This document shows, piece after piece, positions 1-64,000 of a stretch of DNA of 64,000 nucleotides (positions within the stretch are counted from its first letter, which is position 1; the number at the start of each line of letters is the position of its first letter). The translations under genes were made by a program, and so were the position numbers. The stretch is from positions 1 through 64,000 of the IMG/VR virus record IMGVR_UViG_3300032093_000068; one strand, 5' to 3'. This DNA comes from a virus. The notes beneath the pieces were generated by a model. It saw only the letters and a program-made list of their open reading frames with translations. It searched no databases and was not told the DNA's origin.

Positions 1-10
1 TCACAAAGAT

Positions 11-41
11 TTGGCTGTTTGAAAAAACTTTTGTAATTTTG
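11..41 (+). promoter_or_regulatory. Bacteroidota-type promoter upstream of the tRNA array
   Basis: TTG at 11-13 and TAATTTTG at 34-41 are separated by 20 bases. This matches the known Bacteroidota housekeeping promoter (TTG, about 19-20 bases, TAnnTTTG). It lies about 45 bases before the first tRNA and probably drives the array. Confidence 0.6.
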
Positions 42-86
42 TGAAAGATTAATGATTGTTCATTGACATTGTGGGTATAATAAAAT

Positions 87-160
87 GGTGAGATAATTCA
101 GTTGGTTAGAATACATGTCTTATACACATGCAGTCGTGGGTTCAAGTCCCACTCTCACTA
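87..160 (+). tRNA. tRNA-Ile(UAU)
   Basis: A full cloverleaf is visible. Acceptor GGTGAGA pairs with TCTCACT, the T-loop is TTCAAGT, and the anticodon stem CATGT/ACATG closes the loop CTTATAC. The anticodon is therefore UAU, which reads AUA. Bacteria normally read AUA with a lysidine-modified CAU tRNA, so a UAU isoleucine tRNA is uncommon. No CCA is encoded. Confidence 0.85.
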
Positions 161-166
161 CATAAT

Positions 167-241
167 CTTCAGGTAGTTCAGTTGGTTTAGAATTTTTGTC
201 TGATACACAAAGGGTCGGCGGTTCGAGTCCGCCCCTGAAGA
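167..241 (+). tRNA. tRNA-Ile(GAU)
   Basis: Acceptor CTTCAGG pairs perfectly with CCTGAAG. The T-arm is GGCGG/TTCGAGT/CCGCC and the anticodon loop CTGATAC gives GAU. Its anticodon arm closely resembles that of the preceding Ile(UAU) tRNA. Together the two cover all three isoleucine codons. Confidence 0.85.
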
Positions 242-247
242 CACAAA

Positions 248-319
248 GAGCGGTTGGTCGAGCGATTAGGCACCTCCCTGCAAAGGAGAATAACGTGGGT
301 TTGAATCCCTCACCGCTCT
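248..319 (+). tRNA. tRNA-Cys(GCA)
   Basis: Acceptor GAGCGGT pairs with ACCGCTC. The anticodon loop CTGCAAA gives GCA. The discriminator base is U73, the known cysteine identity base. One mismatch is present in the T-stem. Confidence 0.85.
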
Positions 320-325
320 CGATAC

Positions 326-398
326 GTACCTCTGGTGAAATGGTTTATCATAAACGGTTCCAACCCGTTTGTTCAGGGTTCGAATCCTTGGAGGTATG
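326..398 (+). tRNA. tRNA-Trp(CCA)
   Basis: Acceptor GTACCTC pairs with GAGGTAT (G1-U72 wobble). The anticodon stem AACGG/CCGTT closes loop TTCCAAC, giving CCA. G73 agrees with tryptophan identity. Confidence 0.85.
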
Positions 399-403
399 CG
401 AAC

Positions 404-477
404 ACCCCCTTAACTCAGTGGTTTAGAGTGATTGTTTTACAAGCAATATGTCCTAAGTTCGATTCTTAGAGGGGGTA
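404..477 (+). tRNA. tRNA-Val(UAC)
   Basis: Acceptor ACCCCCT pairs perfectly with AGGGGGT. The T-arm is CTAAG/TTCGATT/CTTAG. The anticodon loop TTTACAA gives UAC, with A73. Confidence 0.85.
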
Positions 478-485
478 CAATAGGT

Positions 486-569
486 TGATTGGGGAATACC
501 ATTTTGGTGGAGGTGATCTAAGTAACGCCAATCATAAAAATAGATGTCCACGCACCCATCTTCTATTTT
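486..569 (+). other. folded non-tRNA spacer in the tRNA array
   Basis: Two hairpins lie here. TGATTGG (486-492) pairs with CCAATCA (528-534). A second stem pairs about 537-546 with 557-569 (AAAATAGATG against CATCTTCTATTTT). There is no T-loop, so it is not a tRNA. It contains GGGGAATACCAT, similar to a sequence in the two later spacers. It may be a processing element or a small RNA; its role is unknown. Confidence 0.4.
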
Positions 570-577
570 CCTATTTC

Positions 578-665
578 GGGTAGGTTACCGTAGCGGCGAA
601 CGGCTCTGACTGTAAATCAGAGGTCATACGACTAAACATCGGGGGTTCGAGTCCCTCCTTACCCA
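578..665 (+). tRNA. tRNA-Tyr(GUA)
   Basis: Acceptor GGGTAGG pairs with CTTACCC. The anticodon stem TCTGA/TCAGA closes loop CTGTAAA, giving GUA. A long variable arm (class II) is present, as expected for bacterial tyrosine tRNA. T-loop TTCGAGT, A73. Confidence 0.88.
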
Positions 666-667
666 CT

Positions 668-872
668 ATGAGTAAGAGATACTCAACAGTCTTTTGTCCA
701 AGACTCATTTAACAATGGACTAGCAGAATGTCTACGGCTAGAGTGAGACATCGTGGGATAAAGAGACTGACACAATCTCTCCCAGTAGTGTTGGCTGTTT
801 TTATGGGGGACGCCCCGCAGGTTTTTAAGATAATAGAAAACCGAATTAACTACTCACCTATAATCTCAAGGT
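668..872 (+). other. folded non-tRNA spacer, about 200 nt
   Basis: No ORF of note and no T-loop are found. Several strong hairpins are visible: TGAGTA/TACTCA at 668-684, GTCTT/AAGAC near 692-707, CTAGC/GGCTAG near 720-745, and GGGG-GACG-CCCC near 805-816. The density of short stems suggests a stable RNA co-transcribed with the tRNAs. The family is not recognised. Confidence 0.35.
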
Positions 873-881
873 GGGGAACAT

Positions 882-1000
882 GGTCAGGTGGCGGAATTGG
901 TTAGACGCTGCCGTGGGGCGACACCACTCTATAAAAACAGCATAAGCTCTCGCAATTAGGCGCCAGTTGCGAGGTGCAGGTTCGAGTCCTGTCCTGACTG
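882..1000 (+). tRNA. leucine-like tRNA with enlarged anticodon arm
   Basis: Acceptor GGTCAGG pairs with CCTGACT and the T-arm GCAGG/TTCGAGT/CCTGT is normal. The D-arm has the leucine pattern (GGTGGCGGAATTGGTTAGACGC). A long variable hairpin CTCGCAA/TTGCGAG is present. The anticodon arm is abnormal: GCTG and CAGC enclose 27 bases instead of about 9, including an internal hairpin GTGG/CCAC. The end TATAAAAA suggests a former UAA anticodon. The gene is 119 nt, about 30 longer than usual, and G73 is not leucine-like. It could be a tRNA with an insertion, a decayed tRNA, or a tRNA-like RNA. Confidence 0.55.
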
Positions 1001-1009
1001 CATATTTTA

Positions 1010-1086
1010 TGATGAGCTTTCCTACACCCAGGGTTAGTGAATTTTTTAAAGGGGAACATACGGTACACAAGCCCGTAGGCTCATCA
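1010..1086 (+). other. long hairpin element between tRNAs
   Basis: TGATGAG (1010-1016) pairs with CTCATCA (1080-1086), and CCTAC (1021-1025) pairs with GTAGG (1075-1079). The loop holds a further stem ACGG/CCCGT. The 77-nt length is tRNA-like, but no T-loop or anticodon arm is present. It shares GGGGAACAT (1051-1059) with 873-881. Function unknown. Confidence 0.45.
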
Positions 1087-1090
1087 AAAT

Positions 1091-1163
1091 TGTCCTGTGG
1101 TGGAATTGGCAACACGTCTGATTTTGAGTCAGAAGATTTCAGGTTCGAGGCCTGACGGGACAA
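1091..1163 (+). tRNA. tRNA-Gln(UUG)
   Basis: Acceptor TGTCCTG pairs with CGGGACA; the U1-A72 pair is typical of glutamine tRNA. The anticodon stem TCTGA/TCAGA closes loop TTTTGAG, giving UUG. T-arm TCAGG/TTCGAGG/CCTGA, A73. Confidence 0.8.
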
Positions 1164-1171
1164 CTTTTTAA

Positions 1172-1246
1172 GCATCATTAGCTCAGAGGCAGAGCGCTAG
1201 TCTTCCAAACTAGAGGTCGAGATTTCAAAATTCTCATGGTGCTCCA
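1172..1246 (+). tRNA. tRNA-Gly(UCC), CCA encoded
   Basis: Acceptor GCATCAT pairs with ATGGTGC. The anticodon stem CTAGT/ACTAG closes loop CTTCCAA, giving UCC. U73 fits glycine, and CCA follows at 1244-1246. The T-arm is AT-rich and slightly weak. Confidence 0.82.
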
Positions 1247-1249
1247 AAT

Positions 1250-1322
1250 GCCGCCATAGTGAAACGGTTCATCACGGAACTCTCATAAGGTTTAATTACA
1301 AGTTCGATTCTTGTTGGCGGTA
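1250..1322 (+). tRNA. tRNA-Met(CAU), elongator type
   Basis: Acceptor GCCGCCA pairs with TGGCGGT. The loop CTCATAA gives CAU. There is no initiator-type C1-A72 mismatch and no GGG/CCC run in the anticodon stem, so it is an elongator. A lysidine-modified Ile2 tRNA cannot be excluded but is less likely because tRNA-Ile(UAU) is present. Confidence 0.8.
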
Positions 1323-1344
1323 CGAAATATATTTTGTATATTTG
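1311..1344 (+). promoter_or_regulatory. internal promoter in the tRNA array
   Basis: TTG within 1311-1316 and TATATTTG at 1337-1344, about 20 bases apart, match the Bacteroidota consensus. It overlaps the 3' end of tRNA-Met and lies 10 bases before tRNA-Phe. Confidence 0.5.
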
Positions 1345-1354
1345 TATAAATTAT

Positions 1355-1427
1355 GGAACAGTAGCCTAGTTGGTCAAGGCACTCGCCTGAAGAGCGAGCA
1401 ATAAAAGTTCGATTCTTTTCTGTTCCA
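1355..1427 (+). tRNA. tRNA-Phe(GAA)
   Basis: Acceptor GGAACAG pairs perfectly with CTGTTCC. The anticodon stem CTCGC/GCGAG closes loop CTGAAGA, giving GAA. T-arm AAAAG/TTCGATT/CTTTT, A73. Confidence 0.87.
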
Positions 1428-1436
1428 CATAAATAC

Positions 1437-1523
1437 GGAGGTGGTCCGAATGGACGAGGAAGCTATCTTGAAAATAGTTGGTCGGAGAAATCTGGCCTGG
1501 GGGTTCGATTCCCTTCTCCTCCG
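1437..1523 (+). tRNA. tRNA-Ser(UGA)
   Basis: Acceptor GGAGGTG pairs with CTCCTCC with one mismatch. The anticodon stem GCTAT/ATAGT closes loop CTTGAAA, giving UGA. A long variable arm and G73 agree with serine. Confidence 0.85.
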
Positions 1524-1531
1524 CTAAATAT

Positions 1532-1606
1532 GGTGTTGTTAGTTCAGTTGGCGAGAACGTCTGATTGTGGTTCAGAAGGTCATGAGTTCGAATCTCATAC
1601 GACACC
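1532..1606 (+). tRNA. tRNA-His(GUG)
   Basis: The extra G-1 (1532) pairs with C73, the hallmark of histidine tRNA. Acceptor GTGTTGT pairs with ACGACAC. The anticodon stem TCTGA/TCAGA closes loop TTGTGGT, giving GUG. Confidence 0.87.
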
Positions 1607-1614
1607 CTAATAAT

Positions 1615-1697
1615 GAGTAAGTGGCGAAACTGGTAGTACGCGCCGTCCTTAGAAGCCGGTGGATAATTCCGTGTAGGTTCGAATCCTACCTTACTCA
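1615..1697 (+). tRNA. tRNA-Leu(UAG)
   Basis: Acceptor GAGTAAG pairs perfectly with CTTACTC. The loop CTTAGAA gives UAG. A class II variable arm and A73 fit leucine. T-arm GTAGG/TTCGAAT/CCTAC. Confidence 0.87.
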
Positions 1698-1729
1698 CAA
1701 AAAAATTATACTCACATCTAAAAAAAATT

Positions 1730-2026
1730 ATGGATTTTTTTGAAAAAAACAAAGTAAAAACTTTTGATGATTTGGTTTTTAAACCACATGGAAATTATTG
1801 GAATGTTGGAGCAGTCCAGGCGGTAATGGAGTTCCCTAATGGTCATTGTATTTCTGTTGTCGGAGCAGGTCAAGGACTTTACGGCGATGGCGTGAATACT
1901 TTTGAAGTTTGGGCTAGTTGGCAAGAAGATGTCCAAGGATATCTTACAAAAGACGAAGTTACCGAAGTTATGCTTGAAACTCAATCAAAATCAAAGCATG
2001 TTCCAACTGTGGGTTATTCAGTTTAG
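1730..2026 (+). CDS. small conserved phage-type protein, function unknown
   Basis: A 98-residue acidic protein encoded inside the tRNA array, between tRNA-Leu and tRNA-Arg. It is soluble, with no signal peptide or membrane segment. The centre is rich in glycine and aromatic residues (GNYWNVGAV, VGAGQGLYGDGVNTFEVWASW). This suggests a compact beta-rich fold. The reading frame is unbroken and uses codons like the neighbouring phage genes, which supports a real gene. No family is recognised, and its place among tRNAs does not by itself indicate a translation role. Confidence 0.7.
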   Translation: MDFFEKNKVKTFDDLVFKPHGNYWNVGAVQAVMEFPNGHCISVVGAGQGLYGDGVNTFEVWASWQEDVQGYLTKDEVTEVMLETQSKSKHVPTVGYSV

Positions 2027-2036
2027 AAAATAAAAA

Positions 2037-2109
2037 AGTCCCTTAGCTCAACGGAAGAGCACTTGAATACGGATCAAGAGGTTTGTGAGTTCGAATCTCA
2101 CAGGGACTT
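2037..2109 (+). tRNA. tRNA-Arg(ACG)
   Basis: Acceptor AGTCCCT pairs with AGGGACT. The anticodon stem CTTGA/TCAAG closes loop ATACGGA, giving ACG, which needs host TadA to make inosine. T-arm GTGAG/TTCGAAT/CTCAC. U73 is unusual for arginine. Confidence 0.8.
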
Positions 2110-2115
2110 CAAAAC

Positions 2116-2200
2116 GGAGAATTAACCCTGATGGCGATGGGGTCTTCCTGCTAAGAATGACGTACATTTTTTGTATGAGGTTCGATTCCTCAATTCTCCG
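2116..2200 (+). tRNA. tRNA-Ser(GCU)
   Basis: Acceptor GGAGAAT pairs perfectly with ATTCTCC. The loop CTGCTAA gives GCU. The long variable arm (TACA/TGTA) and G73 fit serine. It is the last tRNA of the array in this window. Confidence 0.83.
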
Positions 2201-2286
2201 CTAAAATAGCAATTGGCAATTTTTTAATCAAAAAATGTTCTTATATTTGTCAAATGACAATTTACACACAATTAAAAAAATCCATT

Positions 2287-2397
2287 ATGGAAAAATTAGT
2301 AAGTATAAAAATTTTAAGACCGATAACATTACCAATTATAGGTGTGTTTCTTATTACATATATTATCATATCATATGTGTTTGGTTTGGATATGTAA
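2287..2397 (+). CDS. 36-residue single-pass membrane peptide
   Basis: The frame starts at ATG 2287 and ends at TAA 2397. It encodes a short basic N-terminus (MEKLVSIKILRP) followed by a strongly hydrophobic stretch of about 22 residues, then GLDM. A host-type -10 box, TATATTTG, lies at 2242-2249. The clean transmembrane pattern supports a real small protein, perhaps acting at the host inner membrane. Function is unknown. Confidence 0.5.
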   Translation: MEKLVSIKILRPITLPIIGVFLITYIIISYVFGLDM

Positions 2398-2445
2398 TAA
2401 TGAATTTTTTACACTTATAAAATGTGTAATTACTTATAACGTTTG

Positions 2446-2518
2446 GGTGTATGAGAAGGTTTGCTTAGATGAACTTTCAAATTACCACAAAACTTTATAG
2501 AAAACTTTCTTATACACC
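2446..2518 (+). repeat. long imperfect inverted repeat (17-bp arms)
   Basis: The arm at 2446-2462 pairs with 2502-2518, with only G-U type deviations, around a 39-base loop. It is not followed by a T-run, so it is unlikely to be a terminator. It lies 40 bases before the next start codon and may be a 5' leader structure. Confidence 0.5.
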
Positions 2519-2557
2519 TTGTTATGTGTAGGTTTAAAAAGAAATAAAACGAAAATT

Positions 2558-2812
2558 ATGTATATAGAAAGATTTTTTAATCCAGTAATTTCATCACAAG
2601 AAATAGTTTTGTATGATAAAGAAAAAGCGTTAGAACATTGTATGAAGTACTTTACATACATAAGACAATTCTCTTTCAGAGGTGATGAATACATTAAAAA
2701 CAATGGTAAAACCTTGGTTTGGAATGATGGTAGTAAAGTTGATGTTGATAAACTACCTAATGATGGGTGGGGTAAATATTTTTCTGAAATACATAATTTG
2801 TGTTCTTTTTAA
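2558..2812 (+). CDS. hypothetical protein, 84 residues
   Basis: A small soluble protein beginning MYIERFFNPVISSQE. The ATG at 2558 is chosen because it follows a purine-rich stretch (AAAACGAAAA). The in-frame ATG at 2519 would place 13 extra residues inside the preceding hairpin. The C-terminal half has a NDGSKVDVDKLPNDGWGKYF segment. No family is recognised. It sits between a folded leader and the cREC gene. Confidence 0.6.
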   Translation: MYIERFFNPVISSQEIVLYDKEKALEHCMKYFTYIRQFSFRGDEYIKNNGKTLVWNDGSKVDVDKLPNDGWGKYFSEIHNLCSF

Positions 2813-2908
2813 ACTTACACATAACTATTATATATACACACCTCACCCCAATATCAATAAAATCAATCAATTACAATCGCTTAATCTTAAATTTTATTAA
2901 ATTTTTTT

Positions 2909-3316
2909 ATGAAAACATATCTTTTCTTGGACGATTTCAGAAATCCTGATCATTGCGTTTCATATATGAGGTTAAGAACCGAGGATTCTGCAATGTACAC
3001 CAGGGAAAAATGGATTGTAGTTAAAAACTACGATGAATTTGTTAACTACATATCAACAAATGGATTACCTTATTTAATTTCATTTGATCACGATCTTGCT
3101 GACGAACATTATGATCAATCATTGTATTTGACAAATTATGATGACATGTCAAAATCTTTTAAAGAAAAAACAGGTTTGGATTGCGCCAAATGGTTGGTTG
3201 ATTATTGCTTAGATAATAGTTTAAAATTACCAAAATTTGCCGTCCATTCAATGAATCCGGTAGGAGCTGAAAATATTTCATCATACTTAAAATCATTTGA
3301 ACAATTTCAATGGTGA
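2909..3316 (+). CDS. cyclic-phosphate processing receiver-domain (cREC) protein
   Basis: A 135-residue stand-alone receiver-like domain. It shows LFLDDFRNP (D8, D9), SFDHDLAD (D60, H61, D62) and AVHSMNP (H113). These are the marks of the cREC family, which has lost the usual phosphorylation role and is predicted to act on cyclic nucleotide or 2',3'-cyclic phosphate ends. The metallophosphoesterase follows 38 bases downstream and two RNA ligases lie within 6 kb. That context supports a role in RNA end repair, which is an inference. Confidence 0.7.
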   Translation: MKTYLFLDDFRNPDHCVSYMRLRTEDSAMYTREKWIVVKNYDEFVNYISTNGLPYLISFDHDLADEHYDQSLYLTNYDDMSKSFKEKTGLDCAKWLVDYCLDNSLKLPKFAVHSMNPVGAENISSYLKSFEQFQW

Positions 3317-3318
3317 TT

Positions 3319-3348
3319 TTGTTTTTTTAAATTTTTTTTATACCTTTG
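3319..3348 (+). promoter_or_regulatory. host-type promoter, leaderless arrangement
   Basis: TTG at 3319-3321, 19 bases, then TACCTTTG at 3341-3348. The ATG of the next gene is at 3355, only 6 bases after the -10 box, so transcription would start at or next to the start codon. Confidence 0.65.
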
Positions 3349-3354
3349 TAATCT

Positions 3355-4023
3355 ATGAGCAGTATTAAAATAGAACTATCAAGTTCATCTCAAAATATTT
3401 GGATCACCTCAGATACCCATTATGGGCACAAAAATATTTGTCGTGGAGTTACAGATTGGAGGCTAGACGATGGATCAATTCCTATTGATCAGACTAGAGA
3501 TTTTAAATCCATAGATAGTATGAATGCATCTATTATCAATAATATTAATGAATTTGTCAATCAAGATGATATTCTGTTCCATCTTGGTGACTGGTCTTTT
3601 GGAGGTTTTGAGAACATTCGTAATTTTTGGGATAGAATTGTTTGTAAAAACATACATTTGGTTTTAGGTAATCACGATCATCACATTGAAAGAAATAGAG
3701 GTGGATGTAAAGGATTATTTAAAAGCGTAAATGATTATGTTGAATTATCTGTTGGTGGTAAGAAATTTGTTTTAATGCACTACCCCCTCTCATCTTGGAA
3801 TGGTTTAAATAAAGGTGTAATCCATCTTCACGGGCATGTTCATTTACCAAACCACAAAAAATTTGGTAAAGGTCGCAAAATGGATGTCGGAATTGATGGT
3901 TCCACAGAATTTAGACCTTATAATTTAATTAAAGAGATTATTCCGATTATGATTAAACGTAATATCATTTCAGATATGGAGTTTGATCACCATACTGATG
4001 AATTAAAAAATGTTGTTGGTTAA
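3355..4023 (+). CDS. calcineurin-like metallophosphoesterase
   Basis: A 222-residue enzyme with the full set of metal-binding motifs: SDTHYGH (D20, H22, H25), LGDWSFGG (D79), GNHDHH (N106, H107, D108), LMHYP (H142) and HLHGHVH (H159-H163). The family hydrolyses phosphomonoesters or diesters with two metal ions. It is preceded by its own leaderless promoter and follows the cREC gene. A role in trimming RNA ends before ligation is plausible but inferred; other phosphodiesterase substrates are possible. Confidence 0.85.
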   Translation: MSSIKIELSSSSQNIWITSDTHYGHKNICRGVTDWRLDDGSIPIDQTRDFKSIDSMNASIINNINEFVNQDDILFHLGDWSFGGFENIRNFWDRIVCKNIHLVLGNHDHHIERNRGGCKGLFKSVNDYVELSVGGKKFVLMHYPLSSWNGLNKGVIHLHGHVHLPNHKKFGKGRKMDVGIDGSTEFRPYNLIKEIIPIMIKRNIISDMEFDHHTDELKNVVG

Positions 4024-4024
4024 C

Positions 4025-4246
4025 ATGGAAAATATATCAAAAAGACAAAATTTCATATCTGTTGATAATAACACAGCTATAAATTCATATGGTAATATTT
4101 TTACCGTAGGAGAAGTTGTAAGACATGAAGATAAAGAAGCTGGTTTTGCAACAATTTTGAGTTTTGAGCCTAGAATTGATGAAAATGAAATTACAGTTCA
4201 TACAAATAAAGGTTTTGCACATATTGACTTTTTGGTAAAGTTTTAG
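4025..4246 (+). CDS. small hypothetical protein, 73 residues
   Basis: It starts at ATG 4025, directly after the stop of the phosphoesterase gene, so it is probably translationally coupled. The protein contains FTVGEVVRHEDKEAGFATI and ends HTNKGFAHIDFLVKF, a beta-rich pattern resembling small SH3-like domains. No function is assigned. Confidence 0.65.
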   Translation: MENISKRQNFISVDNNTAINSYGNIFTVGEVVRHEDKEAGFATILSFEPRIDENEITVHTNKGFAHIDFLVKF

Positions 4247-4260
4247 ATTTTTGTAAAAAA

Positions 4261-4506
4261 ATGCTCGGTTTGAAAAAAAACTCAATATTTGTTATAGTTT
4301 CAATTGTTCTAATATTTGCGATGAATTTTATTTTTAATACAAATATAAGTTCAAACAAGACTTATTATGAAATAACTTCAAACGAAATAGGAAGGTGTTA
4401 TCAGGCAAAAAACATTATCAAACAAGAAAGTGGTTGTATTTTCTTTAATGATATATTTGATAATGAACAAATTGTTTGTGGAAATTATTCAGTTACAAAA
4501 TACTAA
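4261..4506 (+). CDS. small membrane-anchored protein
   Basis: An 81-residue protein with a basic N-terminus (MLGLKKN) and a hydrophobic segment at about residues 8-26. A hydrophilic tail of about 50 residues follows, with three cysteines (RCYQ, GCIFF, IVCGN). The tail probably faces the periplasm, where the cysteines could form disulfides. The stop codon overlaps the next ATG (TAATG), so the two genes are coupled. Confidence 0.6.
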   Translation: MLGLKKNSIFVIVSIVLIFAMNFIFNTNISSNKTYYEITSNEIGRCYQAKNIIKQESGCIFFNDIFDNEQIVCGNYSVTKY

Positions 4507-4643
4507 TGGGTAAAACGTATCGTAATCAGAAAGGTGATATGCCGAAATCTAAGAGTTCAAACGGTAATCACAACAAAAACAAGTCAAACAAAAAAAATCA
4601 GGACAAAAAAGGAAAATTCCGTTCAGATGATTTTGATAATTAG
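4506..4643 (+). CDS. 45-residue very basic protein
   Basis: The ATG at 4506 overlaps the previous stop by one base. The product is composed almost wholly of K, N, S and G (KSKSSNGNHNKNKSNKK) and ends in an acidic FRSDDFDN. Such a composition suggests an intrinsically disordered nucleic-acid-binding peptide. Tight coupling to the upstream gene is the main support. Function is unknown. Confidence 0.55.
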   Translation: MGKTYRNQKGDMPKSKSSNGNHNKNKSNKKNQDKKGKFRSDDFDN

Positions 4644-4725
4644 AAATTATCAATTAATTTTATATAACCCCACCGAAAAACCGACAAATATTTAGTTTGT
4701 GGGATGAAAATCGATTTTTTATAAA

Positions 4726-5100
4726 ATGTTTAAAGTAGTTAAATATTGCTCAGAACAAATTGAATATATTCAATTTGAATTATCGGCATTGGTTGATAAT
4801 GATGGTAATTTTTATAATCGTTCTTTTAATTGCGTCAATCGTAAGAACTCTAATGGTGGTTTTTCATATGAATTTATTTGGGATAATGCTAAATGGTTGT
4901 TGAATGAGTTTTATCCTGTTTTAAAACATGCGGTAAAAGATAATATTAATCTATATGACTTAAAACCCGAATGGTTTGATGACATTGATATTGAAAAAGA
5001 AGGTGAGCTTGAAATTTTGAAATATGAACTATTTTATAAAGATATCTTAGAGATGTTTGATTTGGCAATAAAAGATGGTTTATTTACTGAAAAAATTTAA
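4726..5100 (+). CDS. hypothetical protein, 124 residues
   Basis: A soluble acidic protein with aromatic-rich helices (WDNAKWLLNEFYPVLKHAV, ELFYKDILEMFDLAI). No motif is recognised. It ends five bases before the RNA ligase N-terminal gene and is probably in the same transcript. A short CCCAC/GTGGG hairpin lies in the gap before it (about 4670-4703). Confidence 0.6.
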   Translation: MFKVVKYCSEQIEYIQFELSALVDNDGNFYNRSFNCVNRKNSNGGFSYEFIWDNAKWLLNEFYPVLKHAVKDNINLYDLKPEWFDDIDIEKEGELEILKYELFYKDILEMFDLAIKDGLFTEKI

Positions 5101-5105
5101 AAAAA

Positions 5106-5858
5106 ATGGAAAGAAAATTAGCAAGTATTAGAATTATATCTGATTTGCGCCCAATTGAGGGTGCTGATAAAATAGAATTGGCCATCGTTGATGGATGGAA
5201 AGTAGTTGTTGCAAAAGATGTAGGTCACAAAGTTGGTGACAAAGTTATTTATTGTGAGATTGACTCATTTTTACCTATTAAACCTGAATTCGAATTTTTG
5301 CGAAAATCATCATATAAAAAGATGGCCGACGGTTCTGAAGGTTTTCGTTTGAGAACCGTAAAACTTCGCGGACAGGTTAGTCAAGGTTTGATTTTACCTT
5401 TATCGTTAATTAATTACACTAACTTAGATTTTAAGGTTGGTATGGATGTAACTATGATGTTGGGGATTAATAAATACGAGCCTCCAATTCCGGCAGAACT
5501 TGCTGGTAAGGTAAAAGGTTTGTTTCCATCGTTTATACCTAAAACCGACGAGGTGAGATGTTTATCTGAAGAAACCGAATTAATAACTGAAGATGGTATT
5601 AAAACAATCAAAGAAATTTGTGAAACTAAATATATTGGTAAAGTTTTGAGTTTTAATGTTTTTGAAAACAAAAACGAAATGAACACCATAAATTCTCACT
5701 CAGTACAAAAAAATAATAATGATTGGTATGAAATTGAATTAATTTCAGGTAAAATTCTTAAACTAACAGGTAACCATAGAATTTGGTTACCAGAACTTAA
5801 TTGTTATAGAGAAGTTAAAGAACTTTTAGGTGATGAAGTTGTAAAAATAACGGATTAA
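5106..5858 (+). CDS. RNA ligase N-terminal half fused to split-intein N-fragment
   Basis: Residues 1-151 form the N-terminal region of a DraRnl-type RNA ligase, with an OB-like start. Residue 152 is a cysteine (codon 5559-5561) opening a typical intein N-terminus: CLSEETELITEDG, followed by the block B motif TGNHRIW and ending at residue 250. The intein then stops at TAA 5858. Its C-terminal partner is at 6870. Known split inteins join the flanking protein parts after translation, so a 336-residue ligase should result, close to the 342 residues of Deinococcus Rnl. The endonuclease gene lies between the two halves. Confidence 0.88.
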   Translation: MERKLASIRIISDLRPIEGADKIELAIVDGWKVVVAKDVGHKVGDKVIYCEIDSFLPIKPEFEFLRKSSYKKMADGSEGFRLRTVKLRGQVSQGLILPLSLINYTNLDFKVGMDVTMMLGINKYEPPIPAELAGKVKGLFPSFIPKTDEVRCLSEETELITEDGIKTIKEICETKYIGKVLSFNVFENKNEMNTINSHSVQKNNNDWYEIELISGKILKLTGNHRIWLPELNCYREVKELLGDEVVKITD

Positions 5859-5882
5859 GTTCTGTTTTTTATATAAAGTTAG

Positions 5883-5890
5883 ATATTTAT
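5883..5890 (+). promoter_or_regulatory. ATATTTAT motif (candidate late promoter)
   Basis: GATATTTATA lies 17 bases before the endonuclease ATG. The same motif precedes many structural genes here, suggesting that the endonuclease is expressed late. Confidence 0.45.
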
Positions 5891-5907
5891 ATGTAAATAA
5901 ATATGTT

Positions 5908-6876
5908 ATGGAATGTCTAATTTGTAAAAAAGAGTTTATAAAAAAAAATCATTTAAAAATACATATTAATCATCATCACCCTAATAATAAGCTTGAAAAT
6001 GAGGTTCTATATTTAAAATCATTAGAAACCAAAATACCTATTAATTTGATCGATATTAAAAATATGTATTTGGATGGGAGTACTATTGATGATATCAAAA
6101 AAAAATATGGTGTTAGTGTTGGTAATTATATTTTATTATTGGGTATTAAACGAACTGCTAGCGAAAGTAAAAAAACTAAACAATATAAAGACAAATTTGA
6201 AAAAACTTTAATTGATCGCTACGGTGTTAAAAATCCTTCTCAATCCGAAGATGTGAAATTAAAAAAGAAAAACACATTTTTTAAAAACTATGGATATGAA
6301 AACAATTTTAATAATGAAACAATAAGAAAATATGCAATTTCAAAAATTAACTACACCGAAGTATTGAAAAAAAGTAAAGAAACTTTAAAGTTAAGATATG
6401 GCGATAATATAATTAATCCAGCTCAACTAGGTTGGGTTAAAGAAAAAATATCAAAATCTCAAAAAGATAGATTATCTAAACTATCAACAGATGAATTAAG
6501 ATCTTTAACTGAAAAGGCCAGAGGTAATTTAAAATATGTTAGTAAACAAGAATTAAGGATACAATCAATTCTAAATGAATTAAATATTACTTATACGGCA
6601 AATGGTTTTTTATATAGTTATAATTGGGATTTAATTTTTAAAAATAAAATCATAATTGAAGTTCAGGGGGACTTCTGGCATGGTAGCCCTAAATTATATA
6701 AAGAATCTGATATTTTACTAAATGGGTTAACCGTTAAGGATGTTTGGGAAAAAGATAAAAAAAAACTTAAATTAATCGAATCAAAAGGCTATAAGGTTTA
6801 TTATCTTTGGGAAAGTGATATTAATCATATGAGTGACTTTGAATTGTTAAATGCATTAAAAGAAATATTATGTTAG
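5908..6876 (+). CDS. free-standing homing endonuclease, zinc finger plus Vsr-like nuclease
   Basis: A 322-residue protein lying exactly between the two split-intein halves. The N-terminus is a C2H2 zinc finger (C3, C6, H19, H23). The middle has two RYG-N-P-Q type repeats (103-112 and 163-172). The C-terminal nuclease has E215, D241 (YNWDLIF), IEVQGDFWHG (E251, D255, H258) and VYYLWESDI (W301, E302), matching the EDxHD/Vsr-like fold of I-Bth0305I-type homing enzymes. It likely cuts intein-less ligase genes and spreads the whole cassette. It overlaps the C-intein gene by 7 bases. Confidence 0.85.
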   Translation: MECLICKKEFIKKNHLKIHINHHHPNNKLENEVLYLKSLETKIPINLIDIKNMYLDGSTIDDIKKKYGVSVGNYILLLGIKRTASESKKTKQYKDKFEKTLIDRYGVKNPSQSEDVKLKKKNTFFKNYGYENNFNNETIRKYAISKINYTEVLKKSKETLKLRYGDNIINPAQLGWVKEKISKSQKDRLSKLSTDELRSLTEKARGNLKYVSKQELRIQSILNELNITYTANGFLYSYNWDLIFKNKIIIEVQGDFWHGSPKLYKESDILLNGLTVKDVWEKDKKKLKLIESKGYKVYYLWESDINHMSDFELLNALKEILC

Positions 6877-7538
6877 ATAAGATTAAAACAATAAAAAAAA
6901 TAAAAAATAAATCTAAGCGTTACGATGTTGGGGTTGAAAATGTAAATAATTTTTACGCTAATGGTGTGCTTGTTCATAATTGTCAGAACTTATCTTCTGA
7001 GTATGAAGAAATGAAAAAACATACCTACTATGTTACAGAAAAACTTGATGGTTCCTCTGCAACATTTTATGTCAAAGATGGTGAGTTTGGTATATGTTCT
7101 CGTAATTTGGAACTTTTAGAAAGTGAAACCAACACATTTTGGAGAGTTGCAAGAATTTTGGATTTAGAAAATAAAATGAAAAGTTTGAATAAAAATATTT
7201 CATTTCAGGGTGAACTTATAGGTGAAGGTATACAAGGAAATCCATATAAAGTTATCGGTCAAACTGTTAAATTTTTTAATATATTTGATATTGATAATTT
7301 CAAATATTACGAATTCGCGGATTTTATTTATGTTATGGCTTTTTTAGGTCTTAGTTACGTACCTGTATTATCTGAGGATTTCAAACTACCTGAAACTATT
7401 GATGAATTAATTAACTTTGCAGATGATAAATCACAATTAAATCAAAATTTTGATAGAGAAGGTATCGTTATTAGGTCTTATGACAAATCAGTTTCATTCA
7501 AAGTCATCTCAAACAAATTTTTACTTTCAGAAAAATGA
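6870..7538 (+). CDS. split-intein C-fragment fused to RNA ligase catalytic half
   Basis: Residues 1-37 are the C-intein, ending YDVGVENVNNFYANGVLVHN with the terminal Asn37; Cys38 is the +1 residue. The ligase part (38-222) has motif I EKLDGSS (nucleophile K58), motif III FNIFDI, motif IV REGIVIR and motif V SFKVISNKF. After splicing the junction reads DEVR-CQNL, just ahead of the active site, so neither half is active alone. The product would seal nicked RNA with ATP. The stop overlaps the next start (ATGA). Confidence 0.88.
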   Translation: MLDKIKTIKKIKNKSKRYDVGVENVNNFYANGVLVHNCQNLSSEYEEMKKHTYYVTEKLDGSSATFYVKDGEFGICSRNLELLESETNTFWRVARILDLENKMKSLNKNISFQGELIGEGIQGNPYKVIGQTVKFFNIFDIDNFKYYEFADFIYVMAFLGLSYVPVLSEDFKLPETIDELINFADDKSQLNQNFDREGIVIRSYDKSVSFKVISNKFLLSEK

Positions 7539-8149
7539 TAGATAATATAGTTGCAATAAAAGATTTACTAACTTTTGAATCTGAGGATGATTTTTATCAT
7601 CTTCAGATTTTGAAACGCAAAAAAGAAAATCCTGAGCTTGGATCAAATTCTTATGTGGTCAAAACATATTACATCAATTCAATAGAATATTTGGATTCAA
7701 AAATTGATGAAATTATTCATCTTTGTAATTTCCATAATGCGAGGGCTTGTATAAATCTTAATCGTAGGTCATATGAAAAAATCGCTTTTCATACCTTAAA
7801 AAAGGTTACTGATCAAATTATGAATAAGGATTTTAAATCGGTTAGAAAGGCTTACGAATCTATCTGCGGTTCATTTTCAAATGAAAAAGATAAAAAATGG
7901 ATTATTGATATTGACCATAAAGATTTTGATTTGAGCGAGGTTAAAAGACATGTATTTTACAATAATTTAATTTCAAACATCCAAAGTTTAATTTTTCAAA
8001 CCGGTAAAGATGATACTATAACCACAATTCCGACCAAAAATGGTTTTCACCTAATCACAAGACCTTTCAATTTAGAAGAATTTAGAAAAATGCACGGTGA
8101 AAAAATTGCGGTTCAAAAAGATAATCCCACCCTTTTGTATATGTCATAA
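7535..8149 (+). CDS. small primase-polymerase-like (AEP) domain protein
   Basis: A 204-residue protein overlapping the ligase stop by four bases. It shows WIIDIDHKDFD, compatible with the first catalytic DxD of archaeo-eukaryotic primases. TKNGFHLITRPF (a G-x-H type motif) and CINLNRRS also fit that fold. The expected third acidic residue is not clearly seen, so catalysis is uncertain. Placement between two RNA ligase genes suggests an RNA-repair or nucleotidyl-transfer role. The fold assignment is an inference from motifs only. Confidence 0.45.
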   Translation: MIDNIVAIKDLLTFESEDDFYHLQILKRKKENPELGSNSYVVKTYYINSIEYLDSKIDEIIHLCNFHNARACINLNRRSYEKIAFHTLKKVTDQIMNKDFKSVRKAYESICGSFSNEKDKKWIIDIDHKDFDLSEVKRHVFYNNLISNIQSLIFQTGKDDTITTIPTKNGFHLITRPFNLEEFRKMHGEKIAVQKDNPTLLYMS

Positions 8150-8165
8150 TTTTTTTGTAATTTAG
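8135..8165 (+). promoter_or_regulatory. host-type promoter before the Rnl1-like gene
   Basis: TTG at 8135-8137, 20 bases, then TAATTTAG at 8158-8165 (one mismatch to TAnnTTTG). The ATG is at 8170, again suggesting leaderless mRNA. Confidence 0.45.
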
Positions 8166-8169
8166 CAAA

Positions 8170-9231
8170 ATGTTAGAAACCTTAGAGAAATATTATAACG
8201 AGGGATTACTTTATAAACAAGTACATCCAACTTTACCATTAACTATATGGAACTATAATGAAAAGGTTCAATATGAAAATCTGTGGGACGATATTACTCT
8301 AATGTGCCGTGGTTTGGTAACTGATGACAATGGGAATGTTGTTGCTCGCCCGTTTAAAAAATTTTTTAATCTTAGTGAACAAAAACACTCCGCAACCGAA
8401 AAGTTTGATGTGTATGATAAATTAGACGGCTCACTTGGTATTTTTTTCTATTATAACGGTGGTTGGATTATGGCAACTCGCGGATCATTTACTTCTGATC
8501 AAGCGGTTAAGGGGTATGAAATGATGTTTAAATATGATTTCGCGTCCTTACATAAGGATTATACTTATTTGTTTGAAATCATATACAAACAAAATAGAAT
8601 AGTGTGCCAATATGATTTTGAAGATGTCATTCTACTTGGTATGATAAACACCAAAACCGGTCAAGAAGTTGATTTATACTCAGACAATTATGACGTTAGA
8701 TTTTCTAATATGATAAAAAATTTGGGGTTCAAATTGGCCAAAAAATACGATGGAATCAAGGACTACAAAGAACTTAAATCTATGATAAAAGATAATGAGG
8801 AAGGTTTTGTTGTTAAGTTTTCTAACGGAGATAGAATAAAAATAAAAGGTGATGAATATTTGAGATTACATAAAATAATGACACAAATATCGACCACCTC
8901 AATATGGGAATGTCTTAAAAATGGAGATGATATAGAATCTTTACTTAAAGATGTTCCTGACGAATTTTATAAAAAAATAAAATTATATGTTGGAAATCTA
9001 AAATATCATCATTTTCAAATATCTGAATATTGTGGTAAAATGCACGATTATTTCAGATATGGAAAATATAATGATGTCGATCCTGAACCAACCAAATCTG
9101 AATTTGCAAAGTTCGTTCAAACTAATATTAATAAAAGAGAATTACATTCTGTAATGTTTGCAATGTGGGATAGAAAAGATTATAGTCAAATAATATGGAA
9201 ATTAATTAAACCAAAATATGAAAAACTTTAA
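8170..9231 (+). CDS. rnlA: T4 RNA ligase 1-like enzyme
   Basis: A 353-residue protein, close to the 374 of T4 Rnl1. It shows MCRGLVTD and RPFKKFFNL ahead of motif I YDKLDGSLG (nucleophile K84). EGFVVKF (motif IV) and IKIKGDEYLRLH (motif V) follow. T4 Rnl1 repairs tRNA cut in the anticodon loop by host anticodon nucleases. The nearby tRNA array, cREC protein and phosphoesterase make the same role likely. This is the second RNA ligase in the window and belongs to a different family from the split one. Confidence 0.88.
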   Translation: MLETLEKYYNEGLLYKQVHPTLPLTIWNYNEKVQYENLWDDITLMCRGLVTDDNGNVVARPFKKFFNLSEQKHSATEKFDVYDKLDGSLGIFFYYNGGWIMATRGSFTSDQAVKGYEMMFKYDFASLHKDYTYLFEIIYKQNRIVCQYDFEDVILLGMINTKTGQEVDLYSDNYDVRFSNMIKNLGFKLAKKYDGIKDYKELKSMIKDNEEGFVVKFSNGDRIKIKGDEYLRLHKIMTQISTTSIWECLKNGDDIESLLKDVPDEFYKKIKLYVGNLKYHHFQISEYCGKMHDYFRYGKYNDVDPEPTKSEFAKFVQTNINKRELHSVMFAMWDRKDYSQIIWKLIKPKYEKL

Positions 9232-9511
9232 ATTATTTTTAATATCATTAATAATTGGTCTGAGTATTTGTCAAATCGGCAAATCTCAGGCCATTTTATA
9301 CCAAAAAAAGTTAAAGTCTTCAACTTTTATGATATCGGCTGGAACTATGATGTTAGGAGCTTCCATGTTTGACTATAATTTTTACGGTCCTTATCCAACC
9401 ATATATTATAGACCAAATTTTTTTAGAACTTATCCGAGAAATTTATTTTTCGGAGTAGGTGTAGGACTTGCAGTTTCAGGAGGAGTAATAACCTACAGGT
9501 TTTTACGTTAA
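9218..9511 (+). CDS. small secreted or membrane protein
   Basis: A 97-residue protein starting inside the end of the ligase gene (14-base overlap). The N-terminus has a signal-peptide pattern: MKNFK, then a hydrophobic core, then GKSQA as a possible cleavage site. A Tyr/Phe/Pro-rich centre (YGPYPTIYYRPNFF) and a second hydrophobic stretch (FFGVGVGLAVSGGVITY) follow. It is probably exported to the host envelope. It is convergent with the next gene, overlapping by nine bases. Confidence 0.6.
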   Translation: MKNFKLFLISLIIGLSICQIGKSQAILYQKKLKSSTFMISAGTMMLGASMFDYNFYGPYPTIYYRPNFFRTYPRNLFFGVGVGLAVSGGVITYRFLR

Positions 9512-10324
9512 TTTATCGTTTATTTTGAGTATTGTTTGTCTTTTTCTTTGTAATGTATGCCCATACGCGCCTTTACTTAAAAAATCATCAAAATGAAAAT
9601 CGTAGATATCATTTATAAAACATTTATCCCAAAAGTCTTCATCAATTGAGCCTACCTCCAAATGATTTGAATTATAATCCATATCAAGTGTAATTATTGC
9701 TGGATAATTTGTACTTAAAAAAGGTTGGTCTGAAATGTCTTTACCTTCCGACATATATTCTTCGGCAATAGTTAATAAATTTAAATCATAAGAAATATAG
9801 GAAGTTACAGTAATTTCGGGAACATTTACATCATCATCAATCGTTCCATCGCCTTTACAGGTATCACAATCATCTGAACCATTTCCGCCACATTCATCAC
9901 AAGATTCATGTCCAGAACCATCACAGTATTCACAATCTTCTTCACCTTCATCGCCTTCAATAGTCCCGTCACCACCGCATTGATTACAAGATTCATAACC
10001 TGACCCACCGCAATTACCGCAGTTTTCATATCCATTTCCATTACAGTCAGGACAATTTATCTCAGCAGGATACCTACCAAAACAAATTTTATCAATGACA
10101 TATAAATTATTATTTATAGACCAATCAACTGTTTTTCTATCAAGACCTCTTTTTATTGCGTCCAAATAAAAGGTCAATTTTAAATTTTGTTCTATTGATA
10201 ATTGGCCTGTCAATTGTTTGAAAGTATTATTCAATAATATATAACCATATATTTTATTTAATTTAAGATCATCTGGTAGTAGTCTTACTAATCTTTTAGC
10301 GACATTATATAAATCAATATTCAT
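9503..10324 (-). CDS. DnaJ-type zinc-finger protein without a J domain
   Basis: The ATG at 10324 is preferred: an in-frame ATG at 10348 would overlap the ATAAATAC promoter-like motif. The 273-residue protein has six CxxCxGxG repeats near residues 90-160 (CPDCNGNG, CGNCGGSG, CNQCGGDG, CEYCDGSG, CDECGGNG, CDTCKGDG). DnaJ normally has four, and they bind zinc and unfolded protein. No HPD-containing J domain is seen, so it cannot stimulate DnaK in the usual way. The acidic C-terminal half is unrecognised. It may act as a holdase. Confidence 0.75.
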   Translation of the reverse strand: MNIDLYNVAKRLVRLLPDDLKLNKIYGYILLNNTFKQLTGQLSIEQNLKLTFYLDAIKRGLDRKTVDWSINNNLYVIDKICFGRYPAEINCPDCNGNGYENCGNCGGSGYESCNQCGGDGTIEGDEGEEDCEYCDGSGHESCDECGGNGSDDCDTCKGDGTIDDDVNVPEITVTSYISYDLNLLTIAEEYMSEGKDISDQPFLSTNYPAIITLDMDYNSNHLEVGSIDEDFWDKCFINDIYDFHFDDFLSKGAYGHTLQRKRQTILKINDKLT

Positions 10325-10328
10325 ACAG

Positions 10329-10336
10329 ATAAATAC
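10329..10336 (-). promoter_or_regulatory. GTATTTAT motif (candidate late promoter)
   Basis: On the - strand GTATTTAT lies four bases before the ATG at 10324. It is a one-base variant of the ATATTTAT motif seen upstream of structural genes. Confidence 0.3.
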
Positions 10337-10350
10337 ATTAAAAAACAAAA

Positions 10351-10374
10351 AACCCCACTTATTAGGTGAGGTTT
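10351..10374 (-). terminator. intrinsic terminator
   Basis: AACCTCACC and AGTGGGGTT form a hairpin followed by a T-rich tract on the - strand. It lies just downstream of the small lipoprotein gene. Confidence 0.65.
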
Positions 10375-10394
10375 TAAAAATTCTAGATAAAAAA

Positions 10395-10562
10395 TTATTT
10401 AACCGAATCTTTTTTGATTACTGCTGATACAGTATCTACAATTGTGGTATCAACTTTAGAACTATCAACTGAAGTTGAGTCAGTTTGAGTGGTTTCACTT
10501 TGAGAACCACCGCAAGATGATAGTCCTACAACCACCACCAAAGAATAAATTAGTTTTTTCAT
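10395..10562 (-). CDS. small phage lipoprotein, 55 residues
   Basis: The frame runs from ATG 10562 to TAA 10395. It encodes MKKLIYSLVVVVGLSSCGGS: a basic start, a hydrophobic core and a lipobox with the modified cysteine at position 17. The mature part is a Ser/Thr/Asp-rich linker (QTDSTSVDSSKVDTTIVD). It should be an envelope-anchored lipoprotein, perhaps for superinfection exclusion. A terminator follows. It is too short for many gene finders, but the lipobox makes it convincing. Confidence 0.7.
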   Translation of the reverse strand: MKKLIYSLVVVVGLSSCGGSQSETTQTDSTSVDSSKVDTTIVDTVSAVIKKDSVK

Positions 10563-10632
10563 ATATTAAGTTTGTTTATTTGTGAGTTTAATGATAATTA
10601 ACATTTTTTAACAAGTCAATATGATTTTTAAA

Positions 10633-10663
10633 TTGATTTGTTTGCTTGAATTCACTAATTTTG
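10633..10663 (+). promoter_or_regulatory. host-type promoter
   Basis: TTG at 10633-10635 and TAATTTTG at 10656-10663 are 20 bases apart. It is the first of three such promoters in 250 bases leading into the structured RNA region. Confidence 0.5.
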
Positions 10664-10720
10664 TCAAACATTAGTTCTTTAAATGAAAAACAATTTCTCC
10701 AATTTTTTTTTAAAAATAAT

Positions 10721-10751
10721 TTGGCAAATTAAAAAAGTTGTTTTATCTTTG
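10721..10751 (+). promoter_or_regulatory. host-type promoter for a hairpin RNA
   Basis: TTG at 10721-10723 and TATCTTTG at 10744-10751 are 20 bases apart. Transcription should begin near 10758, just before the 12-bp perfect hairpin at 10770-10820. Confidence 0.65.
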
Positions 10752-10757
10752 TAAAAG

Positions 10758-10835
10758 ATTTAGATGTCACCCCACCCTATCAGTTTTTAGGTTATTTAAT
10801 TTGAGTTCGATAGGGTGGGGGGAACGAGTGAAAAA
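10758..10835 (+). ncRNA. short hairpin RNA candidate
   Basis: A perfect 12-bp stem (10770-10781 with 10809-10820, CCCCACCCTATC/GATAGGGTGGGG) encloses a 27-base loop. It starts about 12 bases after a well-placed promoter and ends before a second promoter. No protein frame fits. There is no T-run, so it may instead be the 5' part of the longer transcript. Confidence 0.45.
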
Positions 10836-10851
10836 AAAATTTAAAAAAAAC

Positions 10852-10881
10852 TTGACAAGTGAAAAAAATTTCGTAACTTTG
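10852..10881 (+). promoter_or_regulatory. host-type promoter of the giant structured RNA
   Basis: TTG at 10852-10854 and TAACTTTG at 10874-10881 are 19 bases apart. The first RNA stem (AATTCGAAA) begins at about 10887, where the transcript should start. Confidence 0.7.
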
Positions 10882-10885
10882 TCAA

Positions 10886-12204
10886 ACAATTCGAAAAGGA
10901 GGTCTGGTGTGAACCCGACTAAATAGTGTGAGGAAACTCACCATTTACGCGAGTCGGTAGCATGTTTCGAATTATGTTCTTTAAAATAATGGATTATCCA
11001 TCAAGTGAAAGTAGTCCTTCGGGATGATGATAACTTGTAAACGATAATGGGCTGTGTATAGTCCTTAAATAAACCACGAAAGTGGGATAAAGTGAATCCT
11101 CAAGTGTAAGGGGTTTGCGGTTTGAAATAACTTCGGTTGTTTTGAACTCGAGTACACAAACGGGATATCAATAAACCTGTAGTACCGAGGATAACTTCGT
11201 AGGGAAATGGATTATTGATGGGGCGATGTGGGTCGTCCTGTTGAGGTGGGAACACCAATAAGAATAACCCGTAGGGATTTTGTAAAAAATGTTATTATCC
11301 GATAATATTATTACGAGTTCCAATATGAAAGGATACTTAAAACCGAAGGGGCAACCTCAAAGGTATGATAAAGAACGAGTGGTGTCGCTATTATCCTTAA
11401 AGATGACTTACCAAAGTCTCTTTTTGAAGTAATCTTAAAATATGGAGGTGGGGACACTTCAAGGAGTAGTTTGATATTTGGTAATTCAAAAGATTACTAA
11501 GTCGGTGGCGGACCACTACTTCTATAATCCACAACACGTAACTTCGATTTAAAATTCAACTTTTAAAAAAGAGCAAAAGTGTCCGTCAGGTATTAGTGAA
11601 AGGTGACTACATAGTAATGAGCCGTTCATTGCCTCTGATAACCGCAAGTTTGATGAGATTTTTATGAAATACCTCTAATCTCGCAAGGATTAACTGGGGA
11701 GGCATTCTCGGGGAGAGTTGAGTAATAAAAGAGTAACTAGTACCTCAAGGAGTGGTTAGTCTAACTAACCGTCACTGGAAATTACCATTCAAAAGATGGT
11801 GGATACATAGGGAACCCATAATCCTATAAAAGATTTCCAATAAAACGTGTAATCTCAGCGTAAGCCATATTGCGGGCGGGCAGGTCGGATCTGCGGGTGT
11901 CTCATAAGCACTCCATAAATTTGGTTCAACTCCAGAGCGACGCAACTAGTGACCCTTTTACGGTGGAATCGGATGAAGCCACCTAATTTTTAGGGAGAAA
12001 AAAAAACAAAAAAAATAATGTGTCCGGGGGTGTTTTGTTTAAGTTCTAGGTTCTTGTTATTAGTTTCATACCCCTGACCAATGTAAACCAAAAAAATAGA
12101 CCACCTTTTGTTAGTGTGTGCAGATGTGATAACCACACTTTTCGTTTGGGGTTCAGCAAAACGAAAAAAAGAAAGGTTAGCTACCTTTTTAACACATCCG
12201 TCGA
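10886..12204 (+). ncRNA. giant structured RNA, GOLLD/ROOL-class candidate
   Basis: There is no convincing protein frame for 1.4 kb, but base-pairing is dense. The 5' domain is closed by ATTCGAAA/TTTCGAAT (10888-10964) around CCGACT/AGTCGG and GTGAG-GAAA-CTCAC. Many other hairpins end in GNRA or UUCG tetraloops (CCAC-GAAA-GTGG, AAC-TTCG-GTT, GTG-GGAA-CAC, GTG-GGGA-CAC). An A-rich linker near 11997-12017 separates a 3' domain closed by ATGTGT/ACACAT. A complete tRNA-like fold sits at 11870-11945. GOLLD and ROOL are known very large phage RNAs found near tRNAs. Size, position and fold density fit that class, but the exact family was not confirmed. Confidence 0.7.
11870..11945 (+). other. tRNA-like domain with CAU loop inside the giant RNA
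   Basis: The 76-nt segment has TTGCG/CGCAA closing pairs and a D-like arm GCAG-GTCGGAT-CTGC. Next come an anticodon-like arm GGGTGT-CTCATAA-GCACTC (CAU) and a T-arm TTTGG-TTCAACT-CCAGA. Only the outer five acceptor pairs form, and no CCA follows. It is therefore a tRNA mimic or decayed tRNA rather than a normal gene. Its loop CTCATAA equals that of tRNA-Met at 1250. Confidence 0.6.
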
Positions 12205-12289
12205 GTGGTCGAACGTCTCGAGTTAATTACTCACTATAATTAAACTTGGGTTTATTGGAAACCCAACCACAAAACCAATAGCCAAATAA

Positions 12290-12319
12290 GGGTTGTCACT
12301 TCGGTGATGACCCTTTTTT
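12290..12319 (+). terminator. strong intrinsic terminator
   Basis: GGGTTGTCAC-TTCG-GTGATGACCC forms a 10-bp stem capped by a UUCG loop and followed by six Ts. It ends the structured RNA transcription unit. Confidence 0.85.
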
Positions 12320-12328
12320 ATTTTCAGT

Positions 12329-12336
12329 ATATTTAT
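12329..12336 (+). promoter_or_regulatory. ATATTTAT motif (candidate late promoter)
   Basis: The motif lies four bases before ATG 12341, directly after the terminator that closes the RNA region. Confidence 0.4.
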
Positions 12337-12340
12337 GTGT

Positions 12341-12646
12341 ATGAACCTACAAGAAAACATACAAAGGATAAGAGAAATGATGGGGATAAGTGAAGATTAT
12401 GATCCTTGGTTTAGAAGAAGATTTAATGAAGAAGAATTAGATTCTATCATGGATGACATTGAGGAATTGATAGAATATGGAGCTGATCCATATACCGCAA
12501 TGTATGATGCGGTGAGAGAATTTATCAAAAGTAAAAATTTTCCTGATATTGACGAACATGGTAATGAACAATCATATTGGGAATCGTATTTAAAATACGA
12601 AAAACCTTTAATTGATTATTTTACTAAACGAATATCTAATAATTAA
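12341..12646 (+). CDS. small acidic phage protein, possible capsid-internal protein
   Basis: ATG 12341 is chosen over the in-frame ATG 12335, which lies inside the promoter-like motif. The 101-residue product starts MNLQENIQRIREMMGISEDYDPW. A short amphipathic helix ending (I)SE resembles the N-terminal leader of several other proteins here that may be cut by the gp21-type protease. The remainder is acidic and helical (DSIMDDIEELIEYGADPYTAMYDAV). No enzymatic motif is seen. Role in the virion is inferred. Confidence 0.65.
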   Translation: MNLQENIQRIREMMGISEDYDPWFRRRFNEEELDSIMDDIEELIEYGADPYTAMYDAVREFIKSKNFPDIDEHGNEQSYWESYLKYEKPLIDYFTKRISNN

Positions 12647-12677
12647 AAAACCCCACTCCGATAAGGAATGAGGTTTT
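12647..12677. terminator. bidirectional terminator hairpin
   Basis: AAAACCCCACTCC and GGAATGAGGTTTT form a stem between two convergent units. It serves the 12341 gene on the + strand and, with the better T-run, the tmRNA on the - strand. Confidence 0.65.
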
Positions 12678-12680
12678 AGT

Positions 12681-13051
12681 TGGTGGAGATGCGGGGTGCC
12701 GCCCCCCGGTCTTGTTCACTTTGATAATTAAGGACTACGTAAATAGTACAACATTATTTCTTAATGTTCCGAAATATTAGCTTTCTAACTCAGAAAACCA
12801 CAAACGAGTTTTGTTTCTTTTAGGATAGAAACCACACCCTACAAGTACTTCTGTTCCAAGGTTAAATGTACGCCGACCCGTTGTAGGTTTGCCTTAGGCT
12901 ACTGCTACTTTTTCAGAAGTACGAACAAGTCCTACAGCTGAAAGTTTGTTGATAACGTTTCCGTCTAATTGATAAGTCAGTTTTACAAGGTTAACTCAGC
13001 CTCGTTACGCCCCTAATTAGCAACCGTGCCAATCAATGCTATGTCATCCCC
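12681..13051 (-). ncRNA. ssrA: phage transfer-messenger RNA (tmRNA), divergent
   Basis: The 371-nt RNA starts GGGGATG and ends CATCTCC-A-CCA. The seven acceptor pairs include G3-U70, the alanine identity pair. A pseudoknot-like element (CGAGG/CCTTG with AGTT/AACT) precedes AATTAGAC, then a GGA resume codon at 12962. The tag frame to TAA at 12894 encodes 22 residues beginning GNVINKLSAV and ending TSEKVAVA. A glycine resume codon is usual in Bacteroidota. Two things are odd: the T-loop is GGCGGCA instead of TTCRANN, and the tag is long and ends AVA instead of LAA. The tmRNA rescues stalled ribosomes and tags their products for proteolysis. Confidence 0.8.
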
Positions 13052-13079
13052 AATATTTTAAAGAACTTGTTTTCTTTTA

Positions 13080-13109
13080 CAAATATACGTAAATTTTATG
13101 AAAAACCAA
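13080..13109 (-). promoter_or_regulatory. host-type promoter of the tmRNA
   Basis: On the - strand TTG (13107-13109), 19 bases, then TATATTTG (13080-13087). It lies about 30 bases before the mature 5' end of the tmRNA, leaving a short leader for RNase P to remove. Confidence 0.7.
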
Positions 13110-13118
13110 AAAAATATA

Positions 13119-13126
13119 ATATTTAT
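13119..13126 (+). promoter_or_regulatory. ATATTTAT motif (candidate late promoter)
   Basis: The motif lies 11 bases before ATG 13138, in the divergent gap opposite the tmRNA promoter. Confidence 0.45.
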
Positions 13127-13137
13127 CAATAAAAAAT

Positions 13138-14481
13138 ATGACAAGTGAAGAACTAGATGAAGGAAGAAAAATTATTATTGAGACAGATCAATATATTTTT
13201 ATGGAAGTTCTAAATGAGAATGTTGCAAAATATTATGGAGGAAAGAATTACTCGGGTTATGATTGGTCGTCTAATTATAGAAACGGTAACTTATATTTTA
13301 TAATTAATAAAACTGATAATTTAGAATCTGTATCAGTTCATATTATAACAACTTCAAATGTTGAGGTTAAATTTATTTCGTCAGAAAAATCTTTATCGTT
13401 AGTTGAACTTTTTAAAAAATATCCAAATGTTGAGAAATTTATAATGGAACAGGTTGATCCTTTCAACATGGGTGCGTATTTCGCTCTAAAATCAATTGCG
13501 TCGGGTATTCCACCAAGAACTGATTGGACTATGGAACTTGCTGATGTTATGATTGGTAAATTTAAATATTTAGAAAAAAATCCAAGAAACTCTATTGTTA
13601 CATTGCAATTTAATGATTTGGATGATTATTTTAAAACTTTTGAAATGAGCGATGATTCACTATGGGTAATTAGAGTTGTTTTGGATAGTTATGGAAATGG
13701 TTTTGAGTTTACTGATAGTTCTGATGATTATTATTGGCAAGAAGGTATTTTTCTTACAAGTTATTTAAACGATTCTAATCAAGAAAAGATTAATGAAATT
13801 TTAAAATATATTTCACCAGGTTTAGAACTTAGCGAACATGATAGTGAGAATATTCCTATTGCCAAAATTTTTGATCAATTTTACCCTGAATTAGGTGATA
13901 CTATGAATTTTGAATATCATAATTTGGAAAATATATCAAGAAATGCTGCGGCAAGAAAAGAACTAAAAGAAGAATTTTGTGATATATATGAAAAATATAA
14001 TATTTTTAGAAAGTCATGTTATTATCAATATAATACTCCAGTATGGAATTTAATTAAATTATATGAAAATAATAATGCAAAAGATTTAAGTTTATATGAA
14101 TTAATTAAACTTGTAGGTCATAAATTTTCTGTTGGAGATTATTATGACGGTATATATGAAACTTATGGTGAAGAATTCGACGATGAATATTATCAAAGGG
14201 AAATTTCAAATGTTTTGGACAAAATCTTAGATAAGATAGAAGAAGACAGTGTTAATTTTCAAGAAATAATAAATTTATATGATGAAATATCAAAAAAATA
14301 TAAATTCAATAGATGGTATACTTTTCCAGCAGATCCAAATAAACAATTTTTAATAGATAAAATTGATATAGAAACAGGAAAATTGGTGGTTAATATGATT
14401 GGTAAAAATTTCCCATCAGGAAAAAGAAAAATGAGTTTAGAAGATTTTTATCAAACTATTCACAATCCATCATTATTCTAG
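13138..14481 (+). CDS. large hypothetical acidic protein, 447 residues
   Basis: The protein is rich in Asp, Glu, Tyr and Phe, with no signal peptide, membrane segment or recognised catalytic motif. The N-terminus reads MTSEELDEGRK, which includes L-x-E-G at residues 6-9, a potential gp21-type cleavage site. Helical and beta segments alternate, with a C-terminal basic patch (NFPSGKRKMS). It follows a late-type motif and precedes two probable virion proteins, so it may be an injected or internal head protein. That is inferred from context only. Confidence 0.7.
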   Translation: MTSEELDEGRKIIIETDQYIFMEVLNENVAKYYGGKNYSGYDWSSNYRNGNLYFIINKTDNLESVSVHIITTSNVEVKFISSEKSLSLVELFKKYPNVEKFIMEQVDPFNMGAYFALKSIASGIPPRTDWTMELADVMIGKFKYLEKNPRNSIVTLQFNDLDDYFKTFEMSDDSLWVIRVVLDSYGNGFEFTDSSDDYYWQEGIFLTSYLNDSNQEKINEILKYISPGLELSEHDSENIPIAKIFDQFYPELGDTMNFEYHNLENISRNAAARKELKEEFCDIYEKYNIFRKSCYYQYNTPVWNLIKLYENNNAKDLSLYELIKLVGHKFSVGDYYDGIYETYGEEFDDEYYQREISNVLDKILDKIEEDSVNFQEIINLYDEISKKYKFNRWYTFPADPNKQFLIDKIDIETGKLVVNMIGKNFPSGKRKMSLEDFYQTIHNPSLF

Positions 14482-14494
14482 TATATTATAATTA

Positions 14495-14853
14495 ATCCTT
14501 GTGATTGAAATCCTTGTGTCATTTGGTCTGAATCTAACTGGAAATATTGGAGCAATAACAACCAATAGTTCGTATAATACTAGTACGTTTAGTGATAAAA
14601 TTGAAACGGGAACAGTGGAAAAAGGTTCATATAGCGATCAATCATTTAGTTTTTCAGACAAATAATTTGAATTTTTTTATTGTACAAAATCGTATTGGAA
14701 AATATTACCCATATCTGAAAAAGTATATTCGTCAAAGGATTTGAAAAAATATTGTCCCGAATGCGGTTCAACAATAAAAAAAACATCTTGGAAATTTTGT
14801 CCATCATACGGAGAGGACTTACAATTCAGCTAAAATAAATTTATCACAAGGAT
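14495..14853. repeat. 11-bp inverted repeats flanking a decayed segment
   Basis: ATCCTTGTGAT at 14495-14505 and ATCACAAGGAT at 14843-14853 are perfect inverted copies. They enclose the broken gene at 14501-14833. They may be the ends of a small inserted cassette or a coincidence of a decayed region. Confidence 0.35.
14501..14833 (+). pseudogene. broken gene with zinc-ribbon tail
   Basis: One reading frame, without an ATG, runs from about 14501 to TAA 14833 but has an internal TAA at 14663. The first part is Ser/Thr/Asn-rich (TTNSSYNTSTFSDKI). The second part ends in a zinc ribbon, KYCPECGSTIKK then FCPSYGEDL. The expected fourth cysteine (FCPxCG) is replaced by tyrosine. The in-frame stop, missing start and lost cysteine all point to decay. 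Translation of either half cannot be excluded. Confidence 0.5.
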
Positions 14854-14856
14854 ATA

Positions 14857-14892
14857 AAACCTCATCTTTTTTATTAATAGGTGAGGTTTTTT
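14857..14892 (+). terminator. intrinsic terminator
   Basis: AAACCTCATC and GGTGAGGTTT pair around an AT-rich loop and are followed by a T-run. It lies after the pseudogene and before the next late motif. Confidence 0.6.
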
Positions 14893-14902
14893 CAATTTGA
14901 AT

Positions 14903-14910
14903 ATATTTAT
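14903..14910 (+). promoter_or_regulatory. ATATTTAT motif (candidate late promoter)
   Basis: The motif lies 13 bases before ATG 14924. Confidence 0.45.
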
Positions 14911-14923
14911 TTAAAAAAATATT

Positions 14924-15553
14924 ATGAAAAATACATACAACTCAATTAATGAAAATGAGAAAAAAAGAATTTTAGAAATGCATAAAAATAAGGGGTATAA
15001 AACTATAATTTCTGAAGCTCCGATGGATTCTATGTTTTATCCTGGTGGTGATTATACAAAAGATATGGGCAACACATTAACCGATTTATTAAAAGATTTT
15101 AAAAATAAAATTGAATCTATAAGTGTGTCAGATATTGTTAGTATACCAAATTCGGACAAGATTATTGATAACGTGAAAAATTTTTTTGGTGGGGATGTGT
15201 TAACAATGTCAAAAGATGAAATTGAATCTAAAATTGAAAATGAACTCCGAACTGAATCAATTAAAGAAGGTTTTTGGAGTGATTTTTTTAAAAAGGATTG
15301 GTCATCAGATAATGAGACAATGGATACTCCTATATCTAAAGTTAAAGGTGGCTTAGTTCAAAAAATAGGAGCTTTATTAGAGAAAATATTTCAAGTGAAT
15401 GTTTTAAGTTTTGGATTGATTGGATCAGTTCTAACTAATTTTTTATTGAATCTGAATGTTTCACCTTCAATATCATTGATATCATCAATGGTTGGCTTTT
15501 TGGTAGTTTATATTATTAGAAAATTAATACGTTTTACTAAAGAAAGAAAGTAA
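14924..15553 (+). CDS. putative virion protein with leader peptide and two membrane segments
   Basis: A 209-residue protein. The first 31 residues form a charged amphipathic leader ending I29-S30-E31 before A32, matching the known (I/L)xE-(A/G) cleavage site of T4 gp21-type protease. Two hydrophobic segments lie at about 158-180 and 184-200, separated by VSPS. The tail is basic (IRKLIRFTKERK). It may be an internal head protein ejected with the DNA that inserts in the host membrane. The next gene starts eight bases later and looks related in organisation. Confidence 0.65.
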   Translation: MKNTYNSINENEKKRILEMHKNKGYKTIISEAPMDSMFYPGGDYTKDMGNTLTDLLKDFKNKIESISVSDIVSIPNSDKIIDNVKNFFGGDVLTMSKDEIESKIENELRTESIKEGFWSDFFKKDWSSDNETMDTPISKVKGGLVQKIGALLEKIFQVNVLSFGLIGSVLTNFLLNLNVSPSISLISSMVGFLVVYIIRKLIRFTKERK

Positions 15554-15560
15554 TAAAAAA

Positions 15561-16733
15561 ATGACTTTAATTATTTCTGAATCCGAAAAAAAACATATTT
15601 TGGGTCTTTATGGGTTATTAGAACAACAAGTTAAGTCAAATAATCCAGATCAAAAAATTTTACCAACAAATAAAGGTAAATATGATGATTATAAACCAAC
15701 CAAGGCAGATTTTGATATTTTTAAATATTACGATTTCCCTCCTTTTAAGGTAAAAACAAGATCGGATTGGGTTGAACAGGCATCAATTTATTTAGGGTAT
15801 CAATTAGAGGTTTTTAAATATCAAAAGGGATTTGGTAGTCAACCATGTAACGCTTGTTCAACAACAATAACTGGAAGTTTATCCAAAGATATTCAAAACA
15901 AAAACCTTTGCGTAAATAATAATTTATTAGCAAAAAAGTGGAAATGTCCTGAGGGATCTAGTTTTTATTCTGTGATGGCCAGGGACTATAATACAGTGGA
16001 GTACCCCAAAATGTATAACTTGGTAAAAACTGCGCCTAAGTATAAGGACGAATTGGATAGATTTGTTGAAAAAATTAGGAAAGAAGGTTGGAACTTCGTT
16101 TTTGACTCAATAAGAGAATCTATGACATCTGCAGGAGGAGCCACTACACAAGTTGTAGTTGATTTATTAGGTGGAGGTGTTGCCGTAGAAATTGTTTGGG
16201 GAGTATTGTTATCGTGGGACGCATATCAATCTCAAAAAGGTGATTTTAATATAATTAATTTACTAACTGATTTAGCGGGTGTCATAACTTTTGGTCCTGG
16301 AGGTAAATACCTTTGGGATTTATTTAAAAAATCACCAATTCCAAAAAATGCAACAATAGAAATGTTATCTTCATGGTTACAAAAAAATCCTAAAGTTATT
16401 GAATTTTTTTCAAAATTTAATTTCGAATCTGCTTTGAAAAATACAATAGGAAAAGTTATAACTTTTTTGGAAAAGAACACAATTTTTGCCGAGCTAATAG
16501 TTTCATTGAAGAGTCTTTATACAAAATTTTTGAGTTATCTTGAGGTTCTTTCTGGTAAGACTCTTACCAAAGTGGCTGAGAAAGGATCAGAAAGTTATGC
16601 GGTAGAAAAGGGTTCCGAAGAAGTTGAAAAACGTGTAACTAATTTAGCAGATAGAACTAGTTCTGAATTAGGAAAAAGTATTAAACTAATGAACAAAACA
16701 TCTAAGTTAGTCAAGTCTTTAGCCCCATCCTAA
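15561..16733 (+). CDS. putative virion protein with central hydrophobic domain
   Basis: A 390-residue protein with an N-terminal helix ISESEKKHILGLYGLLEQQ resembling the leader of its upstream neighbour. Four cysteines lie at about 94-130 (QPCNACST, LCVNN, WKCPEG). A long Gly-rich hydrophobic stretch spans about 190-250 (VVVDLLGGGVAVEIVWGVLL, DLAGVITFGPGGKYL), a pattern also seen in pre-toxin and membrane-inserting domains. The C-terminus is coiled and charged. Probably an ejected or internal virion protein; a toxin-like role is speculative. Confidence 0.6.
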   Translation: MTLIISESEKKHILGLYGLLEQQVKSNNPDQKILPTNKGKYDDYKPTKADFDIFKYYDFPPFKVKTRSDWVEQASIYLGYQLEVFKYQKGFGSQPCNACSTTITGSLSKDIQNKNLCVNNNLLAKKWKCPEGSSFYSVMARDYNTVEYPKMYNLVKTAPKYKDELDRFVEKIRKEGWNFVFDSIRESMTSAGGATTQVVVDLLGGGVAVEIVWGVLLSWDAYQSQKGDFNIINLLTDLAGVITFGPGGKYLWDLFKKSPIPKNATIEMLSSWLQKNPKVIEFFSKFNFESALKNTIGKVITFLEKNTIFAELIVSLKSLYTKFLSYLEVLSGKTLTKVAEKGSESYAVEKGSEEVEKRVTNLADRTSSELGKSIKLMNKTSKLVKSLAPS

Positions 16734-16764
16734 TAATAAGTAACATTTACGAATAATTATAATT

Positions 16765-16794
16765 TTGTTTTGTCTCAAATATTTACTATATTTG
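16765..16794 (+). promoter_or_regulatory. host-type promoter, leaderless arrangement
   Basis: TTG at 16765-16767, 19 bases, then TATATTTG at 16787-16794. The peptidase ATG is at 16799, four bases after the box. Confidence 0.7.
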
Positions 16795-16798
16795 TGAC

Positions 16799-17632
16799 AT
16801 GGAAAGGAATTATCAGTTATTAAAAGATGTTTTGTCGGTACCAACAAAAACCTATAAAGAGGAGAAAATGGTACAGTTTATTGTGGATTGGTTAAAAACC
16901 AACAATATAGATTACCAAGTTGATGAATATTATAATGTTTATGCTACAAAATCTTCAGGTGAGGTTTCGGACGACTTTTATTACCCTTGTGTGGTATCTC
17001 ACACCGATACTGTTCATAACTTAGATACTATTAATGTAGTTGAGGAACAAAAACTTAACGCTCAGGGTGAATATAAGTTATCGTTAAAAGCATATAACAA
17101 TGAAGGTGAGCCAACTGGTATTGGTGGAGATGACAAGTGTGGTGTTTATGCGTGTTTAGAATTACTCAAAGAATTACCATTTTTGAAGGCGGCGTTTTTT
17201 GTGTCAGAAGAAACTGGCTGTCACGGTTCTCGTAAAGCTGATAAGTCGTTTTTCTCAAATGTAGGATATGCAATTCAGTTTGACGCTCCTGAGAATTGGA
17301 TGATCACAGAAAGATGTTTTGGTACAGTCCTTTTTGAAAGAGATTCAGATTTTTTTTCAAAATGTAATAATGTATTGGTTGAATCATTTCCGTCTAAGTT
17401 AACTTATTTTTCACACCCATATACTGATGTGTACGCACTGAAGGAATTATTTGATTTTTCTTGTATAAATATTTCTATAGGATATTATGATTATCATACT
17501 AAAAATGAATATGTTGTTGTAGAGGATGTATATAACGGTATTGATGTCGGAAAAAAAATGATAGATAAGCTAGGTTATCAAAAATATAGATTAGAAGTTG
17601 AAAAACCTGATAAGTATTACAATCCGTTTTAG
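16799..17632 (+). CDS. M20/M28-type metallo-aminopeptidase
   Basis: A 277-residue zinc peptidase related to tripeptidase T and similar enzymes. It shows VSHTDTVH (H68, D70), GIGGDDKCG (metal-bridging D111), FFVSEETGCHG (general base E137, metal E138), IQFDAP (D162) and YYDYHTKNEY (H233). All expected ligands are present. The protein is shorter than host PepT, mainly in the lid domain. It lies next to the ClpC-like gene, so it may finish degradation of peptides released by Clp, or supply amino acids. Driven by its own host-type promoter. Confidence 0.82.
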   Translation: MERNYQLLKDVLSVPTKTYKEEKMVQFIVDWLKTNNIDYQVDEYYNVYATKSSGEVSDDFYYPCVVSHTDTVHNLDTINVVEEQKLNAQGEYKLSLKAYNNEGEPTGIGGDDKCGVYACLELLKELPFLKAAFFVSEETGCHGSRKADKSFFSNVGYAIQFDAPENWMITERCFGTVLFERDSDFFSKCNNVLVESFPSKLTYFSHPYTDVYALKELFDFSCINISIGYYDYHTKNEYVVVEDVYNGIDVGKKMIDKLGYQKYRLEVEKPDKYYNPF

Positions 17633-17796
17633 AACATGTTGTAAAGTATCAAATATTTCGTATATTAGTATAACAAAAATCCGATGGATCGTTAAGGTTT
17701 TAAAATCAAAACGACTGGGTGGTTAAAGTTATGTGTTATTTTCCACTGAGTTATGAACACTTCTTACGAGATTACGATCTTGCATGGTAGAAAGGA

Positions 17797-17824
17797 AAAG
17801 GAGGGTTATTCACCCTCCTTTTTT
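17797..17824. terminator. bidirectional terminator between peptidase and clpC-like genes
   Basis: GGAGGG-TTATTCA-CCCTCC is followed by six Ts on the + strand and by a T-rich tract on the - strand. The stop codon of the clpC-like gene lies in the hairpin loop. The 160 bases before it hold only a doubtful 19-codon frame (17731-17790). Confidence 0.75.
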
Positions 17825-19845
17825 GATTTACCCCTTTTTGGTTTTTTTTCTTCAATGATTATTATTTCATCATCTTCAGATTTAACAAGATATTGGATAT
17901 CTGTTAAAATATTTCCTTTTAAAACCTCTTCTGAAATATAATCCTCAATTTTATCTTGTATTGCTCTTTTTAGAGGCCGAGCACCATACATTTCATCAAA
18001 ACCAATTTTTGATATCATATCAATAATTGTATCATCAAATGATAGGTTGTATTTTATCTTGGATAATCTACTTTTTAATTTTTCTATTTCAATTTTGACA
18101 ATTTCTTTGACGTGTTCTTCTTTTAACGTGTTAAATACGATAATATCATCAATACGGTTTAAAAATTCAGGTGCAAAGAATTTCTGTAATTCTTTTTTTA
18201 GCGTGTCCCTTTTTTGTTCTTCAACAATATAATCCTTTTTTTGAAAACCTATACCTGTTCCAAAATCTTGTATTTTTTTAACACCAAGATTGGATGTCAT
18301 AATTATCAAACAATTTTTGAAATTAATTTTTCTACCCAATCCGTCTGTAAGATGTCCATCGTCTAAAACTTGTAGTAAAGTTGAGAACACGTCTTTATTT
18401 GCTTTCTCAATTTCATCAAATAAAATTACGGAGTATGGTTTATTTTTAACTTGCTCAGTTAATTGACCACCTTCATCATATCCAACATAACCTGGAGGTG
18501 ACCCTATTAATCTTGATATTGAATGCTTTTCTTGAAATTCTGACATATCAACTCTAATCAATGAATCTTCGCTTCCGAAAATTTCTCGTGCCAATTGTTT
18601 TGCTAAATGTGTTTTTCCTACTCCAGTACTTCCTAAGAAGATAAAAGAACCAATTGGTCTATTTGGATCTTTAATTCCCAATCTATTTCTTCTAATAGCT
18701 TTTGAGATTTTGCTCACCGCTTCAGTTTGACCAATAACTTTACTTTCAATCATTGATTCCAAATTAATAAGTGATTTGGTGTCATCAATGTTTAATTTTC
18801 CAACAGGAATTTTTGTCATATTGGAAACCACTTCATAAACTAATTCTATTTGAACATTTTTTTTGTTTATGTTCATTTCCTCTTCAAACTTTTGTTTCTC
18901 AATAGTTAGTCTATTTAAAACCTTTTTTTCTTTGTCTCTCAATTCTGCGGCTTGTTCGTAATTTTGTCTTTTGACAACATCTATTTTTAATTGTTTGATA
19001 TCTGCAGCCTCTTGTTTTAATTTTTCTATAGATTCTGGCATTTTGACATCAACTTGACTTCTTGCTCCAACTTCGTCAATAATATCAAAAGCTTTATCAG
19101 GAAATTCTCTATCTGTAATATATCTATCTGCCAAATCAACACAAGTGGTTAAAACTTCATCAGAGAAAATTACTTTGTGATAATCCTCATATTTTGATTT
19201 TGAATTTCGTAGAATTTGTAATGTTTCTTCTTTTGTTGATGGGTCAACCACAACTTTTTGAAATCTTCTTTCTAATGCACCATCTTTTTCAAAGTTTTTT
19301 CTATATTCATCTAATGTGGTGGCTCCGATGCACTGTATTTCACCTCTTGCCAATGCCGGTTTAAATATGTTTGATGCGTCCATAGATCCTGAAGAATTTC
19401 CAGCGCCTACTATGGTATGAATTTCATCAATGAAAACAATTATATTCGGATGAGATTGCAATTCTTCAATAATGACTTTCATTCTTTCCTCAAATTGACC
19501 TCGATATTTTGTTCCAGCAACTATTGATGTCATATCAAGTAAAACTATTCGTTTATCCAAAAGATTTCTCGGACATTCCCCCTGTTGAATTTTCATGGCT
19601 AAACCCTCTACAATTGCAGTTTTTCCGCATCCAGGCTCACCAATTATAATAGGATTGTTTTTCTTCCTACGAGAAAGAATTTGCGCAATTCTCAAAATTT
19701 CTTTATCTCTTCCAATTACAGGATCTAATTTACCTTCTTCTGCATATTTTATAAGGTCTTTTGAAAAGTTATCTAGTACAGGAGTACCGTGATCGCTTTC
19801 AGATTTTTTTCTTTGTGACGGTCCGTCATCCATTGTCTCGCTCAT
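17806..19845 (-). CDS. ClpC/ClpA-like AAA+ unfoldase lacking the N-domain
   Basis: A 679-residue double-AAA+ protein. The first ATPase has Walker A GEPGCGKT (69-76) and Walker B VFIDE (137-141). A short UVR-like middle region (about 270-330) follows. The second ATPase has GSTGVGKT (405-412) and ILFDE (474-478). The tripeptide IGF at 532-534 is the known ClpP-docking loop, so it can feed host ClpP. The usual N-terminal adaptor domain (about 140 residues) is missing, which should change substrate choice. It lies divergent from hsp20 and near the phage tmRNA. The stop is inside a terminator. Confidence 0.88.
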
Positions 19846-19894
19846 AATTACAATTTTTTATAAAATATAGTAATATGATTTATAAATTCAACAG

Positions 19895-19929
19895 TGTCAA
19901 TTTGTCAGGTTATATATGACATTTTGTCA
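19895..19929 (+). promoter_or_regulatory. paired operator-like sites upstream of hsp20
   Basis: TGTCAATTTGTCA (19895-19907) and TGACATTTTGTCA (19917-19929) are two similar 13-mers; the second is a perfect inverted repeat. They lie 12-46 bases before the sigma-54 element and are good candidates for enhancer-binding protein sites. Confidence 0.55.
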
Positions 19930-19940
19930 GTTTTTAATTT

Positions 19941-19956
19941 TGGCACAGATATTGCT
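19941..19956 (+). promoter_or_regulatory. sigma-54 promoter of hsp20
   Basis: TGGCACAGATATTGCT matches the sigma-54 consensus TGGCAC-N5-TTGC exactly, with GG and GC elements 12 bases apart. The hsp20 ATG is 41 bases further on. Confidence 0.75.
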
Positions 19957-19996
19957 AATCGGTCTATCAAAATAAACTTTTAAATTATTATAAAAT

Positions 19997-20380
19997 ATGT
20001 TTAACACAATTTCTTTATTCACACCAACAACTTTTGAGGATTTATCAAAAGAATTTTTTGAATCGACACGTAAAAATTATTTTTCTACGGATTATGAATT
20101 TTATAAAACAGAAGATGGTTTTTATCAAATTTTTGAAGTACCAGGTTTTAACAAATCAAATCTTAAAGTAGAGGTTGAGGGTTCTAAACTCACAATTGAC
20201 GGAAAAAGGGTTTATAAGACATCAAATGGTGAAAGGTCTAAGGTTTTCCATAAAATTTATGATTTAGGAAATAAAGTTGATACTTCTAAACTTGAAGCAA
20301 CAATTGAGGACGGTATTTTAGCCATTTTTATACCGACACCAAGTGAAAAGGAAGTCCGAAAGAAAATTTCTTTACTTTAA
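19997..20380 (+). CDS. small heat shock protein Hsp20
   Basis: A 127-residue protein. The alpha-crystallin domain spans about residues 35-127: YKTEDGFYQIFEVPGF, then LKVEVEGSKLTIDGKR and ATIEDGILAIFIPTP (the conserved GxLxIxxP-type strand). The N-terminal arm is short. These proteins hold unfolded proteins in the cytoplasm. It is driven by a sigma-54 promoter with two upstream repeats, so the host enhancer system should control it. It is divergent from the clpC-like gene, and a strong terminator follows. Confidence 0.9.
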   Translation: MFNTISLFTPTTFEDLSKEFFESTRKNYFSTDYEFYKTEDGFYQIFEVPGFNKSNLKVEVEGSKLTIDGKRVYKTSNGERSKVFHKIYDLGNKVDTSKLEATIEDGILAIFIPTPSEKEVRKKISLL

Positions 20381-20402
20381 AACTTTAAAACTTTAAAACA
20401 AG

Positions 20403-20434
20403 ACCCCTCCCCCAAAAGAGGGGTTTTCTTTTTT
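20403..20434 (+). terminator. intrinsic terminator of hsp20
   Basis: ACCCCTC and GAGGGGT pair around a CCCCAAAA loop, followed by a long T-rich run. Confidence 0.85.
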
Positions 20435-20440
20435 AGTTCA

Positions 20441-20448
20441 ATATTTAT
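20441..20448 (+). promoter_or_regulatory. ATATTTAT motif (candidate late promoter)
   Basis: The motif lies 16 bases before ATG 20465, immediately after the hsp20 terminator. It marks the start of the head gene block. Confidence 0.45.
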
Positions 20449-20464
20449 TTTAAAGGTAAAAGTT

Positions 20465-20707
20465 ATGGCAATCATTAAAGAAGAAATAAAAGGAACCAAA
20501 ATTATAAACGATATACAATCGTCAAATATTAAACATACTGAGTATGACACTGAAACCAAATTGTTAGAGGTTACATTCAATAATGATTTAAAATATATCT
20601 ATGAAAATGTGCCACATCAAATATACACTCAGTTTAGAATGTCTGAATCTCAAGGAAAATTCTTTAGTTCAAAAATAGCAAAATCATATCCTTATAAAAA
20701 ATCATAA
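20465..20707 (+). CDS. KTSC-domain protein
   Basis: An 80-residue protein whose second half matches the KTSC domain pattern: LEVTFNNDLKYIYENVP, then IYTQFRMSESQGKFFSSKI and a final Y. This small beta-rich domain is also found at the C-terminus of some lysyl-tRNA synthetases and as a stand-alone protein in phages. Its function is not established. It begins the late block just before the lytic fusion gene. Confidence 0.75.
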   Translation: MAIIKEEIKGTKIINDIQSSNIKHTEYDTETKLLEVTFNNDLKYIYENVPHQIYTQFRMSESQGKFFSSKIAKSYPYKKS

Positions 20708-20714
20708 ATAAAGG

Positions 20715-20722
20715 ATATTTAC
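20715..20722 (+). promoter_or_regulatory. ATATTTAC motif (candidate late promoter variant)
   Basis: GATATTTAC lies five bases before ATG 20728 and differs from ATATTTAT by one base. Confidence 0.35.
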
Positions 20723-20727
20723 TATTA

Positions 20728-22692
20728 ATGGAAACTAGTAATATTCTTAAAAGTTTTGAGTTACAAGATAATTTAAATTCAAAGATTTGGAAAAAAACGG
20801 CTGAAAATAGTTATGTTTTATCTGCAAAGGTTAGAGAAAAACTTTTGGAGATCGCATATGAATTTATTCAGTTTTTAAAAGTTGATATAATTGTTTCTGA
20901 TGTTCATTTAACAGGTTCTTTAGCCAACTATAATTGGTCGGAATATTCAGATTTTGATTTACATATAATAGCAGATTTTAATCAATTTTCAAAAAAACAA
21001 CTTGATTTATATAAAGAACTTTTCACATTAAAAAAAACAATATTTAATTCAGACCAGAATATTAAAATTTATGGTTATGATGTCGAACTTTATGTTCAAG
21101 ATATAAATGAAGAACATACATCAAGTGGTGTTTATTCTCTAATAAAAAATGAATGGCTAGAAAAACCAAAAAAAGAAAAATTTGAAGTTAATAAATCAAT
21201 TTTGAAAACTAAAATTGACCAATGGACAACAAAAATAGATACTGTTTTAAAGGATGCGAACGAAGAAGAAGACCTTCAAAAATCAAAGAAAATTATTGAT
21301 AAATTAAAGGATAAATTAAAGCAATATCGCAAATCAGGTTTAGAAAAAAAGGGTGAGATGTCATATGAAAATCTTGTATTCAAATACTTGAGAAGAAGTG
21401 GGCATATTGAGAAATTGTTTGATTTCAAAACAAAAAAGGTCGATAAAGAATTATCATTATCAGAAAGCTCATCACAATTAAGATCAACACTAGATAATTT
21501 AGGGTATGAAGAAAAAGGATCTGAAATAACCAGTGGTGGTGAAATAAGTAAGGAAATATCAACAGCTGTTTCTGAGATATTGACCGCTTTTAAACAAGTA
21601 AGTCCAAATGCCAAGGTTAGAGTAACGGGTGGTAATGATAAATACCACCAAGGAATGAATAGCAAACATCCTAAAGGGTTGGCAATTGACTTAACTGTGG
21701 ATCCTCAATCAGAAAGAAATAAATTTATTAAAGTGATGGATGAATACAAGAAAAAAAATTCAGAATTTACTTATATAGACGAATATTCAAGACCTTCAAA
21801 ACACGCAACCGCACCACACTTCCATTTACAAATAGGTAAAGGAAGTACAGTTAGTTCAAGTCAAGGAATTCAATCAGACAAGTTACAAAAATTAATGGAT
21901 CAAGCGGAAAGATCCAAATTTATGAATGAATTCAAAGACATTGCAAACTCAACAAAACAATTTAAATACGAAAAATTACAAGGAAAAAAAATCCCTTATC
22001 AACCTGAGGTTGAAAAATTACAGATAGCTTTACAATTTTTGGGGTATTCATTACCAAGATGGGGTGTTGACGGATTGTTCGGGCCAGAAACGCAAAGAGC
22101 GGTTAAAGCATTTCAAGAAGATAACAATATTTCGGCAACTGGCGTTGCTGCACCTGATGACTTAAAAAAATTGTATGTCTTGTTACTTTTGAAAGGTTTT
22201 GAGCAAAGTGATCTATCTCAAATAGAATATGAAGAGGAAATTGATTATAGTGAAATCCCTCAAACAGGTCCTATAAATTCTAATCAAGTCATTTCCTTTT
22301 TCGTTAAAAAAGGATTAACTAAAGAACATTCTGCGGCAATTGCTGGAAATTTGTTTCAGGAATCAAATCTAAATCCATCAGCGGTAAATAAAAGGTCGAA
22401 AGCTTTCGGACTCGCTCAATGGTATAAAACACGTTTTGATAGTTTGAAACAATTTATGCAATCAAAAGGGTATGAATTATCAAATCCAATTGGTCAATTG
22501 GAATTTATTTGGGAGGAATTACAAACTACCGAAAAAAGAGCATATAATGATTTTATAAATCAAGATAATCTTAAAGATATGGTTAAAACATTTGCGAGAA
22601 AATATGAACGTATGGGTATATTTGAAGCTAATATGCCAAAAAGAATAAGGTATGCTAAACAATTTTTGGATCAATATAATAGTACTACGTAA
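20728..22692 (+). CDS. four-domain fusion: nucleotidyltransferase, M15 peptidase, PG-binding, lysozyme
   Basis: A 654-residue protein. Residues 30-130 look like a Pol-beta-type nucleotidyltransferase (LTGSLANYNW, G63-S64; SDFDLHI, D75, D77; E120). A coiled linker follows. Residues 270-370 resemble VanY/M15 peptidases (YHQGMNSKHPKGLAIDL with H314, D321; APHFHLQIG). Residues 424-484 are a peptidoglycan-binding repeat (GVDGLFGPETQRAVKAFQ). Residues 520-650 are a tail-lysozyme domain (AGNLFQESNLNP, E545; FGLAQW). Both wall enzymes suggest a virion-borne enzyme that opens the cell wall. The N-terminal transferase is unexpected and unexplained. Confidence 0.78.
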   Translation: METSNILKSFELQDNLNSKIWKKTAENSYVLSAKVREKLLEIAYEFIQFLKVDIIVSDVHLTGSLANYNWSEYSDFDLHIIADFNQFSKKQLDLYKELFTLKKTIFNSDQNIKIYGYDVELYVQDINEEHTSSGVYSLIKNEWLEKPKKEKFEVNKSILKTKIDQWTTKIDTVLKDANEEEDLQKSKKIIDKLKDKLKQYRKSGLEKKGEMSYENLVFKYLRRSGHIEKLFDFKTKKVDKELSLSESSSQLRSTLDNLGYEEKGSEITSGGEISKEISTAVSEILTAFKQVSPNAKVRVTGGNDKYHQGMNSKHPKGLAIDLTVDPQSERNKFIKVMDEYKKKNSEFTYIDEYSRPSKHATAPHFHLQIGKGSTVSSSQGIQSDKLQKLMDQAERSKFMNEFKDIANSTKQFKYEKLQGKKIPYQPEVEKLQIALQFLGYSLPRWGVDGLFGPETQRAVKAFQEDNNISATGVAAPDDLKKLYVLLLLKGFEQSDLSQIEYEEEIDYSEIPQTGPINSNQVISFFVKKGLTKEHSAAIAGNLFQESNLNPSAVNKRSKAFGLAQWYKTRFDSLKQFMQSKGYELSNPIGQLEFIWEELQTTEKRAYNDFINQDNLKDMVKTFARKYERMGIFEANMPKRIRYAKQFLDQYNSTT

Positions 22693-22709
22693 CAATTGTC
22701 AATAACGAT

Positions 22710-22717
22710 ATATTTAT
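22710..22717 (+). promoter_or_regulatory. ATATTTAT motif (candidate late promoter)
   Basis: CGATATATTTATA lies 47 bases before ATG 22765. Confidence 0.4.
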
Positions 22718-22764
22718 AAAATAAAAATCTAAAAGATTATCAACTTTTTTTAAAAAAAAACAAA

Positions 22765-24168
22765 ATGGGAAAATTAAAACCAATAGGAAGTGAAAAATTA
22801 GAGGGTCAAGATAAAATCTCTCGTATTTTGGAAATCTCCAATTACAAATTTGTTGAACCAAATTCTGTAAATGAAAACACTTCAAATGAATATAATATTC
22901 AATTATCTGATGGTAACACATATCACATTGACAAAGAAAAAAATGGTTATGTTATCAAAAGAACTATAAGTGAAGGTGTTACAGAATATTTAGAACCTAT
23001 GAAAAATAGGAAATTTTATTCGTCATATTCACAAGCATTTAAAAGATTAAATCTTATAGCTAAAGAAATTAACACGGCAACAGGTAATGATGGTGGTATT
23101 TCATTATTTGGAGAGCAAAAAAAATTCGTTCTCAAAACACCAAAACAAGAAATGCCGGTAGAACCACCTGCAGCTCCTGAACCAGTTCCCGCACCCGCCC
23201 CTTCACCTGAACCGGCACCTTCTGATATGGACACTGAAATGCCGCCAATGGATGATCAAATGGAGGAACCACCATCAGAAGAAATGCCATCGGATGATAT
23301 GTCTATTGATGAACCTGAAATGGATTCTCAACCAGAAGATGACACTGATGGAGAAGGAACTGTTACCTTTAAAACAATTCAAAAATTAACAGGAAAATTA
23401 GCACAAAAATTAAGAAAATTAAATCAGGGTGAAGAGCCAATATCTGCAGATGATACAAAATATGTTATAAATTCTGTATTATCTGCAGTTGATCTATCTG
23501 TATTGTCTGATGAAGATATGGAAGAAATTATCGGTAGATTAGAAGATTCTGAAATGCAATCTGATGAAGAGCCTGAAATGGAAGAACCATCAGATGATAT
23601 GGAAATTGACCAACCTGAAGATGAATTGGAAGGGTCTGAGGAACAATTACCTGAAATGGAAATGTATGAAGATGACACTGAAGAGCAATACGAAGGTTTA
23701 ATTGGTGGTAAATATGATTTAGGATTTAGTGATAAACCAAAATCAGAAACAAAAGAGATGAATTTCAACAACTATGTTAAAAGAAGGTTTTCAAATGAAA
23801 TCAAAAATAAGATGGGTGAAATGATGGAAGAAGATGAGATTGAAGGATTAGGTGGTGTATTTGATGACATTTTTTCAGAATCAAAAGTTGATAGTATTAT
23901 AAAATCTTATTTTGTTGAAACTGAATCGGAAAAAAAATATTTGCAAGAACAAAATAAAAGAAAATTTTTAACCGAAAAAGCAAAAAAAATTAAAACGATG
24001 AAAGAAGTTAAAAATCTTTCAGAAACCTATATTCAAGAATCAACATCATCCAAATTTTTAGACAGATATTCAAAAGCTTCATTTGTCGGAAAAACAAATA
24101 AGAAAAATTTGGTTTTTGAAGTTAATGGAAAACAATATAAAATAACACCTGACGGAGCGATTCTATGA
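22765..24168 (+). CDS. acidic, proline-rich head-associated protein
   Basis: A 467-residue protein. The N-terminal 120 residues are mixed alpha/beta (IGSEKLEGQDKISRIL). A Pro/Ala linker (PAAPEPVPAPAPSPEP) follows, then a very acidic Met/Glu/Asp-rich stretch to about residue 310. A helical region comes next, and a basic C-terminal domain ends FEVNGKQYKITPDGAIL. Acidic low-complexity regions of this kind occur in prohead core proteins. The stop overlaps the next start (ATGA). A head-assembly role is inferred from position. Confidence 0.6.
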   Translation: MGKLKPIGSEKLEGQDKISRILEISNYKFVEPNSVNENTSNEYNIQLSDGNTYHIDKEKNGYVIKRTISEGVTEYLEPMKNRKFYSSYSQAFKRLNLIAKEINTATGNDGGISLFGEQKKFVLKTPKQEMPVEPPAAPEPVPAPAPSPEPAPSDMDTEMPPMDDQMEEPPSEEMPSDDMSIDEPEMDSQPEDDTDGEGTVTFKTIQKLTGKLAQKLRKLNQGEEPISADDTKYVINSVLSAVDLSVLSDEDMEEIIGRLEDSEMQSDEEPEMEEPSDDMEIDQPEDELEGSEEQLPEMEMYEDDTEEQYEGLIGGKYDLGFSDKPKSETKEMNFNNYVKRRFSNEIKNKMGEMMEEDEIEGLGGVFDDIFSESKVDSIIKSYFVETESEKKYLQEQNKRKFLTEKAKKIKTMKEVKNLSETYIQESTSSKFLDRYSKASFVGKTNKKNLVFEVNGKQYKITPDGAIL

Positions 24169-24578
24169 GTTATCTAATTTATGTCAATGGTTTAGGTCCG
24201 AATTATAAAGGGGATAATATATACGAATTTATTTTTTCCGATGTAAAAAATGAAATTTGGGGAGAAGGGTGGGAATCAAAACCATCAAACGGAAATCCTT
24301 TACCTCCTGACATAGAACTTATTAGAAAGGTTGGAGTTTTAAAAAATGATGAGATTAAATTAACCTTAATTCAAGAATCAGATTTTTTTTCTATGACCGA
24401 CGCTTTGGATGACGTGATCGCATTGGCTTGGGAAAGTGAAGATTCCGATGTTAATTTTGACATTGAAAAAAGATTAGTATTCAGGTTTGGTGAGGATGAA
24501 AAAACAATAAAAAATAAACTATATGAAAGAGATATAGTATTAGAATTTGATAAACAAGTTGTTTATGAAAAAGAATAA
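24165..24578 (+). CDS. hypothetical protein, 137 residues
   Basis: A soluble acidic protein overlapping the previous gene by four bases. It has a beta-rich start (MSYLIYVNGLGPNYKGDNIY) and the central segment SFEVGVL-like RKVGVLKNDEIKLTLI. The C-terminal half reads LVFRFGEDEKTIKNKLYERD. Position between head genes suggests a role in head or neck assembly. No family is recognised. Confidence 0.65.
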   Translation: MSYLIYVNGLGPNYKGDNIYEFIFSDVKNEIWGEGWESKPSNGNPLPPDIELIRKVGVLKNDEIKLTLIQESDFFSMTDALDDVIALAWESEDSDVNFDIEKRLVFRFGEDEKTIKNKLYERDIVLEFDKQVVYEKE

Positions 24579-25353
24579 ATTAGCATTTAAATTAATTGAC
24601 ATGGGACTTAAAGCAGAAACATTAGCAAATTTAACTGAATCTCAATTAAGATTGTTATATAATAAACTAAACGAGGGGAAAAAAGAACCTAAGGAGCAAG
24701 TGACTCAAATAACGGAGCCATCAAAACCTTCATATAAAGTCGGTCCAAAAGGAGGAAATCTACCACCATCACCTAAAGGGTATTCGATGACAAAAAATAC
24801 TGATGGTACTATGTCGGCAACGCCAAATGAGGGGGAAATGAAAGAAGGGAAAAAAAAGTCAAAAAAATACAACCCTTGGGCGATTTGCACCGCATCTGTA
24901 GGTAGAGAGGATAAGAAAAAATATGAAAAATGCGTTATGGACGTAAAAAAATCCATTAAAGAAGGAAAAGATCCTGTGAATTTGTTTTTGGAAGAAAAAA
25001 TTGTATCTTTGCTTGAAAAGCATATACAACCAAAAATATCCAAAAAAGAATTTTTACAAATGATATCCGAAACTGAAACCGCTCCTGCAAAACCAAAAGA
25101 AAAGGAAAAAGAAAAGGTTAAACCAAAAACACCTTTCAGTCCTAAACCTGGTGTCAAACCAAATCCAAAGGCTAAGTCAAAAAGGGAAACAAACGAGCAG
25201 GAAACTGCAGATCCGATAGTAAAACCAAAAACACCAACTACTAAACCTAAAACACCATTTAGTCCAAAACCAGGTGTGAACCCAAGACCTAAAGCGGGAA
25301 AAAAATCAGTACCGACATGGTTAAAGTGGGATAATCTTGGTCTTAATTTTTAA
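24565..25353 (+). CDS. basic Lys/Pro-rich virion-type protein with leader site
   Basis: ATG 24565 is chosen: it overlaps the upstream gene by 14 bases rather than 32. The first 37 residues form a helical leader ending L35-N36-E37 before G38, a likely gp21-type cleavage site. The middle has AICTASVGREDKKKYEKCV, a cysteine-bearing motif of the kind seen in tailed-phage proteins of this type. The C-terminal third carries two copies of a KPKTPFSPKPGV repeat and is strongly basic. A DNA-binding internal head protein is a reasonable inference. Confidence 0.6.
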   Translation: MKKNKLAFKLIDMGLKAETLANLTESQLRLLYNKLNEGKKEPKEQVTQITEPSKPSYKVGPKGGNLPPSPKGYSMTKNTDGTMSATPNEGEMKEGKKKSKKYNPWAICTASVGREDKKKYEKCVMDVKKSIKEGKDPVNLFLEEKIVSLLEKHIQPKISKKEFLQMISETETAPAKPKEKEKEKVKPKTPFSPKPGVKPNPKAKSKRETNEQETADPIVKPKTPTTKPKTPFSPKPGVNPRPKAGKKSVPTWLKWDNLGLNF

Positions 25354-25362
25354 TTAATAGTT

Positions 25363-26598
25363 ATGGCAAAATATAGAACAATCAAAGAAGCACCAATTGA
25401 TTACGAAGGTCCAGAGAGAATGGATCCAAGTATAGAAAGAAAAATTACATCTAAAACTACTCCTTACGCAGGTCACCCTGGACTTCCTAAATTAGACAGA
25501 GATGTTGTTGAGTTAATTTCCTCTCAGAGGTTTAAACAATCTGTAGAAAATGTAAGAAGATTTATGGGTGATACATCATCAATACAAGGACCTCCACAAA
25601 GAGTTCTCATGGGATTGATGCAATCTGCAATGAGATTATTTCCAAAAATATCTCAAATTGAATCCAATAATAAAGAATTTTTGGAAAATTTGGCGGTAGA
25701 ACTTGTTAAAAAGGAATTAGCAATACCTGAAGGATCTTTACAATTTGACGCACAATTAGTTTCAGGGATGATGGGAGCATCTGAAGGTATGCAAGGGTCA
25801 CCTGAAGAACCTTCACCTGAAGAAGTTAAGGACGCTTTTGCAAGTGCTAACGAAAACGCTGACGAATTAGAGGCCTTTATGGATGCTATGGAACAATTTG
25901 ACCAACAAAAAGCAAAAAGAAGGTTTATTAACGCTTTAATTGGTGGAGCATCAAAAAAGGGTCACTATATGTATCAATTAGTAGCGGATGAATTAAATAG
26001 AATTCATCCTGAGCTAATTAGATTATACGGTATGTCTCAATCAATTTTAGACCACCTTTACTGGATTTATCCTGAAGATATGTCATCTATGATGGCCGCA
26101 GGTGGTTCAGGACAAGCGGGACAATCTGAAATAGACACAGAAACTGATCCACCGACTGTTATAGCTAGAGGTATTTCTTTTCCAATTTTACTACATGAAT
26201 TAGTTAAAGGTGTTTTTGAAGTGTTAGGAACTCACGGACTACCTGATGATCCTCGTCAAGCTGAAATGGTAATTGCGTCACAAGATACATTACCTGCAGA
26301 AATTTGGGATTTAAGATTAGGTCCGATTTTTTGGGAAAAATTCACCGCCGCTTATCCTGACGAATTATTTGAAGAGGATAAAAAATACATTCAACATTAT
26401 CTATTCCAAAGATTTTCAGCCTTGGATCCAAAAAAGTTTTTCAAACTAACTCAATTTATTTTATCTGATAATCCTAAAGGTAAACAAGCTTTACAATTTA
26501 TGGTTGATGAAATTGTTGAGGAGCTTAAAGAACAAAATAAGAAAGGAATGTTTGGTGACGAAGACTATGATGAGGATGAGGATGAACCGACAGTTTAA
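25363..26598 (+). CDS. conserved head-module protein, 411 residues
   Basis: It lies four bases before the large terminase gene. The N-terminus MAKYRTIKEAPIDYEG contains I7-K8-E9 before A10, matching the gp21 cleavage rule. Most of the chain is helical, with a Ser/Pro/Glu linker near residues 140-155 and an acidic tail (DEDYDEDEDEPTV type). The position is that of a small terminase or a packaging-associated structural protein, but no DNA-binding helix-turn-helix is clear. Function is left open. Confidence 0.65.
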   Translation: MAKYRTIKEAPIDYEGPERMDPSIERKITSKTTPYAGHPGLPKLDRDVVELISSQRFKQSVENVRRFMGDTSSIQGPPQRVLMGLMQSAMRLFPKISQIESNNKEFLENLAVELVKKELAIPEGSLQFDAQLVSGMMGASEGMQGSPEEPSPEEVKDAFASANENADELEAFMDAMEQFDQQKAKRRFINALIGGASKKGHYMYQLVADELNRIHPELIRLYGMSQSILDHLYWIYPEDMSSMMAAGGSGQAGQSEIDTETDPPTVIARGISFPILLHELVKGVFEVLGTHGLPDDPRQAEMVIASQDTLPAEIWDLRLGPIFWEKFTAAYPDELFEEDKKYIQHYLFQRFSALDPKKFFKLTQFILSDNPKGKQALQFMVDEIVEELKEQNKKGMFGDEDYDEDEDEPTV

Positions 26599-26601
26599 TT
26601 A

Positions 26602-28377
26602 ATGTCATACACAAAAGAACAAGTATTAATTGAATATGTGAAGTGCGTAAAGGATACCCCTTACGCACTTCGCACATATTTACAAACCTACGATAATACT
26701 GTTTCAAAATATGTTCCGTTAGAATTATTTCCTGATCAAGTTTCCTTACTTGATGATTACGAAAACTACAACGAAAATATTGCATTAAAATATCGTCAAG
26801 CTGGAGTTTCAACAGTAACAGCAGCTTGGGCGTCCAAAAAATTGGCTTTTGCTAAAAAACAAAAACCCGAAAAAATATTGATTATTGCAAACAAACTTGA
26901 CACTGCGCAAGAAATGGCAAATAAAATAAGGGCTTTTGTTGAACAATGGCCTTCGTGGGTTGATATTGGATTTACAAAAGAAAAAAACTCACAAAGACAT
27001 TATAAATTAACAAACGGGTGTGAGGTAAAAGCGGTCGCAACATCAAAGGATGCTTTACGTGGATATACACCAACAATATTAATTTTTGACGAAGCCGCTT
27101 ATATTGAAGCGGATTCCGATTTTTGGTCGGCTTGTATGGCGTCTTTATCTACAGGTGGTAAAGTTATCGTTATTTCAACACCTAACGGTCACGATCCGAT
27201 TTATTATGAAATTTATGATCAGGCAAATCGTGGTATGAACGATTTTAAAATCTCTGAGATGTATTGGTATAAAGATCCAAGATACACCAAAGATTTATAT
27301 TTTGTTAAAACTGAAGATATAATTGATTATTTTTTAAATAAACAAAATTATAAGCCAAACCAAGTAATACAATTTGATGATTATGATGTTACAAATTTAG
27401 AACATCAGCAAAAAATCAAAGATTATATTCACGATGGATTCAAACCTAGCTCAACTTGGTTTGAATCTATGGTTAAAAAATTAAAATACGATAAAAGAAA
27501 AGTTAGCCAGGAATTAGAAACAAACTTTCTTGGTTCAGGTGACAACGTATTTGATTCAAAAATACTTCAAAAAATAAAAGAAAATTTTATTGCTGAACCT
27601 GAAAATAGAATGATGTCCAACTCTTTATGGATATGGAAAGAACCTGTTATGGGACATAAATACGTGATGGGTGTTGATGTTAGTAGAGGGGATAGTGAAG
27701 ATTATTCTACATTTGAAATAATAGATTTTGACGCAAGGGAACAAGTTGCGGAGTATGTTGGAAAAATACCTCCAGATGTTATGGCTGAAATTTGTTTTAA
27801 ATGGGCAAATATGTATTCTGCGTTTGTTGTAATTGATATTACTGGAGGAATGGGTGTATCTACATCAAGAAAAATGCAAGAATTGGGTTATAAAAATTTA
27901 TACGTTGATGGTGTTGATTATCAAAATAAATGGAAATACGATCCAAAACAAGCGGAAAAAATACCAGGTATTAATTTTAATTCAAAAAGAGTTCAAATTA
28001 TTGCATCATTTGAAGAAGCTATTAGACATGAGTTTGTAATTAAAAGTACAAGATTGTGGGGTGAGATGAATAATTTTGTTTATGTAAATGGAAGACCTGA
28101 CCATCAAAAGGGGGGTCATGACGACTTAATTATGTCAATTGCTATGGCGATGTATGTTGCTGAATCATCATTTAGTCAATTAACCAAAGTTACAGAACAG
28201 ACCAAAGCTATGATTAATTCTTGGACAGTTCAAGTGGATGATACACCATCAAAAACAATCGCATTTAATCCACAATCACCAAACATACCATCACGATATC
28301 AAGATCCAAATTTTAATTCAGGACCATCAAGAGAAGATTACGTCAAATATGGTTGGCTTTTTGGTGGTATGAGGTGA
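26602..28377 (+). CDS. terL: terminase large subunit (T4 gp17-like)
   Basis: A 591-residue DNA-packaging motor. The ATPase has the deviant Walker A RQAGVST (65-71), Walker B ILIFDEA (159-165) and the coupling motif VISTPNG. The RNase H-like nuclease begins at GVDVSRGD (D358), with VVIDITGG and GGHDDLIMSIAMA completing the acidic site. The length equals that of T4 gp17. It acts on the portal encoded by the next gene and cuts concatemeric DNA. All key residues are present. Confidence 0.93.
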   Translation: MSYTKEQVLIEYVKCVKDTPYALRTYLQTYDNTVSKYVPLELFPDQVSLLDDYENYNENIALKYRQAGVSTVTAAWASKKLAFAKKQKPEKILIIANKLDTAQEMANKIRAFVEQWPSWVDIGFTKEKNSQRHYKLTNGCEVKAVATSKDALRGYTPTILIFDEAAYIEADSDFWSACMASLSTGGKVIVISTPNGHDPIYYEIYDQANRGMNDFKISEMYWYKDPRYTKDLYFVKTEDIIDYFLNKQNYKPNQVIQFDDYDVTNLEHQQKIKDYIHDGFKPSSTWFESMVKKLKYDKRKVSQELETNFLGSGDNVFDSKILQKIKENFIAEPENRMMSNSLWIWKEPVMGHKYVMGVDVSRGDSEDYSTFEIIDFDAREQVAEYVGKIPPDVMAEICFKWANMYSAFVVIDITGGMGVSTSRKMQELGYKNLYVDGVDYQNKWKYDPKQAEKIPGINFNSKRVQIIASFEEAIRHEFVIKSTRLWGEMNNFVYVNGRPDHQKGGHDDLIMSIAMAMYVAESSFSQLTKVTEQTKAMINSWTVQVDDTPSKTIAFNPQSPNIPSRYQDPNFNSGPSREDYVKYGWLFGGMR

Positions 28378-28384
28378 TATTTAT
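28377..28384 (+). promoter_or_regulatory. ATATTTAT motif (candidate late promoter)
   Basis: TGATATTTATT overlaps the terminase stop codon and lies 55 bases before the portal ATG. Confidence 0.4.
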
Positions 28385-28439
28385 TTTTTAGCTACAAAAT
28401 AGATGTTTATCTATTTATTGTTGTAGTTAATATTATATT

Positions 28440-30263
28440 ATGGAAAATAATAAAAATCTTACAGTTTGGCAAAGATTAACCCAAACATTTGGTCCCTATT
28501 CTTTATTGGGTCAAGATTATCCAACATACCAATACGATAAAAAGGAATTATTAAAAACAACTTCTAAAGATCAATTTGAAAAAGAGAAGTTGCAAGCTCA
28601 GCAAACTTATTATCTTGCCAATCAATGGACAAAAATTGAAAACAATTTATATACCCAAGCAACATATTATGAACCAACAAGGTTGGCGTCATTTTATGAT
28701 TTCGAATCTATGGAGTATACCCCCGAGATATCGGCAGCTCTTGACATATACGGTGAAGAATCAACAACAGTAAATCAAGATGGGTTAATGGTTCAGGTTT
28801 ATTCTGATTCGCAAAGAATTAAATCTATATTATCAGATTTATTTAACAATGCCCTTGATGTTAATACCAACTTACCTATGTGGACTCGTAATACATGTAA
28901 GTATGGTGATAATTTCGTTTATTTGAAACTTGATCCCGAAAAGGGTGTTGTTGGATGTATGCAATTACCAAATATTGAAATTGAAAGGTTGGAAATGGGT
29001 ATGGCTTCTAAAACTTACAACAAAGAAACTGATCCAAGAAACACGGGTTTGAAATTTACTTGGAAAGCTCGTGATATGGAATTTAATTCTTGGGAAATTG
29101 CACATTTCAGATTGTTAGGTGACGATAGAAAACTTCCTTATGGTACGTCAATGTTGGAAAAAGCAAGACGTATTTGGAAACAATTAATTTTGGCCGAAGA
29201 TGCGATGTTAATTTACCGTACATCAAGAGCACCCGAAAGAAGAATCTTTAAAGTCTTTGTGGGGAATATGGATGATCAAGATGTTGAAGCTTATGTTAAT
29301 CGTGTTGCAAACAAATTCAAACGCCAACAAGTGGTTGATCACAAGACAGGAAATGTTGATATGAGATTTAATCAAATGGCAGTTGATCAAGATTATTTTG
29401 TTCCTGTTAGAGATCCGGCTCAAGCGAGTCCAATAGAAACTTTACCCGGAGCTCAAAACTTAGCAGAAATTGCCGACATCGAGTATATTCAAAAGAAATT
29501 ATTAACCGCGCTTCGGGTACCAAAAGCGTTTTTAGGTTTTGAGGAACCAGTCGGTGATGGCAAAAATTTATCTTTAATGGATATTCGTTTCGCAAGAACA
29601 ATAAATAGGATTCAAAAAAGTATGTTATCTGAAATGAATAAAATTGCAATTATTCATTTATTTTTATTGGGATTTGAAGATGAATTAAGTAATTTTACGT
29701 TGGGATTAAATAATCCTTCAAAACAAGCAGATTTATTAGGTATTGATGTTTGGAAGGAAAAAATGTTGCTTTATAAAGATGCGGTTGCCGCTATTGAAGG
29801 AATTGCCCCTGTATCAGTTTCGTGGGCTAAAAAACATATTTTAGGATTTTCGGATGAAGAAATCAAACTTGATCTACAACAGCAAAGAATTGAAAAAGCG
29901 GTTGGTGCTGAATTAACAAATACGGCAACAATTATAGTTCATACAGGAATATTTGACAATGTTGATAAATTATATGGTCAGCAGACAGGAACAACTGCCG
30001 CTGCCGGTACCGCTCCACCACCGCCGCCTGGTGGTATGGAAGATATGGGAGGATTGGGATCTGAAGCTCCACCACCTCCACCACCATCACCTGAACCAGG
30101 TGGTGAAGCGGGTGTAACGCCAGAATCAAAAATAAGAGATAATATGAACATTTTGCTTGAACGAAATGATATGTTAAGTGACGATGATTTTATTGATTTG
30201 TCAAAGGCAAGAAATTCTTTGGGTGATATTGGCGATGAACTTGATAGATTATTAAATGATTGA
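28440..30263 (+). CDS. portal protein (T4 gp20-like)
   Basis: A 607-residue protein with the gp20 pattern: YTPEISAALDIYGEESTT near residues 95-115, then MWTRNTCKYGDNFVYLKLD, RAPERRIFKVFVGNM, and ALRVPKAFLGF in the crown region. It forms the dodecameric ring at one capsid vertex through which DNA enters. The C-terminus adds a Pro/Gly-rich linker (APPPPPGGMEDMGGLG) and a short acidic helix that T4 gp20 lacks. It sits directly between terminase and protease genes, as in T4. Confidence 0.92.
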   Translation: MENNKNLTVWQRLTQTFGPYSLLGQDYPTYQYDKKELLKTTSKDQFEKEKLQAQQTYYLANQWTKIENNLYTQATYYEPTRLASFYDFESMEYTPEISAALDIYGEESTTVNQDGLMVQVYSDSQRIKSILSDLFNNALDVNTNLPMWTRNTCKYGDNFVYLKLDPEKGVVGCMQLPNIEIERLEMGMASKTYNKETDPRNTGLKFTWKARDMEFNSWEIAHFRLLGDDRKLPYGTSMLEKARRIWKQLILAEDAMLIYRTSRAPERRIFKVFVGNMDDQDVEAYVNRVANKFKRQQVVDHKTGNVDMRFNQMAVDQDYFVPVRDPAQASPIETLPGAQNLAEIADIEYIQKKLLTALRVPKAFLGFEEPVGDGKNLSLMDIRFARTINRIQKSMLSEMNKIAIIHLFLLGFEDELSNFTLGLNNPSKQADLLGIDVWKEKMLLYKDAVAAIEGIAPVSVSWAKKHILGFSDEEIKLDLQQQRIEKAVGAELTNTATIIVHTGIFDNVDKLYGQQTGTTAAAGTAPPPPPGGMEDMGGLGSEAPPPPPPSPEPGGEAGVTPESKIRDNMNILLERNDMLSDDDFIDLSKARNSLGDIGDELDRLLND

Positions 30264-30270
30264 TATTTAT
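30263..30270 (+). promoter_or_regulatory. ATATTTAT motif (candidate late promoter)
   Basis: TGATATTTATA overlaps the portal stop codon and lies 16 bases before ATG 30287. Confidence 0.45.
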
Positions 30271-30286
30271 ATTAAAACAGAAAAAA

Positions 30287-31012
30287 ATGAAAATAGGTGT
30301 ATTAAAATCAAAAGTTGAAAAATTATTATCTGAAGCTTACACAAAAGGCACTTTTAAAGAAGAAATAAAAAATTTTAACAAGAATGTTTTATCAAATAAA
30401 AACATATCAAAACTATTTTATCTATATGATGAATTATCATCAAACAAAGGATATGATAAAAATGTTGCAGAAGATTTTGTTTTTGAATCAATAACTATGT
30501 TTGAAAACATATCAAACAAAATAGATAGAAGTGATTTGGATAGAATAAGAAAATGGACAATTGGAATTAATTCGCATAATCAATATATCACAATTGATAA
30601 TTTATTTTATAATTCATATGATGTTGCATTTTTGGAAAATAAAGTTAAAAGCAAACATGCTATAGTTGAGACATTAACGAAAAAAGAGATAATTGAGGAA
30701 AAAACTCCAATTTATCTTCCGATATCTTCTATGGTTAAGATCGCAAATAAAACAATTGACGATTTTATTTCAACTTTGAATGAGTCAGAAAAAAAAGAAC
30801 TTACATCGTTATTAAACGAAAGTGATCAGGTTTTAATGGAAAAATATAATTCTTTTAAAGATGAGGCTGTTGTTAAACTTGTTGTTGCTATGGAAAATGA
30901 AGATGACCAAAATGTTAAAAATACAATTTCAGAAACAATAGACACCATCAAAAGAAAAAAATATGATCGTTTAGAATATTTCCGATTGAAAAACTTGGTT
31001 AATAACATATAA
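30287..31012 (+). CDS. putative prohead core protein with leader site
   Basis: ATG 30287 is used rather than the in-frame ATG 30260, which precedes the promoter-like motif and overlaps the portal gene. The 241-residue product starts with L14-S15-E16 before A17, a typical gp21-type site after a basic amphipathic helix. The rest is helical and charged, without membrane segments. Its place between portal and protease genes corresponds to the T4 core-protein region (gp67/gp68). Assignment as a core component is inferred. Confidence 0.65.
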   Translation: MKIGVLKSKVEKLLSEAYTKGTFKEEIKNFNKNVLSNKNISKLFYLYDELSSNKGYDKNVAEDFVFESITMFENISNKIDRSDLDRIRKWTIGINSHNQYITIDNLFYNSYDVAFLENKVKSKHAIVETLTKKEIIEEKTPIYLPISSMVKIANKTIDDFISTLNESEKKELTSLLNESDQVLMEKYNSFKDEAVVKLVVAMENEDDQNVKNTISETIDTIKRKKYDRLEYFRLKNLVNNI

Positions 31013-31078
31013 TTTTGACAATTTGATAATAATCATCTAATTTTTTTTCATAACAATAAACATGGAAAAAATGAGAGA

Positions 31079-31537
31079 ATGAAAAAAGGAAAAACCGCAA
31101 AAATAAGCGGGTTTAGATCATCAAAAGTTAATTATGGTACAGTAGATTCAAAAAGTTTAAAATCAATTTACATAAACATTCAAACATGGGTAGAACCAAA
31201 AGACGATTTTAATAATTGGACGAGGGTTGTGTTAAATATGTCAAGATCAGTGAAACATTCAGTTTATAACTGTATTGACAAAAGTTTATTTGACGAAAAA
31301 TTTATTGTTGATTTAGATTTACGAACAAGTGGAATACAATACAAAAAAAGGTCATTTATGAATTTAGAGATTAATCTATATCTTTTAGAGGAAATGGATT
31401 TTAAATCAACAACTCTTAAAAAATCTGTTAAAAAAATAGTAAGCTGTATTCATCAAGAAATATTCAAAAATAACGATTATTTCAATTTTCATATTACCAA
31501 AAAAGATAAATCACAATTGGTTGAGGTAGAAATATAA
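31079..31537 (+). CDS. hypothetical protein, 152 residues
   Basis: A basic soluble protein beginning MKKGKTAKISGFRSSKVNYG. A six-codon frame (31062-31082) ends with a TGA overlapping this ATG, so its translation may be coupled to that leader. Repeated beta-strand patterns (VDLDLRTSGIQY, FMNLEINLYLLEEMDF) suggest a compact domain. It lies just ahead of the protease gene. No family is recognised. Confidence 0.65.
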   Translation: MKKGKTAKISGFRSSKVNYGTVDSKSLKSIYINIQTWVEPKDDFNNWTRVVLNMSRSVKHSVYNCIDKSLFDEKFIVDLDLRTSGIQYKKRSFMNLEINLYLLEEMDFKSTTLKKSVKKIVSCIHQEIFKNNDYFNFHITKKDKSQLVEVEI

Positions 31538-31545
31538 AGTTCAAA

Positions 31546-31553
31546 GTATTTAT
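31546..31553 (+). promoter_or_regulatory. GTATTTAT motif (candidate late promoter variant)
   Basis: GTATTTATA lies 14 bases before ATG 31568. Confidence 0.35.
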
Positions 31554-31567
31554 ATAAAAATATAAAA

Positions 31568-32296
31568 ATGAAAGAACTTAAAATTTTAAAAGCCTACGAA
31601 TCAGGTAAGGGTATTCTGATTGAGGAAGATGCAGGATATGTGTCTCCTAAAGAATTTGGAAATCAGAACTTTTTGATGGAATCAAAAAATTTTTTGGATT
31701 ATAGTAAACCATTTGAGTTTTATGCTGTATTACAAAAATACAACACTCCAAATAGAAACGGTAGAATTTATCCTGAAAAGATTTTAAAAAGAGAAGCTGA
31801 AAATTATAAGAAAATAATAAATAAAGGCGTTTCATTATCTGAGTTAAATCATCCAGAATCTTCATTAATTGATTTGGACAGAGTATCTCACATTATAACT
31901 GATGTATGGTGGGATGGAAAAATTTTAATGGGAAAACTTAGATTATTAACTTCACCAGGATTTCACGAAAGAGGTGTGTGTACAACAAAGGGTGATTTAG
32001 CCGCAAATTATTTAAGACAAGGTGTAACTTTGGGAATTTCATCAAGGGGTGTCGGATCTTTAAAAAAAATTGGAGAACAAAATGAAGTTCAGGATGATTT
32101 TGAACTTATTTGTTTTGACTTAGTTTCTTCTCCATCAACACCTGGAGCTTATTTATTTTTAAATCCTGAAGATAAAAGTAACTTTGAAGAGAATTTGGAA
32201 GAAGAGAAACAAATTCAAAGGGAAAGGCAGGTTGGACCTGAAGCGAACAAGTCATTAGATTTAATGAAACGTTTGAACACTTATTTAAATAAATAA
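31568..32296 (+). CDS. prohead core protease (T4 gp21-like)
   Basis: A 242-residue serine protease of the herpesvirus-assemblin-like fold. It shows YNTPNRNGRIYP, the catalytic histidine motif LNHPES (H95), and GISSRGVGS (nucleophile S158 or S159). LVSSPSTPGAYLF is a typical C-terminal region of the family. It matures the prohead by cutting scaffold, capsid and internal proteins, known in T4 to occur at (L/I)xE-(A/G). Many proteins in this window carry that site near the N-terminus. Confidence 0.92.
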   Translation: MKELKILKAYESGKGILIEEDAGYVSPKEFGNQNFLMESKNFLDYSKPFEFYAVLQKYNTPNRNGRIYPEKILKREAENYKKIINKGVSLSELNHPESSLIDLDRVSHIITDVWWDGKILMGKLRLLTSPGFHERGVCTTKGDLAANYLRQGVTLGISSRGVGSLKKIGEQNEVQDDFELICFDLVSSPSTPGAYLFLNPEDKSNFEENLEEEKQIQRERQVGPEANKSLDLMKRLNTYLNK

Positions 32297-32345
32297 AACT
32301 TGATTTTTTAAAAAGAAAATATCATATTTTATTAAAACTTAATTT

Positions 32346-32561
32346 ATGGACGAAAAATATTTTATCGCAAAACTTTATTATGAATTTCCTGATCAAGAAA
32401 CTGGAAAAATAAAAAAAGTAAAAGAAGAAAAGCTTGTCAAGGGTTATAATCCTACCGATATTGAAGCGAAAATTACAAAAAGATATCAAGATTTAACATT
32501 TGATTGGAGAATTACTTCAATTGCTGAAAGTAAAATTGACGAAGTTATAGAAGTCATTTAA
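32346..32561 (+). CDS. small conserved protein, 71 residues
   Basis: A small mixed alpha/beta protein (YFIAKLYYEFPDQETGKIKK, then YNPTDIEAKITKRY, then ITSIAESKIDEVIEVI). The pattern of a strand, a 'V-K-x-K-E-E-K-L-V' strand, a helix, and a final strand resembles small DUF4494-type proteins of Bacteroidota and their phages. That link is tentative. It is the last gene before a strong terminator. Confidence 0.55.
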   Translation: MDEKYFIAKLYYEFPDQETGKIKKVKEEKLVKGYNPTDIEAKITKRYQDLTFDWRITSIAESKIDEVIEVI

Positions 32562-32585
32562 TTATATTAATTAATTTTTTCTATG

Positions 32586-32617
32586 AAAAAGGGAACCCAA
32601 AAGGTTCCCTTTTTTTA
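32586..32617 (+). terminator. intrinsic terminator after the protease unit
   Basis: GGGAACC-CAAAA-GGTTCCC (32591-32609) with flanking A/T pairs is followed by eight Ts. Confidence 0.88.
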
Positions 32618-32675
32618 TTTATTTAAGTTTTTTTTAGCAAAAACGTATTAAAAATGGTTTTTTTTCAAAATAGCA

Positions 32676-32683
32676 ATATTTAT
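32676..32683 (+). promoter_or_regulatory. ATATTTAT motif (candidate late promoter)
   Basis: CAATATTTATA lies 24 bases before ATG 32708 and should drive the scaffold-capsid pair. Confidence 0.45.
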
Positions 32684-32707
32684 ATGAAAAAATAAAACAT
32701 TTTTAAA

Positions 32708-34225
32708 ATGGCAAAAGAAAAAAATTTAGTCGAAGACGCTCTTATACAAATGAGGAATTTGGAAGAAGCAGTAGCCGAAAACGCAAAAGGAATACTTGCA
32801 TCAACAATGAAGCAAGAAATCAAAGATTTAGTAAAAGAATCGATCGTATCTGAACAAGATGACGAGGAGATTGAAACAGATGATGAAGTAGAAATTGACA
32901 CTGATTCTGATGAAGAAGAAATAGATATGGATATTGATTCCAATGAGGATGAAATGGATATGGATGTTGATTCTGATGAAGAAGAAATGGATTTTGATAT
33001 GGATTCTGATATTGAAGATACCACAATGTCTGATGATGAAGATGTAATAGATTTATCAGGTTCTGAAATTTCTGATGAAGACCTATTAAAGGTTTTCTTA
33101 GCAATGGATGAGAATGATGGTGTTATAGTAAAAAAAGACAACAACATGGTTAATTTAAAAGACGAAAACACTGATAAGGAATATATGATCCAAATGGAAT
33201 CCGAAGAAGAAATGGATGAAATGTACGACGAGATGGAAGAATCCGAAGAAGAAATGGACGAAACATACGACGAAGTGGATGAATCCGAAGAAGAAATGGA
33301 CGAAACATACGACGAGATGGAAGAATCCTATCAAGAAGAAGATGAAACAATGACGATGGACGAAGAAGAAATGGATATCGACTCTATTGTTAATCAAGTT
33401 TTTGGTTCTGATTCCGAAAAAATGGAAGAATCATATGATGACGAGGTAGTTTATGAGATTGAAATTGATGAAGAAGAGGATGAAGAAGATGAAGGTTACC
33501 AAATGGAATCCACAAAACCAAAAATTGGAAAAGGAGCTAAAATCGGAAAACCTAAATTCTCATATAAAAAACCATCAGGTGGATTCAAAGAAAAAATGAA
33601 ACAAGGAACAAAAGGTGTTGGTATTGGCAAAGGTCCGAAATTCGAATTCAAAGAAGGTAAAAAAGATATTTCCAATGCAGTTAAAAAGGAAATGACACCT
33701 TTCAAGAAAAAAGAAGAAACTAAGGAAGCTGCTCGTACACTAGGTATGGGAAGTAAATTTAGAAAAGGAGGTTTACCAAAACCAAGAGCTCACTCAAAAT
33801 CCAATATTAACATTGACGAACAAAAATACGAACAACAAATTCAAGTTCTTAGAGAGAAAAATGAAGAATATCGCAAAGCTTTAAATGTTTTTAGAGATAA
33901 ACTTAATGAAGTTGCAGTTTTCAATTCTAATCTAGCTTACGCTACAAGATTATTCACTGAACACTCAACATCAAAACAAGAAAAAATTAACATTTTAAGA
34001 AGATTTGACGATGTTGAAACTATCAAAGAATCTAAAAATTTGTATCGTACAATCAAAAATGAACTTTCACCTTCTCAAACAAAAGGTTCGATAAGTGAAT
34101 CGATTGAAGGTAAAATTGACAGATCACCATCATCGGGATCTGCAACCAATTTAATCGAGTCAAAAACTTATGAAAATCCTCAGTTTTTGAGAATGAAAGA
34201 TATCATGTCAAAAATAACAAAATAA
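32708..34225 (+). CDS. prohead scaffold protein (T4 gp22-like role)
   Basis: A 505-residue protein. The N-terminus has L18-E19-E20 before A21, a gp21-type site. A very acidic region spans about 50-260, with Asp/Glu/Met-rich repeats (EESEEEMDETYDE repeated three times). A basic Lys/Gly section follows at about 265-370. A long C-terminal coiled coil (KYEQQIQVLREKNEEYRKAL onward) is typical of scaffold cores. It lies directly before the capsid gene, as gp22 does in T4. It should be degraded by the protease during maturation. Confidence 0.8.
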   Translation: MAKEKNLVEDALIQMRNLEEAVAENAKGILASTMKQEIKDLVKESIVSEQDDEEIETDDEVEIDTDSDEEEIDMDIDSNEDEMDMDVDSDEEEMDFDMDSDIEDTTMSDDEDVIDLSGSEISDEDLLKVFLAMDENDGVIVKKDNNMVNLKDENTDKEYMIQMESEEEMDEMYDEMEESEEEMDETYDEVDESEEEMDETYDEMEESYQEEDETMTMDEEEMDIDSIVNQVFGSDSEKMEESYDDEVVYEIEIDEEEDEEDEGYQMESTKPKIGKGAKIGKPKFSYKKPSGGFKEKMKQGTKGVGIGKGPKFEFKEGKKDISNAVKKEMTPFKKKEETKEAARTLGMGSKFRKGGLPKPRAHSKSNINIDEQKYEQQIQVLREKNEEYRKALNVFRDKLNEVAVFNSNLAYATRLFTEHSTSKQEKINILRRFDDVETIKESKNLYRTIKNELSPSQTKGSISESIEGKIDRSPSSGSATNLIESKTYENPQFLRMKDIMSKITK

Positions 34226-34258
34226 AAAAATAAACTAAAAAATAAAATCCAATAAAAA

Positions 34259-36139
34259 ATGGGAGCATTATTAGAATCAGGTCTTGTTGGTAACATCGGG
34301 TTGAAACACCTTAAAGTTATCAAAGAAGACACAATCAACAAATGGGACAAATTAGGGTTCCTTGAAGGCCTAAAAGGTCACCTAAAAGAAAATGTGGCGC
34401 AGCTTTACGAAAACCAAGCGTCATTTTTAATAAACGAAGCAACTTCTGACTCATCTTCAGGTTCTTTTGAAACTGTTGTATTTCCTATCGTTAGACGTGT
34501 GTTCTCTAAATTGTTAGCGAACGAAATCGTATCAGTACAAGCAATGAACTTACCAATCGGTAAATTGTTCTACTTTGTACCTAAAATTCAGGGATACTCA
34601 GGTGGAACAGTAGTTAATGGTGTAAATATTACATCAGGAGATCACTACGCACCTGTTGGTTCACCTGGAAATTATCCTGGAGATCCTAACGCAGGATACA
34701 AATCAGGTACTGGTTCTTATAATTCTACATATGCTAGAAATCTTTACGATTTGTTCTATGAAGGTACTGAACCAGGTTTAAATCCTGGTGGTCTTTTTGA
34801 TTATTCAAAAGGTCGTTTTGTAACAATTACTGCTAACACACAAACTGTACAATGGACAAACGGTGTGTTAGTAACAGCAGCATTATCGTCTGGAGAGTAT
34901 AGAAAAATTATTGTGACTCTTTCAGGGTTTTCAAATGCTGGTGTAGGAAAATTAATTGGACCTGACGGTCAAGAAGTTGATACCGAATCATTTCTATCGA
35001 ATTTAGTTCTTTATACCGCAGATGCTACAGTAGCAGGGCAATTGGGTATAAGTGGCGCAACATCAAATGGTACTTACACACCTCTTTTATTTAGAGTGGT
35101 GACTCAGAGATACGGTAAAGGAATCGTAGCACCTACATACACATCTACCCCAGCTCCTTTTAATACTGATAGATCAGGTGGTAATGGTGGTTATTATGAT
35201 AACGTATGTAACCAAGACGGTATTATTTATTTGGAAATTGATGCTCAAGTACCTGTTTGCGTTTCTTGTGGTCAATCAACTCCAGATGGTTATTCAGGAG
35301 CAACAATTACCGCATCAGCTTGGTCAGGTACTGCTGAAAATGCACCAATCAAAGCGGCTTTCAGACGTTATGAAGAACTTGAATTTGAAGATAAAATCGG
35401 TGAAGTATCATTTGATCTTGAATCAGTAACAGTTTCTGTGACTGAAAGAAAATTAAGAGCACAATGGTCACCTGAATTAGCACAAGACGTTGCGGCATTC
35501 CATAACATCGACGCTGAAGCTGAATTGACAGCATTGTTGTCAGAACAAGTTGCGGCAGAAATCGACCGTGAAATCCTTCGTGACTTACGTAAAGGCGCGG
35601 CTTGGAACCTACGTTGGGATTACAACGGATGGAAGAGATTATCTTCAGGTACTACTCCATACACTCAAAAAGACTGGAATCAAACATTGATTACTGCGAT
35701 TAACCAAATTTCAGCTCAAATCCACAAATCAACACTTCGTGGTGGTGCTAACTGGATTATCGTTTCATCTGAAATTTCAGCAATTTTTGATGACTTGGAA
35801 TATTTCCACGTATCAAACGCATCACCTGAACAAGATCAGTACAACATGGGTATTGAAAGAGTTGGAACGTTAGCTGGTCGTTACCAAGTATATCGTGATC
35901 CATACTTCCCAGCAAACACTGTGTTGATTGGTCACAAAGGTACTTCGTTACTTGATACAGGTTACATCTACGCACCGTATGTACCACTTCAATTAACTCC
36001 AACAATGTACAATCCGTTTAACTTCACACCAATTAAAGGGATTATGACACGTTACGCGAAAAAAATGGTAAATAACAGGTTCTATGGCCGCATTACTGTT
36101 GATGGTGTTCGTACATTTGATTTGAACGAATTGAGATAA
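34259..36139 (+). CDS. major capsid protein (T4 gp23-like)
   Basis: A 626-residue HK97-fold capsid protein. The N-terminal 60 residues form a cleavable leader ending I58-N59-E60 before A61, very near the site in T4 gp23. The C-terminus has the gp23 signature (AGRYQVYRDPYFPANTVLIG, then YIYAPYVPLQLTPTMYNPFNF and NNRFYGRITVDGV). It is about 100 residues longer than T4 gp23, with an inserted Gly/Ser/Thr-rich surface region near residues 115-360 that includes CVSCGQ. Codon usage is less AT-biased than neighbours, as expected for high expression. Confidence 0.93.
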   Translation: MGALLESGLVGNIGLKHLKVIKEDTINKWDKLGFLEGLKGHLKENVAQLYENQASFLINEATSDSSSGSFETVVFPIVRRVFSKLLANEIVSVQAMNLPIGKLFYFVPKIQGYSGGTVVNGVNITSGDHYAPVGSPGNYPGDPNAGYKSGTGSYNSTYARNLYDLFYEGTEPGLNPGGLFDYSKGRFVTITANTQTVQWTNGVLVTAALSSGEYRKIIVTLSGFSNAGVGKLIGPDGQEVDTESFLSNLVLYTADATVAGQLGISGATSNGTYTPLLFRVVTQRYGKGIVAPTYTSTPAPFNTDRSGGNGGYYDNVCNQDGIIYLEIDAQVPVCVSCGQSTPDGYSGATITASAWSGTAENAPIKAAFRRYEELEFEDKIGEVSFDLESVTVSVTERKLRAQWSPELAQDVAAFHNIDAEAELTALLSEQVAAEIDREILRDLRKGAAWNLRWDYNGWKRLSSGTTPYTQKDWNQTLITAINQISAQIHKSTLRGGANWIIVSSEISAIFDDLEYFHVSNASPEQDQYNMGIERVGTLAGRYQVYRDPYFPANTVLIGHKGTSLLDTGYIYAPYVPLQLTPTMYNPFNFTPIKGIMTRYAKKMVNNRFYGRITVDGVRTFDLNELR

Positions 36140-36160
36140 TCAATTTAATTTTTAAATACG

Positions 36161-36190
36161 AAAAGGGACAAGAAATTGTCCCTTTTTTTT
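36161..36190 (+). terminator. intrinsic terminator of the capsid gene
   Basis: AAAAGGGACA-AGAAAT-TGTCCCTTTT is a perfect 10-bp stem followed by a run of Ts. Confidence 0.88.
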
Positions 36191-36239
36191 TGGTGTAAAA
36201 TCAAATGTTGATGTTGCTTGTTTTTTTCCTCTTTTTAAG

Positions 36240-36247
36240 ATATTTAT
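36240..36247 (+). promoter_or_regulatory. ATATTTAT motif (candidate late promoter)
   Basis: AGATATTTATT lies 16 bases before ATG 36264. Confidence 0.45.
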
Positions 36248-36263
36248 TGTAAAAGTAAATATT

Positions 36264-36644
36264 ATGGCACTAAGAGTAATGAGCGGAACCACATGTGGTT
36301 CAAATTCACCAATAACATTAGTAGCGGATGACGCAATAGCGTCTACAGCTTCAAGGGCATATCAACTTGATTCGGGTTTATGTGTTAATATAACCTTTAT
36401 TTCTACCGCAACTACTACAAGTGCTGCGACCGCTAACGTAGCTTATGGCCCATATACATCATGTACTCAGTGTATAACTCCTGCTAACTCAGGAGGTGTT
36501 ACTGCTAGAGATTGTAAAGATTGTGGGACAGGCTCATTCACCTCAACCACTTTTAACCAAGCTATCTATACAAACGGTCAAAATAGGGCGATTAGACAAA
36601 ATAATACAGTTGCTTTAGGTGGATTTAACGGTCTCAATAATTAA
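36264..36644 (+). CDS. small virion surface-type protein with CxxC pairs
   Basis: A 126-residue Ser/Thr/Ala/Asn-rich protein with six cysteines, including CTQC and CKDC. The composition and the strand-rich, glycine-containing sequence (VNITFISTATTTSAATANVAYG) are typical of head decoration or short fibre proteins. It has its own terminator-promoter boundary and follows the capsid gene directly, which favours an abundant structural role. No family is recognised, so this is inference. Confidence 0.6.
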   Translation: MALRVMSGTTCGSNSPITLVADDAIASTASRAYQLDSGLCVNITFISTATTTSAATANVAYGPYTSCTQCITPANSGGVTARDCKDCGTGSFTSTTFNQAIYTNGQNRAIRQNNTVALGGFNGLNN

Positions 36645-36853
36645 CTTTCTTTAGAAAGTAATCTTATACATTTAGACAACACTTCGGTTTCACCTATATT
36701 ATAAACACCCCTCTCAAAAGCGTGTTTCACAGCATGAATCAAAAGTACTGATGCAATACTTTTGTCCATAGTTTGCAAAATAGTTTCTAATTGTTCTTCA
36801 GAATTAATTTCTAATCTGTTAAATAGTACGGCTAGAGGTTGGTTGTTTTCCAT
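36641..36853 (-). CDS. small hypothetical protein, 70 residues
   Basis: An all-helical small protein (MENNQPLAVLFNRLEINSEE, then LETILQTMDKSIASVLLIHAVKHAFERG). It converges with the previous gene, overlapping by four bases. Its start lies inside the next upstream small gene, so the two are probably translated from one message. Function is unknown. Confidence 0.6.
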   Translation of the reverse strand: MENNQPLAVLFNRLEINSEEQLETILQTMDKSIASVLLIHAVKHAFERGVYNIGETEVLSKCIRLLSKES

Positions 36854-36980
36854 TTTGTTTTGATTTCAAAAATAAAATCATTTCTTGATTTAAATCTTTA
36901 ACATATTGATAGTTATCTAAAACCACTTTACTGAATTGTTCAGACAAATTAGAAGGTGGATTTATATTTTTATTTTTCAT
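36819..36980 (-). CDS. 53-residue hypothetical protein
   Basis: The frame runs from ATG 36980 to TAA 36819. It encodes a short Asn/Pro-rich start (MKNKNINPPSNLSEQ) and a helix FSKVVLDNYQYVKDLNQEM ending in a basic tail. It overlaps the start of the 70-residue gene by 35 bases, a usual arrangement for coupled phage genes. Function is unknown. Confidence 0.5.
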   Translation of the reverse strand: MKNKNINPPSNLSEQFSKVVLDNYQYVKDLNQEMILFLKSKQNGKQPTSSRTI

Positions 36981-36996
36981 TTTTATATGTTTTTAG

Positions 36997-37004
36997 ATAT
37001 TTAT
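36997..37004 (+). promoter_or_regulatory. ATATTTAT motif (candidate late promoter)
   Basis: AGATATTTATA lies 26 bases before ATG 37031. Confidence 0.45.
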
Positions 37005-37030
37005 ATGCAAATATAAACAATTTTTTTTAA

Positions 37031-37738
37031 ATGACAAATAAAATTAATGAAGCCACAGGCTCACTTTCTTCAGGAAAATATTCAAACGTTCCTTTAGTTC
37101 CAGGAGAAAGATTGTTTAATAAACAGCAAATGCAACCATTTTATATACCGACTTCAAAATATGATAGCGCTGAATTGGCATATGATAGTTACGATAAGAA
37201 AATGAGCACACCAAAAAAAGAAATTGAAAAGAAAGAGAAAATGGCAAGAAGAATATCAAAATACATAAAAAATCATCCAATACAAAGTGATGATGATGGT
37301 AATATTTTAACCGGTCCTATTCAGACAAATGAAGGTTGGATTGAGATTGATCAAAACACTGATGTTGATTTATTAACTGAGGATTTGGCCGTTTGGTTTG
37401 GCACAAAGAAAAAACCAAAAGGGTCTAAACAACCAAAGGGGCCTTGGGTTAACATTTGTAGAAAAAAGGAAGGTGGTGGTCACCCCCCTTGTGGAAGACC
37501 TGACGCATCATCTAAAGGGTATCCTAAATGTAGAGCTGCTGGAGTTGCTGCTAAAATGACTGATTCTCAAAAAAGATCGGCGTGTCAACAAAAAAGAAAA
37601 GCGGAAAAATCAAAACCTAAAACAGGAACGGGTAACAAACCAACAATGGTTTCGTATAAACCCAAAAAAAAGACCTCCAAAAATGAAGGTCTTAGGTTAT
37701 TAATTAAAAATATTCTTAACGAAGTTAAATCTTCTTGA
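37031..37738 (+). CDS. basic virion-type protein with Cys-rich phage domain
   Basis: A 235-residue protein. It starts MTNKINEATG, where I5-N6-E7 before A8 fits the gp21 cleavage rule. The centre has an acidic stretch. Residues 140-195 form a basic Cys-containing domain: PWVNICRKKEGGG, PPCGR, GYPKCRAAG and KRSACQQKRKAEK. Similar Cys/Gly-rich motifs recur in tailed-phage proteins of unknown function. The C-terminus ends in an amphipathic helix LRLLIKNILNEV. A packaged DNA-binding protein is the best guess. Confidence 0.6.
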   Translation: MTNKINEATGSLSSGKYSNVPLVPGERLFNKQQMQPFYIPTSKYDSAELAYDSYDKKMSTPKKEIEKKEKMARRISKYIKNHPIQSDDDGNILTGPIQTNEGWIEIDQNTDVDLLTEDLAVWFGTKKKPKGSKQPKGPWVNICRKKEGGGHPPCGRPDASSKGYPKCRAAGVAAKMTDSQKRSACQQKRKAEKSKPKTGTGNKPTMVSYKPKKKTSKNEGLRLLIKNILNEVKSS

Positions 37739-38144
37739 GAATATCTGTTAAAGAGCAGGTAATTTGAGAATGTATTACCGTCTCATAAGATTTTCTGCGT
37801 TTTTCTATCTCATTATTAAATAGATAATTAACCCTACTCCAAGTTCTCGCCGTCATAAGTATTGAATAATGATATACGTGATTTGTCACAAAAGCTTGCT
37901 GGTGTTGCAAAGTTACATACATACCCAACCTATCATTAATTATAATTTTCTTATCTGAGATGGGGGCGTAAATTAATTCCGAGTCGTTTTGTTTGAGTAG
38001 TTTTCTTGCGATATGAAAACAGGTCTTTTGATACCTATCCATATCGGGATCCATTTTTTGGTCAAGCGGTCTTCTATTTAACCAAATATTGTATTTGGTG
38101 ATTAACCGACTAATTTTTCTTTTAAAGAATTGATAGATTGTCAT
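37725..38144 (-). CDS. hypothetical protein, 139 residues
   Basis: A basic protein with an Arg/Lys-rich N-terminus (MTIYQFFKRKISRLITKYNI) and a strand-rich centre (KKIIINDRLGMYVTLQHQQ). Its 3' end overlaps the convergent neighbour by 14 bases. A good host-type promoter (38164-38193) lies just upstream, so it may be expressed early, unlike the surrounding structural genes. No family is recognised. Confidence 0.65.
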   Translation of the reverse strand: MTIYQFFKRKISRLITKYNIWLNRRPLDQKMDPDMDRYQKTCFHIARKLLKQNDSELIYAPISDKKIIINDRLGMYVTLQHQQAFVTNHVYHYSILMTARTWSRVNYLFNNEIEKRRKSYETVIHSQITCSLTDILKKI

Positions 38145-38163
38145 ACCTTGAATTTTGGAAATA

Positions 38164-38193
38164 CAAAGGTATGGAAAATTTTTTATTTAACAA
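38164..38193 (-). promoter_or_regulatory. host-type promoter
   Basis: On the - strand TTG (38191-38193), 19 bases, then TACCTTTG (38164-38171). The ATG at 38144 is 19 bases after the box. The promoter overlaps the 3' end of the upstream gene. Confidence 0.6.
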
Positions 38194-38675
38194 TAAGGTG
38201 GGGAACATTTTTTATTTCCGCTAGCGTCTGGCATTTTTCCTTTACAAACTTGTACAGCATAACCATTTGCATAAGCTGAGGGGTAGACCTTAAATTTAGC
38301 TTTAGCCGCCGATTTACCTCTTGCACAAAGTTTTGTACCTGTTTTTTTCTTCCCTTCTTCCATCATACCCACAAAAGATTTGTCCTCAATTTCTTGAGTT
38401 CCATCGCCTTTTGTATGGTTCATAATAAAATCAAATACTTGATCCATATTATTTTTTGCTTCGGCAATGTGGTCTTGAGCCCAATCGTGACCATCATCCA
38501 AAATTTGCTCAACCATATCTTGGTCTAATTCTAATAACATATCACATTGTCTTCTCATTTGTTCTAAATTTGAAAAGAACATATATCTATCTGAACGATC
38601 TTCATGCGATTCTTGTAAAACTCTTTTTACAATACTTTGTATATCTTGTTCTGTTAATTTGATAATTTTTTTCAT
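38187..38675 (-). CDS. putative internal virion protein with leader helix
   Basis: A 162-residue protein starting MKKIIKLTEQDIQSIVKRVL, then Q21-E22-S23. This leader resembles those of other probable virion proteins here and ends in L-x-E. An acidic helical middle follows. The C-terminal 60 residues are basic with three cysteines (KLCARGKSAAKAKFKV, VQVCKGKMPD, NKKCSPPYC) and look like a small metal- or disulfide-stabilised domain. Its stop-start contact with the next gene (four-base overlap) shows coupling. Confidence 0.6.
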   Translation of the reverse strand: MKKIIKLTEQDIQSIVKRVLQESHEDRSDRYMFFSNLEQMRRQCDMLLELDQDMVEQILDDGHDWAQDHIAEAKNNMDQVFDFIMNHTKGDGTQEIEDKSFVGMMEEGKKKTGTKLCARGKSAAKAKFKVYPSAYANGYAVQVCKGKMPDASGNKKCSPPYC

Positions 38676-40165
38676 TTTTTATTAACAATTTGAAATTTAA
38701 TTTGTCTTTTATAAGTATTAACTTCACCATTTATTTCTAATTTTATATCAATGAAATATTCGTTTGGTATTTTATCTCTTGTGTCAAAAATAAAATAGTA
38801 TTCGGTTGGCGTTTTATTAATTTGTGTCCAATCTTGAACTTGAACCTCTGTTTGACCCTCCCTAACATAAACTCTATAAAATGCCCTGATTTTATTTAAA
38901 GGTTGGTTTGATGTATATTCTTTTTTTATTATAACACCAACTTTTCTGATATCCGTGTTAAGAATTTTTTCATCTTGTTTAATACCATAATAATCAAAAC
39001 CATAAACTGAAGGATCATTGGTTGATGTTCCAATTGAAATTGACGACGAATAAGGTCTTATAATCAATTCATTTTCTACGTTTGGTAATGGGACGCCATT
39101 TAACGAGATTCCGCTCCATACATCATTAAACGTGCAAGGAGACTTATACCCCAATATGGCGGGTATTATAACTTCATATACTCCTTTTGTTTTTCTGCAA
39201 GTTGTAAGTGAAGTTAATCCTGAAATCGGGTCACCCGAACTATCAAAAATTGTAACATAAGGATTTGAATCCAAATTAACCGGATTTCCATCATCATAAA
39301 CATAAAGATATAACTTATTTGCTTTTCCTAATGCAAATAAATCTCTATCATCTTGTATTAAATCATCATACGATGTTAGCAAATATGGTTCATAAAAAGT
39401 TTGAGTGTGGCGTGTAAAAAATTCAACCGAATAATAATTTGTGGTTGCGGTGAAATTCTCAATATTTGGGGTGTATGCAATTCCCCAACCTGTTACACCT
39501 GTAATTGTTCCATTTAAAATTCCGTTTATTTCATCTGTCATATCAAATGAAATGTTCTCATTTCCGAATTCAAAGTGCTGATGATCAATGATTGTAAGGG
39601 CTGAATAATTTAAACCAGTTTGAGCGGTCAAAGAATTTGAATTATCATAAATTCCCGGATTTGACCAACTATATGTTGTTTTTCTTGCAAACCAATTTGA
39701 TGGATTTATAGAATAGTTAGATAAATCATTATCCAATAAATTCAAATCAACTTGCGTTTCTAAGTTTATATTTTTTCCAATACCTTCGTCCCAAGTTTGG
39801 GGGTCTCCTGTATCTCCTGAAGATAGGGGTATTCTAAATAAAAACAAATCAAATGAGGTTGCTCTTGTTAGATAATCAAAAAACCTTTTTTGATTTATAA
39901 GGTCTTTTTCAAAAGTTGCGGTATTTGTTATTATCAATGTGTGTGTCATTGAACTTGTGCAACCTGTCTGAATTAGACCGTCATTTATTTTAGATTTTAA
40001 CAAATCTAAATTAATATCAAAAATAAACCTTGAGTACGTATATCTCGGTTCATTTAAATTTTCTAACCCATATACAAGTTCTGCTATGGGTTCTTGACCT
40101 GCATTTACAAATGAATTAAGAAAAATTGTATTATTTTTACTGAAATAAGAATTATTTATAGACAT
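38672..40165 (-). CDS. large structural protein, tail or fibre type
   Basis: A 497-residue protein rich in Asn, Thr, Ser, Tyr and Asp with strand-forming repeats, as in tail fibre, collar or baseplate proteins. A late-type motif lies 15 bases before its ATG. The C-terminal 110 residues (VIIKKEYTSNQPLNKIRAF, then VQVQDWTQINKTPTEYYFIF) resemble an immunoglobulin-like or fibronectin-like beta domain. No enzymatic motif is seen. Assignment as structural rests on composition and location. Confidence 0.6.
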   Translation of the reverse strand: MSINNSYFSKNNTIFLNSFVNAGQEPIAELVYGLENLNEPRYTYSRFIFDINLDLLKSKINDGLIQTGCTSSMTHTLIITNTATFEKDLINQKRFFDYLTRATSFDLFLFRIPLSSGDTGDPQTWDEGIGKNINLETQVDLNLLDNDLSNYSINPSNWFARKTTYSWSNPGIYDNSNSLTAQTGLNYSALTIIDHQHFEFGNENISFDMTDEINGILNGTITGVTGWGIAYTPNIENFTATTNYYSVEFFTRHTQTFYEPYLLTSYDDLIQDDRDLFALGKANKLYLYVYDDGNPVNLDSNPYVTIFDSSGDPISGLTSLTTCRKTKGVYEVIIPAILGYKSPCTFNDVWSGISLNGVPLPNVENELIIRPYSSSISIGTSTNDPSVYGFDYYGIKQDEKILNTDIRKVGVIIKKEYTSNQPLNKIRAFYRVYVREGQTEVQVQDWTQINKTPTEYYFIFDTRDKIPNEYFIDIKLEINGEVNTYKRQIKFQIVNKK

Positions 40166-40180
40166 TTCAAAAGTTTATCT

Positions 40181-40188
40181 ATAAATAT
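40181..40188 (-). promoter_or_regulatory. ATATTTAT motif (candidate late promoter)
   Basis: GATATTTATAG on the - strand lies 15 bases before the ATG at 40165. Confidence 0.45.
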
Positions 40189-40202
40189 CATTTAAACACG
40201 AA

Positions 40203-41777
40203 TTAATTAATTCTTATTTGCTGATTTAAAATTGTGTTTGGAGCGTCCAAAAGTTTTTGTAAAATTTGAGCAGATTGGGTTCCATCTTGACCTACAGGAA
40301 CTGCAGCCAATCCGTGATATGGATGAACGTGAGATAATAAAAACTTAACGATTAATTCTATCAAATCCATCATTTTTTCACCTCTAATTAAAGGTTCGGT
40401 TTTTGATTCAATATCTAAATAGACATCTGGCGATATTCCATAAATTGTATCTTTTAAATTTATTTTAAGATCACCAATTTGAGTATCGTGAGATAGTAGA
40501 TAAAGTTTTTGGGCTCCTAATGACCCAATTGTTATATTTTGATTTGAATCTATAATGGGGGTTACTTTTTCTGTTTTAATTTTAAGTAAAGGTCCTAATG
40601 TATCTTTTGCAGAAACAATACCAAATCCAAAAGAATTTGATCCTTCAATTAATCCAACTTTTTGATAAATTGAGTATAGGTTATTTGACTCAACTGGTCC
40701 TCCTGCAGCATCCACCATTTTATTATAAAAATTTGGGTGGGGTCTATATGCAAACGGAAACTGTTTTCCTGATTCTGGTCTGAAAGGAATTGTTGTAAAT
40801 CCAGGGATATCAATTAACCCATTATTTAGTCCTCTAACATATTCGTTAATTAACTTAACTACCTCAACTGATGATTTAGCTTGGAAGAAAATACTGGCCG
40901 GTAATTTAACCCCTTTCCAATTTTCAACATCAGTATCAACTTTGAAATCTTTTGAGTTAACAGTTTCAGGTAAACCTTTTTTATTTATGTTGTATAAGTA
41001 TATATTTCCTGTAAAGGAGTCAGCTTGATTTTCAGGGTTTATGATATCATACTCAATTAGTAATATGAGTTTTTGAACGTCAGTTATAATTCTTGTTTGA
41101 GATGTTTGTTCTCCTTTTGTTTTTGTTGTTGTAAATCTGGCCAAGTCCAAAAACGCTCTTTTTTCATTTGATGTTGGTAAAGTCGTGGTTGGTCCGACCA
41201 AATCATTTGTTTTACCCGCCCTTAGTAAAGATCTATCTTGTTGTAAAATTAAATCAGCAGTTCCTCTACCCAAAATAGCATTATCTTCAGGTTCAGGAAA
41301 AACCCCAAAAGTTTCTTTTGGTATTTGACCACCAACTTCTTTTAAGAATTTTTGAGTTTTATAATTTTCACCACCTGATGAATTTGTTTTAGTTTGGGTT
41401 TCCGATTCAAAAATTGTGGATAACGGAGTGGATGGCGACGCTGGTAAATAAAACCTATTTCTATCAGAAAGATATCTTGACTGAGATGAAGGGTCTTGAA
41501 CGTAAGGATAAAATATATAAACTAACTCATCCTTTTTTGGTGTAATATTTGTGTAAAACGGTAATAAAGGTAAAATTACAAATGGATCATTTTCTTTCCA
41601 TTGACAAATTTGTTTTACATTAGTTTCTACTTCTGTAATATCTTTACAACCGCTAGGTACAGATTCTTTGATATCATCAAGTAATTCGATTTTTGGTAAA
41701 ACTCTTAACCTACCTAATCTTAAAGGGTCATCACTATCTAATACCCTACCCTCAAATATTATTTTACCCTGCACCAT
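40203..41777 (-). CDS. baseplate hub/spike protein with gp5/VgrG-like OB domain
   Basis: A 524-residue protein. The N-terminus FEGRVLDSDDPLRLGRLRVLP and the later DPFVILPLLPFY match the OB-fold pattern of T4 gp5 and VgrG hub proteins (GxVxDxxDPxxLGRVRV). The C-terminus has LLSHVHPYHGLAAVPVG, a His-containing motif common in baseplate OB proteins. There is no lysozyme insertion; wall-degrading domains are instead on the 20728 gene. It should sit at the tail tip. Confidence 0.65.
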   Translation of the reverse strand: MVQGKIIFEGRVLDSDDPLRLGRLRVLPKIELLDDIKESVPSGCKDITEVETNVKQICQWKENDPFVILPLLPFYTNITPKKDELVYIFYPYVQDPSSQSRYLSDRNRFYLPASPSTPLSTIFESETQTKTNSSGGENYKTQKFLKEVGGQIPKETFGVFPEPEDNAILGRGTADLILQQDRSLLRAGKTNDLVGPTTTLPTSNEKRAFLDLARFTTTKTKGEQTSQTRIITDVQKLILLIEYDIINPENQADSFTGNIYLYNINKKGLPETVNSKDFKVDTDVENWKGVKLPASIFFQAKSSVEVVKLINEYVRGLNNGLIDIPGFTTIPFRPESGKQFPFAYRPHPNFYNKMVDAAGGPVESNNLYSIYQKVGLIEGSNSFGFGIVSAKDTLGPLLKIKTEKVTPIIDSNQNITIGSLGAQKLYLLSHDTQIGDLKINLKDTIYGISPDVYLDIESKTEPLIRGEKMMDLIELIVKFLLSHVHPYHGLAAVPVGQDGTQSAQILQKLLDAPNTILNQQIRIN

Positions 41778-41964
41778 TTTGTCTTTTCTGATATTCCTTT
41801 AATATTTTATTATAGTTAGATTCTATATTATCTAAATGATGAGTTAAAGTTATTATACCATTTTTTGTTCTATCAAACTCTGAATTTAAATAATCCATAG
41901 CTTTAACCAAATCCTTATTTGATTTATTTTGATAATCTGATAGTATTTCTTCTAAGTTTTCCAT
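41764..41964 (-). CDS. small coiled-coil protein, 66 residues
   Basis: A fully helical charged protein (MENLEEILSDYQNKSNKDLV, then LNSEFDRTKNGIITLTHHLD). It overlaps the start of the hub gene by 14 bases and follows the large baseplate-type gene by two bases. Small coiled coils in this place often help tail assembly or act as trimer adaptors, which is inferred. Confidence 0.6.
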   Translation of the reverse strand: MENLEEILSDYQNKSNKDLVKAMDYLNSEFDRTKNGIITLTHHLDNIESNYNKILKEYQKRQNGAG

Positions 41965-41966
41965 TT

Positions 41967-43853
41967 TTAAACAAATTTACTAGCCCATTGTTTTGGAAGA
42001 GTTGGTCCTGCCGCATTAATAAGTGGAGGAATTACTATTTCATTCTTACCGTTTGCCCATAATTCATTAGCTTGCCCTTTTAATTCGGCGTAATTAGCGA
42101 CAAGTCCTAAATTAGGGCTACCATCTGGTAATGGACCTGTTGGTAATCCCAATTTTTGTAATTCAGAAATACTATTGACAAATGCTCTTTCTACTGAATA
42201 ACCTGGCAATAACGGCGCCGCAAATAACAAAGGGGCCGGAATTAAATTACCTCCAATACCGGGTAATTTAAGTAAAGCAAGTATTTGATCTAAAATATTT
42301 TTACACTGTCTCCAGTCTTGTATTATTTTAATTATCTGAATTAAAATAGCCACCAAATTCAAAATCATCGCATATTTCTTTAAAGATTTTTCTCTTGATA
42401 AATCAGATGCAATACTTCTTATTAAAGTAACAATTTCTCTTTTGACTATTTTGAATAATTCTCTTATAAATAAACCTCCAATTTTTGAAACAATACCAAC
42501 AAAAAAACCTTTATATTTTTTGGTAAATTCTTCCATTGAATTAATATCTACTTCTGCTTGTAATGATTTTAACATTATCATAAATCCTAAAAATATTTTA
42601 GGTCCAAATATTGAAGTTATTAATGATATTGGGAGTTTAAATATTGCAGAAAAATCGAAACTTAATTTGAAAGAAGCGTTAAGTTGTAATCCAAATCCTG
42701 AATTTTCTGTAAATGTGTTTGTTATATTATCAAACGCCGAAATTAATTCATTATCATTATCCTCATCTATAAAATTTAATTGATCTATGGCTTCTACGAT
42801 TTGTAATGAATTCACAGGAAATTTAACATTATCACAACCTTCAAATTCAACCGCTCTATTTTGTATATTATATACTTCTTGATCAATCGCTAATAAATCA
42901 ACCTCATTAAATTCAAAAAAATCATCATCTAAATTGTCTAATTCACCTGTTTTGGCAACACCGCTAACATCAATTTCGTTTCTCGTGTCAAAACATAAAC
43001 CAAGAACTCTAGCCATTATTCTTCCGAATTTAGAATTATCTTTTGTACCATTAACACCTAAATTTAATTCTGCCGAAATACAACCCGTTATTGCGTTCAT
43101 AAGTTCGGAAATTACCACATTAAATTCAACAAAAGACATTCTTTTGTAATAATCTCTTAAAAAAAAAACAATTTTATTTGGTGCGTTTTGTCTATTGAAC
43201 AAAACTACTTTGAAAAAGTCGCCTGGTTGTCCTTGGTCGTCTTGCTGTTCGTAAGATATGTCAAATAAATCTTGACCTGAGGCTCCTTTAAATTTATAAG
43301 GAAGTCCTTGATCAAGTATTCTTTGACGTAATTGACGGTTCATTGGATATTTAAAATCACCAGTGTTAAGGTTTTTTTGTCTTTCGTATTTTGTTTTTCC
43401 TACTTTTGATTCGGGATCTATTTTAAGGTTACCTTTAAAATCTACGTTTTTTACCTTAATGTATAGTGTTCGATTGCCGTCATATGTTTGTTGTTGTGAG
43501 CAACCAAGTAATTTAACTATTTCATCAACGACTATTTGTTCAATATCTGGTTTTATTGTTTTGATTGATTTTAATAAAACTCCTTTTAAGTATTTTGTTG
43601 AAGATAAACCGCTACCCCTATTCGATAAAATAAGTTTTATTAATTGTTGGAATTGACCCTCAACTTCTTTTTGCAATCTGTTTTTTTGATCTTCAATACT
43701 TTTTAAACCGTTTGCGATGCCACTATTAGCAGGTTCCGTTGAGCTATTCGCTTTTGCGGACAAGGATTTTATGTCTCCTTTTATTTGGCGAAATGTTTTT
43801 AAACTGGATATTTGTGTTTGCGCGTCGCCATAACCTTTTGCTAAATCTGCCAT
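41967..43853 (-). CDS. large baseplate/tail structural protein
   Basis: A 628-residue protein. The N-terminus is coiled coil (about 1-110). The central region has Asp/Asn-rich beta segments (DGNRTLYIKVKNVDFKGNLK). Residues 390-560 are unusually hydrophobic and helical (LISLITSIFGPKIFLGFMIM, LNLVAILIQIIKIIQDW), and a Gly/Pro/Leu-rich segment follows. Such hydrophobic helices in a tail protein suggest membrane contact during injection. It is translated just before the small coiled-coil gene and the hub gene. No specific T4 homologue is assigned. Confidence 0.6.
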   Translation of the reverse strand: MADLAKGYGDAQTQISSLKTFRQIKGDIKSLSAKANSSTEPANSGIANGLKSIEDQKNRLQKEVEGQFQQLIKLILSNRGSGLSSTKYLKGVLLKSIKTIKPDIEQIVVDEIVKLLGCSQQQTYDGNRTLYIKVKNVDFKGNLKIDPESKVGKTKYERQKNLNTGDFKYPMNRQLRQRILDQGLPYKFKGASGQDLFDISYEQQDDQGQPGDFFKVVLFNRQNAPNKIVFFLRDYYKRMSFVEFNVVISELMNAITGCISAELNLGVNGTKDNSKFGRIMARVLGLCFDTRNEIDVSGVAKTGELDNLDDDFFEFNEVDLLAIDQEVYNIQNRAVEFEGCDNVKFPVNSLQIVEAIDQLNFIDEDNDNELISAFDNITNTFTENSGFGLQLNASFKLSFDFSAIFKLPISLITSIFGPKIFLGFMIMLKSLQAEVDINSMEEFTKKYKGFFVGIVSKIGGLFIRELFKIVKREIVTLIRSIASDLSREKSLKKYAMILNLVAILIQIIKIIQDWRQCKNILDQILALLKLPGIGGNLIPAPLLFAAPLLPGYSVERAFVNSISELQKLGLPTGPLPDGSPNLGLVANYAELKGQANELWANGKNEIVIPPLINAAGPTLPKQWASKFV

Positions 43854-43854
43854 T

Positions 43855-44217
43855 TTACTTTAATTTAAATGTTTTGTTAGATTCAATATCCTTTTTTATC
43901 AAATTATCAATTAGGTCATCATCCATATCTGATATTGAGAAACTTTCTTCATTATTTGAAGATTTTTCCCAAATGGATGATTGCAACTTTGAAAGTTGAA
44001 GTTTTTTTTCTACACAGTCGTTGATGATTTTTTGTTGTTTTTCAATTACAGGACCGATCAGAGTCATATCTTCAGGATCTTTCATCATTGACAACATCTT
44101 ATTTTGAATTCTTAATGCTGTACTTCTTTGTTCAACAAGTTCGTTATAGATTTCTTGCATTAACGAGAGCATTGACTCTTTAGTTAATTCTATTTTCTTT
44201 TTTTGAGGTCTAGACAT
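43855..44217 (-). CDS. coiled-coil protein beside the late sigma gene
   Basis: A 120-residue helical protein (KKKIELTKESMLSLMQEIYN, then LVEQRSTALRIQNKMLSMM) with an acidic C-terminus (SISDMDDDLIDNLIKKD). It has a late-type motif five bases before its ATG and lies next to the sigma factor gene. In T4 the late co-activator gp33 is a similarly small helical protein that works with gp55. A gp33-like role is possible, but a tail chaperone fits as well. Confidence 0.55.
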   Translation of the reverse strand: MSRPQKKKIELTKESMLSLMQEIYNELVEQRSTALRIQNKMLSMMKDPEDMTLIGPVIEKQQKIINDCVEKKLQLSKLQSSIWEKSSNNEESFSISDMDDDLIDNLIKKDIESNKTFKLK

Positions 44218-44221
44218 ATTT

Positions 44222-44229
44222 ATAAATAT
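44222..44229 (-). promoter_or_regulatory. ATATTTAT motif (candidate late promoter)
   Basis: GGATATTTATA on the - strand lies between the sigma gene and the ATG at 44217, just past the sigma stop codon. Confidence 0.4.
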
Positions 44230-44230
44230 C

Positions 44231-44974
44231 CTATTTAACTATATTTTGCAACAAATCGTTGTAAGCCTTTTTATATTTTTTAAGACAAATTCTTATTTCT
44301 TTTGTTGATAAATTTGTCATTTCTCTAAGTGAGAGTAAAATAACATTCTTATTAAATTTATTATTATCTGAACTAATAAAGATATTGTTGTAGTTTATGA
44401 ATATTTCATATAATGATTCACCCAACTTTTTTTCGTTGTCTGTTAAATTATTTTCTTGTAAGATTTCATATAACTTATCTAAAAAACCGTTTATAATATC
44501 CTCGATTTCTATGGTATCTGAATCAAGATAATAAATTAAATCCTCCCTTGCTTCATTTTCTAAATCACTTGAAATGTCTTCATATGATATTTTTCGGTTC
44601 ATATCCTTTTGGTCTTTTATAATTTGACCCATAAGATAATTTTTACATATTGTTCCGAAATACGAATACGCCTTTTTTTCTTTTGATGGTTTAAATTTTT
44701 CAATTTTTGTCATCAAAAAAGAATGGGTATCCGCATGAATTTCATTAAAATCCATATCTTTTCTGTATAATTTATATCGTCTTATAATTGACGATATCAT
44801 TTTGTCCAAAGGTTTTCTCAAAGATTGGTTATAAATTTTGTTTTTTTCTTCAAATGTTGAAGCTGACAAATATAACCTTACAGCGGATTCTTCTTTTTCG
44901 TCAAAATAGTTATCAGAATTTTTCTTTTTGGATTTTCTTTTTGTTTCATTGACCGTGTCTGCACTTAACGTCAT
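44231..44974 (-). CDS. phage RNA polymerase sigma factor (late, gp55-like role)
   Basis: A 247-residue protein. Residues 25-120 resemble sigma region 2: helix, LDKMISSIIRRYKLYRK, then HADTHSFLMTKIEKFKPSKE and KKAYSYFGTICKNYLMGQIIK, the 'aYxFxxxxxNxxxxxxR' type segment. The C-terminal part ends NLSTKEIRICLKKYKKAYND, which may be a weak helix-turn-helix like region 4. It is longer than T4 gp55 (185 residues). It should redirect host RNA polymerase to phage late promoters, plausibly the ATATTTAT motif found here. Confidence 0.72.
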   Translation of the reverse strand: MTLSADTVNETKRKSKKKNSDNYFDEKEESAVRLYLSASTFEEKNKIYNQSLRKPLDKMISSIIRRYKLYRKDMDFNEIHADTHSFLMTKIEKFKPSKEKKAYSYFGTICKNYLMGQIIKDQKDMNRKISYEDISSDLENEAREDLIYYLDSDTIEIEDIINGFLDKLYEILQENNLTDNEKKLGESLYEIFINYNNIFISSDNNKFNKNVILLSLREMTNLSTKEIRICLKKYKKAYNDLLQNIVK

Positions 44975-45780
44975 TAAACAGTTTGTGGTTCATATTTTAT
45001 TTGTCTATCAACAGTGAATAAATATTCTTTCTTTGCCGAATCAATCCAAAATTTGATTTCATCGGGAACCATTACTTCAGTTCCATTTTTATAATTCCAA
45101 AAAATTGATCCTTCTCTGAGATTAACATGTTTATATCCGATTTTCGGAATAGACATAATCTTTATTGAATTATGTGTCATTCTTAACATAAATTCATAAA
45201 CAAATGTCAATTTGAATGATGGTTTAAATTTGCCATATCTTTCAAATACAGATTTTTTAATTACCATACCTGATGATTGAAAGTTTTGATAATTCTGTAG
45301 AATTTCATTATTTAAAATTCCAATATCTGATGTAAAGTTTGTGGCAAATGTCGCTTCGTTTGTAAATCCGGCAAATACACCTTTGTTATCGATGTCAACA
45401 ACAATTGGTAAAAATGCGTCAACATCTTTATATGCGTTAACATATACTGCGACATTTTTGAACCATATACTTGAATACTCATCATCAAATTCAAAAAATG
45501 ATACCCACTCTGAACTAGAATTCTCAACTCCAAAATTTATTTGAGCAGCATAATTTGGTTCATTAGTCCATACAAGTTTTTTAACATTAATTTCACCAAA
45601 ATCATATCCTTCAATTGCGCTGACCAAAGTATCCTCGTCTGTATGAACTATGATAAGTTCGTTAAATGGTAATTTTTGTGTTTTTAAAGATGTAATCGCT
45701 TTGTCAAAAAGTTCGGAAAAATCTTTAACTCTTGCAGATTTGATCGGCAATATAACCGATAAATTTAATTTTTGATCCAT
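44974..45780 (-). CDS. family 2 glycosyltransferase
   Basis: A 268-residue GT-A enzyme. It opens with LSVILPIKSARVKDFSELFD and has WVSFFEFDDEYSSIW, where the DD takes the place of the metal-binding DxD. It transfers a sugar from a nucleotide donor, acting in the cytoplasm. Its stop overlaps the sigma start by one base, so the first glycan gene is tied to the transcription gene. The acceptor is unknown; virion proteins or host surface glycans are both possible. Confidence 0.75.
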   Translation of the reverse strand: MDQKLNLSVILPIKSARVKDFSELFDKAITSLKTQKLPFNELIIVHTDEDTLVSAIEGYDFGEINVKKLVWTNEPNYAAQINFGVENSSSEWVSFFEFDDEYSSIWFKNVAVYVNAYKDVDAFLPIVVDIDNKGVFAGFTNEATFATNFTSDIGILNNEILQNYQNFQSSGMVIKKSVFERYGKFKPSFKLTFVYEFMLRMTHNSIKIMSIPKIGYKHVNLREGSIFWNYKNGTEVMVPDEIKFWIDSAKKEYLFTVDRQIKYEPQTV

Positions 45781-45783
45781 ATT

Positions 45784-46842
45784 TTAAGTCGTTTCAATTT
45801 TAGTTAATTGTTCTTGGAATGGTTCCAATCTTGTTTGAATATATTTTGAGAATAATTCTATAATATCGTTTTCGTATTTTGCATAATCTGAATATTTGCT
45901 TGCAGTTTTTTCAATGTTCTGATAAAGCTCCTCACTTATATTATCTTCAAGCCAGTTATGCAAAAAGTCAGAAACAAAATCAACAATTTGATTATGGTCT
46001 CTGAGCCAAACTCCGTTATCTTCATTCATCCATTCAGGAAATAAGTTTGGTATTTTACCGATAACAGGAATTCCAACTTTCATAGATTCAAGTGGAAATG
46101 TTCCAAATCCACTTGTCGGGTCAATCCATACAGATAAAAAGCAGTCCTTCAAAGCACTTGCAAATTCTTTCTCAGATAGACCTCTCATATCTCGAAACGT
46201 TACCCAACGATATTGGGGGTATTTTAAATAAAAAGTTTTAATGAGGGTCATAGTATCACGCTGATCTCTTGTGTGAATTGCAATTATTGGTTTTGCCGGC
46301 AATTCTTGTTTTACGAAAACATCAGAAATAACAGGAGATAAAATATCAAAAGATATTCCTTTCATAATTGATGAAACATATTGCTTTTGATCCTCGGATG
46401 TTGTAATACATTTTGTAAAACCAAATTGAGACCAAGTTTGACCTGGCTGCAAAGTTTCCAAAACGTGGTCATAAGCTTGACATAAAACAATTTTTGCGCA
46501 AGGCAAATTTGTTAACTGAGGCATCACAAAGCCATATAATTCAGGAATTATAATAAAATCTTCGGGTGATACTTCCAAATTTTGACCTTCAATCGCTCGG
46601 TGGGGAAGTTCTTCCATAAATTCGTTACCTAACCAATTAGCCACGCCAGAATAATCAGGTTTCTCATGCAAAATAATAGGATTAAATCCGTTATTTTTTA
46701 ATGTATAGGCTATTCTATAAATGTTTGCAATAGAAGCCCTCGCATTTCCTTTGGTGTCTTGCACCATAAAATAAATCCTTGCCGATTTATTTTTCAAGTT
46801 CTCAATGGATTTTTCTAATTTTTGAATTTGTTCTTGAGTCAT
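45784..46842 (-). CDS. GT-B glycosyltransferase (family 4 type)
   Basis: A 352-residue enzyme with two Rossmann-like halves. The N-half has ARASIANIYRIAYTLKNNGF and FIIIPELYGFVMP. The C-half has PIIAIHTRDQRD and the donor-site segment SVWIDPTSGFGTFPLESMKVGIPVIG, with the E of the conserved E-x7-E region in FPLESMKVGIPV. A coiled N-terminal helix (residues 1-22) precedes the fold. It lies in the - strand glycan operon three bases from its neighbour. Confidence 0.75.
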   Translation of the reverse strand: MTQEQIQKLEKSIENLKNKSARIYFMVQDTKGNARASIANIYRIAYTLKNNGFNPIILHEKPDYSGVANWLGNEFMEELPHRAIEGQNLEVSPEDFIIIPELYGFVMPQLTNLPCAKIVLCQAYDHVLETLQPGQTWSQFGFTKCITTSEDQKQYVSSIMKGISFDILSPVISDVFVKQELPAKPIIAIHTRDQRDTMTLIKTFYLKYPQYRWVTFRDMRGLSEKEFASALKDCFLSVWIDPTSGFGTFPLESMKVGIPVIGKIPNLFPEWMNEDNGVWLRDHNQIVDFVSDFLHNWLEDNISEELYQNIEKTASKYSDYAKYENDIIELFSKYIQTRLEPFQEQLTKIETT

Positions 46843-46844
46843 GT

Positions 46845-47108
46845 TTAATATTTATTTATTAGTTTTTTATTCAATAGCGAATTAAACGCCAATTTAAAAG
46901 GTATTGTAAGACCATTTCCTCCTTTTAAACCCAATGATTCATCAATTTCTTCATCTTCGGTCATCAAAACTTCCAACATCATTTTAACCGATTCATATTT
47001 TATAACATTGATATGAACATCGGAATCTCCACTTGATGAGGTTATATTGATGTACTTTTCAACCTGATCAATGTCAATGTAATAATTTTCATTAAAAATT
47101 TTAAACAT
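46845..47108 (-). CDS. small hypothetical protein, 87 residues
   Basis: A small soluble protein with a strand-rich start (FKIFNENYYIDIDQVEKYI) and an acidic middle (MTEDEEIDESLGLKGG). It ends LAFNSLLNKKLINKY. It fits tightly between two genes (two- and four-base gaps). No motif is recognised. Confidence 0.6.
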   Translation of the reverse strand: MFKIFNENYYIDIDQVEKYINITSSSGDSDVHINVIKYESVKMMLEVLMTEDEEIDESLGLKGGNGLTIPFKLAFNSLLNKKLINKY

Positions 47109-47112
47109 ATTA

Positions 47113-47775
47113 TTATTGTTTTAAAATTTCTTCCAATATAGGGTCAAACTCTTTTAAAGTACTTATTGTATATTGTGAAGAAATGTGTTTATTATAGTTT
47201 GTTTCGTACTTTATTACAATTTTATTTTTAGGATAATTTAATAATAAGTCAGGATTTGCTGTAAGTAAAATATCAATTTCATTCCACATAGAATTAAGTG
47301 TTGTTTGAGAATAAAATTTTATTTTTTCTATCTGACAACCAAATTTTGATATAAAAAAAAGTGATGCGGGTTTTGATTTTCCTATTTCATCTGAAACAAT
47401 CATTATCTCATTATCTTTTCTATATTTAAAATATATGTCTTGCAAATCGTGGAATGTTGAATATTCTGAAGATGATGCGTGTCCAAAAATTGACATCGCG
47501 TGCTCTTCATACATAAATTCATAAAGATTTTCGTTTGATGGAAAAGAGAAATGGTCAAGCAAATTAAGTGACGTTACATCACTTTTGATTTCATATTTGA
47601 AATCATTTGAAATAATATCATCTGTAATTTCATCAAAATTATCTCCATCAGAGTTTGATTCATAAAGTTTTTGTGGTGTGAGTTCGGCCTGCTCAACCAT
47701 AAGTTTTTCATAAACTTGTTTGAACTTTCCTACCGTATCTCTTAAAACTCCGTTTAATTCAATTGCAATTCTCAT
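47113..47775 (-). CDS. HAD-like protein with altered catalytic site
   Basis: A 220-residue protein with a HAD-like layout. The start is MRIAIELNGVLRDTVGKF, then IMIVSDEIGKSKPASLFFISK (the motif II-III region with its lysine), then DILLTANPDLLLNYP. Active HAD phosphatases need DxDxT in motif I; here the nucleophile position is E-L-N. Catalysis by the usual route is therefore doubtful. It overlaps phoH by four bases. It may be a regulatory or structural relative, or act with a different chemistry. Confidence 0.6.
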   Translation of the reverse strand: MRIAIELNGVLRDTVGKFKQVYEKLMVEQAELTPQKLYESNSDGDNFDEITDDIISNDFKYEIKSDVTSLNLLDHFSFPSNENLYEFMYEEHAMSIFGHASSSEYSTFHDLQDIYFKYRKDNEIMIVSDEIGKSKPASLFFISKFGCQIEKIKFYSQTTLNSMWNEIDILLTANPDLLLNYPKNKIVIKYETNYNKHISSQYTISTLKEFDPILEEILKQ

Positions 47776-48500
47776 TCTTCGTATCTTTTTAGAAGTTTGC
47801 TAATTAATGGATTTCTAACAACATCTTTATCTGAAAATTCAAAAACACCAACATCATCAACATTTTTAAATCTTTGAAGTGCGTCCCACAGTCCTGATTG
47901 ACGTTTGTCTTTATATCTATCGGTCTGCTCTAAATCTCCTGAAATGAAAAATTTTGAGTTATATCCAATACGTGTTAATAACAGTTTCATTTGGTTTGGA
48001 GTTGCGTTTTGCGCCTCCTCAAAAATCAAAATTGTATTATCTATGTTCATTCCTCGCATGTAGGCTAAAGCGAATACCTCAATAATTTCAGCTTCTTTTA
48101 ATTTTTCTCTCGCTTCTTTACCTACTATTTTATTAAGTAAGTAATAGGAGGGAAAGATATATGGGTCAAGTTTCTCTTCGACATTGCCAGGAAGCGAGCC
48201 TAGTTTTTCTTCAGCTTCAACCGCCGGTCTTACAATTACAAGTTTTTCATATGAATTATTTGAATCTAAAAGTAGATCAACGGCAGCCTTCATAGAAATA
48301 TAACTTTTTCCAACACCAGCTGGACCTGAACATAAAACAATTTGGTTATTAGTTAATAACTCATAATATTCTTTTTGACTTTCTGTCAAAAATTTATTTC
48401 TTATTTTTTTTGTTACTAAGGAATTTATATATTCCTTTTTTGATAGTTTTCTATCTACCTGTTCAGGTTTTGGCGAATTCTGCTTTTTTCTTTGAGTCAT
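47772..48500 (-). CDS. phoH: PhoH-like ATPase
   Basis: A 242-residue P-loop protein. It shows Walker A GPAGVGKS (59-66), the VIVRPAVEAEEKLGSLPG segment typical of PhoH, YMRGMNIDNTILIFEEAQNA (Walker B 158-164) and LLLTRIGYNSKFFISGDLEQ. PhoH proteins are common in large phages and are thought to act as RNA-directed ATPases or helicases. The gene starts inside the 3' end of the epimerase gene (38-base overlap), an uncommonly long overlap in another frame. Confidence 0.92.
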   Translation of the reverse strand: MTQRKKQNSPKPEQVDRKLSKKEYINSLVTKKIRNKFLTESQKEYYELLTNNQIVLCSGPAGVGKSYISMKAAVDLLLDSNNSYEKLVIVRPAVEAEEKLGSLPGNVEEKLDPYIFPSYYLLNKIVGKEAREKLKEAEIIEVFALAYMRGMNIDNTILIFEEAQNATPNQMKLLLTRIGYNSKFFISGDLEQTDRYKDKRQSGLWDALQRFKNVDDVGVFEFSDKDVVRNPLISKLLKRYEE

Positions 48501-49530
48501 TTTTATTTACATTACTATTAATCCATTGATACGTTTTTTCCAATCCATAGATCAATGGTTGTGAAACCGACCAACCTATTTTTTCTTTATATAATTTATT
48601 ATCAGAATTTCTGCCTTTAACCCCAACAGGGCATTTAAATCCGTATTTTTGTATAAATTCATCTCCTGATATATTACTTATTTTAATATTTTTTCCTGAA
48701 ATATCAATAGCCATTTGAGCCAATTGATTTATAGTGACCATTTCTTCGGAACCTATGTTCACAGGACCTTTAAAATCACTATTCATTAACCTTAATACCG
48801 ATTCAACACACTCGTCAATATATAAAAATGACCTTGTTTGTAACCCATCACCCCAAACTTCTATTTCACCACCATCAGGTGTTTCAGAAACTTTTCTACA
48901 CATAGCGGCTGGCGCTTTTTCTTTACCTCCGGTCCAAGTCCCATAAGGTCCAAAAATGTTATGAAATCTGGCCACTATTACATCTAACCCATAGTTTCTA
49001 TTAAATGCGAAATACAGTCTTTCACTAAAAAGTTTTTCCCAACCATATTCAGAATCAGGGTTTGCAGGATAAGCGGATGATTCCTCACAATTTGGATTGT
49101 TGGGATCTAATTGATTATGTTCAGGATACATACAAGCGGATGATGAATAGAATATTTTCTTAACATTCATCATAGTTGCATAATACGAAACATTTAAATT
49201 GATGAGTGCGGAATTGTGCATCACATCGGCGTCGTTTTCTCCTGTAAAAATATAACCAGCACCTCCCATATCTGCAGCTAATTGATATACTTCATCAAAA
49301 CTATTTTTTTTATCATCTGGTGACTTTTGATTTGGACCGAACATTATGTTACTAACAAAATTGGGGTCTTTCAAATCTCCTACTATGAATTGAGTGCAGA
49401 ATTCATTCTCACTAAAATATTCATGTTTTTTTATATCAACAACTCTGACGAAGTTTCCCTCGATAAATAATTTTTTTGCTAAATGACCTCCAATGAATCC
49501 ACCCCCACCAAGTATTAGTATGTTTTTCAT
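48463..49530 (-). CDS. GDP-mannose 3,5-epimerase-like SDR enzyme
   Basis: A 355-residue extended SDR. It shows GGGGFIGG (8-15) for NAD binding, QLAADMGGAGYIFT, SSSACMYPE and the catalytic YGWEK (Y162, K166). RFHNIFGPYGTW and TRSFLYIDECVE follow. These closely match plant-type GDP-mannose 3,5-epimerase, which makes GDP-L-galactose or L-gulose. It should supply an activated sugar for the glycosyltransferases in the same operon. Other GDP-sugar epimerase/reductase activities are possible. Confidence 0.82.
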   Translation of the reverse strand: MKNILILGGGGFIGGHLAKKLFIEGNFVRVVDIKKHEYFSENEFCTQFIVGDLKDPNFVSNIMFGPNQKSPDDKKNSFDEVYQLAADMGGAGYIFTGENDADVMHNSALINLNVSYYATMMNVKKIFYSSSACMYPEHNQLDPNNPNCEESSAYPANPDSEYGWEKLFSERLYFAFNRNYGLDVIVARFHNIFGPYGTWTGGKEKAPAAMCRKVSETPDGGEIEVWGDGLQTRSFLYIDECVESVLRLMNSDFKGPVNIGSEEMVTINQLAQMAIDISGKNIKISNISGDEFIQKYGFKCPVGVKGRNSDNKLYKEKIGWSVSQPLIYGLEKTYQWINSNVNKNDSKKKAEFAKT

Positions 49531-49539
49531 AATCTTTAT

Positions 49540-50151
49540 TTAATTTTTATTTTTTGGGTAGATATAAATTAACCCAGAATCAACACAATCAATTTCAGAC
49601 GTGTAGTGATATTCATATTCATTATTATATATAATATCTAATTTATTTTTTATATAGTCAATATTCAGAATTACATCTCCATAAACATCATAACCAAATT
49701 TTGACCCTGACCCGTCATAAACTATTTTATACCCATTGTTAGACTTTATTTTATTACCGTAAGGTACAAAAAAGTCATGAATAATTATTAAAGGATTATT
49801 GGTAAATTTTGCAATAATTTCTAGTTCTTTTAATAGTGGAAGATCATTCCAATGAGCATCCAAAAAAAACATAGAATTTTCTTCACCATCAGAAATGATT
49901 TCGGGTAACTTAATCCTGCTATCACCTAAATGTAGGTTTACATTTTCAAAATTTTTTAATTTATCTTTAGCAAGATTATAAAAATTTAAATTGATTTCTA
50001 TAGTTTCAATTTGTAAACCCAATTCTATCAATTTTAGTGTTGACCACCCTTTGTATGTTCCAGTCTCATAAATTTTAGTAACTCCGAATCTATTTACCAA
50101 TCTTGATAATTCTTGGAATGCAAATTTATCATCTAACGCACCGTATTCCAT
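49540..50151 (-). CDS. SAM-dependent methyltransferase-like protein A
   Basis: A 203-residue Rossmann protein. It shows IYETGTYKGWSTLKLIE (SAM loop, G-x-G-x-x-x-S), IETIEINLNFYNLAK (acidic end of strand 2), LHLGDSRIKLPEII and SMFFLDAHWND. The next gene upstream encodes a related protein, so the two probably arose by duplication. Methylation of a sugar or of a glycan end is the likely task, given the neighbours. The acceptor is unknown. Confidence 0.7.
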   Translation of the reverse strand: MEYGALDDKFAFQELSRLVNRFGVTKIYETGTYKGWSTLKLIELGLQIETIEINLNFYNLAKDKLKNFENVNLHLGDSRIKLPEIISDGEENSMFFLDAHWNDLPLLKELEIIAKFTNNPLIIIHDFFVPYGNKIKSNNGYKIVYDGSGSKFGYDVYGDVILNIDYIKNKLDIIYNNEYEYHYTSEIDCVDSGLIYIYPKNKN

Positions 50152-50152
50152 A

Positions 50153-50701
50153 CTAGAAAATTTTAGAACCTAGGTAGATTACTAATCTATCGTCTTTAAT
50201 GACTTTTTGTATAACTCTATCCTTTAATGTTGATATTACTTTTTCCTCGGTTATATCAGTCCAATCCTCATTTAAATTAGTTCCAAATAATCTAAAATCA
50301 TCAATAATAATTATTGATTCGTATAAGAAATAATCATAAATCGATTTCAGTTCCTCAATTAATGGGCAGTCTTTGTCTCCTTGAGCGGTATCTCCACTCG
50401 AATAATGACCGTCTAAAAAGAATATAGTTCGATTATGGATTTTTTTTATTATTTCAGGTAATACTTGACTACTATCTCCTAAATAAAGATTTATGTTTTT
50501 ATCATTAATAAATTTGTTTTTTGCTCTGAGGTAAAATGATTCACTCAATTCGATTGTATGAATTTCATTAAATGATTTTGACATATTTATTACAGTGTTA
50601 CCGTAATGGGTTCCGGTTTCTACGAATACCTTAAAAATTTTATCATCAAAAGGTGATTGTTGTATAAAATATTCAACTTCAATGTATTTTATGCTGGGCA
50701 T
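50153..50701 (-). CDS. SAM-dependent methyltransferase-like protein B
   Basis: A 182-residue paralogue of the following gene. It shows VFVETGTHYGNTVINMSKSF, EIHTIELSESFYLRAK, LYLGDSSQVLPEII and RTIFFLDGHYSSGD. The same strand order and the acidic DGH/DAH motif occur in both. It lies 11 bases from the dehydrogenase gene. The acceptor is unknown. Confidence 0.7.
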   Translation of the reverse strand: MPSIKYIEVEYFIQQSPFDDKIFKVFVETGTHYGNTVINMSKSFNEIHTIELSESFYLRAKNKFINDKNINLYLGDSSQVLPEIIKKIHNRTIFFLDGHYSSGDTAQGDKDCPLIEELKSIYDYFLYESIIIIDDFRLFGTNLNEDWTDITEEKVISTLKDRVIQKVIKDDRLVIYLGSKIF

Positions 50702-50712
50702 GTTTTAATTTT

Positions 50713-51927
50713 TTATTTTTTTATGTCTACCAACCAAGGGTTGATAACTATTTTATTTTTTAAATCTTTTTCTTTAAAATCTTTAGTAATATGAGTTATG
50801 ACAATAACATCAGAATGTTCGATAAATAATTCTAATTTATTAGAATATTTGGAGGTAATTAATTTATCATAAAAAATTACATCGTACTTTTCACTTAAAA
50901 GACGTTCGTAGAGTATATTACCTGGAGATTCTGTAGTAACATATGTATCTGGTTTGAACGACAATCCATAAATACCTATTTTTTTATCTTTATATTGTTT
51001 TATTTTATCATATAATAATAGGTTTTGGTCTTCGTTTATTTTTTGAGTAGATTTGATATGTATTGCGTCTAATCCCACATTTTCTGACATTTTAATGAAT
51101 GCCCAAGTATCTCTTGGGAAGCAAGTACCTCCAAAAGATAAACCACTACTTAAATAAAATGGGGATATTCGTTTATCATAACCCAATGCTTTAGTTATGT
51201 TTTTAGGATTGCAATTAAATTTTTCAGATAGATTACCGATAAAATTAGCAAAACTAATTTTCATAGTTACATACGCATTTAAACTAACCTTTGTGATTTC
51301 GCTTTCAATTAACGACATCCTAACAATAGGTGAGTTATTTTTAATTATTTTTCGGTACAAATTTTCTGCAATATCCCCATATTTTTTATTTGATTCGCCT
51401 AATATTTGTAAATCAGGATTCTCAAAATCACTAATTACAGTTCCAATCGCAACCAAATCCGGAGCATAAACAAAACCAAAATCAACATTTATTTTTTTAC
51501 CTGAAACATCCTCAACCCTTTTTATTAAATTGTCATGACTACCAGGCATCACTGTGGAACTTAAAATAATTAAAAAATCTTTTTTATCTGAATTTTTTAA
51601 ATTTTTTGAAATATTATCTAAAACATCATGGATGAAGTTGTTTGAAAACTCGCCCGAGATGTTAGATGGTGTATTAACTAATACTATTGCGATATCAAAA
51701 TCGCTTATTGAGTAATTATATGGTGTTTCAAAACTAATATTTTTAAAATATGATACTAAATACTCCTCCATTTTTGGTTCATAAAAAGGAGTTAATCCAG
51801 ATTGTAATTTTTTTATTTTTTCCTCATCGGTATCTATACCAATAACATTAGTTTCTTTGGCTAAAACTAAACTCAGCGGTAATCCCAATTTACCCAAACC
51901 AAATAATGCAATTTTTTCTACATTCAT
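50713..51927 (-). CDS. nucleotide-sugar dehydrogenase (UDP-Glc/GDP-Man DH family)
   Basis: A 404-residue NAD enzyme that oxidises the C6 of a nucleotide sugar to a uronic acid. It shows GLGKLG (10-15), ILSSTVMPGS, the helix SLIESEITKVSLNAYVTMKI, and the catalytic cysteine in GGTCFPRDTW (C269). GIYGLSFKPDTYVTTESPG marks the C-terminal domain. All key residues are in place. It overlaps the aminotransferase gene by four bases. The product would feed the local glycan pathway. Confidence 0.88.
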   Translation of the reverse strand: MNVEKIALFGLGKLGLPLSLVLAKETNVIGIDTDEEKIKKLQSGLTPFYEPKMEEYLVSYFKNISFETPYNYSISDFDIAIVLVNTPSNISGEFSNNFIHDVLDNISKNLKNSDKKDFLIILSSTVMPGSHDNLIKRVEDVSGKKINVDFGFVYAPDLVAIGTVISDFENPDLQILGESNKKYGDIAENLYRKIIKNNSPIVRMSLIESEITKVSLNAYVTMKISFANFIGNLSEKFNCNPKNITKALGYDKRISPFYLSSGLSFGGTCFPRDTWAFIKMSENVGLDAIHIKSTQKINEDQNLLLYDKIKQYKDKKIGIYGLSFKPDTYVTTESPGNILYERLLSEKYDVIFYDKLITSKYSNKLELFIEHSDVIVITHITKDFKEKDLKNKIVINPWLVDIKK

Positions 51928-53027
51928 AATTTTTCATCTATATGTTTTAATGAATTAAACACTGTGTTATTATCATCTTTATTGCCACATGCAATTCGTA
52001 AAAAAGTGTCATCTAAGTCTAGTTTATCATTTAATATCCTAGTGTAAATATTTTTTTCAAATAAAAGTTCTGAAAAAACTTTATTTATATTTTTTTTACA
52101 ATCTAATATGAAGAAATTAGCGTGAGATTCATACACCTCAATATTTTTAAGTTTTTTCAAATCATTATAAAAATCTTTTCTATTATTTAGATATTTATTC
52201 CTTGCAACTTGATATTTTCTTTGGAATTCTTCGTCTGAAAATAACTCTAAAAAGAATTGGGCTAATCCGTTTATGTTCCAACAAAGGCCATATTTAGAAA
52301 ATATTTTTTCATTTATCTTAGGGTCGCATACGGAATATCCCAATCTCAATCCCGCAATACCAAAATCCTTTGACAAACTCCTTATTACGATTAGGTTTTT
52401 GTTAGTATAAACATCTTTTTCAACACTATGATTTTTATCAAAAAAATCAATAAAACTTTCATCTACAATAATTGATGTTTTATTTAATTGTTTAATAATA
52501 TATTTTATATCTTCCTTTAATAAAATTGTTCCGGTTGGGTTGTTGGGGTTAACTATAATTAATACCTCAACATTATTTTTTTTACAGAATTCAACCAATT
52601 CTTTTTTATCAACATTAAAATTATTCTCCTTGTAGGTTTTAAAAAAAACTATATTTTCCATATCATACTCGTAATATGATGAAAATGTAGGGGTAATAAC
52701 ACATTTTTTTTTACCTTCGAATTCCCTCATTATTAATTCAATTAATTGGATCGCCCCGTTACCTAGTAGTATGTATTCAGGATTTATATTCAAAGTTTTT
52801 GATAAAATTTCCGAAAGAATTTTATTCTGTGGTGGGTAGTATTTGATATAATCTGTTATGTCGTGAGATTTAAAATTCTCCATAAATAATTCAAAAGCAT
52901 ATGGATTACATAAAAAACACGCATCAACTTCTATATTCAAGTTTAAAAATTTTTTTATTTCAAAAACTGATGGAGAATGTAAACCTGAATTGGATTTTAA
53001 TTCTAAAAATTTTTCATAATTATTCAT
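51924..53027 (-). CDS. PLP aminotransferase (HisC/CobD type)
   Basis: A 367-residue fold-type I enzyme. It shows LLGNGAIQLIEL (phosphate cup), VNPNNPTGTIL, IIVDESFIDF and SLSKDFGIAGLRLGY with the PLP lysine K220. IRIACG-like LRIACGN near the C-terminus holds the substrate arginine. Relatives act on histidinol phosphate or make amino-alcohol phosphates. Beside an adenylating enzyme and sugar genes, it may provide an amino substituent for a glycan. Substrate cannot be read from the sequence. Confidence 0.8.
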   Translation of the reverse strand: MNNYEKFLELKSNSGLHSPSVFEIKKFLNLNIEVDACFLCNPYAFELFMENFKSHDITDYIKYYPPQNKILSEILSKTLNINPEYILLGNGAIQLIELIMREFEGKKKCVITPTFSSYYEYDMENIVFFKTYKENNFNVDKKELVEFCKKNNVEVLIIVNPNNPTGTILLKEDIKYIIKQLNKTSIIVDESFIDFFDKNHSVEKDVYTNKNLIVIRSLSKDFGIAGLRLGYSVCDPKINEKIFSKYGLCWNINGLAQFFLELFSDEEFQRKYQVARNKYLNNRKDFYNDLKKLKNIEVYESHANFFILDCKKNINKVFSELLFEKNIYTRILNDKLDLDDTFLRIACGNKDDNNTVFNSLKHIDEKL

Positions 53028-54358
53028 ATTAACGATATGGTTTTTAATTTGTTGGATTTGATATCACGTTCCAATTGTTTAACTTTGATTATTTCTATCT
53101 TAACTCCGCCCAATCTATTTATCATCTCTTGACGTAATTTATTTTCAGTATCTGTGTTGAACTTTTCGTTGGGGATGATATAGAACATTAATGATTTATC
53201 TTCTTTTCTTTGTATTATTTGGAACATGTCCACTTCATCAATCTTAGACATGAACGAATAGAAGTTAACCGCCGGAACAAACGAATTTGAATCAGTAACA
53301 AGCATATCTCCATTTCTCCCTTCAATGTCCAATATACTTTTTGGGTATGGGTTATTTAACTCACAAGTATTATTAAACAATACTTTATCATTAGTTTTGT
53401 ACCTTATTAACGGCATTACTTCATTATAAAATCCGGTTCCAATTATTATTGAATTTTCATCATACTCATTTAATCCATATAATAAATTTTCTTTATAGAA
53501 ATCATTTTCATAATCTTGATGTGCAAATGATACTTTTTCTACTTGACCATAATGCATCTTAATTTCAATACCTAAATTATCTTTGATTTTTGTCCTCCAA
53601 TATGGTAAACATACTTCAGAAGCCCCGTGTAGATGGGTGACATGTTTCAAACGTAAACCATATTTATTACATAAAACAGAAAAATAAAATAGTGTTGATG
53701 GGTATGAGACCAATATTTCAGTTTTAGATAAATTAATATGGTTAACATAGTCATGGATAGTATTATCATTTAAATTAAATGCGGACATGTAACTACGATT
53801 AAGTTCAGGTTCATTAATGAAAATAGGGTCTTTAGGTCCAGGTGAATATCTTCTAATCCAAATTGAATGTTGGTCATATAGATTGGCACCGTGTTCATTG
53901 AATGCGTTGGTAATGAATGCAGCCTCAATTTTAAATAGGTCATCAGTTCCAAGTATCTCTAATCTTTTTCCTGTTGTACCAGATGAGTTCATTTTATATG
54001 TTTTACCATTAAAATTCTGGTTAATTAAAGAACTAAAGTTATCAATTATGATTTCTTTAGTTAAAATAGGTAACAAATTTAAATCATCAAGTTTTTTTAT
54101 TTTAAAATCGAATCCGTTTTCTTTGAAAAGATTTCTGTAGTATGGGACATTATCATTTGCGAGTTTTAAAACTTCTCTTGTTTTTTGTAATTGGTAGTTC
54201 TTGGCTTGGTCATAAGACCAACTCTTTGATTTTTTAATCAGTGATAAAAATTCTAAGTATTTTTTACCGTATCTATATTTAAATGGGATTATCCCATACA
54301 ATATATTACGTATTGGTTTTCTTTTATTTTTTATGTAATTTCCTATTGATGACCCCAT
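53024..54358 (-). CDS. adenylate-forming enzyme, PaaK/CapK family
   Basis: The start is set at 54358 because the upstream gene ends at 54360; earlier in-frame residues would overlap it. The 444-residue enzyme shows YKMNSSGTTGKRLEILG (the AMP-binding P-loop), THLHGASEVCLPYWR, MHYGQVEKVSFAHQ and LIRYKTNDKVLF then DIEGRNGDMLV. Members activate carboxylic acids with ATP, and CapK relatives lie in capsule gene clusters. It probably acts with the adjacent aminotransferase to add an acyl or amino-acid group to a glycan. Confidence 0.8.
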   Translation of the reverse strand: MGSSIGNYIKNKRKPIRNILYGIIPFKYRYGKKYLEFLSLIKKSKSWSYDQAKNYQLQKTREVLKLANDNVPYYRNLFKENGFDFKIKKLDDLNLLPILTKEIIIDNFSSLINQNFNGKTYKMNSSGTTGKRLEILGTDDLFKIEAAFITNAFNEHGANLYDQHSIWIRRYSPGPKDPIFINEPELNRSYMSAFNLNDNTIHDYVNHINLSKTEILVSYPSTLFYFSVLCNKYGLRLKHVTHLHGASEVCLPYWRTKIKDNLGIEIKMHYGQVEKVSFAHQDYENDFYKENLLYGLNEYDENSIIIGTGFYNEVMPLIRYKTNDKVLFNNTCELNNPYPKSILDIEGRNGDMLVTDSNSFVPAVNFYSFMSKIDEVDMFQIIQRKEDKSLMFYIIPNEKFNTDTENKLRQEMINRLGGVKIEIIKVKQLERDIKSNKLKTISLI

Positions 54359-54359
54359 T

Positions 54360-56180
54360 TTATTTTTTTTTAAAAATATAATTTTCTTTATCAAGAATAC
54401 ACACAATTCCATATCCTAATTCTGATAAAAAATTTACAATGTCTTTAAACGTATAGTTACGAGTCGCCAAAGCAATTTCAGATAGTTCAATACATATTGT
54501 TACATCATTGTTTTTTAGATAGGTTGACCCCCCAATTACAACTTCATAATCAAATCCATCAACATCTATCTTTAAAATAGTCGGACTTATTCCTGTACTC
54601 TCAGTATAGTCGTCAATTGTTGTGAATTCGTACTCACCCTCAAAAGGGGACATACCCCAAATCTTGTATATCTTTTCTTTTATTTTTCCTGACACAGATC
54701 CAAACGCTAATTTATGTAAATTAACATTTTTTATTTTATTATTTTCAATATTTGGTTTGAGTAAGTCATCATAGGTTTGTGTTGGTTCAAATGAATAAAC
54801 ATTTTTTGTTTTTTCGGAGAATAATATTGTGTACAATCCAATATGAGACCCAATGTCAAAAACAATATCATCTTCTTGTAAATTTTCTAAAAACCATTTT
54901 CTAGTTTGAGGTTCTACATTAACACCATTATTTGCATAATAAGAATCAAAAAAATCATAAAACTCAAAAGAAAAATTTTTATCATTAATATTAATAGTAG
55001 TTCTACCCATTTTTTCTAATTTTACTTTATTTAATTTACTTTCCCATTCTTGTAATGGTTTTATTTTCCACATTTTTTCAGGTAAATTTTGTAAAAACTT
55101 AACATCCAATTCAATAACATCATTATTTAAAATCATCTTACCTGATTTATTTATTAAAGATTCAGGCTTTCTACAAATATCATAATGAAATATTTTATAT
55201 TTATCCGCCCAATTAAAAACTTCCTTATATTCTTGATTCATTATATAAAACATGTAATTATCACAGGAAGGGGCGCTCCCGACAGGAATACCACACGGGA
55301 AAGAATTTTCAGTTAATTTCAACGGTGTCTTAAATACCCACGCATCGGCAAATTCACCTCTATCCCACGCTCCTTGGTCTATGAAAAAATAATTATCATT
55401 AATATACTCAGTTCTGGAAAGGGCTAAAGCACATTCATTACTTGTCGGGATAAAAAATTCTCTATCAACATTTTTCCATTCATCATTATCAGGAAAAAAA
55501 ATATCGAGATTAGTTACCGCTACAATCTCATTTTCTGATATAAATTTTTTACACATCTCGACAAAATTGTTAAAAAGAAATCTTTTATTTACGGGGTCTA
55601 ATACTAATGTAATTTTATCTGTTTTATATAATTTTTCAGTAAATAAATTTTTAAAGTACTCTTCGTTATAAGTAAAAGTTTGTTCATAACAAACCAAATA
55701 TATTTTTTTTATATTTTGATTATTTATATTTTTATTTATACAATAAACGTACTCATTAAGTCTTTCATTATTTGCCTCAAAAAATATTTCACAAAATAAA
55801 TTTATTTTTTTTTCATTCTCATATGGGTCGAATGATTTTAATAATAAGTTATTATTGAAAAATAACTCTGAATTTATTCCTTTATCATCTATAAAATGAT
55901 CCGAATTAAATTTAATTCCCGTTCTTAGTTGGTGAAACTTCAGTCCGAATTCAATCAATTGGTTATATGTTTGTTCGTACCAATTTTTTTTGGATACGCA
56001 CCCTCTTGCGGTTTCAACGATTATTTGATGACCATCATCAAATAATTTATTTATATAATTTACTCTATTTTTAAATGGTTTCGCGGATAGATAATCCCAA
56101 TTCCCATCTTCATTTTTTTTAGTATCACATATTGTATTATCCAAATCAAACACATATGTCAATTTTTTTTTAACATCCAT
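54360..56180 (-). CDS. fusion: HAD phosphatase, unknown middle domain, FkbM methyltransferase
   Basis: A 606-residue protein. Residues 8-110 are a capsule-type HAD phosphatase (YVFDLDNTICDT, IIVETARGC, FIDDKG). Residues 150-350 form an unrecognised domain (IYLVCYEQTFTYNEEYF, VTNLDIFFPDNDEW, PCGIPVGSAPSCDNYMFY) that looks like a sugar-acting domain found in glycan clusters. Residues 420-600 are an FkbM-type methyltransferase (VFDIGSHIGLYTILF, VYSFEPTQTYDDLL, TILKIDVDGFDYEVV). It seems to join phosphate removal, transfer and O-methylation in one chain. Confidence 0.7.
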   Translation of the reverse strand: MDVKKKLTYVFDLDNTICDTKKNEDGNWDYLSAKPFKNRVNYINKLFDDGHQIIVETARGCVSKKNWYEQTYNQLIEFGLKFHQLRTGIKFNSDHFIDDKGINSELFFNNNLLLKSFDPYENEKKINLFCEIFFEANNERLNEYVYCINKNINNQNIKKIYLVCYEQTFTYNEEYFKNLFTEKLYKTDKITLVLDPVNKRFLFNNFVEMCKKFISENEIVAVTNLDIFFPDNDEWKNVDREFFIPTSNECALALSRTEYINDNYFFIDQGAWDRGEFADAWVFKTPLKLTENSFPCGIPVGSAPSCDNYMFYIMNQEYKEVFNWADKYKIFHYDICRKPESLINKSGKMILNNDVIELDVKFLQNLPEKMWKIKPLQEWESKLNKVKLEKMGRTTININDKNFSFEFYDFFDSYYANNGVNVEPQTRKWFLENLQEDDIVFDIGSHIGLYTILFSEKTKNVYSFEPTQTYDDLLKPNIENNKIKNVNLHKLAFGSVSGKIKEKIYKIWGMSPFEGEYEFTTIDDYTESTGISPTILKIDVDGFDYEVVIGGSTYLKNNDVTICIELSEIALATRNYTFKDIVNFLSELGYGIVCILDKENYIFKKK

Positions 56181-57054
56181 AAACCGTCTTTAATGTATCA
56201 AACACTTTGAAATCAACATTATTATTAATGAATAGTGTTCCTATAAAAATATTACTACTACCACCCATAATATAGTCACACTTGGATAGTAATAAAGAGT
56301 CTGTTAATATTAAAAAATACTCCTCTTTAAGGGTTAGTTTCTTATCGACCCAATCGCTATTTAACGACTCCACCCTTTTATAATCAGTAAACAATACTTT
56401 TTCCTCACCGAACTTAGTTACCATTAAATCAATAAAATATTTAACATCGCACGCGACAAATATTTTATCATAATTATTTCTTTTAAACTCATCATCTATT
56501 TCATTTAAAATGATTTTGTAGTACTCATCAGGTGATATTCTATTTGAAATCGGTTCCCCTTCAGGTTTATTATACGTGTAATGTAATGGTATTCTAACCG
56601 TTACACCCAAATTTTTTTTTCCAAATTTACTTAGATATTTTGATACGTTATCATTAATTGTTTGTTTTATTTGTATTTTTTGATACGCTTTATTATATTC
56701 ATTTCTGATATTTTGAAAATATTCTTCTTTGAATATTTCAGGTTTACTCCAAAAATGACCGTTGTAATTTTTATAGTATGGCATAATAGTATTAATATCA
56801 CTATAGACATAGTTATTGTGATAAAATCTATAGTGAAATAATTTTTTAGTATCTTTATTATCCACAAATCCCATATTAGGTTGTTCAAAAAACAAATCCC
56901 ATAGATTATGATCTAAGGTGTTCTTACAAGTCCAATCAACATAAATATTTTCTTCATTATATATTGAGTTATGTATCCAGTCTAAAATTATTAGAAATTT
57001 AGAAAAAAAACCTCCAGGTAAAGAACCAGCACAATCATTTTCAATTATTATCAT
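56170..57054 (-). CDS. putative fucosyltransferase-like glycosyltransferase
   Basis: The ATG at 57054 forms an ATGA overlap with the upstream stop and is preferred over 57063. The 294-residue protein has SLPGGFFSKFLIILDWIH, LGVTVRIPLHYTY (a V-x-x-R-x-x-x-H pattern as in NodZ/O-fucosyltransferase folds), IFVACDVKYFIDL and LLLSKCDYIMGGSSNIFIG. The last is like the donor-binding region of GT11/GT23/GT65 enzymes. It lies next to two clear fucosyltransferases. The family is probable, not certain. Confidence 0.6.
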   Translation of the reverse strand: MIIIENDCAGSLPGGFFSKFLIILDWIHNSIYNEENIYVDWTCKNTLDHNLWDLFFEQPNMGFVDNKDTKKLFHYRFYHNNYVYSDINTIMPYYKNYNGHFWSKPEIFKEEYFQNIRNEYNKAYQKIQIKQTINDNVSKYLSKFGKKNLGVTVRIPLHYTYNKPEGEPISNRISPDEYYKIILNEIDDEFKRNNYDKIFVACDVKYFIDLMVTKFGEEKVLFTDYKRVESLNSDWVDKKLTLKEEYFLILTDSLLLSKCDYIMGGSSNIFIGTLFINNNVDFKVFDTLKTVYGC

Positions 57055-57953
57055 AACACACAACTAATTAAATTATTTAAATTATTTTCATAAAAAAATT
57101 TATATAGATATTTTTTGTAAAAATATTCTTCAGAACCAATGCGATATATTGAATCAGTAAACACCTCGTAGTTTTTTTTCACGGATTCTATTTTTGATAT
57201 GTACAACTCCGGAGATAACTTATCGATTATTTGTAGTAATTCTTCAGTCGTGCTAAAAGTTATTATACCGTTCAAATCTAAGTTAAAAACTTTTTTTATT
57301 TGTTCATCATCATGGCTACCACCCCAATAAATTGGGATTGTTCCCGCCCAATAAGGCTCCATTATTTTTTCACTAAAATAATAGTCATAGTCATCATTTT
57401 CCACTATCAAAGTAAACATATAATCTTTATATGCTAGAACTCGTTCTAATTGAGGAAACGGACTGTTTGTTCCTGTTCCCATTTGATTGACTCTACCTCC
57501 TAAAATTTTACCTAATTCATGTCTGTAGTTGTGACCCTTTGTTGCTCTTTTGTTAGAGTACGCGAAACTTATTAATTTTTCTTTGTTTTCGTAAAAATTG
57601 ACATGTTCATCCGGAAAGTGCCTTCTCCAACTCGCAGGAATTACAAAGAGATATTTTTTTGGATTTTTTATGATTAAATTTTTATCATGTGTAAATATAT
57701 AATCATATTTTTTTTCAACTCCCTCCAAAAATGAAATGTCATAAGGGATTATCGATTTCGATTCACATAACCAAGCGATGTTTATTTTTGACCTAACATT
57801 ATCTACCATGTTATTTTTTACAAAATTGTCAGTATAAATCGTAATACCATCAAAATCCATTTGATTTTTGATATATCTGAAGTCAGTAGGTAAAAAATCG
57901 GATGATGATACCTGATGAGAAAAAACGTCATCAAATAAATTTATTGTGTTCAT
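57051..57953 (-). CDS. family 10 (alpha-1,3-type) fucosyltransferase-like enzyme
   Basis: A 300-residue GT-B enzyme. It has WLCESKSIIP, DYIFTHDKNLI, FVIPASWRR, and the donor-site signature YMFTLIVENDDYDYYFSEKI followed by MEPYWAGTIPIYWGG. That corresponds to the conserved 'F-x-(I/V)-x-EN...EK...G-x-(V/I)-P-(V/I)-Y-x-G' of GT10. Donor is probably GDP-fucose or a related GDP-sugar, agreeing with the epimerase upstream in the operon. Confidence 0.8.
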   Translation of the reverse strand: MNTINLFDDVFSHQVSSSDFLPTDFRYIKNQMDFDGITIYTDNFVKNNMVDNVRSKINIAWLCESKSIIPYDISFLEGVEKKYDYIFTHDKNLIIKNPKKYLFVIPASWRRHFPDEHVNFYENKEKLISFAYSNKRATKGHNYRHELGKILGGRVNQMGTGTNSPFPQLERVLAYKDYMFTLIVENDDYDYYFSEKIMEPYWAGTIPIYWGGSHDDEQIKKVFNLDLNGIITFSTTEELLQIIDKLSPELYISKIESVKKNYEVFTDSIYRIGSEEYFYKKYLYKFFYENNLNNLISCVL

Positions 57954-57960
57954 ATTAATT

Positions 57961-58773
57961 TTAATTTGTTATCAATTCACCATTGTGGTGATAAACTTTT
58001 ATTAACTCCCAATCTTTTTCGAAAATATCTGCAAAGTAGTTTGGTCCACTTGGGCCAAACCAAATAGATGGGGCTACAACTCTTTTGTTTGCGTTTTTAT
58101 TCAAAAAAGCACCCCACCAAGAGAATGTTGAATTTGAAATTATGTTATGATTACAAAGACTCATAATCCATATCTCAATATAATCCTCCTCATTTACTAC
58201 TGTTGAGTTAGGTAGAGTTAAATTACTATTAACCCAATCTTTATCATCTGTAAAAATGAATATATGGGAAATATTCCCAAAAACAGAAAGAGACTTTTCA
58301 ATATATGATTTTGAAACTGACGGGTGGACATCAGGAAAATTTTTGTAGTCTCCCCTTCTGACGTGTAAAGACAGTGTATTACCTAAATTAATTTGAGGGT
58401 ATTTTTCAATTAAATAACTTTTAGTAATATCATCAACTTCAAATAAATTTTTTATTTCATTACTGTAATTCAAAAAATTTTTAGAACTTTGGTAATATCC
58501 GTAAAACTCTATTGGTTTATCCCAAATAATGGTCTTTTCTTCATAAAACCAATTAGGTTCTATATATGTTTTGTATCCAGATAGTTCACTTTTAAAAACT
58601 AACTTTCTAAAAATATTTGATACATAATGAGATGTATTTTTACCTTGGAGGTGTGTTGAGGAAACGGGCTTGAAAAAACAATCTATGTTTTCTTTCAAAG
58701 ATTGGGAATATGCGTTTGCGATTTGGAACATTTGGTTCCCTAACCCACCCATTAAATGCGCTGTTGTATACAT
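57961..58773 (-). CDS. family 11 (alpha-1,2-type) fucosyltransferase-like enzyme
   Basis: A 270-residue enzyme. It starts with HLMGGLGNQMFQIANAYSQS, the typical GT11 opening. SLHVRRGDYKNF (the H-x-R-R-x-D motif), IFIFTDDKDWV and IISNSTFSWWGAFLN follow, all hallmark motifs. It should transfer fucose (or another GDP-sugar) from GDP in alpha-1,2 linkage. It lies seven bases from each neighbour in one operon. Confidence 0.88.
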   Translation of the reverse strand: MYTTAHLMGGLGNQMFQIANAYSQSLKENIDCFFKPVSSTHLQGKNTSHYVSNIFRKLVFKSELSGYKTYIEPNWFYEEKTIIWDKPIEFYGYYQSSKNFLNYSNEIKNLFEVDDITKSYLIEKYPQINLGNTLSLHVRRGDYKNFPDVHPSVSKSYIEKSLSVFGNISHIFIFTDDKDWVNSNLTLPNSTVVNEEDYIEIWIMSLCNHNIISNSTFSWWGAFLNKNANKRVVAPSIWFGPSGPNYFADIFEKDWELIKVYHHNGELITN

Positions 58774-58779
58774 ATGTTA

Positions 58780-59403
58780 TTATTTTATTAACCAATTATA
58801 ATCCATTATTGAATTTTGTATATCAGAATAAGTAACAATTTGAGATGTCAAGTTTGGGACACTTGAGTATGCGTTATATTTTCTTTGTAAATTAGCCATC
58901 ATAACATCATTTTCAGTTTCAAAATTTAATAGATTAAATATCAACTCTTCGAAAACATGTGACTTGAGTAAAACACAATGCGCTGAATAACTATTGTTTA
59001 GTTTTATACATTTCTCATTCACGGTTTTAGTTTTTTCGCCGATATGGTAATTATGATTGGCTCCAAAATACATCATATCCCAATCTTTTGGAACATTGAT
59101 CACGTAATTATGTAATTTTTCATTAAAACTTTCAACAAAAACACAATCATCCTCAATTATAATAATATCTTCCTTATTCTCATTTTTCCAATCTATATAA
59201 ATGTTGATGTATGTATTAATCAATCCAAACATGCCATCAGTAAGTTTTGTTGTATTTTTTAATTTCTTCCCATTTATTGCCTCAATAAATGTATAATTGA
59301 TACAATTAATTTTTTTTAATTCATTAACTATGTGTTTTTTTCTATCTGTTCTTTCTTTGAGGTTAATAACGTAAACTGAATCTGAAAGTTCGTTGAGTGT
59401 CAT
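58780..59403 (-). CDS. family 25 glycosyltransferase
   Basis: A 207-residue enzyme. It shows VYVINLKERTDRKKHIVNEL, FIEAINGKKL, GLINTYINIY (in place of the usual G-c-x-x-S-h) and IIIIEDDCVFVESF with the metal-binding EDD. GT25 enzymes act on lipooligosaccharide or protein-linked sugars. The start overlaps the previous stop by four bases (ATGA). Confidence 0.82.
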   Translation of the reverse strand: MTLNELSDSVYVINLKERTDRKKHIVNELKKINCINYTFIEAINGKKLKNTTKLTDGMFGLINTYINIYIDWKNENKEDIIIIEDDCVFVESFNEKLHNYVINVPKDWDMMYFGANHNYHIGEKTKTVNEKCIKLNNSYSAHCVLLKSHVFEELIFNLLNFETENDVMMANLQRKYNAYSSVPNLTSQIVTYSDIQNSIMDYNWLIK

Positions 59404-59618
59404 GAATTAACATTTTTAAAATTTTTATCCATTATTTTTTTATACAATTCCGATTGATTTTGATTGGCGGTTGTGGAAACGGTTCCATCTTTTTCATGGT
59501 GAAAATATGTAAAAAGTGGTTTTGGTATTCTAAATCCTTTATATCCATTTTTACCCATCCTTATCCATAAATCATAATCCTCCCAACCGAAAAGTGAAGT
59601 TAAAAAAATATTTTCCAT
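59400..59618 (-). CDS. C-terminal glycosyltransferase fragment (GT7/GT2 type)
   Basis: A 72-residue frame carrying FGWEDYDLWIRMGKNGYKG and then PKPLFTYFHHEKDGTVST. These are the acceptor-side motifs of galactosyltransferase-type GT7C/GT2 enzymes (GWEDxDLxxRL). The donor-binding N-terminal half is absent. It starts directly after the previous gene's stop. It is probably the remnant of a larger transferase, or it may complement the preceding gene in trans. Confidence 0.55.
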   Translation of the reverse strand: MENIFLTSLFGWEDYDLWIRMGKNGYKGFRIPKPLFTYFHHEKDGTVSTTANQNQSELYKKIMDKNFKNVNS

Positions 59619-60398
59619 TTAAATTTTTTTATATTTTTTCTGATGAGACCGAATATAATTCCCATACTTTATCGCATTTGATAAATTTTTATTATGCTCA
59701 TTGCTAGGTAATGTATTATTGTAATGATATAAAATTTCATCTAAAAAATATGATTTTTCATTTCCACACATTTCACAGAATGGAAATAAGTAAGCCGCAT
59801 CACCACAATATGTAAAATAAGAATTCGGGACAAACGGGTCTAATAAATCATTTGAATTTAATTTGTGAAATAGAAAAGATAAAGATGTTCTGAAATGTGA
59901 AACTGACCAATATTGTCTAGATTGGTAAATTATATTGTCATTTGGTAATTTTTTAGACTCACCTGGTTGACCATCATTTTTTTTATGTTGAGCCCAAACC
60001 ATCCATAAGTCTTTTTCTTTATATATTTTTTCAATTTTAGATACCGCATCACTATCTATCAAATAATCATCACCATCTACAACTCCAATAATTGAGTCTA
60101 AATTATTCACATAATTTATTACACTATCATATATATTCCCTACAGGGTATAATTTATTTTTATTTTTTATAAAAATAACATCTTTGTTTTTGAATTTAAA
60201 ATTCAATATATCTGAGTCTATACTAAAATAGTTTTTAATTATTTCAGTTGTTTCATCATTTGAAACATCATCCCTAATTATGACACCCAAATCACTATAC
60301 GATTGATTAAAAATTGAATCCAAACATTCAATTATAAGATTTTTTACATTATATAACGGAATTACTATTATAAATTTATTTGATAGTTTTTTCATCAA
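59619..60398 (-). CDS. family 2 glycosyltransferase
   Basis: A 259-residue GT-A enzyme. It shows FIIVIPLYNVKNLIIECLDS, VIIRDDVSNDETTEII and IIGVVDGDDYLID with the DGDD metal motif. SYFTYCGDAAYLFPFCEMCG is in the acceptor part. It overlaps its upstream neighbour by four bases. It appears complete, unlike the fragment that follows it. Confidence 0.82.
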   Translation of the reverse strand: MMKKLSNKFIIVIPLYNVKNLIIECLDSIFNQSYSDLGVIIRDDVSNDETTEIIKNYFSIDSDILNFKFKNKDVIFIKNKNKLYPVGNIYDSVINYVNNLDSIIGVVDGDDYLIDSDAVSKIEKIYKEKDLWMVWAQHKKNDGQPGESKKLPNDNIIYQSRQYWSVSHFRTSLSFLFHKLNSNDLLDPFVPNSYFTYCGDAAYLFPFCEMCGNEKSYFLDEILYHYNNTLPSNEHNKNLSNAIKYGNYIRSHQKKYKKI

Positions 60399-62029
60399 TT
60401 TAATATTTTTATATATTCATCATTTATTTTACTGACCACATTTGATACATAAAACTTATCAATGTCAAGTGGAGGTGAAAATAATTTTTTTCCTAATATT
60501 TGTCCTTTATCATTCACATTGTAGATCCAACTTGGCTTACCACACATCCAACTTTCAATAGTCGTTCTTCCCAAAAGTATTCCGGCGGTTTCACTACATT
60601 CATGTATATATTTACTCACTTCTAACGTTGGTCCGAAATGTTTTACATGTTTGTTTAAAAGTATTTCATTTAAATAGTTCGATTTATTTTCACCGACTAA
60701 CCACAGTTCCTTTTTTTCTTTTTCTGAAGTAATAATCAAATCTCTAATTGTTTTCTCTCTAAGATAATCAATAGACCCTACAAATAAAATATAATTTTTA
60801 GATTTTATATTTTTATTATAAAACTTTGTTTCATCCACTGGATTGTAAATCACGTCAATTAGATTTTCATCTATTCCAAATTTACTAACGATTTGTTCTT
60901 TTATTTCAGGTCTAATCGCGACGTATTTTTTAATACTTGGGTGGATAACTGGATTTTCTAAGTCTATAACTTCTGAGTGAATTGTACAAATTTTATCTAC
61001 ATTCGGATATAACATATTTAGCACATCAACAATTGGTTTGTGTTGACAGTGGATAATATCAAAATTAACTTCCGACATTTTATAGTATTGGTTTGGTTTT
61101 GATAATTCTTGACCTCTTTCAGTTTTTAACGCCCATTTACCATCGCCCATTTTAAATCCTGGTGCATCTTTAATATTTTTAACTTTAACACCGTTTTTCT
61201 CGGCTAATCCAACCAAAGGTCCGTTAGTTTCCGCGGCGACAACTGTAACATCACAATTTAGTTTAACCAAATTTTTTGATAATTCATAAACATACATTTC
61301 TGAACCTGTAAATTTTTGGAAAAATAAACAACCTATTAAAACTTTTAATTTATCATTTTCAGTTATTTTAACTTTTATCGGCAATATATTTTTATATTTT
61401 TCCGCAAAAATTTGTCTATTATATTCCCACTTTTCATTTGTTATTCCAATCGATTTATGTGTAATTCTAATATTGAACATAACACCGATTTTAACATCTT
61501 CTAAGTGATTCTGAAAGGTAAATTCTACATCATAAAAATGGAATCCCTCAACTGTTTCGTCAAATCTTTTTTTGATTTTGTTTTTGTTAAACGAAATAAA
61601 TAAACCATCAACAATTGCGGTTTGTTTTATATCATTTTCCTCGTTTTGTGAATATTTTGATACCCATTTTTTTCCTTCATGTTCGTGATTTACCACACCA
61701 TACATTTTGGATCTATCTTCCCACCATTGTCCAGATGATGGCATATAAGTTGATCCCGCCACACCAAGAATTCCGTATTCGTTATTTTTTTCAAAAGTTT
61801 TCAAAAGTTTCTTACCCCAATTTTTGGTATCAAAATATATATCATCATGACATAATACAACAATATCATTTGATGATTGGTCAATTATCTCGTTATAAAC
61901 TTTTGATAACGACTTTTCTCCATTATTTACCTTCTCAATAACCTCCACGTTTTTCAATCCGCAAGATTGTTTGAGATATTCTTGAAATTTTGGATTTTCT
62001 TCTCTTGTGCTATATCCTATTGTAATCAT
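60395..62029 (-). CDS. bifunctional glycosyltransferase: GT2 domain plus GT4 domain
   Basis: A 544-residue two-domain protein. Residues 1-215 are a GT2-type domain of the StrF class (MITIGYSTREENPKFQEYLK, VVLCHDDIYFDTKNW, TAIVDGLFISFNK). Residues 225-544 are a GT-B family 4 enzyme (LIGCLFFQKFTGSEMYVYEL, IDVIYNPVDETKFY, ILFVGSIDYLREKTIRD, ETAGILLGRTTIESWMCGKP). It could add two sugars in turn. It lies three bases from dut. Confidence 0.78.
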   Translation of the reverse strand: MITIGYSTREENPKFQEYLKQSCGLKNVEVIEKVNNGEKSLSKVYNEIIDQSSNDIVVLCHDDIYFDTKNWGKKLLKTFEKNNEYGILGVAGSTYMPSSGQWWEDRSKMYGVVNHEHEGKKWVSKYSQNEENDIKQTAIVDGLFISFNKNKIKKRFDETVEGFHFYDVEFTFQNHLEDVKIGVMFNIRITHKSIGITNEKWEYNRQIFAEKYKNILPIKVKITENDKLKVLIGCLFFQKFTGSEMYVYELSKNLVKLNCDVTVVAAETNGPLVGLAEKNGVKVKNIKDAPGFKMGDGKWALKTERGQELSKPNQYYKMSEVNFDIIHCQHKPIVDVLNMLYPNVDKICTIHSEVIDLENPVIHPSIKKYVAIRPEIKEQIVSKFGIDENLIDVIYNPVDETKFYNKNIKSKNYILFVGSIDYLREKTIRDLIITSEKEKKELWLVGENKSNYLNEILLNKHVKHFGPTLEVSKYIHECSETAGILLGRTTIESWMCGKPSWIYNVNDKGQILGKKLFSPPLDIDKFYVSNVVSKINDEYIKILN

Positions 62030-62032
62030 CTT

Positions 62033-62656
62033 TTAAAAAAGTCCTGTTGATCCAAATCCGTTTAGATTTCTATCTTTTTCTTTAATATCTGAAACTTCCT
62101 CAAACTCTATCATTGTTCCATTTGCAACGTAAGAAAATACGCCTTGTGCAACTTTCATTCCTTTCTTAATTATAACAGTTTCGTTTGTCGTATTAAATAG
62201 TATAACTTGAACTTCATTTGTATATCCGTTATCAACTGTGCCAGGTGAATTTAAAACCATAAGACCTTGTTTTAACGCCAAACCGCTTTTGCTTCTAACT
62301 TGAAGTTCTATATTTGAAGGTAAGTCAAATCTTAAACCGGTCGGAATAAGAGCTCTTCCAAACGGACCGATTTCAATTTCTTTTGTTGAATAAAAATCAA
62401 ATCCTGAATCAGTTGCGTAGTTATATGATGGTAATACTGCATCCTCATGTGTTTTATTTATCTTCACACTTATTGAAAATTTATCAGGTAACATTTCTTT
62501 TTCCATCTGCTCTAAATCTAAATCAAATGCATCTTTAACATATTGGTTCAACTCAGATTGATCTGAAAAATCTTCATCATCCTCAATTCCGAATGTTTTT
62601 TGAAGTTCTTTTAACGTTTCCTCAATTTTTTTTAAATCTTCCGGTTCGGTAATCAT
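62033..62656 (-). CDS. dut: dUTPase with N-terminal extension
   Basis: A 207-residue trimeric-type dUTPase. All five motifs are visible: ATDSGFDFYS (81-90), VRSKSGLALKQG (120-131), GTVDNGYTNEVQV (139-151), KGMKVAQGVF and RNLNGFGSTG at the end. It hydrolyses dUTP to dUMP, keeping uracil out of phage DNA. The first 58 residues are an extra acidic helical part not found in the usual 150-residue enzymes. The gene overlaps the exonuclease stop by four bases. Confidence 0.93.
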   Translation of the reverse strand: MITEPEDLKKIEETLKELQKTFGIEDDEDFSDQSELNQYVKDAFDLDLEQMEKEMLPDKFSISVKINKTHEDAVLPSYNYATDSGFDFYSTKEIEIGPFGRALIPTGLRFDLPSNIELQVRSKSGLALKQGLMVLNSPGTVDNGYTNEVQVILFNTTNETVIIKKGMKVAQGVFSYVANGTMIEFEEVSDIKEKDRNLNGFGSTGLF

Positions 62657-63354
62657 TTTAATTCTTTAAATTTTTTTATAACATCAATTAATACTTTGAC
62701 ATCTTTTTCGCAGTATTCTGATATTTCTTTAAGTTTATTTTCTTTCCAAAATGCATGATGAACTTTTTTTCCCGTTACCTCACCATCTTTTGGTGATTCA
62801 ACTCCCATGCTTGCGCACATTAGATCAAGTGATCCGATTGCGGTATAAGCGCCAAATTGCCATAATTCCTTTGTGTCAATTGCTTTTATTTCCCAAGGTT
62901 TTGTATCATAATTTGGTAGAATCGCCGGTGGCATGATTCCATTTATAACCATTCGTTTTGATAACATCGGAATATCAAAGTTCTTTAAGTTATGACCACA
63001 TAAATAAAAACCCAATTTTCCGCATCTATCCAATAATTTTTGCGTTTCCTTTAAAACAACAGATTCGTCATGAGATGAAAATGTTTGAGATTTTATTTCT
63101 CCTTTGTCCGTTACAAAAGATACGCTAACGCAAATAACTTTTGCAAATTCGGGCACAAGCGCCGATCTTAACGAAAAGACATAATCAAATGATTGTCCTT
63201 GATCCTCAGGAAACCTTTTTTGAAACCAATCAAAATAGTTTGAGAATTGTTCTGCCAATCTTGGATACATTTCCTGCAATTGACTGTAATCGTATGTTAT
63301 TCCAACTGTTTCAATATCAAGAAACAGTATTTTGGATAAGGGAATATTGATCAT
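62653..63354 (-). CDS. DEDDy-type 3'-5' exonuclease
   Basis: ATG 63354 is preferred over 63372 because it shortens the overlap with the upstream gene and leaves MINIPLSKILFLDIET. The 233-residue enzyme shows ExoI LFLDIET (D13, E15), ExoII GHNLKNFDIP and ExoIII YCEKDVK (Y-x3-D). It is like the PolB-type 3'-5' exonuclease family. It probably degrades single-stranded DNA or RNA in the cytoplasm. It is grouped with dut, apart from any polymerase in this window. Confidence 0.85.
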   Translation of the reverse strand: MINIPLSKILFLDIETVGITYDYSQLQEMYPRLAEQFSNYFDWFQKRFPEDQGQSFDYVFSLRSALVPEFAKVICVSVSFVTDKGEIKSQTFSSHDESVVLKETQKLLDRCGKLGFYLCGHNLKNFDIPMLSKRMVINGIMPPAILPNYDTKPWEIKAIDTKELWQFGAYTAIGSLDLMCASMGVESPKDGEVTGKKVHHAFWKENKLKEISEYCEKDVKVLIDVIKKFKELK

Positions 63355-64000
63355 TATGTTTTTTATTAACAATTTCTTTATACCACTGAGCTCTCTGTTC
63401 GGTTACTTTTCTAAGGTCGTATTTGTCTTTAACGGTCTCATATAAACGATTTCCCATATCTTCAATCATCGCCGGATTATCAACAAGTTTTTTGATGTTT
63501 TTAACCCAATCACTATGATTTCTTGAATCTGAAACAAGAAGCGCATTTCCATCAACAAACTGACCATTTTTAATCGCGTGTTTCAAATCAATTGTGTAAG
63601 GCCCAACCTCAGATGCGATTAATGCCTTTTTATAAAATCCTGCTTCAATAACTTTTAATTGAGACTTAACTTGATTAAATAAGTGATTTTTGATCGGAGC
63701 GATTGATATATCAAACTTGGAATAATTTCTCGCATATTGTGTGACATGCTTTGTCCATACCCTTCTGTAATTTTCATTAATTTCATTTTCAAAAGGTTCT
63801 TCAACAAATTTTTCCAAAAATTCTTTATATTCGGGCGATATGATTTGATAATTATTTGTGAATATCTGTTCATATTTTACCCAAACCGTTTCATGTGGTT
63901 TGATTGGTCGCTGTTTTTGTTCTCCCGTTTGTTTATTAATTTCCGTGATTGTTCCTCTAATATCAAAACCACATAACACGTATTGCAACTTGTCTTGCAA
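63317..64000 (-). CDS. glycosyltransferase C-terminal part (cut by the window edge)
   Basis: The frame is open at 64000, so the N-terminus lies outside the window. The visible 227 residues look like the C-half of a GT-B enzyme: FDISIAPIKNHLFNQ, SQLKVIEAGFYKKALIASEV (the conserved K-x-E...G region), GNALLVSDSRNHSDW and VDNPAMIEDMGNRLYE. It overlaps the exonuclease start by 38 bases. It is probably one more member of the glycan cluster. Confidence 0.7.
   Translation of the reverse strand: MQDKLQYVLCGFDIRGTITEINKQTGEQKQRPIKPHETVWVKYEQIFTNNYQIISPEYKEFLEKFVEEPFENEINENYRRVWTKHVTQYARNYSKFDISIAPIKNHLFNQVKSQLKVIEAGFYKKALIASEVGPYTIDLKHAIKNGQFVDGNALLVSDSRNHSDWVKNIKKLVDNPAMIEDMGNRLYETVKDKYDLRKVTEQRAQWYKEIVNKKHNDQYSLIQNTVS

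What the first reader, a model, noticed from the sequence alone, without database searches (positions are those of the whole stretch)
10852..12319. Giant structured phage RNA of about 1.3-1.4 kb with its own promoter and terminator
No credible protein gene lies in this stretch. A TTG-N19-TAACTTTG promoter leads into many short stems capped by GNRA or UUCG tetraloops. A 5' domain is closed by ATTCGAAA/TTTCGAAT, a 3' domain by ATGTGT/ACACAT, and a UUCG terminator follows at 12290. Known phage RNAs of this kind are GOLLD and ROOL, which lie near tRNA genes and in recent structural work form multimeric RNA cages. Host-lineage and length would make this a notable member or a new class.
Basis: partly seen in the sequence, partly recalled or inferred. 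Interest (0 to 1): 0.9.

Follow-up and report, generated by a model that had tools for sequence, protein, structure and literature searches.

The report
Phage GOLLD RNA with rRNA-like leader
The stretch encodes GOLLD, a known giant phage RNA that builds hollow cages; in this family of Bacteroidota phages its leader carries the signal bacteria use to transcribe ribosomal RNA without interruption, and here it is followed by a tRNA-like fold and an extra RNA domain.

Summary
It belongs to a known family: 11462-11861 matches the whole Rfam GOLLD model (330.5 bits, E 5.9e-94). The GOLLD body is 11038-11861 (about 825 nt), not 1.4 kb. A 53-sequence alignment supports it: 144 of 197 pairs show compensatory changes and 97.5% of cells pair. 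A non-nested 7-bp helix is paired in 100% of cells and fits an intermolecular contact of the published GOLLD cage.

New here: (1) a boxA-like motif, GTTCTTT[G/A]A, lies in the leader of 65 of 67 relatives (0.5 expected) and also marks Bacteroidota 16S rRNA leaders. With tandem promoters, this suggests rRNA-style antiterminated transcription. Mycobacterium, Streptococcus, Acinetobacter and Ruegeria phage GOLLDs lack it. (2) A tmRNA with a conserved unusual tag lies convergently downstream in 31 of 67 loci; 18 of 29 assessable ones have the exact motif. (3) Here GOLLD runs into a degenerate tRNA-Met-like cloverleaf, then a trailer domain ending at a terminator (12288-12319). A trailer family follows GOLLD in other lineages; whether this trailer belongs to it is undecided.

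Transcription as one RNA, antitermination, cage formation and function are inferred.

The parts
10633..10663 (+). Bacteroidota-type promoter P1 (TTG...TAATTTTG)
   Evidence: pattern scan; followed by a second boxA-like motif at 10674
10674..10682 (+). boxA-like motif GTTCTTTAA after P1
10721..10751 (+). promoter P2 (TTG...TATCTTTG)
   Evidence: same type as promoters upstream of relatives
10767..10822 (+). strong hairpin between P2 and P3, function unknown
   Evidence: RNA fold of 10765-10826, -28.1 kcal/mol, z -5.27
10852..10881 (+). promoter P3 (TTG-N19-TAACTTTG)
   Evidence: sequence; block 10831-10898 conserved upstream of GOLLD in many relatives
10887..10973 (+). leader stem domain closed by ATTCGAAA/TTTCGAAT, lineage-specific
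   Evidence: MFE fold, z -1.7
10976..10984 (+). boxA-like antitermination motif GTTCTTTAA
   Evidence: 65 of 67 relatives, 0.53 expected; same motif in Bacteroidota 16S leaders
11038..11461 (+). GOLLD 5' (cap) domain
   Evidence: homology and covariation in 53 relatives
11462..11861 (+). GOLLD conserved 3' domain (Rfam RF02032)
   Evidence: 330.5 bits, E 5.9e-94
11507..11513 (+). internal-loop strand of a non-nested helix (GGCGGAC)
   Evidence: pairs with 11581-11587, 100% of cells paired, 6 of 7 pairs with compensatory changes
11581..11587 (+). partner strand of the non-nested helix (GUCCGUC)
11870..11946 (+). degenerate tRNA-Met-like cloverleaf, CUCAUAA loop at 11901-11907, altered acceptor stem UUGCG/CGCAA
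   Evidence: MFE and centroid agree but the energy is not exceptional (z -0.3); aligns to the tRNA-Met of L155 at the same place (z 5.1); not called by ARAGORN or Rfam
11962..12287 (+). 3' trailer domain, with helix 12099-12104/12205-12210; the predicted 12252-12258/12275-12281 pairing overlaps the hairpin 12245-12266, so they are alternatives or a pseudoknot
   Evidence: two-genome comparison: 79 pairs, 5 double and 5 single compatible changes, none broken
12288..12319 (+). intrinsic terminator with UUCG loop
12681..13051 (-). convergent phage tmRNA
   Evidence: Rfam RF00023 73.5 bits; convergent in 31 of 67 loci
13058..13066 (-). boxA-like motif GTTCTTTAA just upstream of the tmRNA

Best explanation
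The stretch is a GOLLD RNA transcription unit of a T4-like Bacteroidota phage. Tandem host-type promoters start an untranslated transcript whose leader carries a boxA-like signal, so host RNA polymerase would be modified by the rRNA antitermination factors (NusB-S10 and partners) and make the long structured RNA at high level without Rho termination. The transcript folds into the GOLLD cap domain and ring domain and assembles with copies of itself into a hollow cage, as shown experimentally for another GOLLD. Here it reads on through a tRNA-Met-derived cloverleaf and a trailer domain to the terminator at 12288. The most likely role is to bind or hold parts of the translation machinery late in infection, alongside the phage's tRNAs and its convergent tmRNA. 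Shown: family membership, structure, covariation, motif conservation, synteny. Inferred: antitermination, a single 1.4-kb transcript, cage formation by this RNA, function.
For: Rfam GOLLD 330.5 bits over the full model. 53-genome alignment: 144 of 197 pairs with double-sided changes, 97.5% of cells paired against 83.5% shuffled and at most 43.4% slid. Non-nested helix 11507-11513/11581-11587 paired in 100% of cells; its place fits the L20-J13/15 kissing contact that bridges chains in the GOLLD env-38 14-mer (PMC12286853). boxA-like motif in 65 of 67 leaders at variable distance from the body, 0.53 expected; TTCTTTGA is the commonest 8-mer in 116 Bacteroidota 16S leaders and GTTC[AT]TTGA is in 58 of them against 0.3 in shuffles. 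Three promoters in tandem. tRNA-Met a few to about 17 nt after the GOLLD end in relatives. tmRNA convergent in 31 of 31 cases found, 18 of 29 assessable ones with the exact motif. A published GOLLD rises during lysis, and GOLLD binds ribosomes in pull-downs (as cited in PMC12286853).
Against: No RNA-seq for this phage. GOLLDs of Mycobacterium, Streptococcus, Acinetobacter and Ruegeria phages show no such motif, so antitermination is not a general GOLLD feature. About half of the sampled 16S leaders lack the exact motif. A GOLLD of a Lactobacillus prophage was dispensable for phage production (PMC7567579), so a strong role is not guaranteed. The non-nested helix was not mapped residue by residue onto the env-38 structure.
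Confidence: 0.72

Rival explanations
1. GOLLD alone (about 0.95 kb with leader) is the functional RNA; the tRNA-like piece and trailer are a decayed tRNA plus unrelated downstream sequence, cut off or degraded.
For: Most relatives end with a terminator within 160 nt of GOLLD; the tRNA-like acceptor stem is broken, its fold energy is ordinary (z -0.3) and it is not called by Rfam or ARAGORN.
Against: No terminator lies between GOLLD and 12288 here. Trailer changes between the two genomes keep pairing, 10 compatible and 0 broken. All 10 matches of a trailer motif in the whole viral collection lie in GOLLD loci.
Confidence: 0.35
2. The GTTCTTTGAA motif is part of GOLLD structure or a phage-specific protein site and not an antitermination boxA.
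For: Only sequence evidence exists; the motif is absent from GOLLDs of other host groups.
Against: Its distance to the body varies from -9 to -111, which does not suit a fixed helix; it also precedes the phage tmRNA and host 16S genes.
Confidence: 0.25
3. A separate RNA class related to ROOL or OLE, or an entirely new class.
For: Length and ornate folding.
Against: Full-length GOLLD match and no ROOL or OLE match.
Confidence: 0.01
4. Decayed gene array, not a functional RNA.
For: None found.
Against: 1459 double-sided compensatory cells and conservation in more than 100 loci.
Confidence: 0.005

Closest known systems
GOLLD RNA, Rfam RF02032; cryo-EM of GOLLD env-38 (PMC12286853)
   Same: Full Rfam 3' domain, a 5' domain, body of about 825 nt against 833 nt, phage-borne, near tRNAs, covarying long-range helix at the place expected for the L20-J13/15 contact
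   Different: boxA-like leader with tandem promoters, tRNA-derived cloverleaf after the 3' domain, extra trailer domain, unit of about 1.43 kb
Bacterial rRNA operon leader with boxA (PMC10250234)
   Same: Host-type promoters in tandem, leader stem, boxA-like motif, long untranslated structured RNA followed by tRNA
   Different: Product is GOLLD, not rRNA; factor binding untested
ROOL RNA
   Same: Giant phage RNA near tRNA genes that forms a cage
   Different: No ROOL model match
Phage ICP1 abundant non-coding RNA of about 800 nt (PMC7567579)
   Same: Large orf-less phage RNA made at very high level
   Different: No tRNAs in ICP1; relation not tested here

Membership tests
GOLLD | Rfam covariance model match above gathering score | tested here: met
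   330.5 bits against 150, positions 1-416 of 416
GOLLD | Less conserved 5' domain upstream of the universal 3' domain | tested here: met
   11038-11461 aligns and covaries in 53 relatives
GOLLD | Long-range L20-J13/15 pairing | tested here: met
   7-bp non-nested helix, 100% of cells paired; its equation with L20-J13/15 is by position and was not mapped residue by residue
GOLLD | Phage or prophage location near tRNA genes | tested here: met
   T4-like phage with 14 tRNAs at 87-2110
GOLLD | Homo-oligomeric cage | not testable with these tools
   needs cryo-EM or mass photometry
GOLLD | Expression rising during lysis | not testable with these tools
   no RNA-seq for this phage
ROOL | Rfam ROOL model match | tested here: not met
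OLE | Rfam OLE model match | tested here: not met
rRNA-type boxA antitermination site | boxA-like sequence in the leader, shared with host rRNA leaders | tested here: met
   65 of 67 GOLLD leaders; commonest 8-mer in 16S leaders
rRNA-type boxA antitermination site | NusB-S10 binding and read-through | not testable with these tools
   needs biochemistry
tRNA (11870-11946) | Recognised tRNA with full acceptor stem | tested here: not met
   no ARAGORN or Rfam call; acceptor replaced by UUGCG/CGCAA with internal loop
Trailer RNA family of relatives (L136, L080, L070, L062) | Covariance model of the conserved core | tested here: inconclusive
   18.6 bits, E 0.0017 in 479 nt but 0.61 in 171 kb

The most novel reading that the evidence does not exclude
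Bacteroidota phages express a GOLLD cage RNA as a pseudo-ribosomal operon: boxA-driven antitermination, cage RNA, tRNA or tRNA-like fold, and a dedicated trailer RNA domain in one transcript. It is paired with a convergent boxA-led tmRNA with its own degradation tag, the two serving phage control of translation.
Probability: 0.3. Interest if true: 0.85.

Novelty: new variant of a known kind. Interest (0 to 1): 0.6.

Why it matters
GOLLD and ROOL form RNA-only cages of unknown function. A boxA-like signal kept in 65 of 67 leaders gives a concrete, testable account of how one host group's phages make so much untranslated RNA. The recurrent neighbours (tRNA-Met directly behind, tmRNA opposite) point to translation as the place to look for function. 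The trailer family, found so far only behind GOLLD, gives new parts to add to cage reconstitution.

Tried and rejected
A 14-base GOLLD pattern gave many chance hits in viral contigs and was replaced by a 20-base spaced pattern. Searching with the 103-aa downstream protein found only the already known near-identical phage. A pattern from this phage's trailer found only L134. The trailer covariance model gave only marginal support for the window. boxA was not found in GOLLD leaders of other host groups. The 23S leader test had too few loci, 3. Residue-by-residue mapping to the env-38 cage contacts was not done because its sequence was not at hand. No paper in the held library links GOLLD with antitermination, but most subscription papers are missing there.

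Full report
Observation. The stretch has no credible gene: the longest stop-to-stop frame in 10887-12320 is 78 codons, on the minus strand. The promoter at 10852-10881 and the terminator at 12288-12319 are real sequence features. Two further promoters of the same Bacteroidota type lie at 10633 and 10721.

Identity. Rfam's GOLLD model matches 11462-11861 over all 416 positions with 330.5 bits, E 5.9e-94; ROOL and OLE do not match. A spaced 20-base pattern found 71 viral loci, a second pattern 68, and a profile search of all fetched loci gave 124 full-length bodies, 67 of them non-redundant at 95%. Homology begins at about 11030-11048 and ends at 11861, so the GOLLD body is about 825 nt, close to the 833 nt of the env-38 GOLLD solved by cryo-EM as a closed 14-mer (PMC12286853).

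Structure. On 53 bodies, RNAalifold predicts 199 pairs, 145 of them with at least one double-sided change. Counting 197 of them: 97.5% of cells paired (83.5% after shuffling, at most 43.4% when slid), 144 pairs with compensatory change, covariation score 0.460 against 0.188. These numbers lean towards the structure because it was derived from the same alignment, but the gap to the controls is very large. A scan of column pairs pointed to a helix outside the nested structure: 11507-11513 with 11581-11587, 100% of cells paired, 6 of 7 pairs with changes on both sides. Its place in an internal loop fits the L20-J13/15 kissing contact, intermolecular in the env-38 cage; that equation is by position only.

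Leader. 65 of 67 non-redundant loci carry GTTCTTT[GA]A within 150 nt upstream of the body, where 0.53 would be expected from its frequency elsewhere in the same contigs. The distance to the body varies from -9 to -111. TTCTTTGA is the commonest 8-mer in 116 leaders of Bacteroidota 16S genes; GTTCTTTGA is in 42 (0.15-0.4 in shuffles), mostly 80-200 nt before the gene, and GTTC[AT]TTGA in 58. It resembles E. coli boxA (GCUCUUUAACA, from general knowledge), the site through which NusB-S10 joins the rRNA antitermination complex (PMC10250234). The window copy is at 10976-10984. The motif is absent from GOLLD loci of Mycobacterium phage Send513, Streptococcus phage Javan636, Acinetobacter phage AM24 and phage DSS3_MAL1, so this is a feature of the Bacteroidota-phage clade, not of GOLLD as a whole.

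3' side. In many relatives a tRNA-Met(CAT) begins within about 17 nt of the GOLLD end. At the same place the window has a cloverleaf with a CUCAUAA loop and T-arm but an altered acceptor stem; it aligns to the tRNA-Met of L155 with z 5.1, yet neither ARAGORN nor Rfam calls it and its folding energy is ordinary. In 48 of 66 relatives a terminator follows within 160 nt; here the first is at +429. The region between is a trailer that differs by about 12% from L134, while the GOLLD part is almost identical. On these two genomes 79 pairs are predicted, with 5 double and 5 single compatible changes and none broken. Trailers of the L136 group, L080, L070, L062 and L128 are related to one another, and all ten loci in the viral collection that match a trailer motif are GOLLD loci. 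A covariance model of that core scores the window at the expected place, 18.6 bits, E 0.0017 in 479 nt but 0.61 in 171 kb: inconclusive.

tmRNA. A tmRNA lies downstream in 31 of 67 loci, always on the opposite strand, 0.1-3 kb away; 18 of the 29 with a complete 5' end have the exact boxA-like motif upstream, and most of the rest show a GTTATTTGA-type variant at the same place. The tag reads about GNVLNKMETLGL[LV]RGSEVTVA with small changes. Phage tmRNAs as such are known (PMC4131195, PMC9004378).

Phage. Portal, terminase and head protein families are those of T4-like phages; Flavobacterium phage immuto is the best named match for terminase and among the best two for head protein.

Mechanism. 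Shown: membership in GOLLD, secondary structure, motif conservation, synteny. Inferred: antiterminated transcription, one 1.4-kb transcript, cage formation by this RNA, and a role in handling translation components. The last step rests on published ribosome binding of GOLLD, on tRNAs linked to GOLLD (both cited in PMC12286853) and on the tRNA and tmRNA neighbours here.

Noticed in passing
window 12681-13051 (-), and L136, L151, L147 and others: Phage tmRNAs share a long conserved tag (about GNVLNKMETLGLVRGSEVTVA) that does not end in the usual LAA.
   Followed up: partly
window 17806-19845 (-): Phage-encoded ClpA/C-type AAA+ unfoldase (PHROG ATP-dependent protease, E 1e-241), a possible partner for the unusual tmRNA tag.
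   Followed up: no
window 5106-7538 (+): RNA ligase gene that looks split by an intein (N-terminal splicing half at 5106-5858, C-terminal half at 6870-7538) with a 322-aa ORF, possibly a homing endonuclease, between; a second RNA ligase at 8170-9231.
   Followed up: no
window 10765-10826: Very stable hairpin (z -5.3) between promoters P2 and P3, not followed by a T run.
   Followed up: no
L062, after the GOLLD end: The tRNA-Met behind GOLLD appears interrupted by a long insert with an ORF, followed by the rest of the tRNA and the trailer domain.
   Followed up: partly
L331 (phage DSS3_MAL1): GOLLD directly followed, same strand, by an alphaproteobacterial-type permuted tmRNA: an independent GOLLD-tmRNA neighbourhood in another host phylum.
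   Followed up: partly
window near 12000 against L134: Sequence divergence jumps from about 0.3% to about 12% at 12000, suggesting recombination at the trailer.
   Followed up: no
window 9503-10348 (-): 281-aa protein with many CxxC repeats, no Pfam or PHROG match.
   Followed up: no
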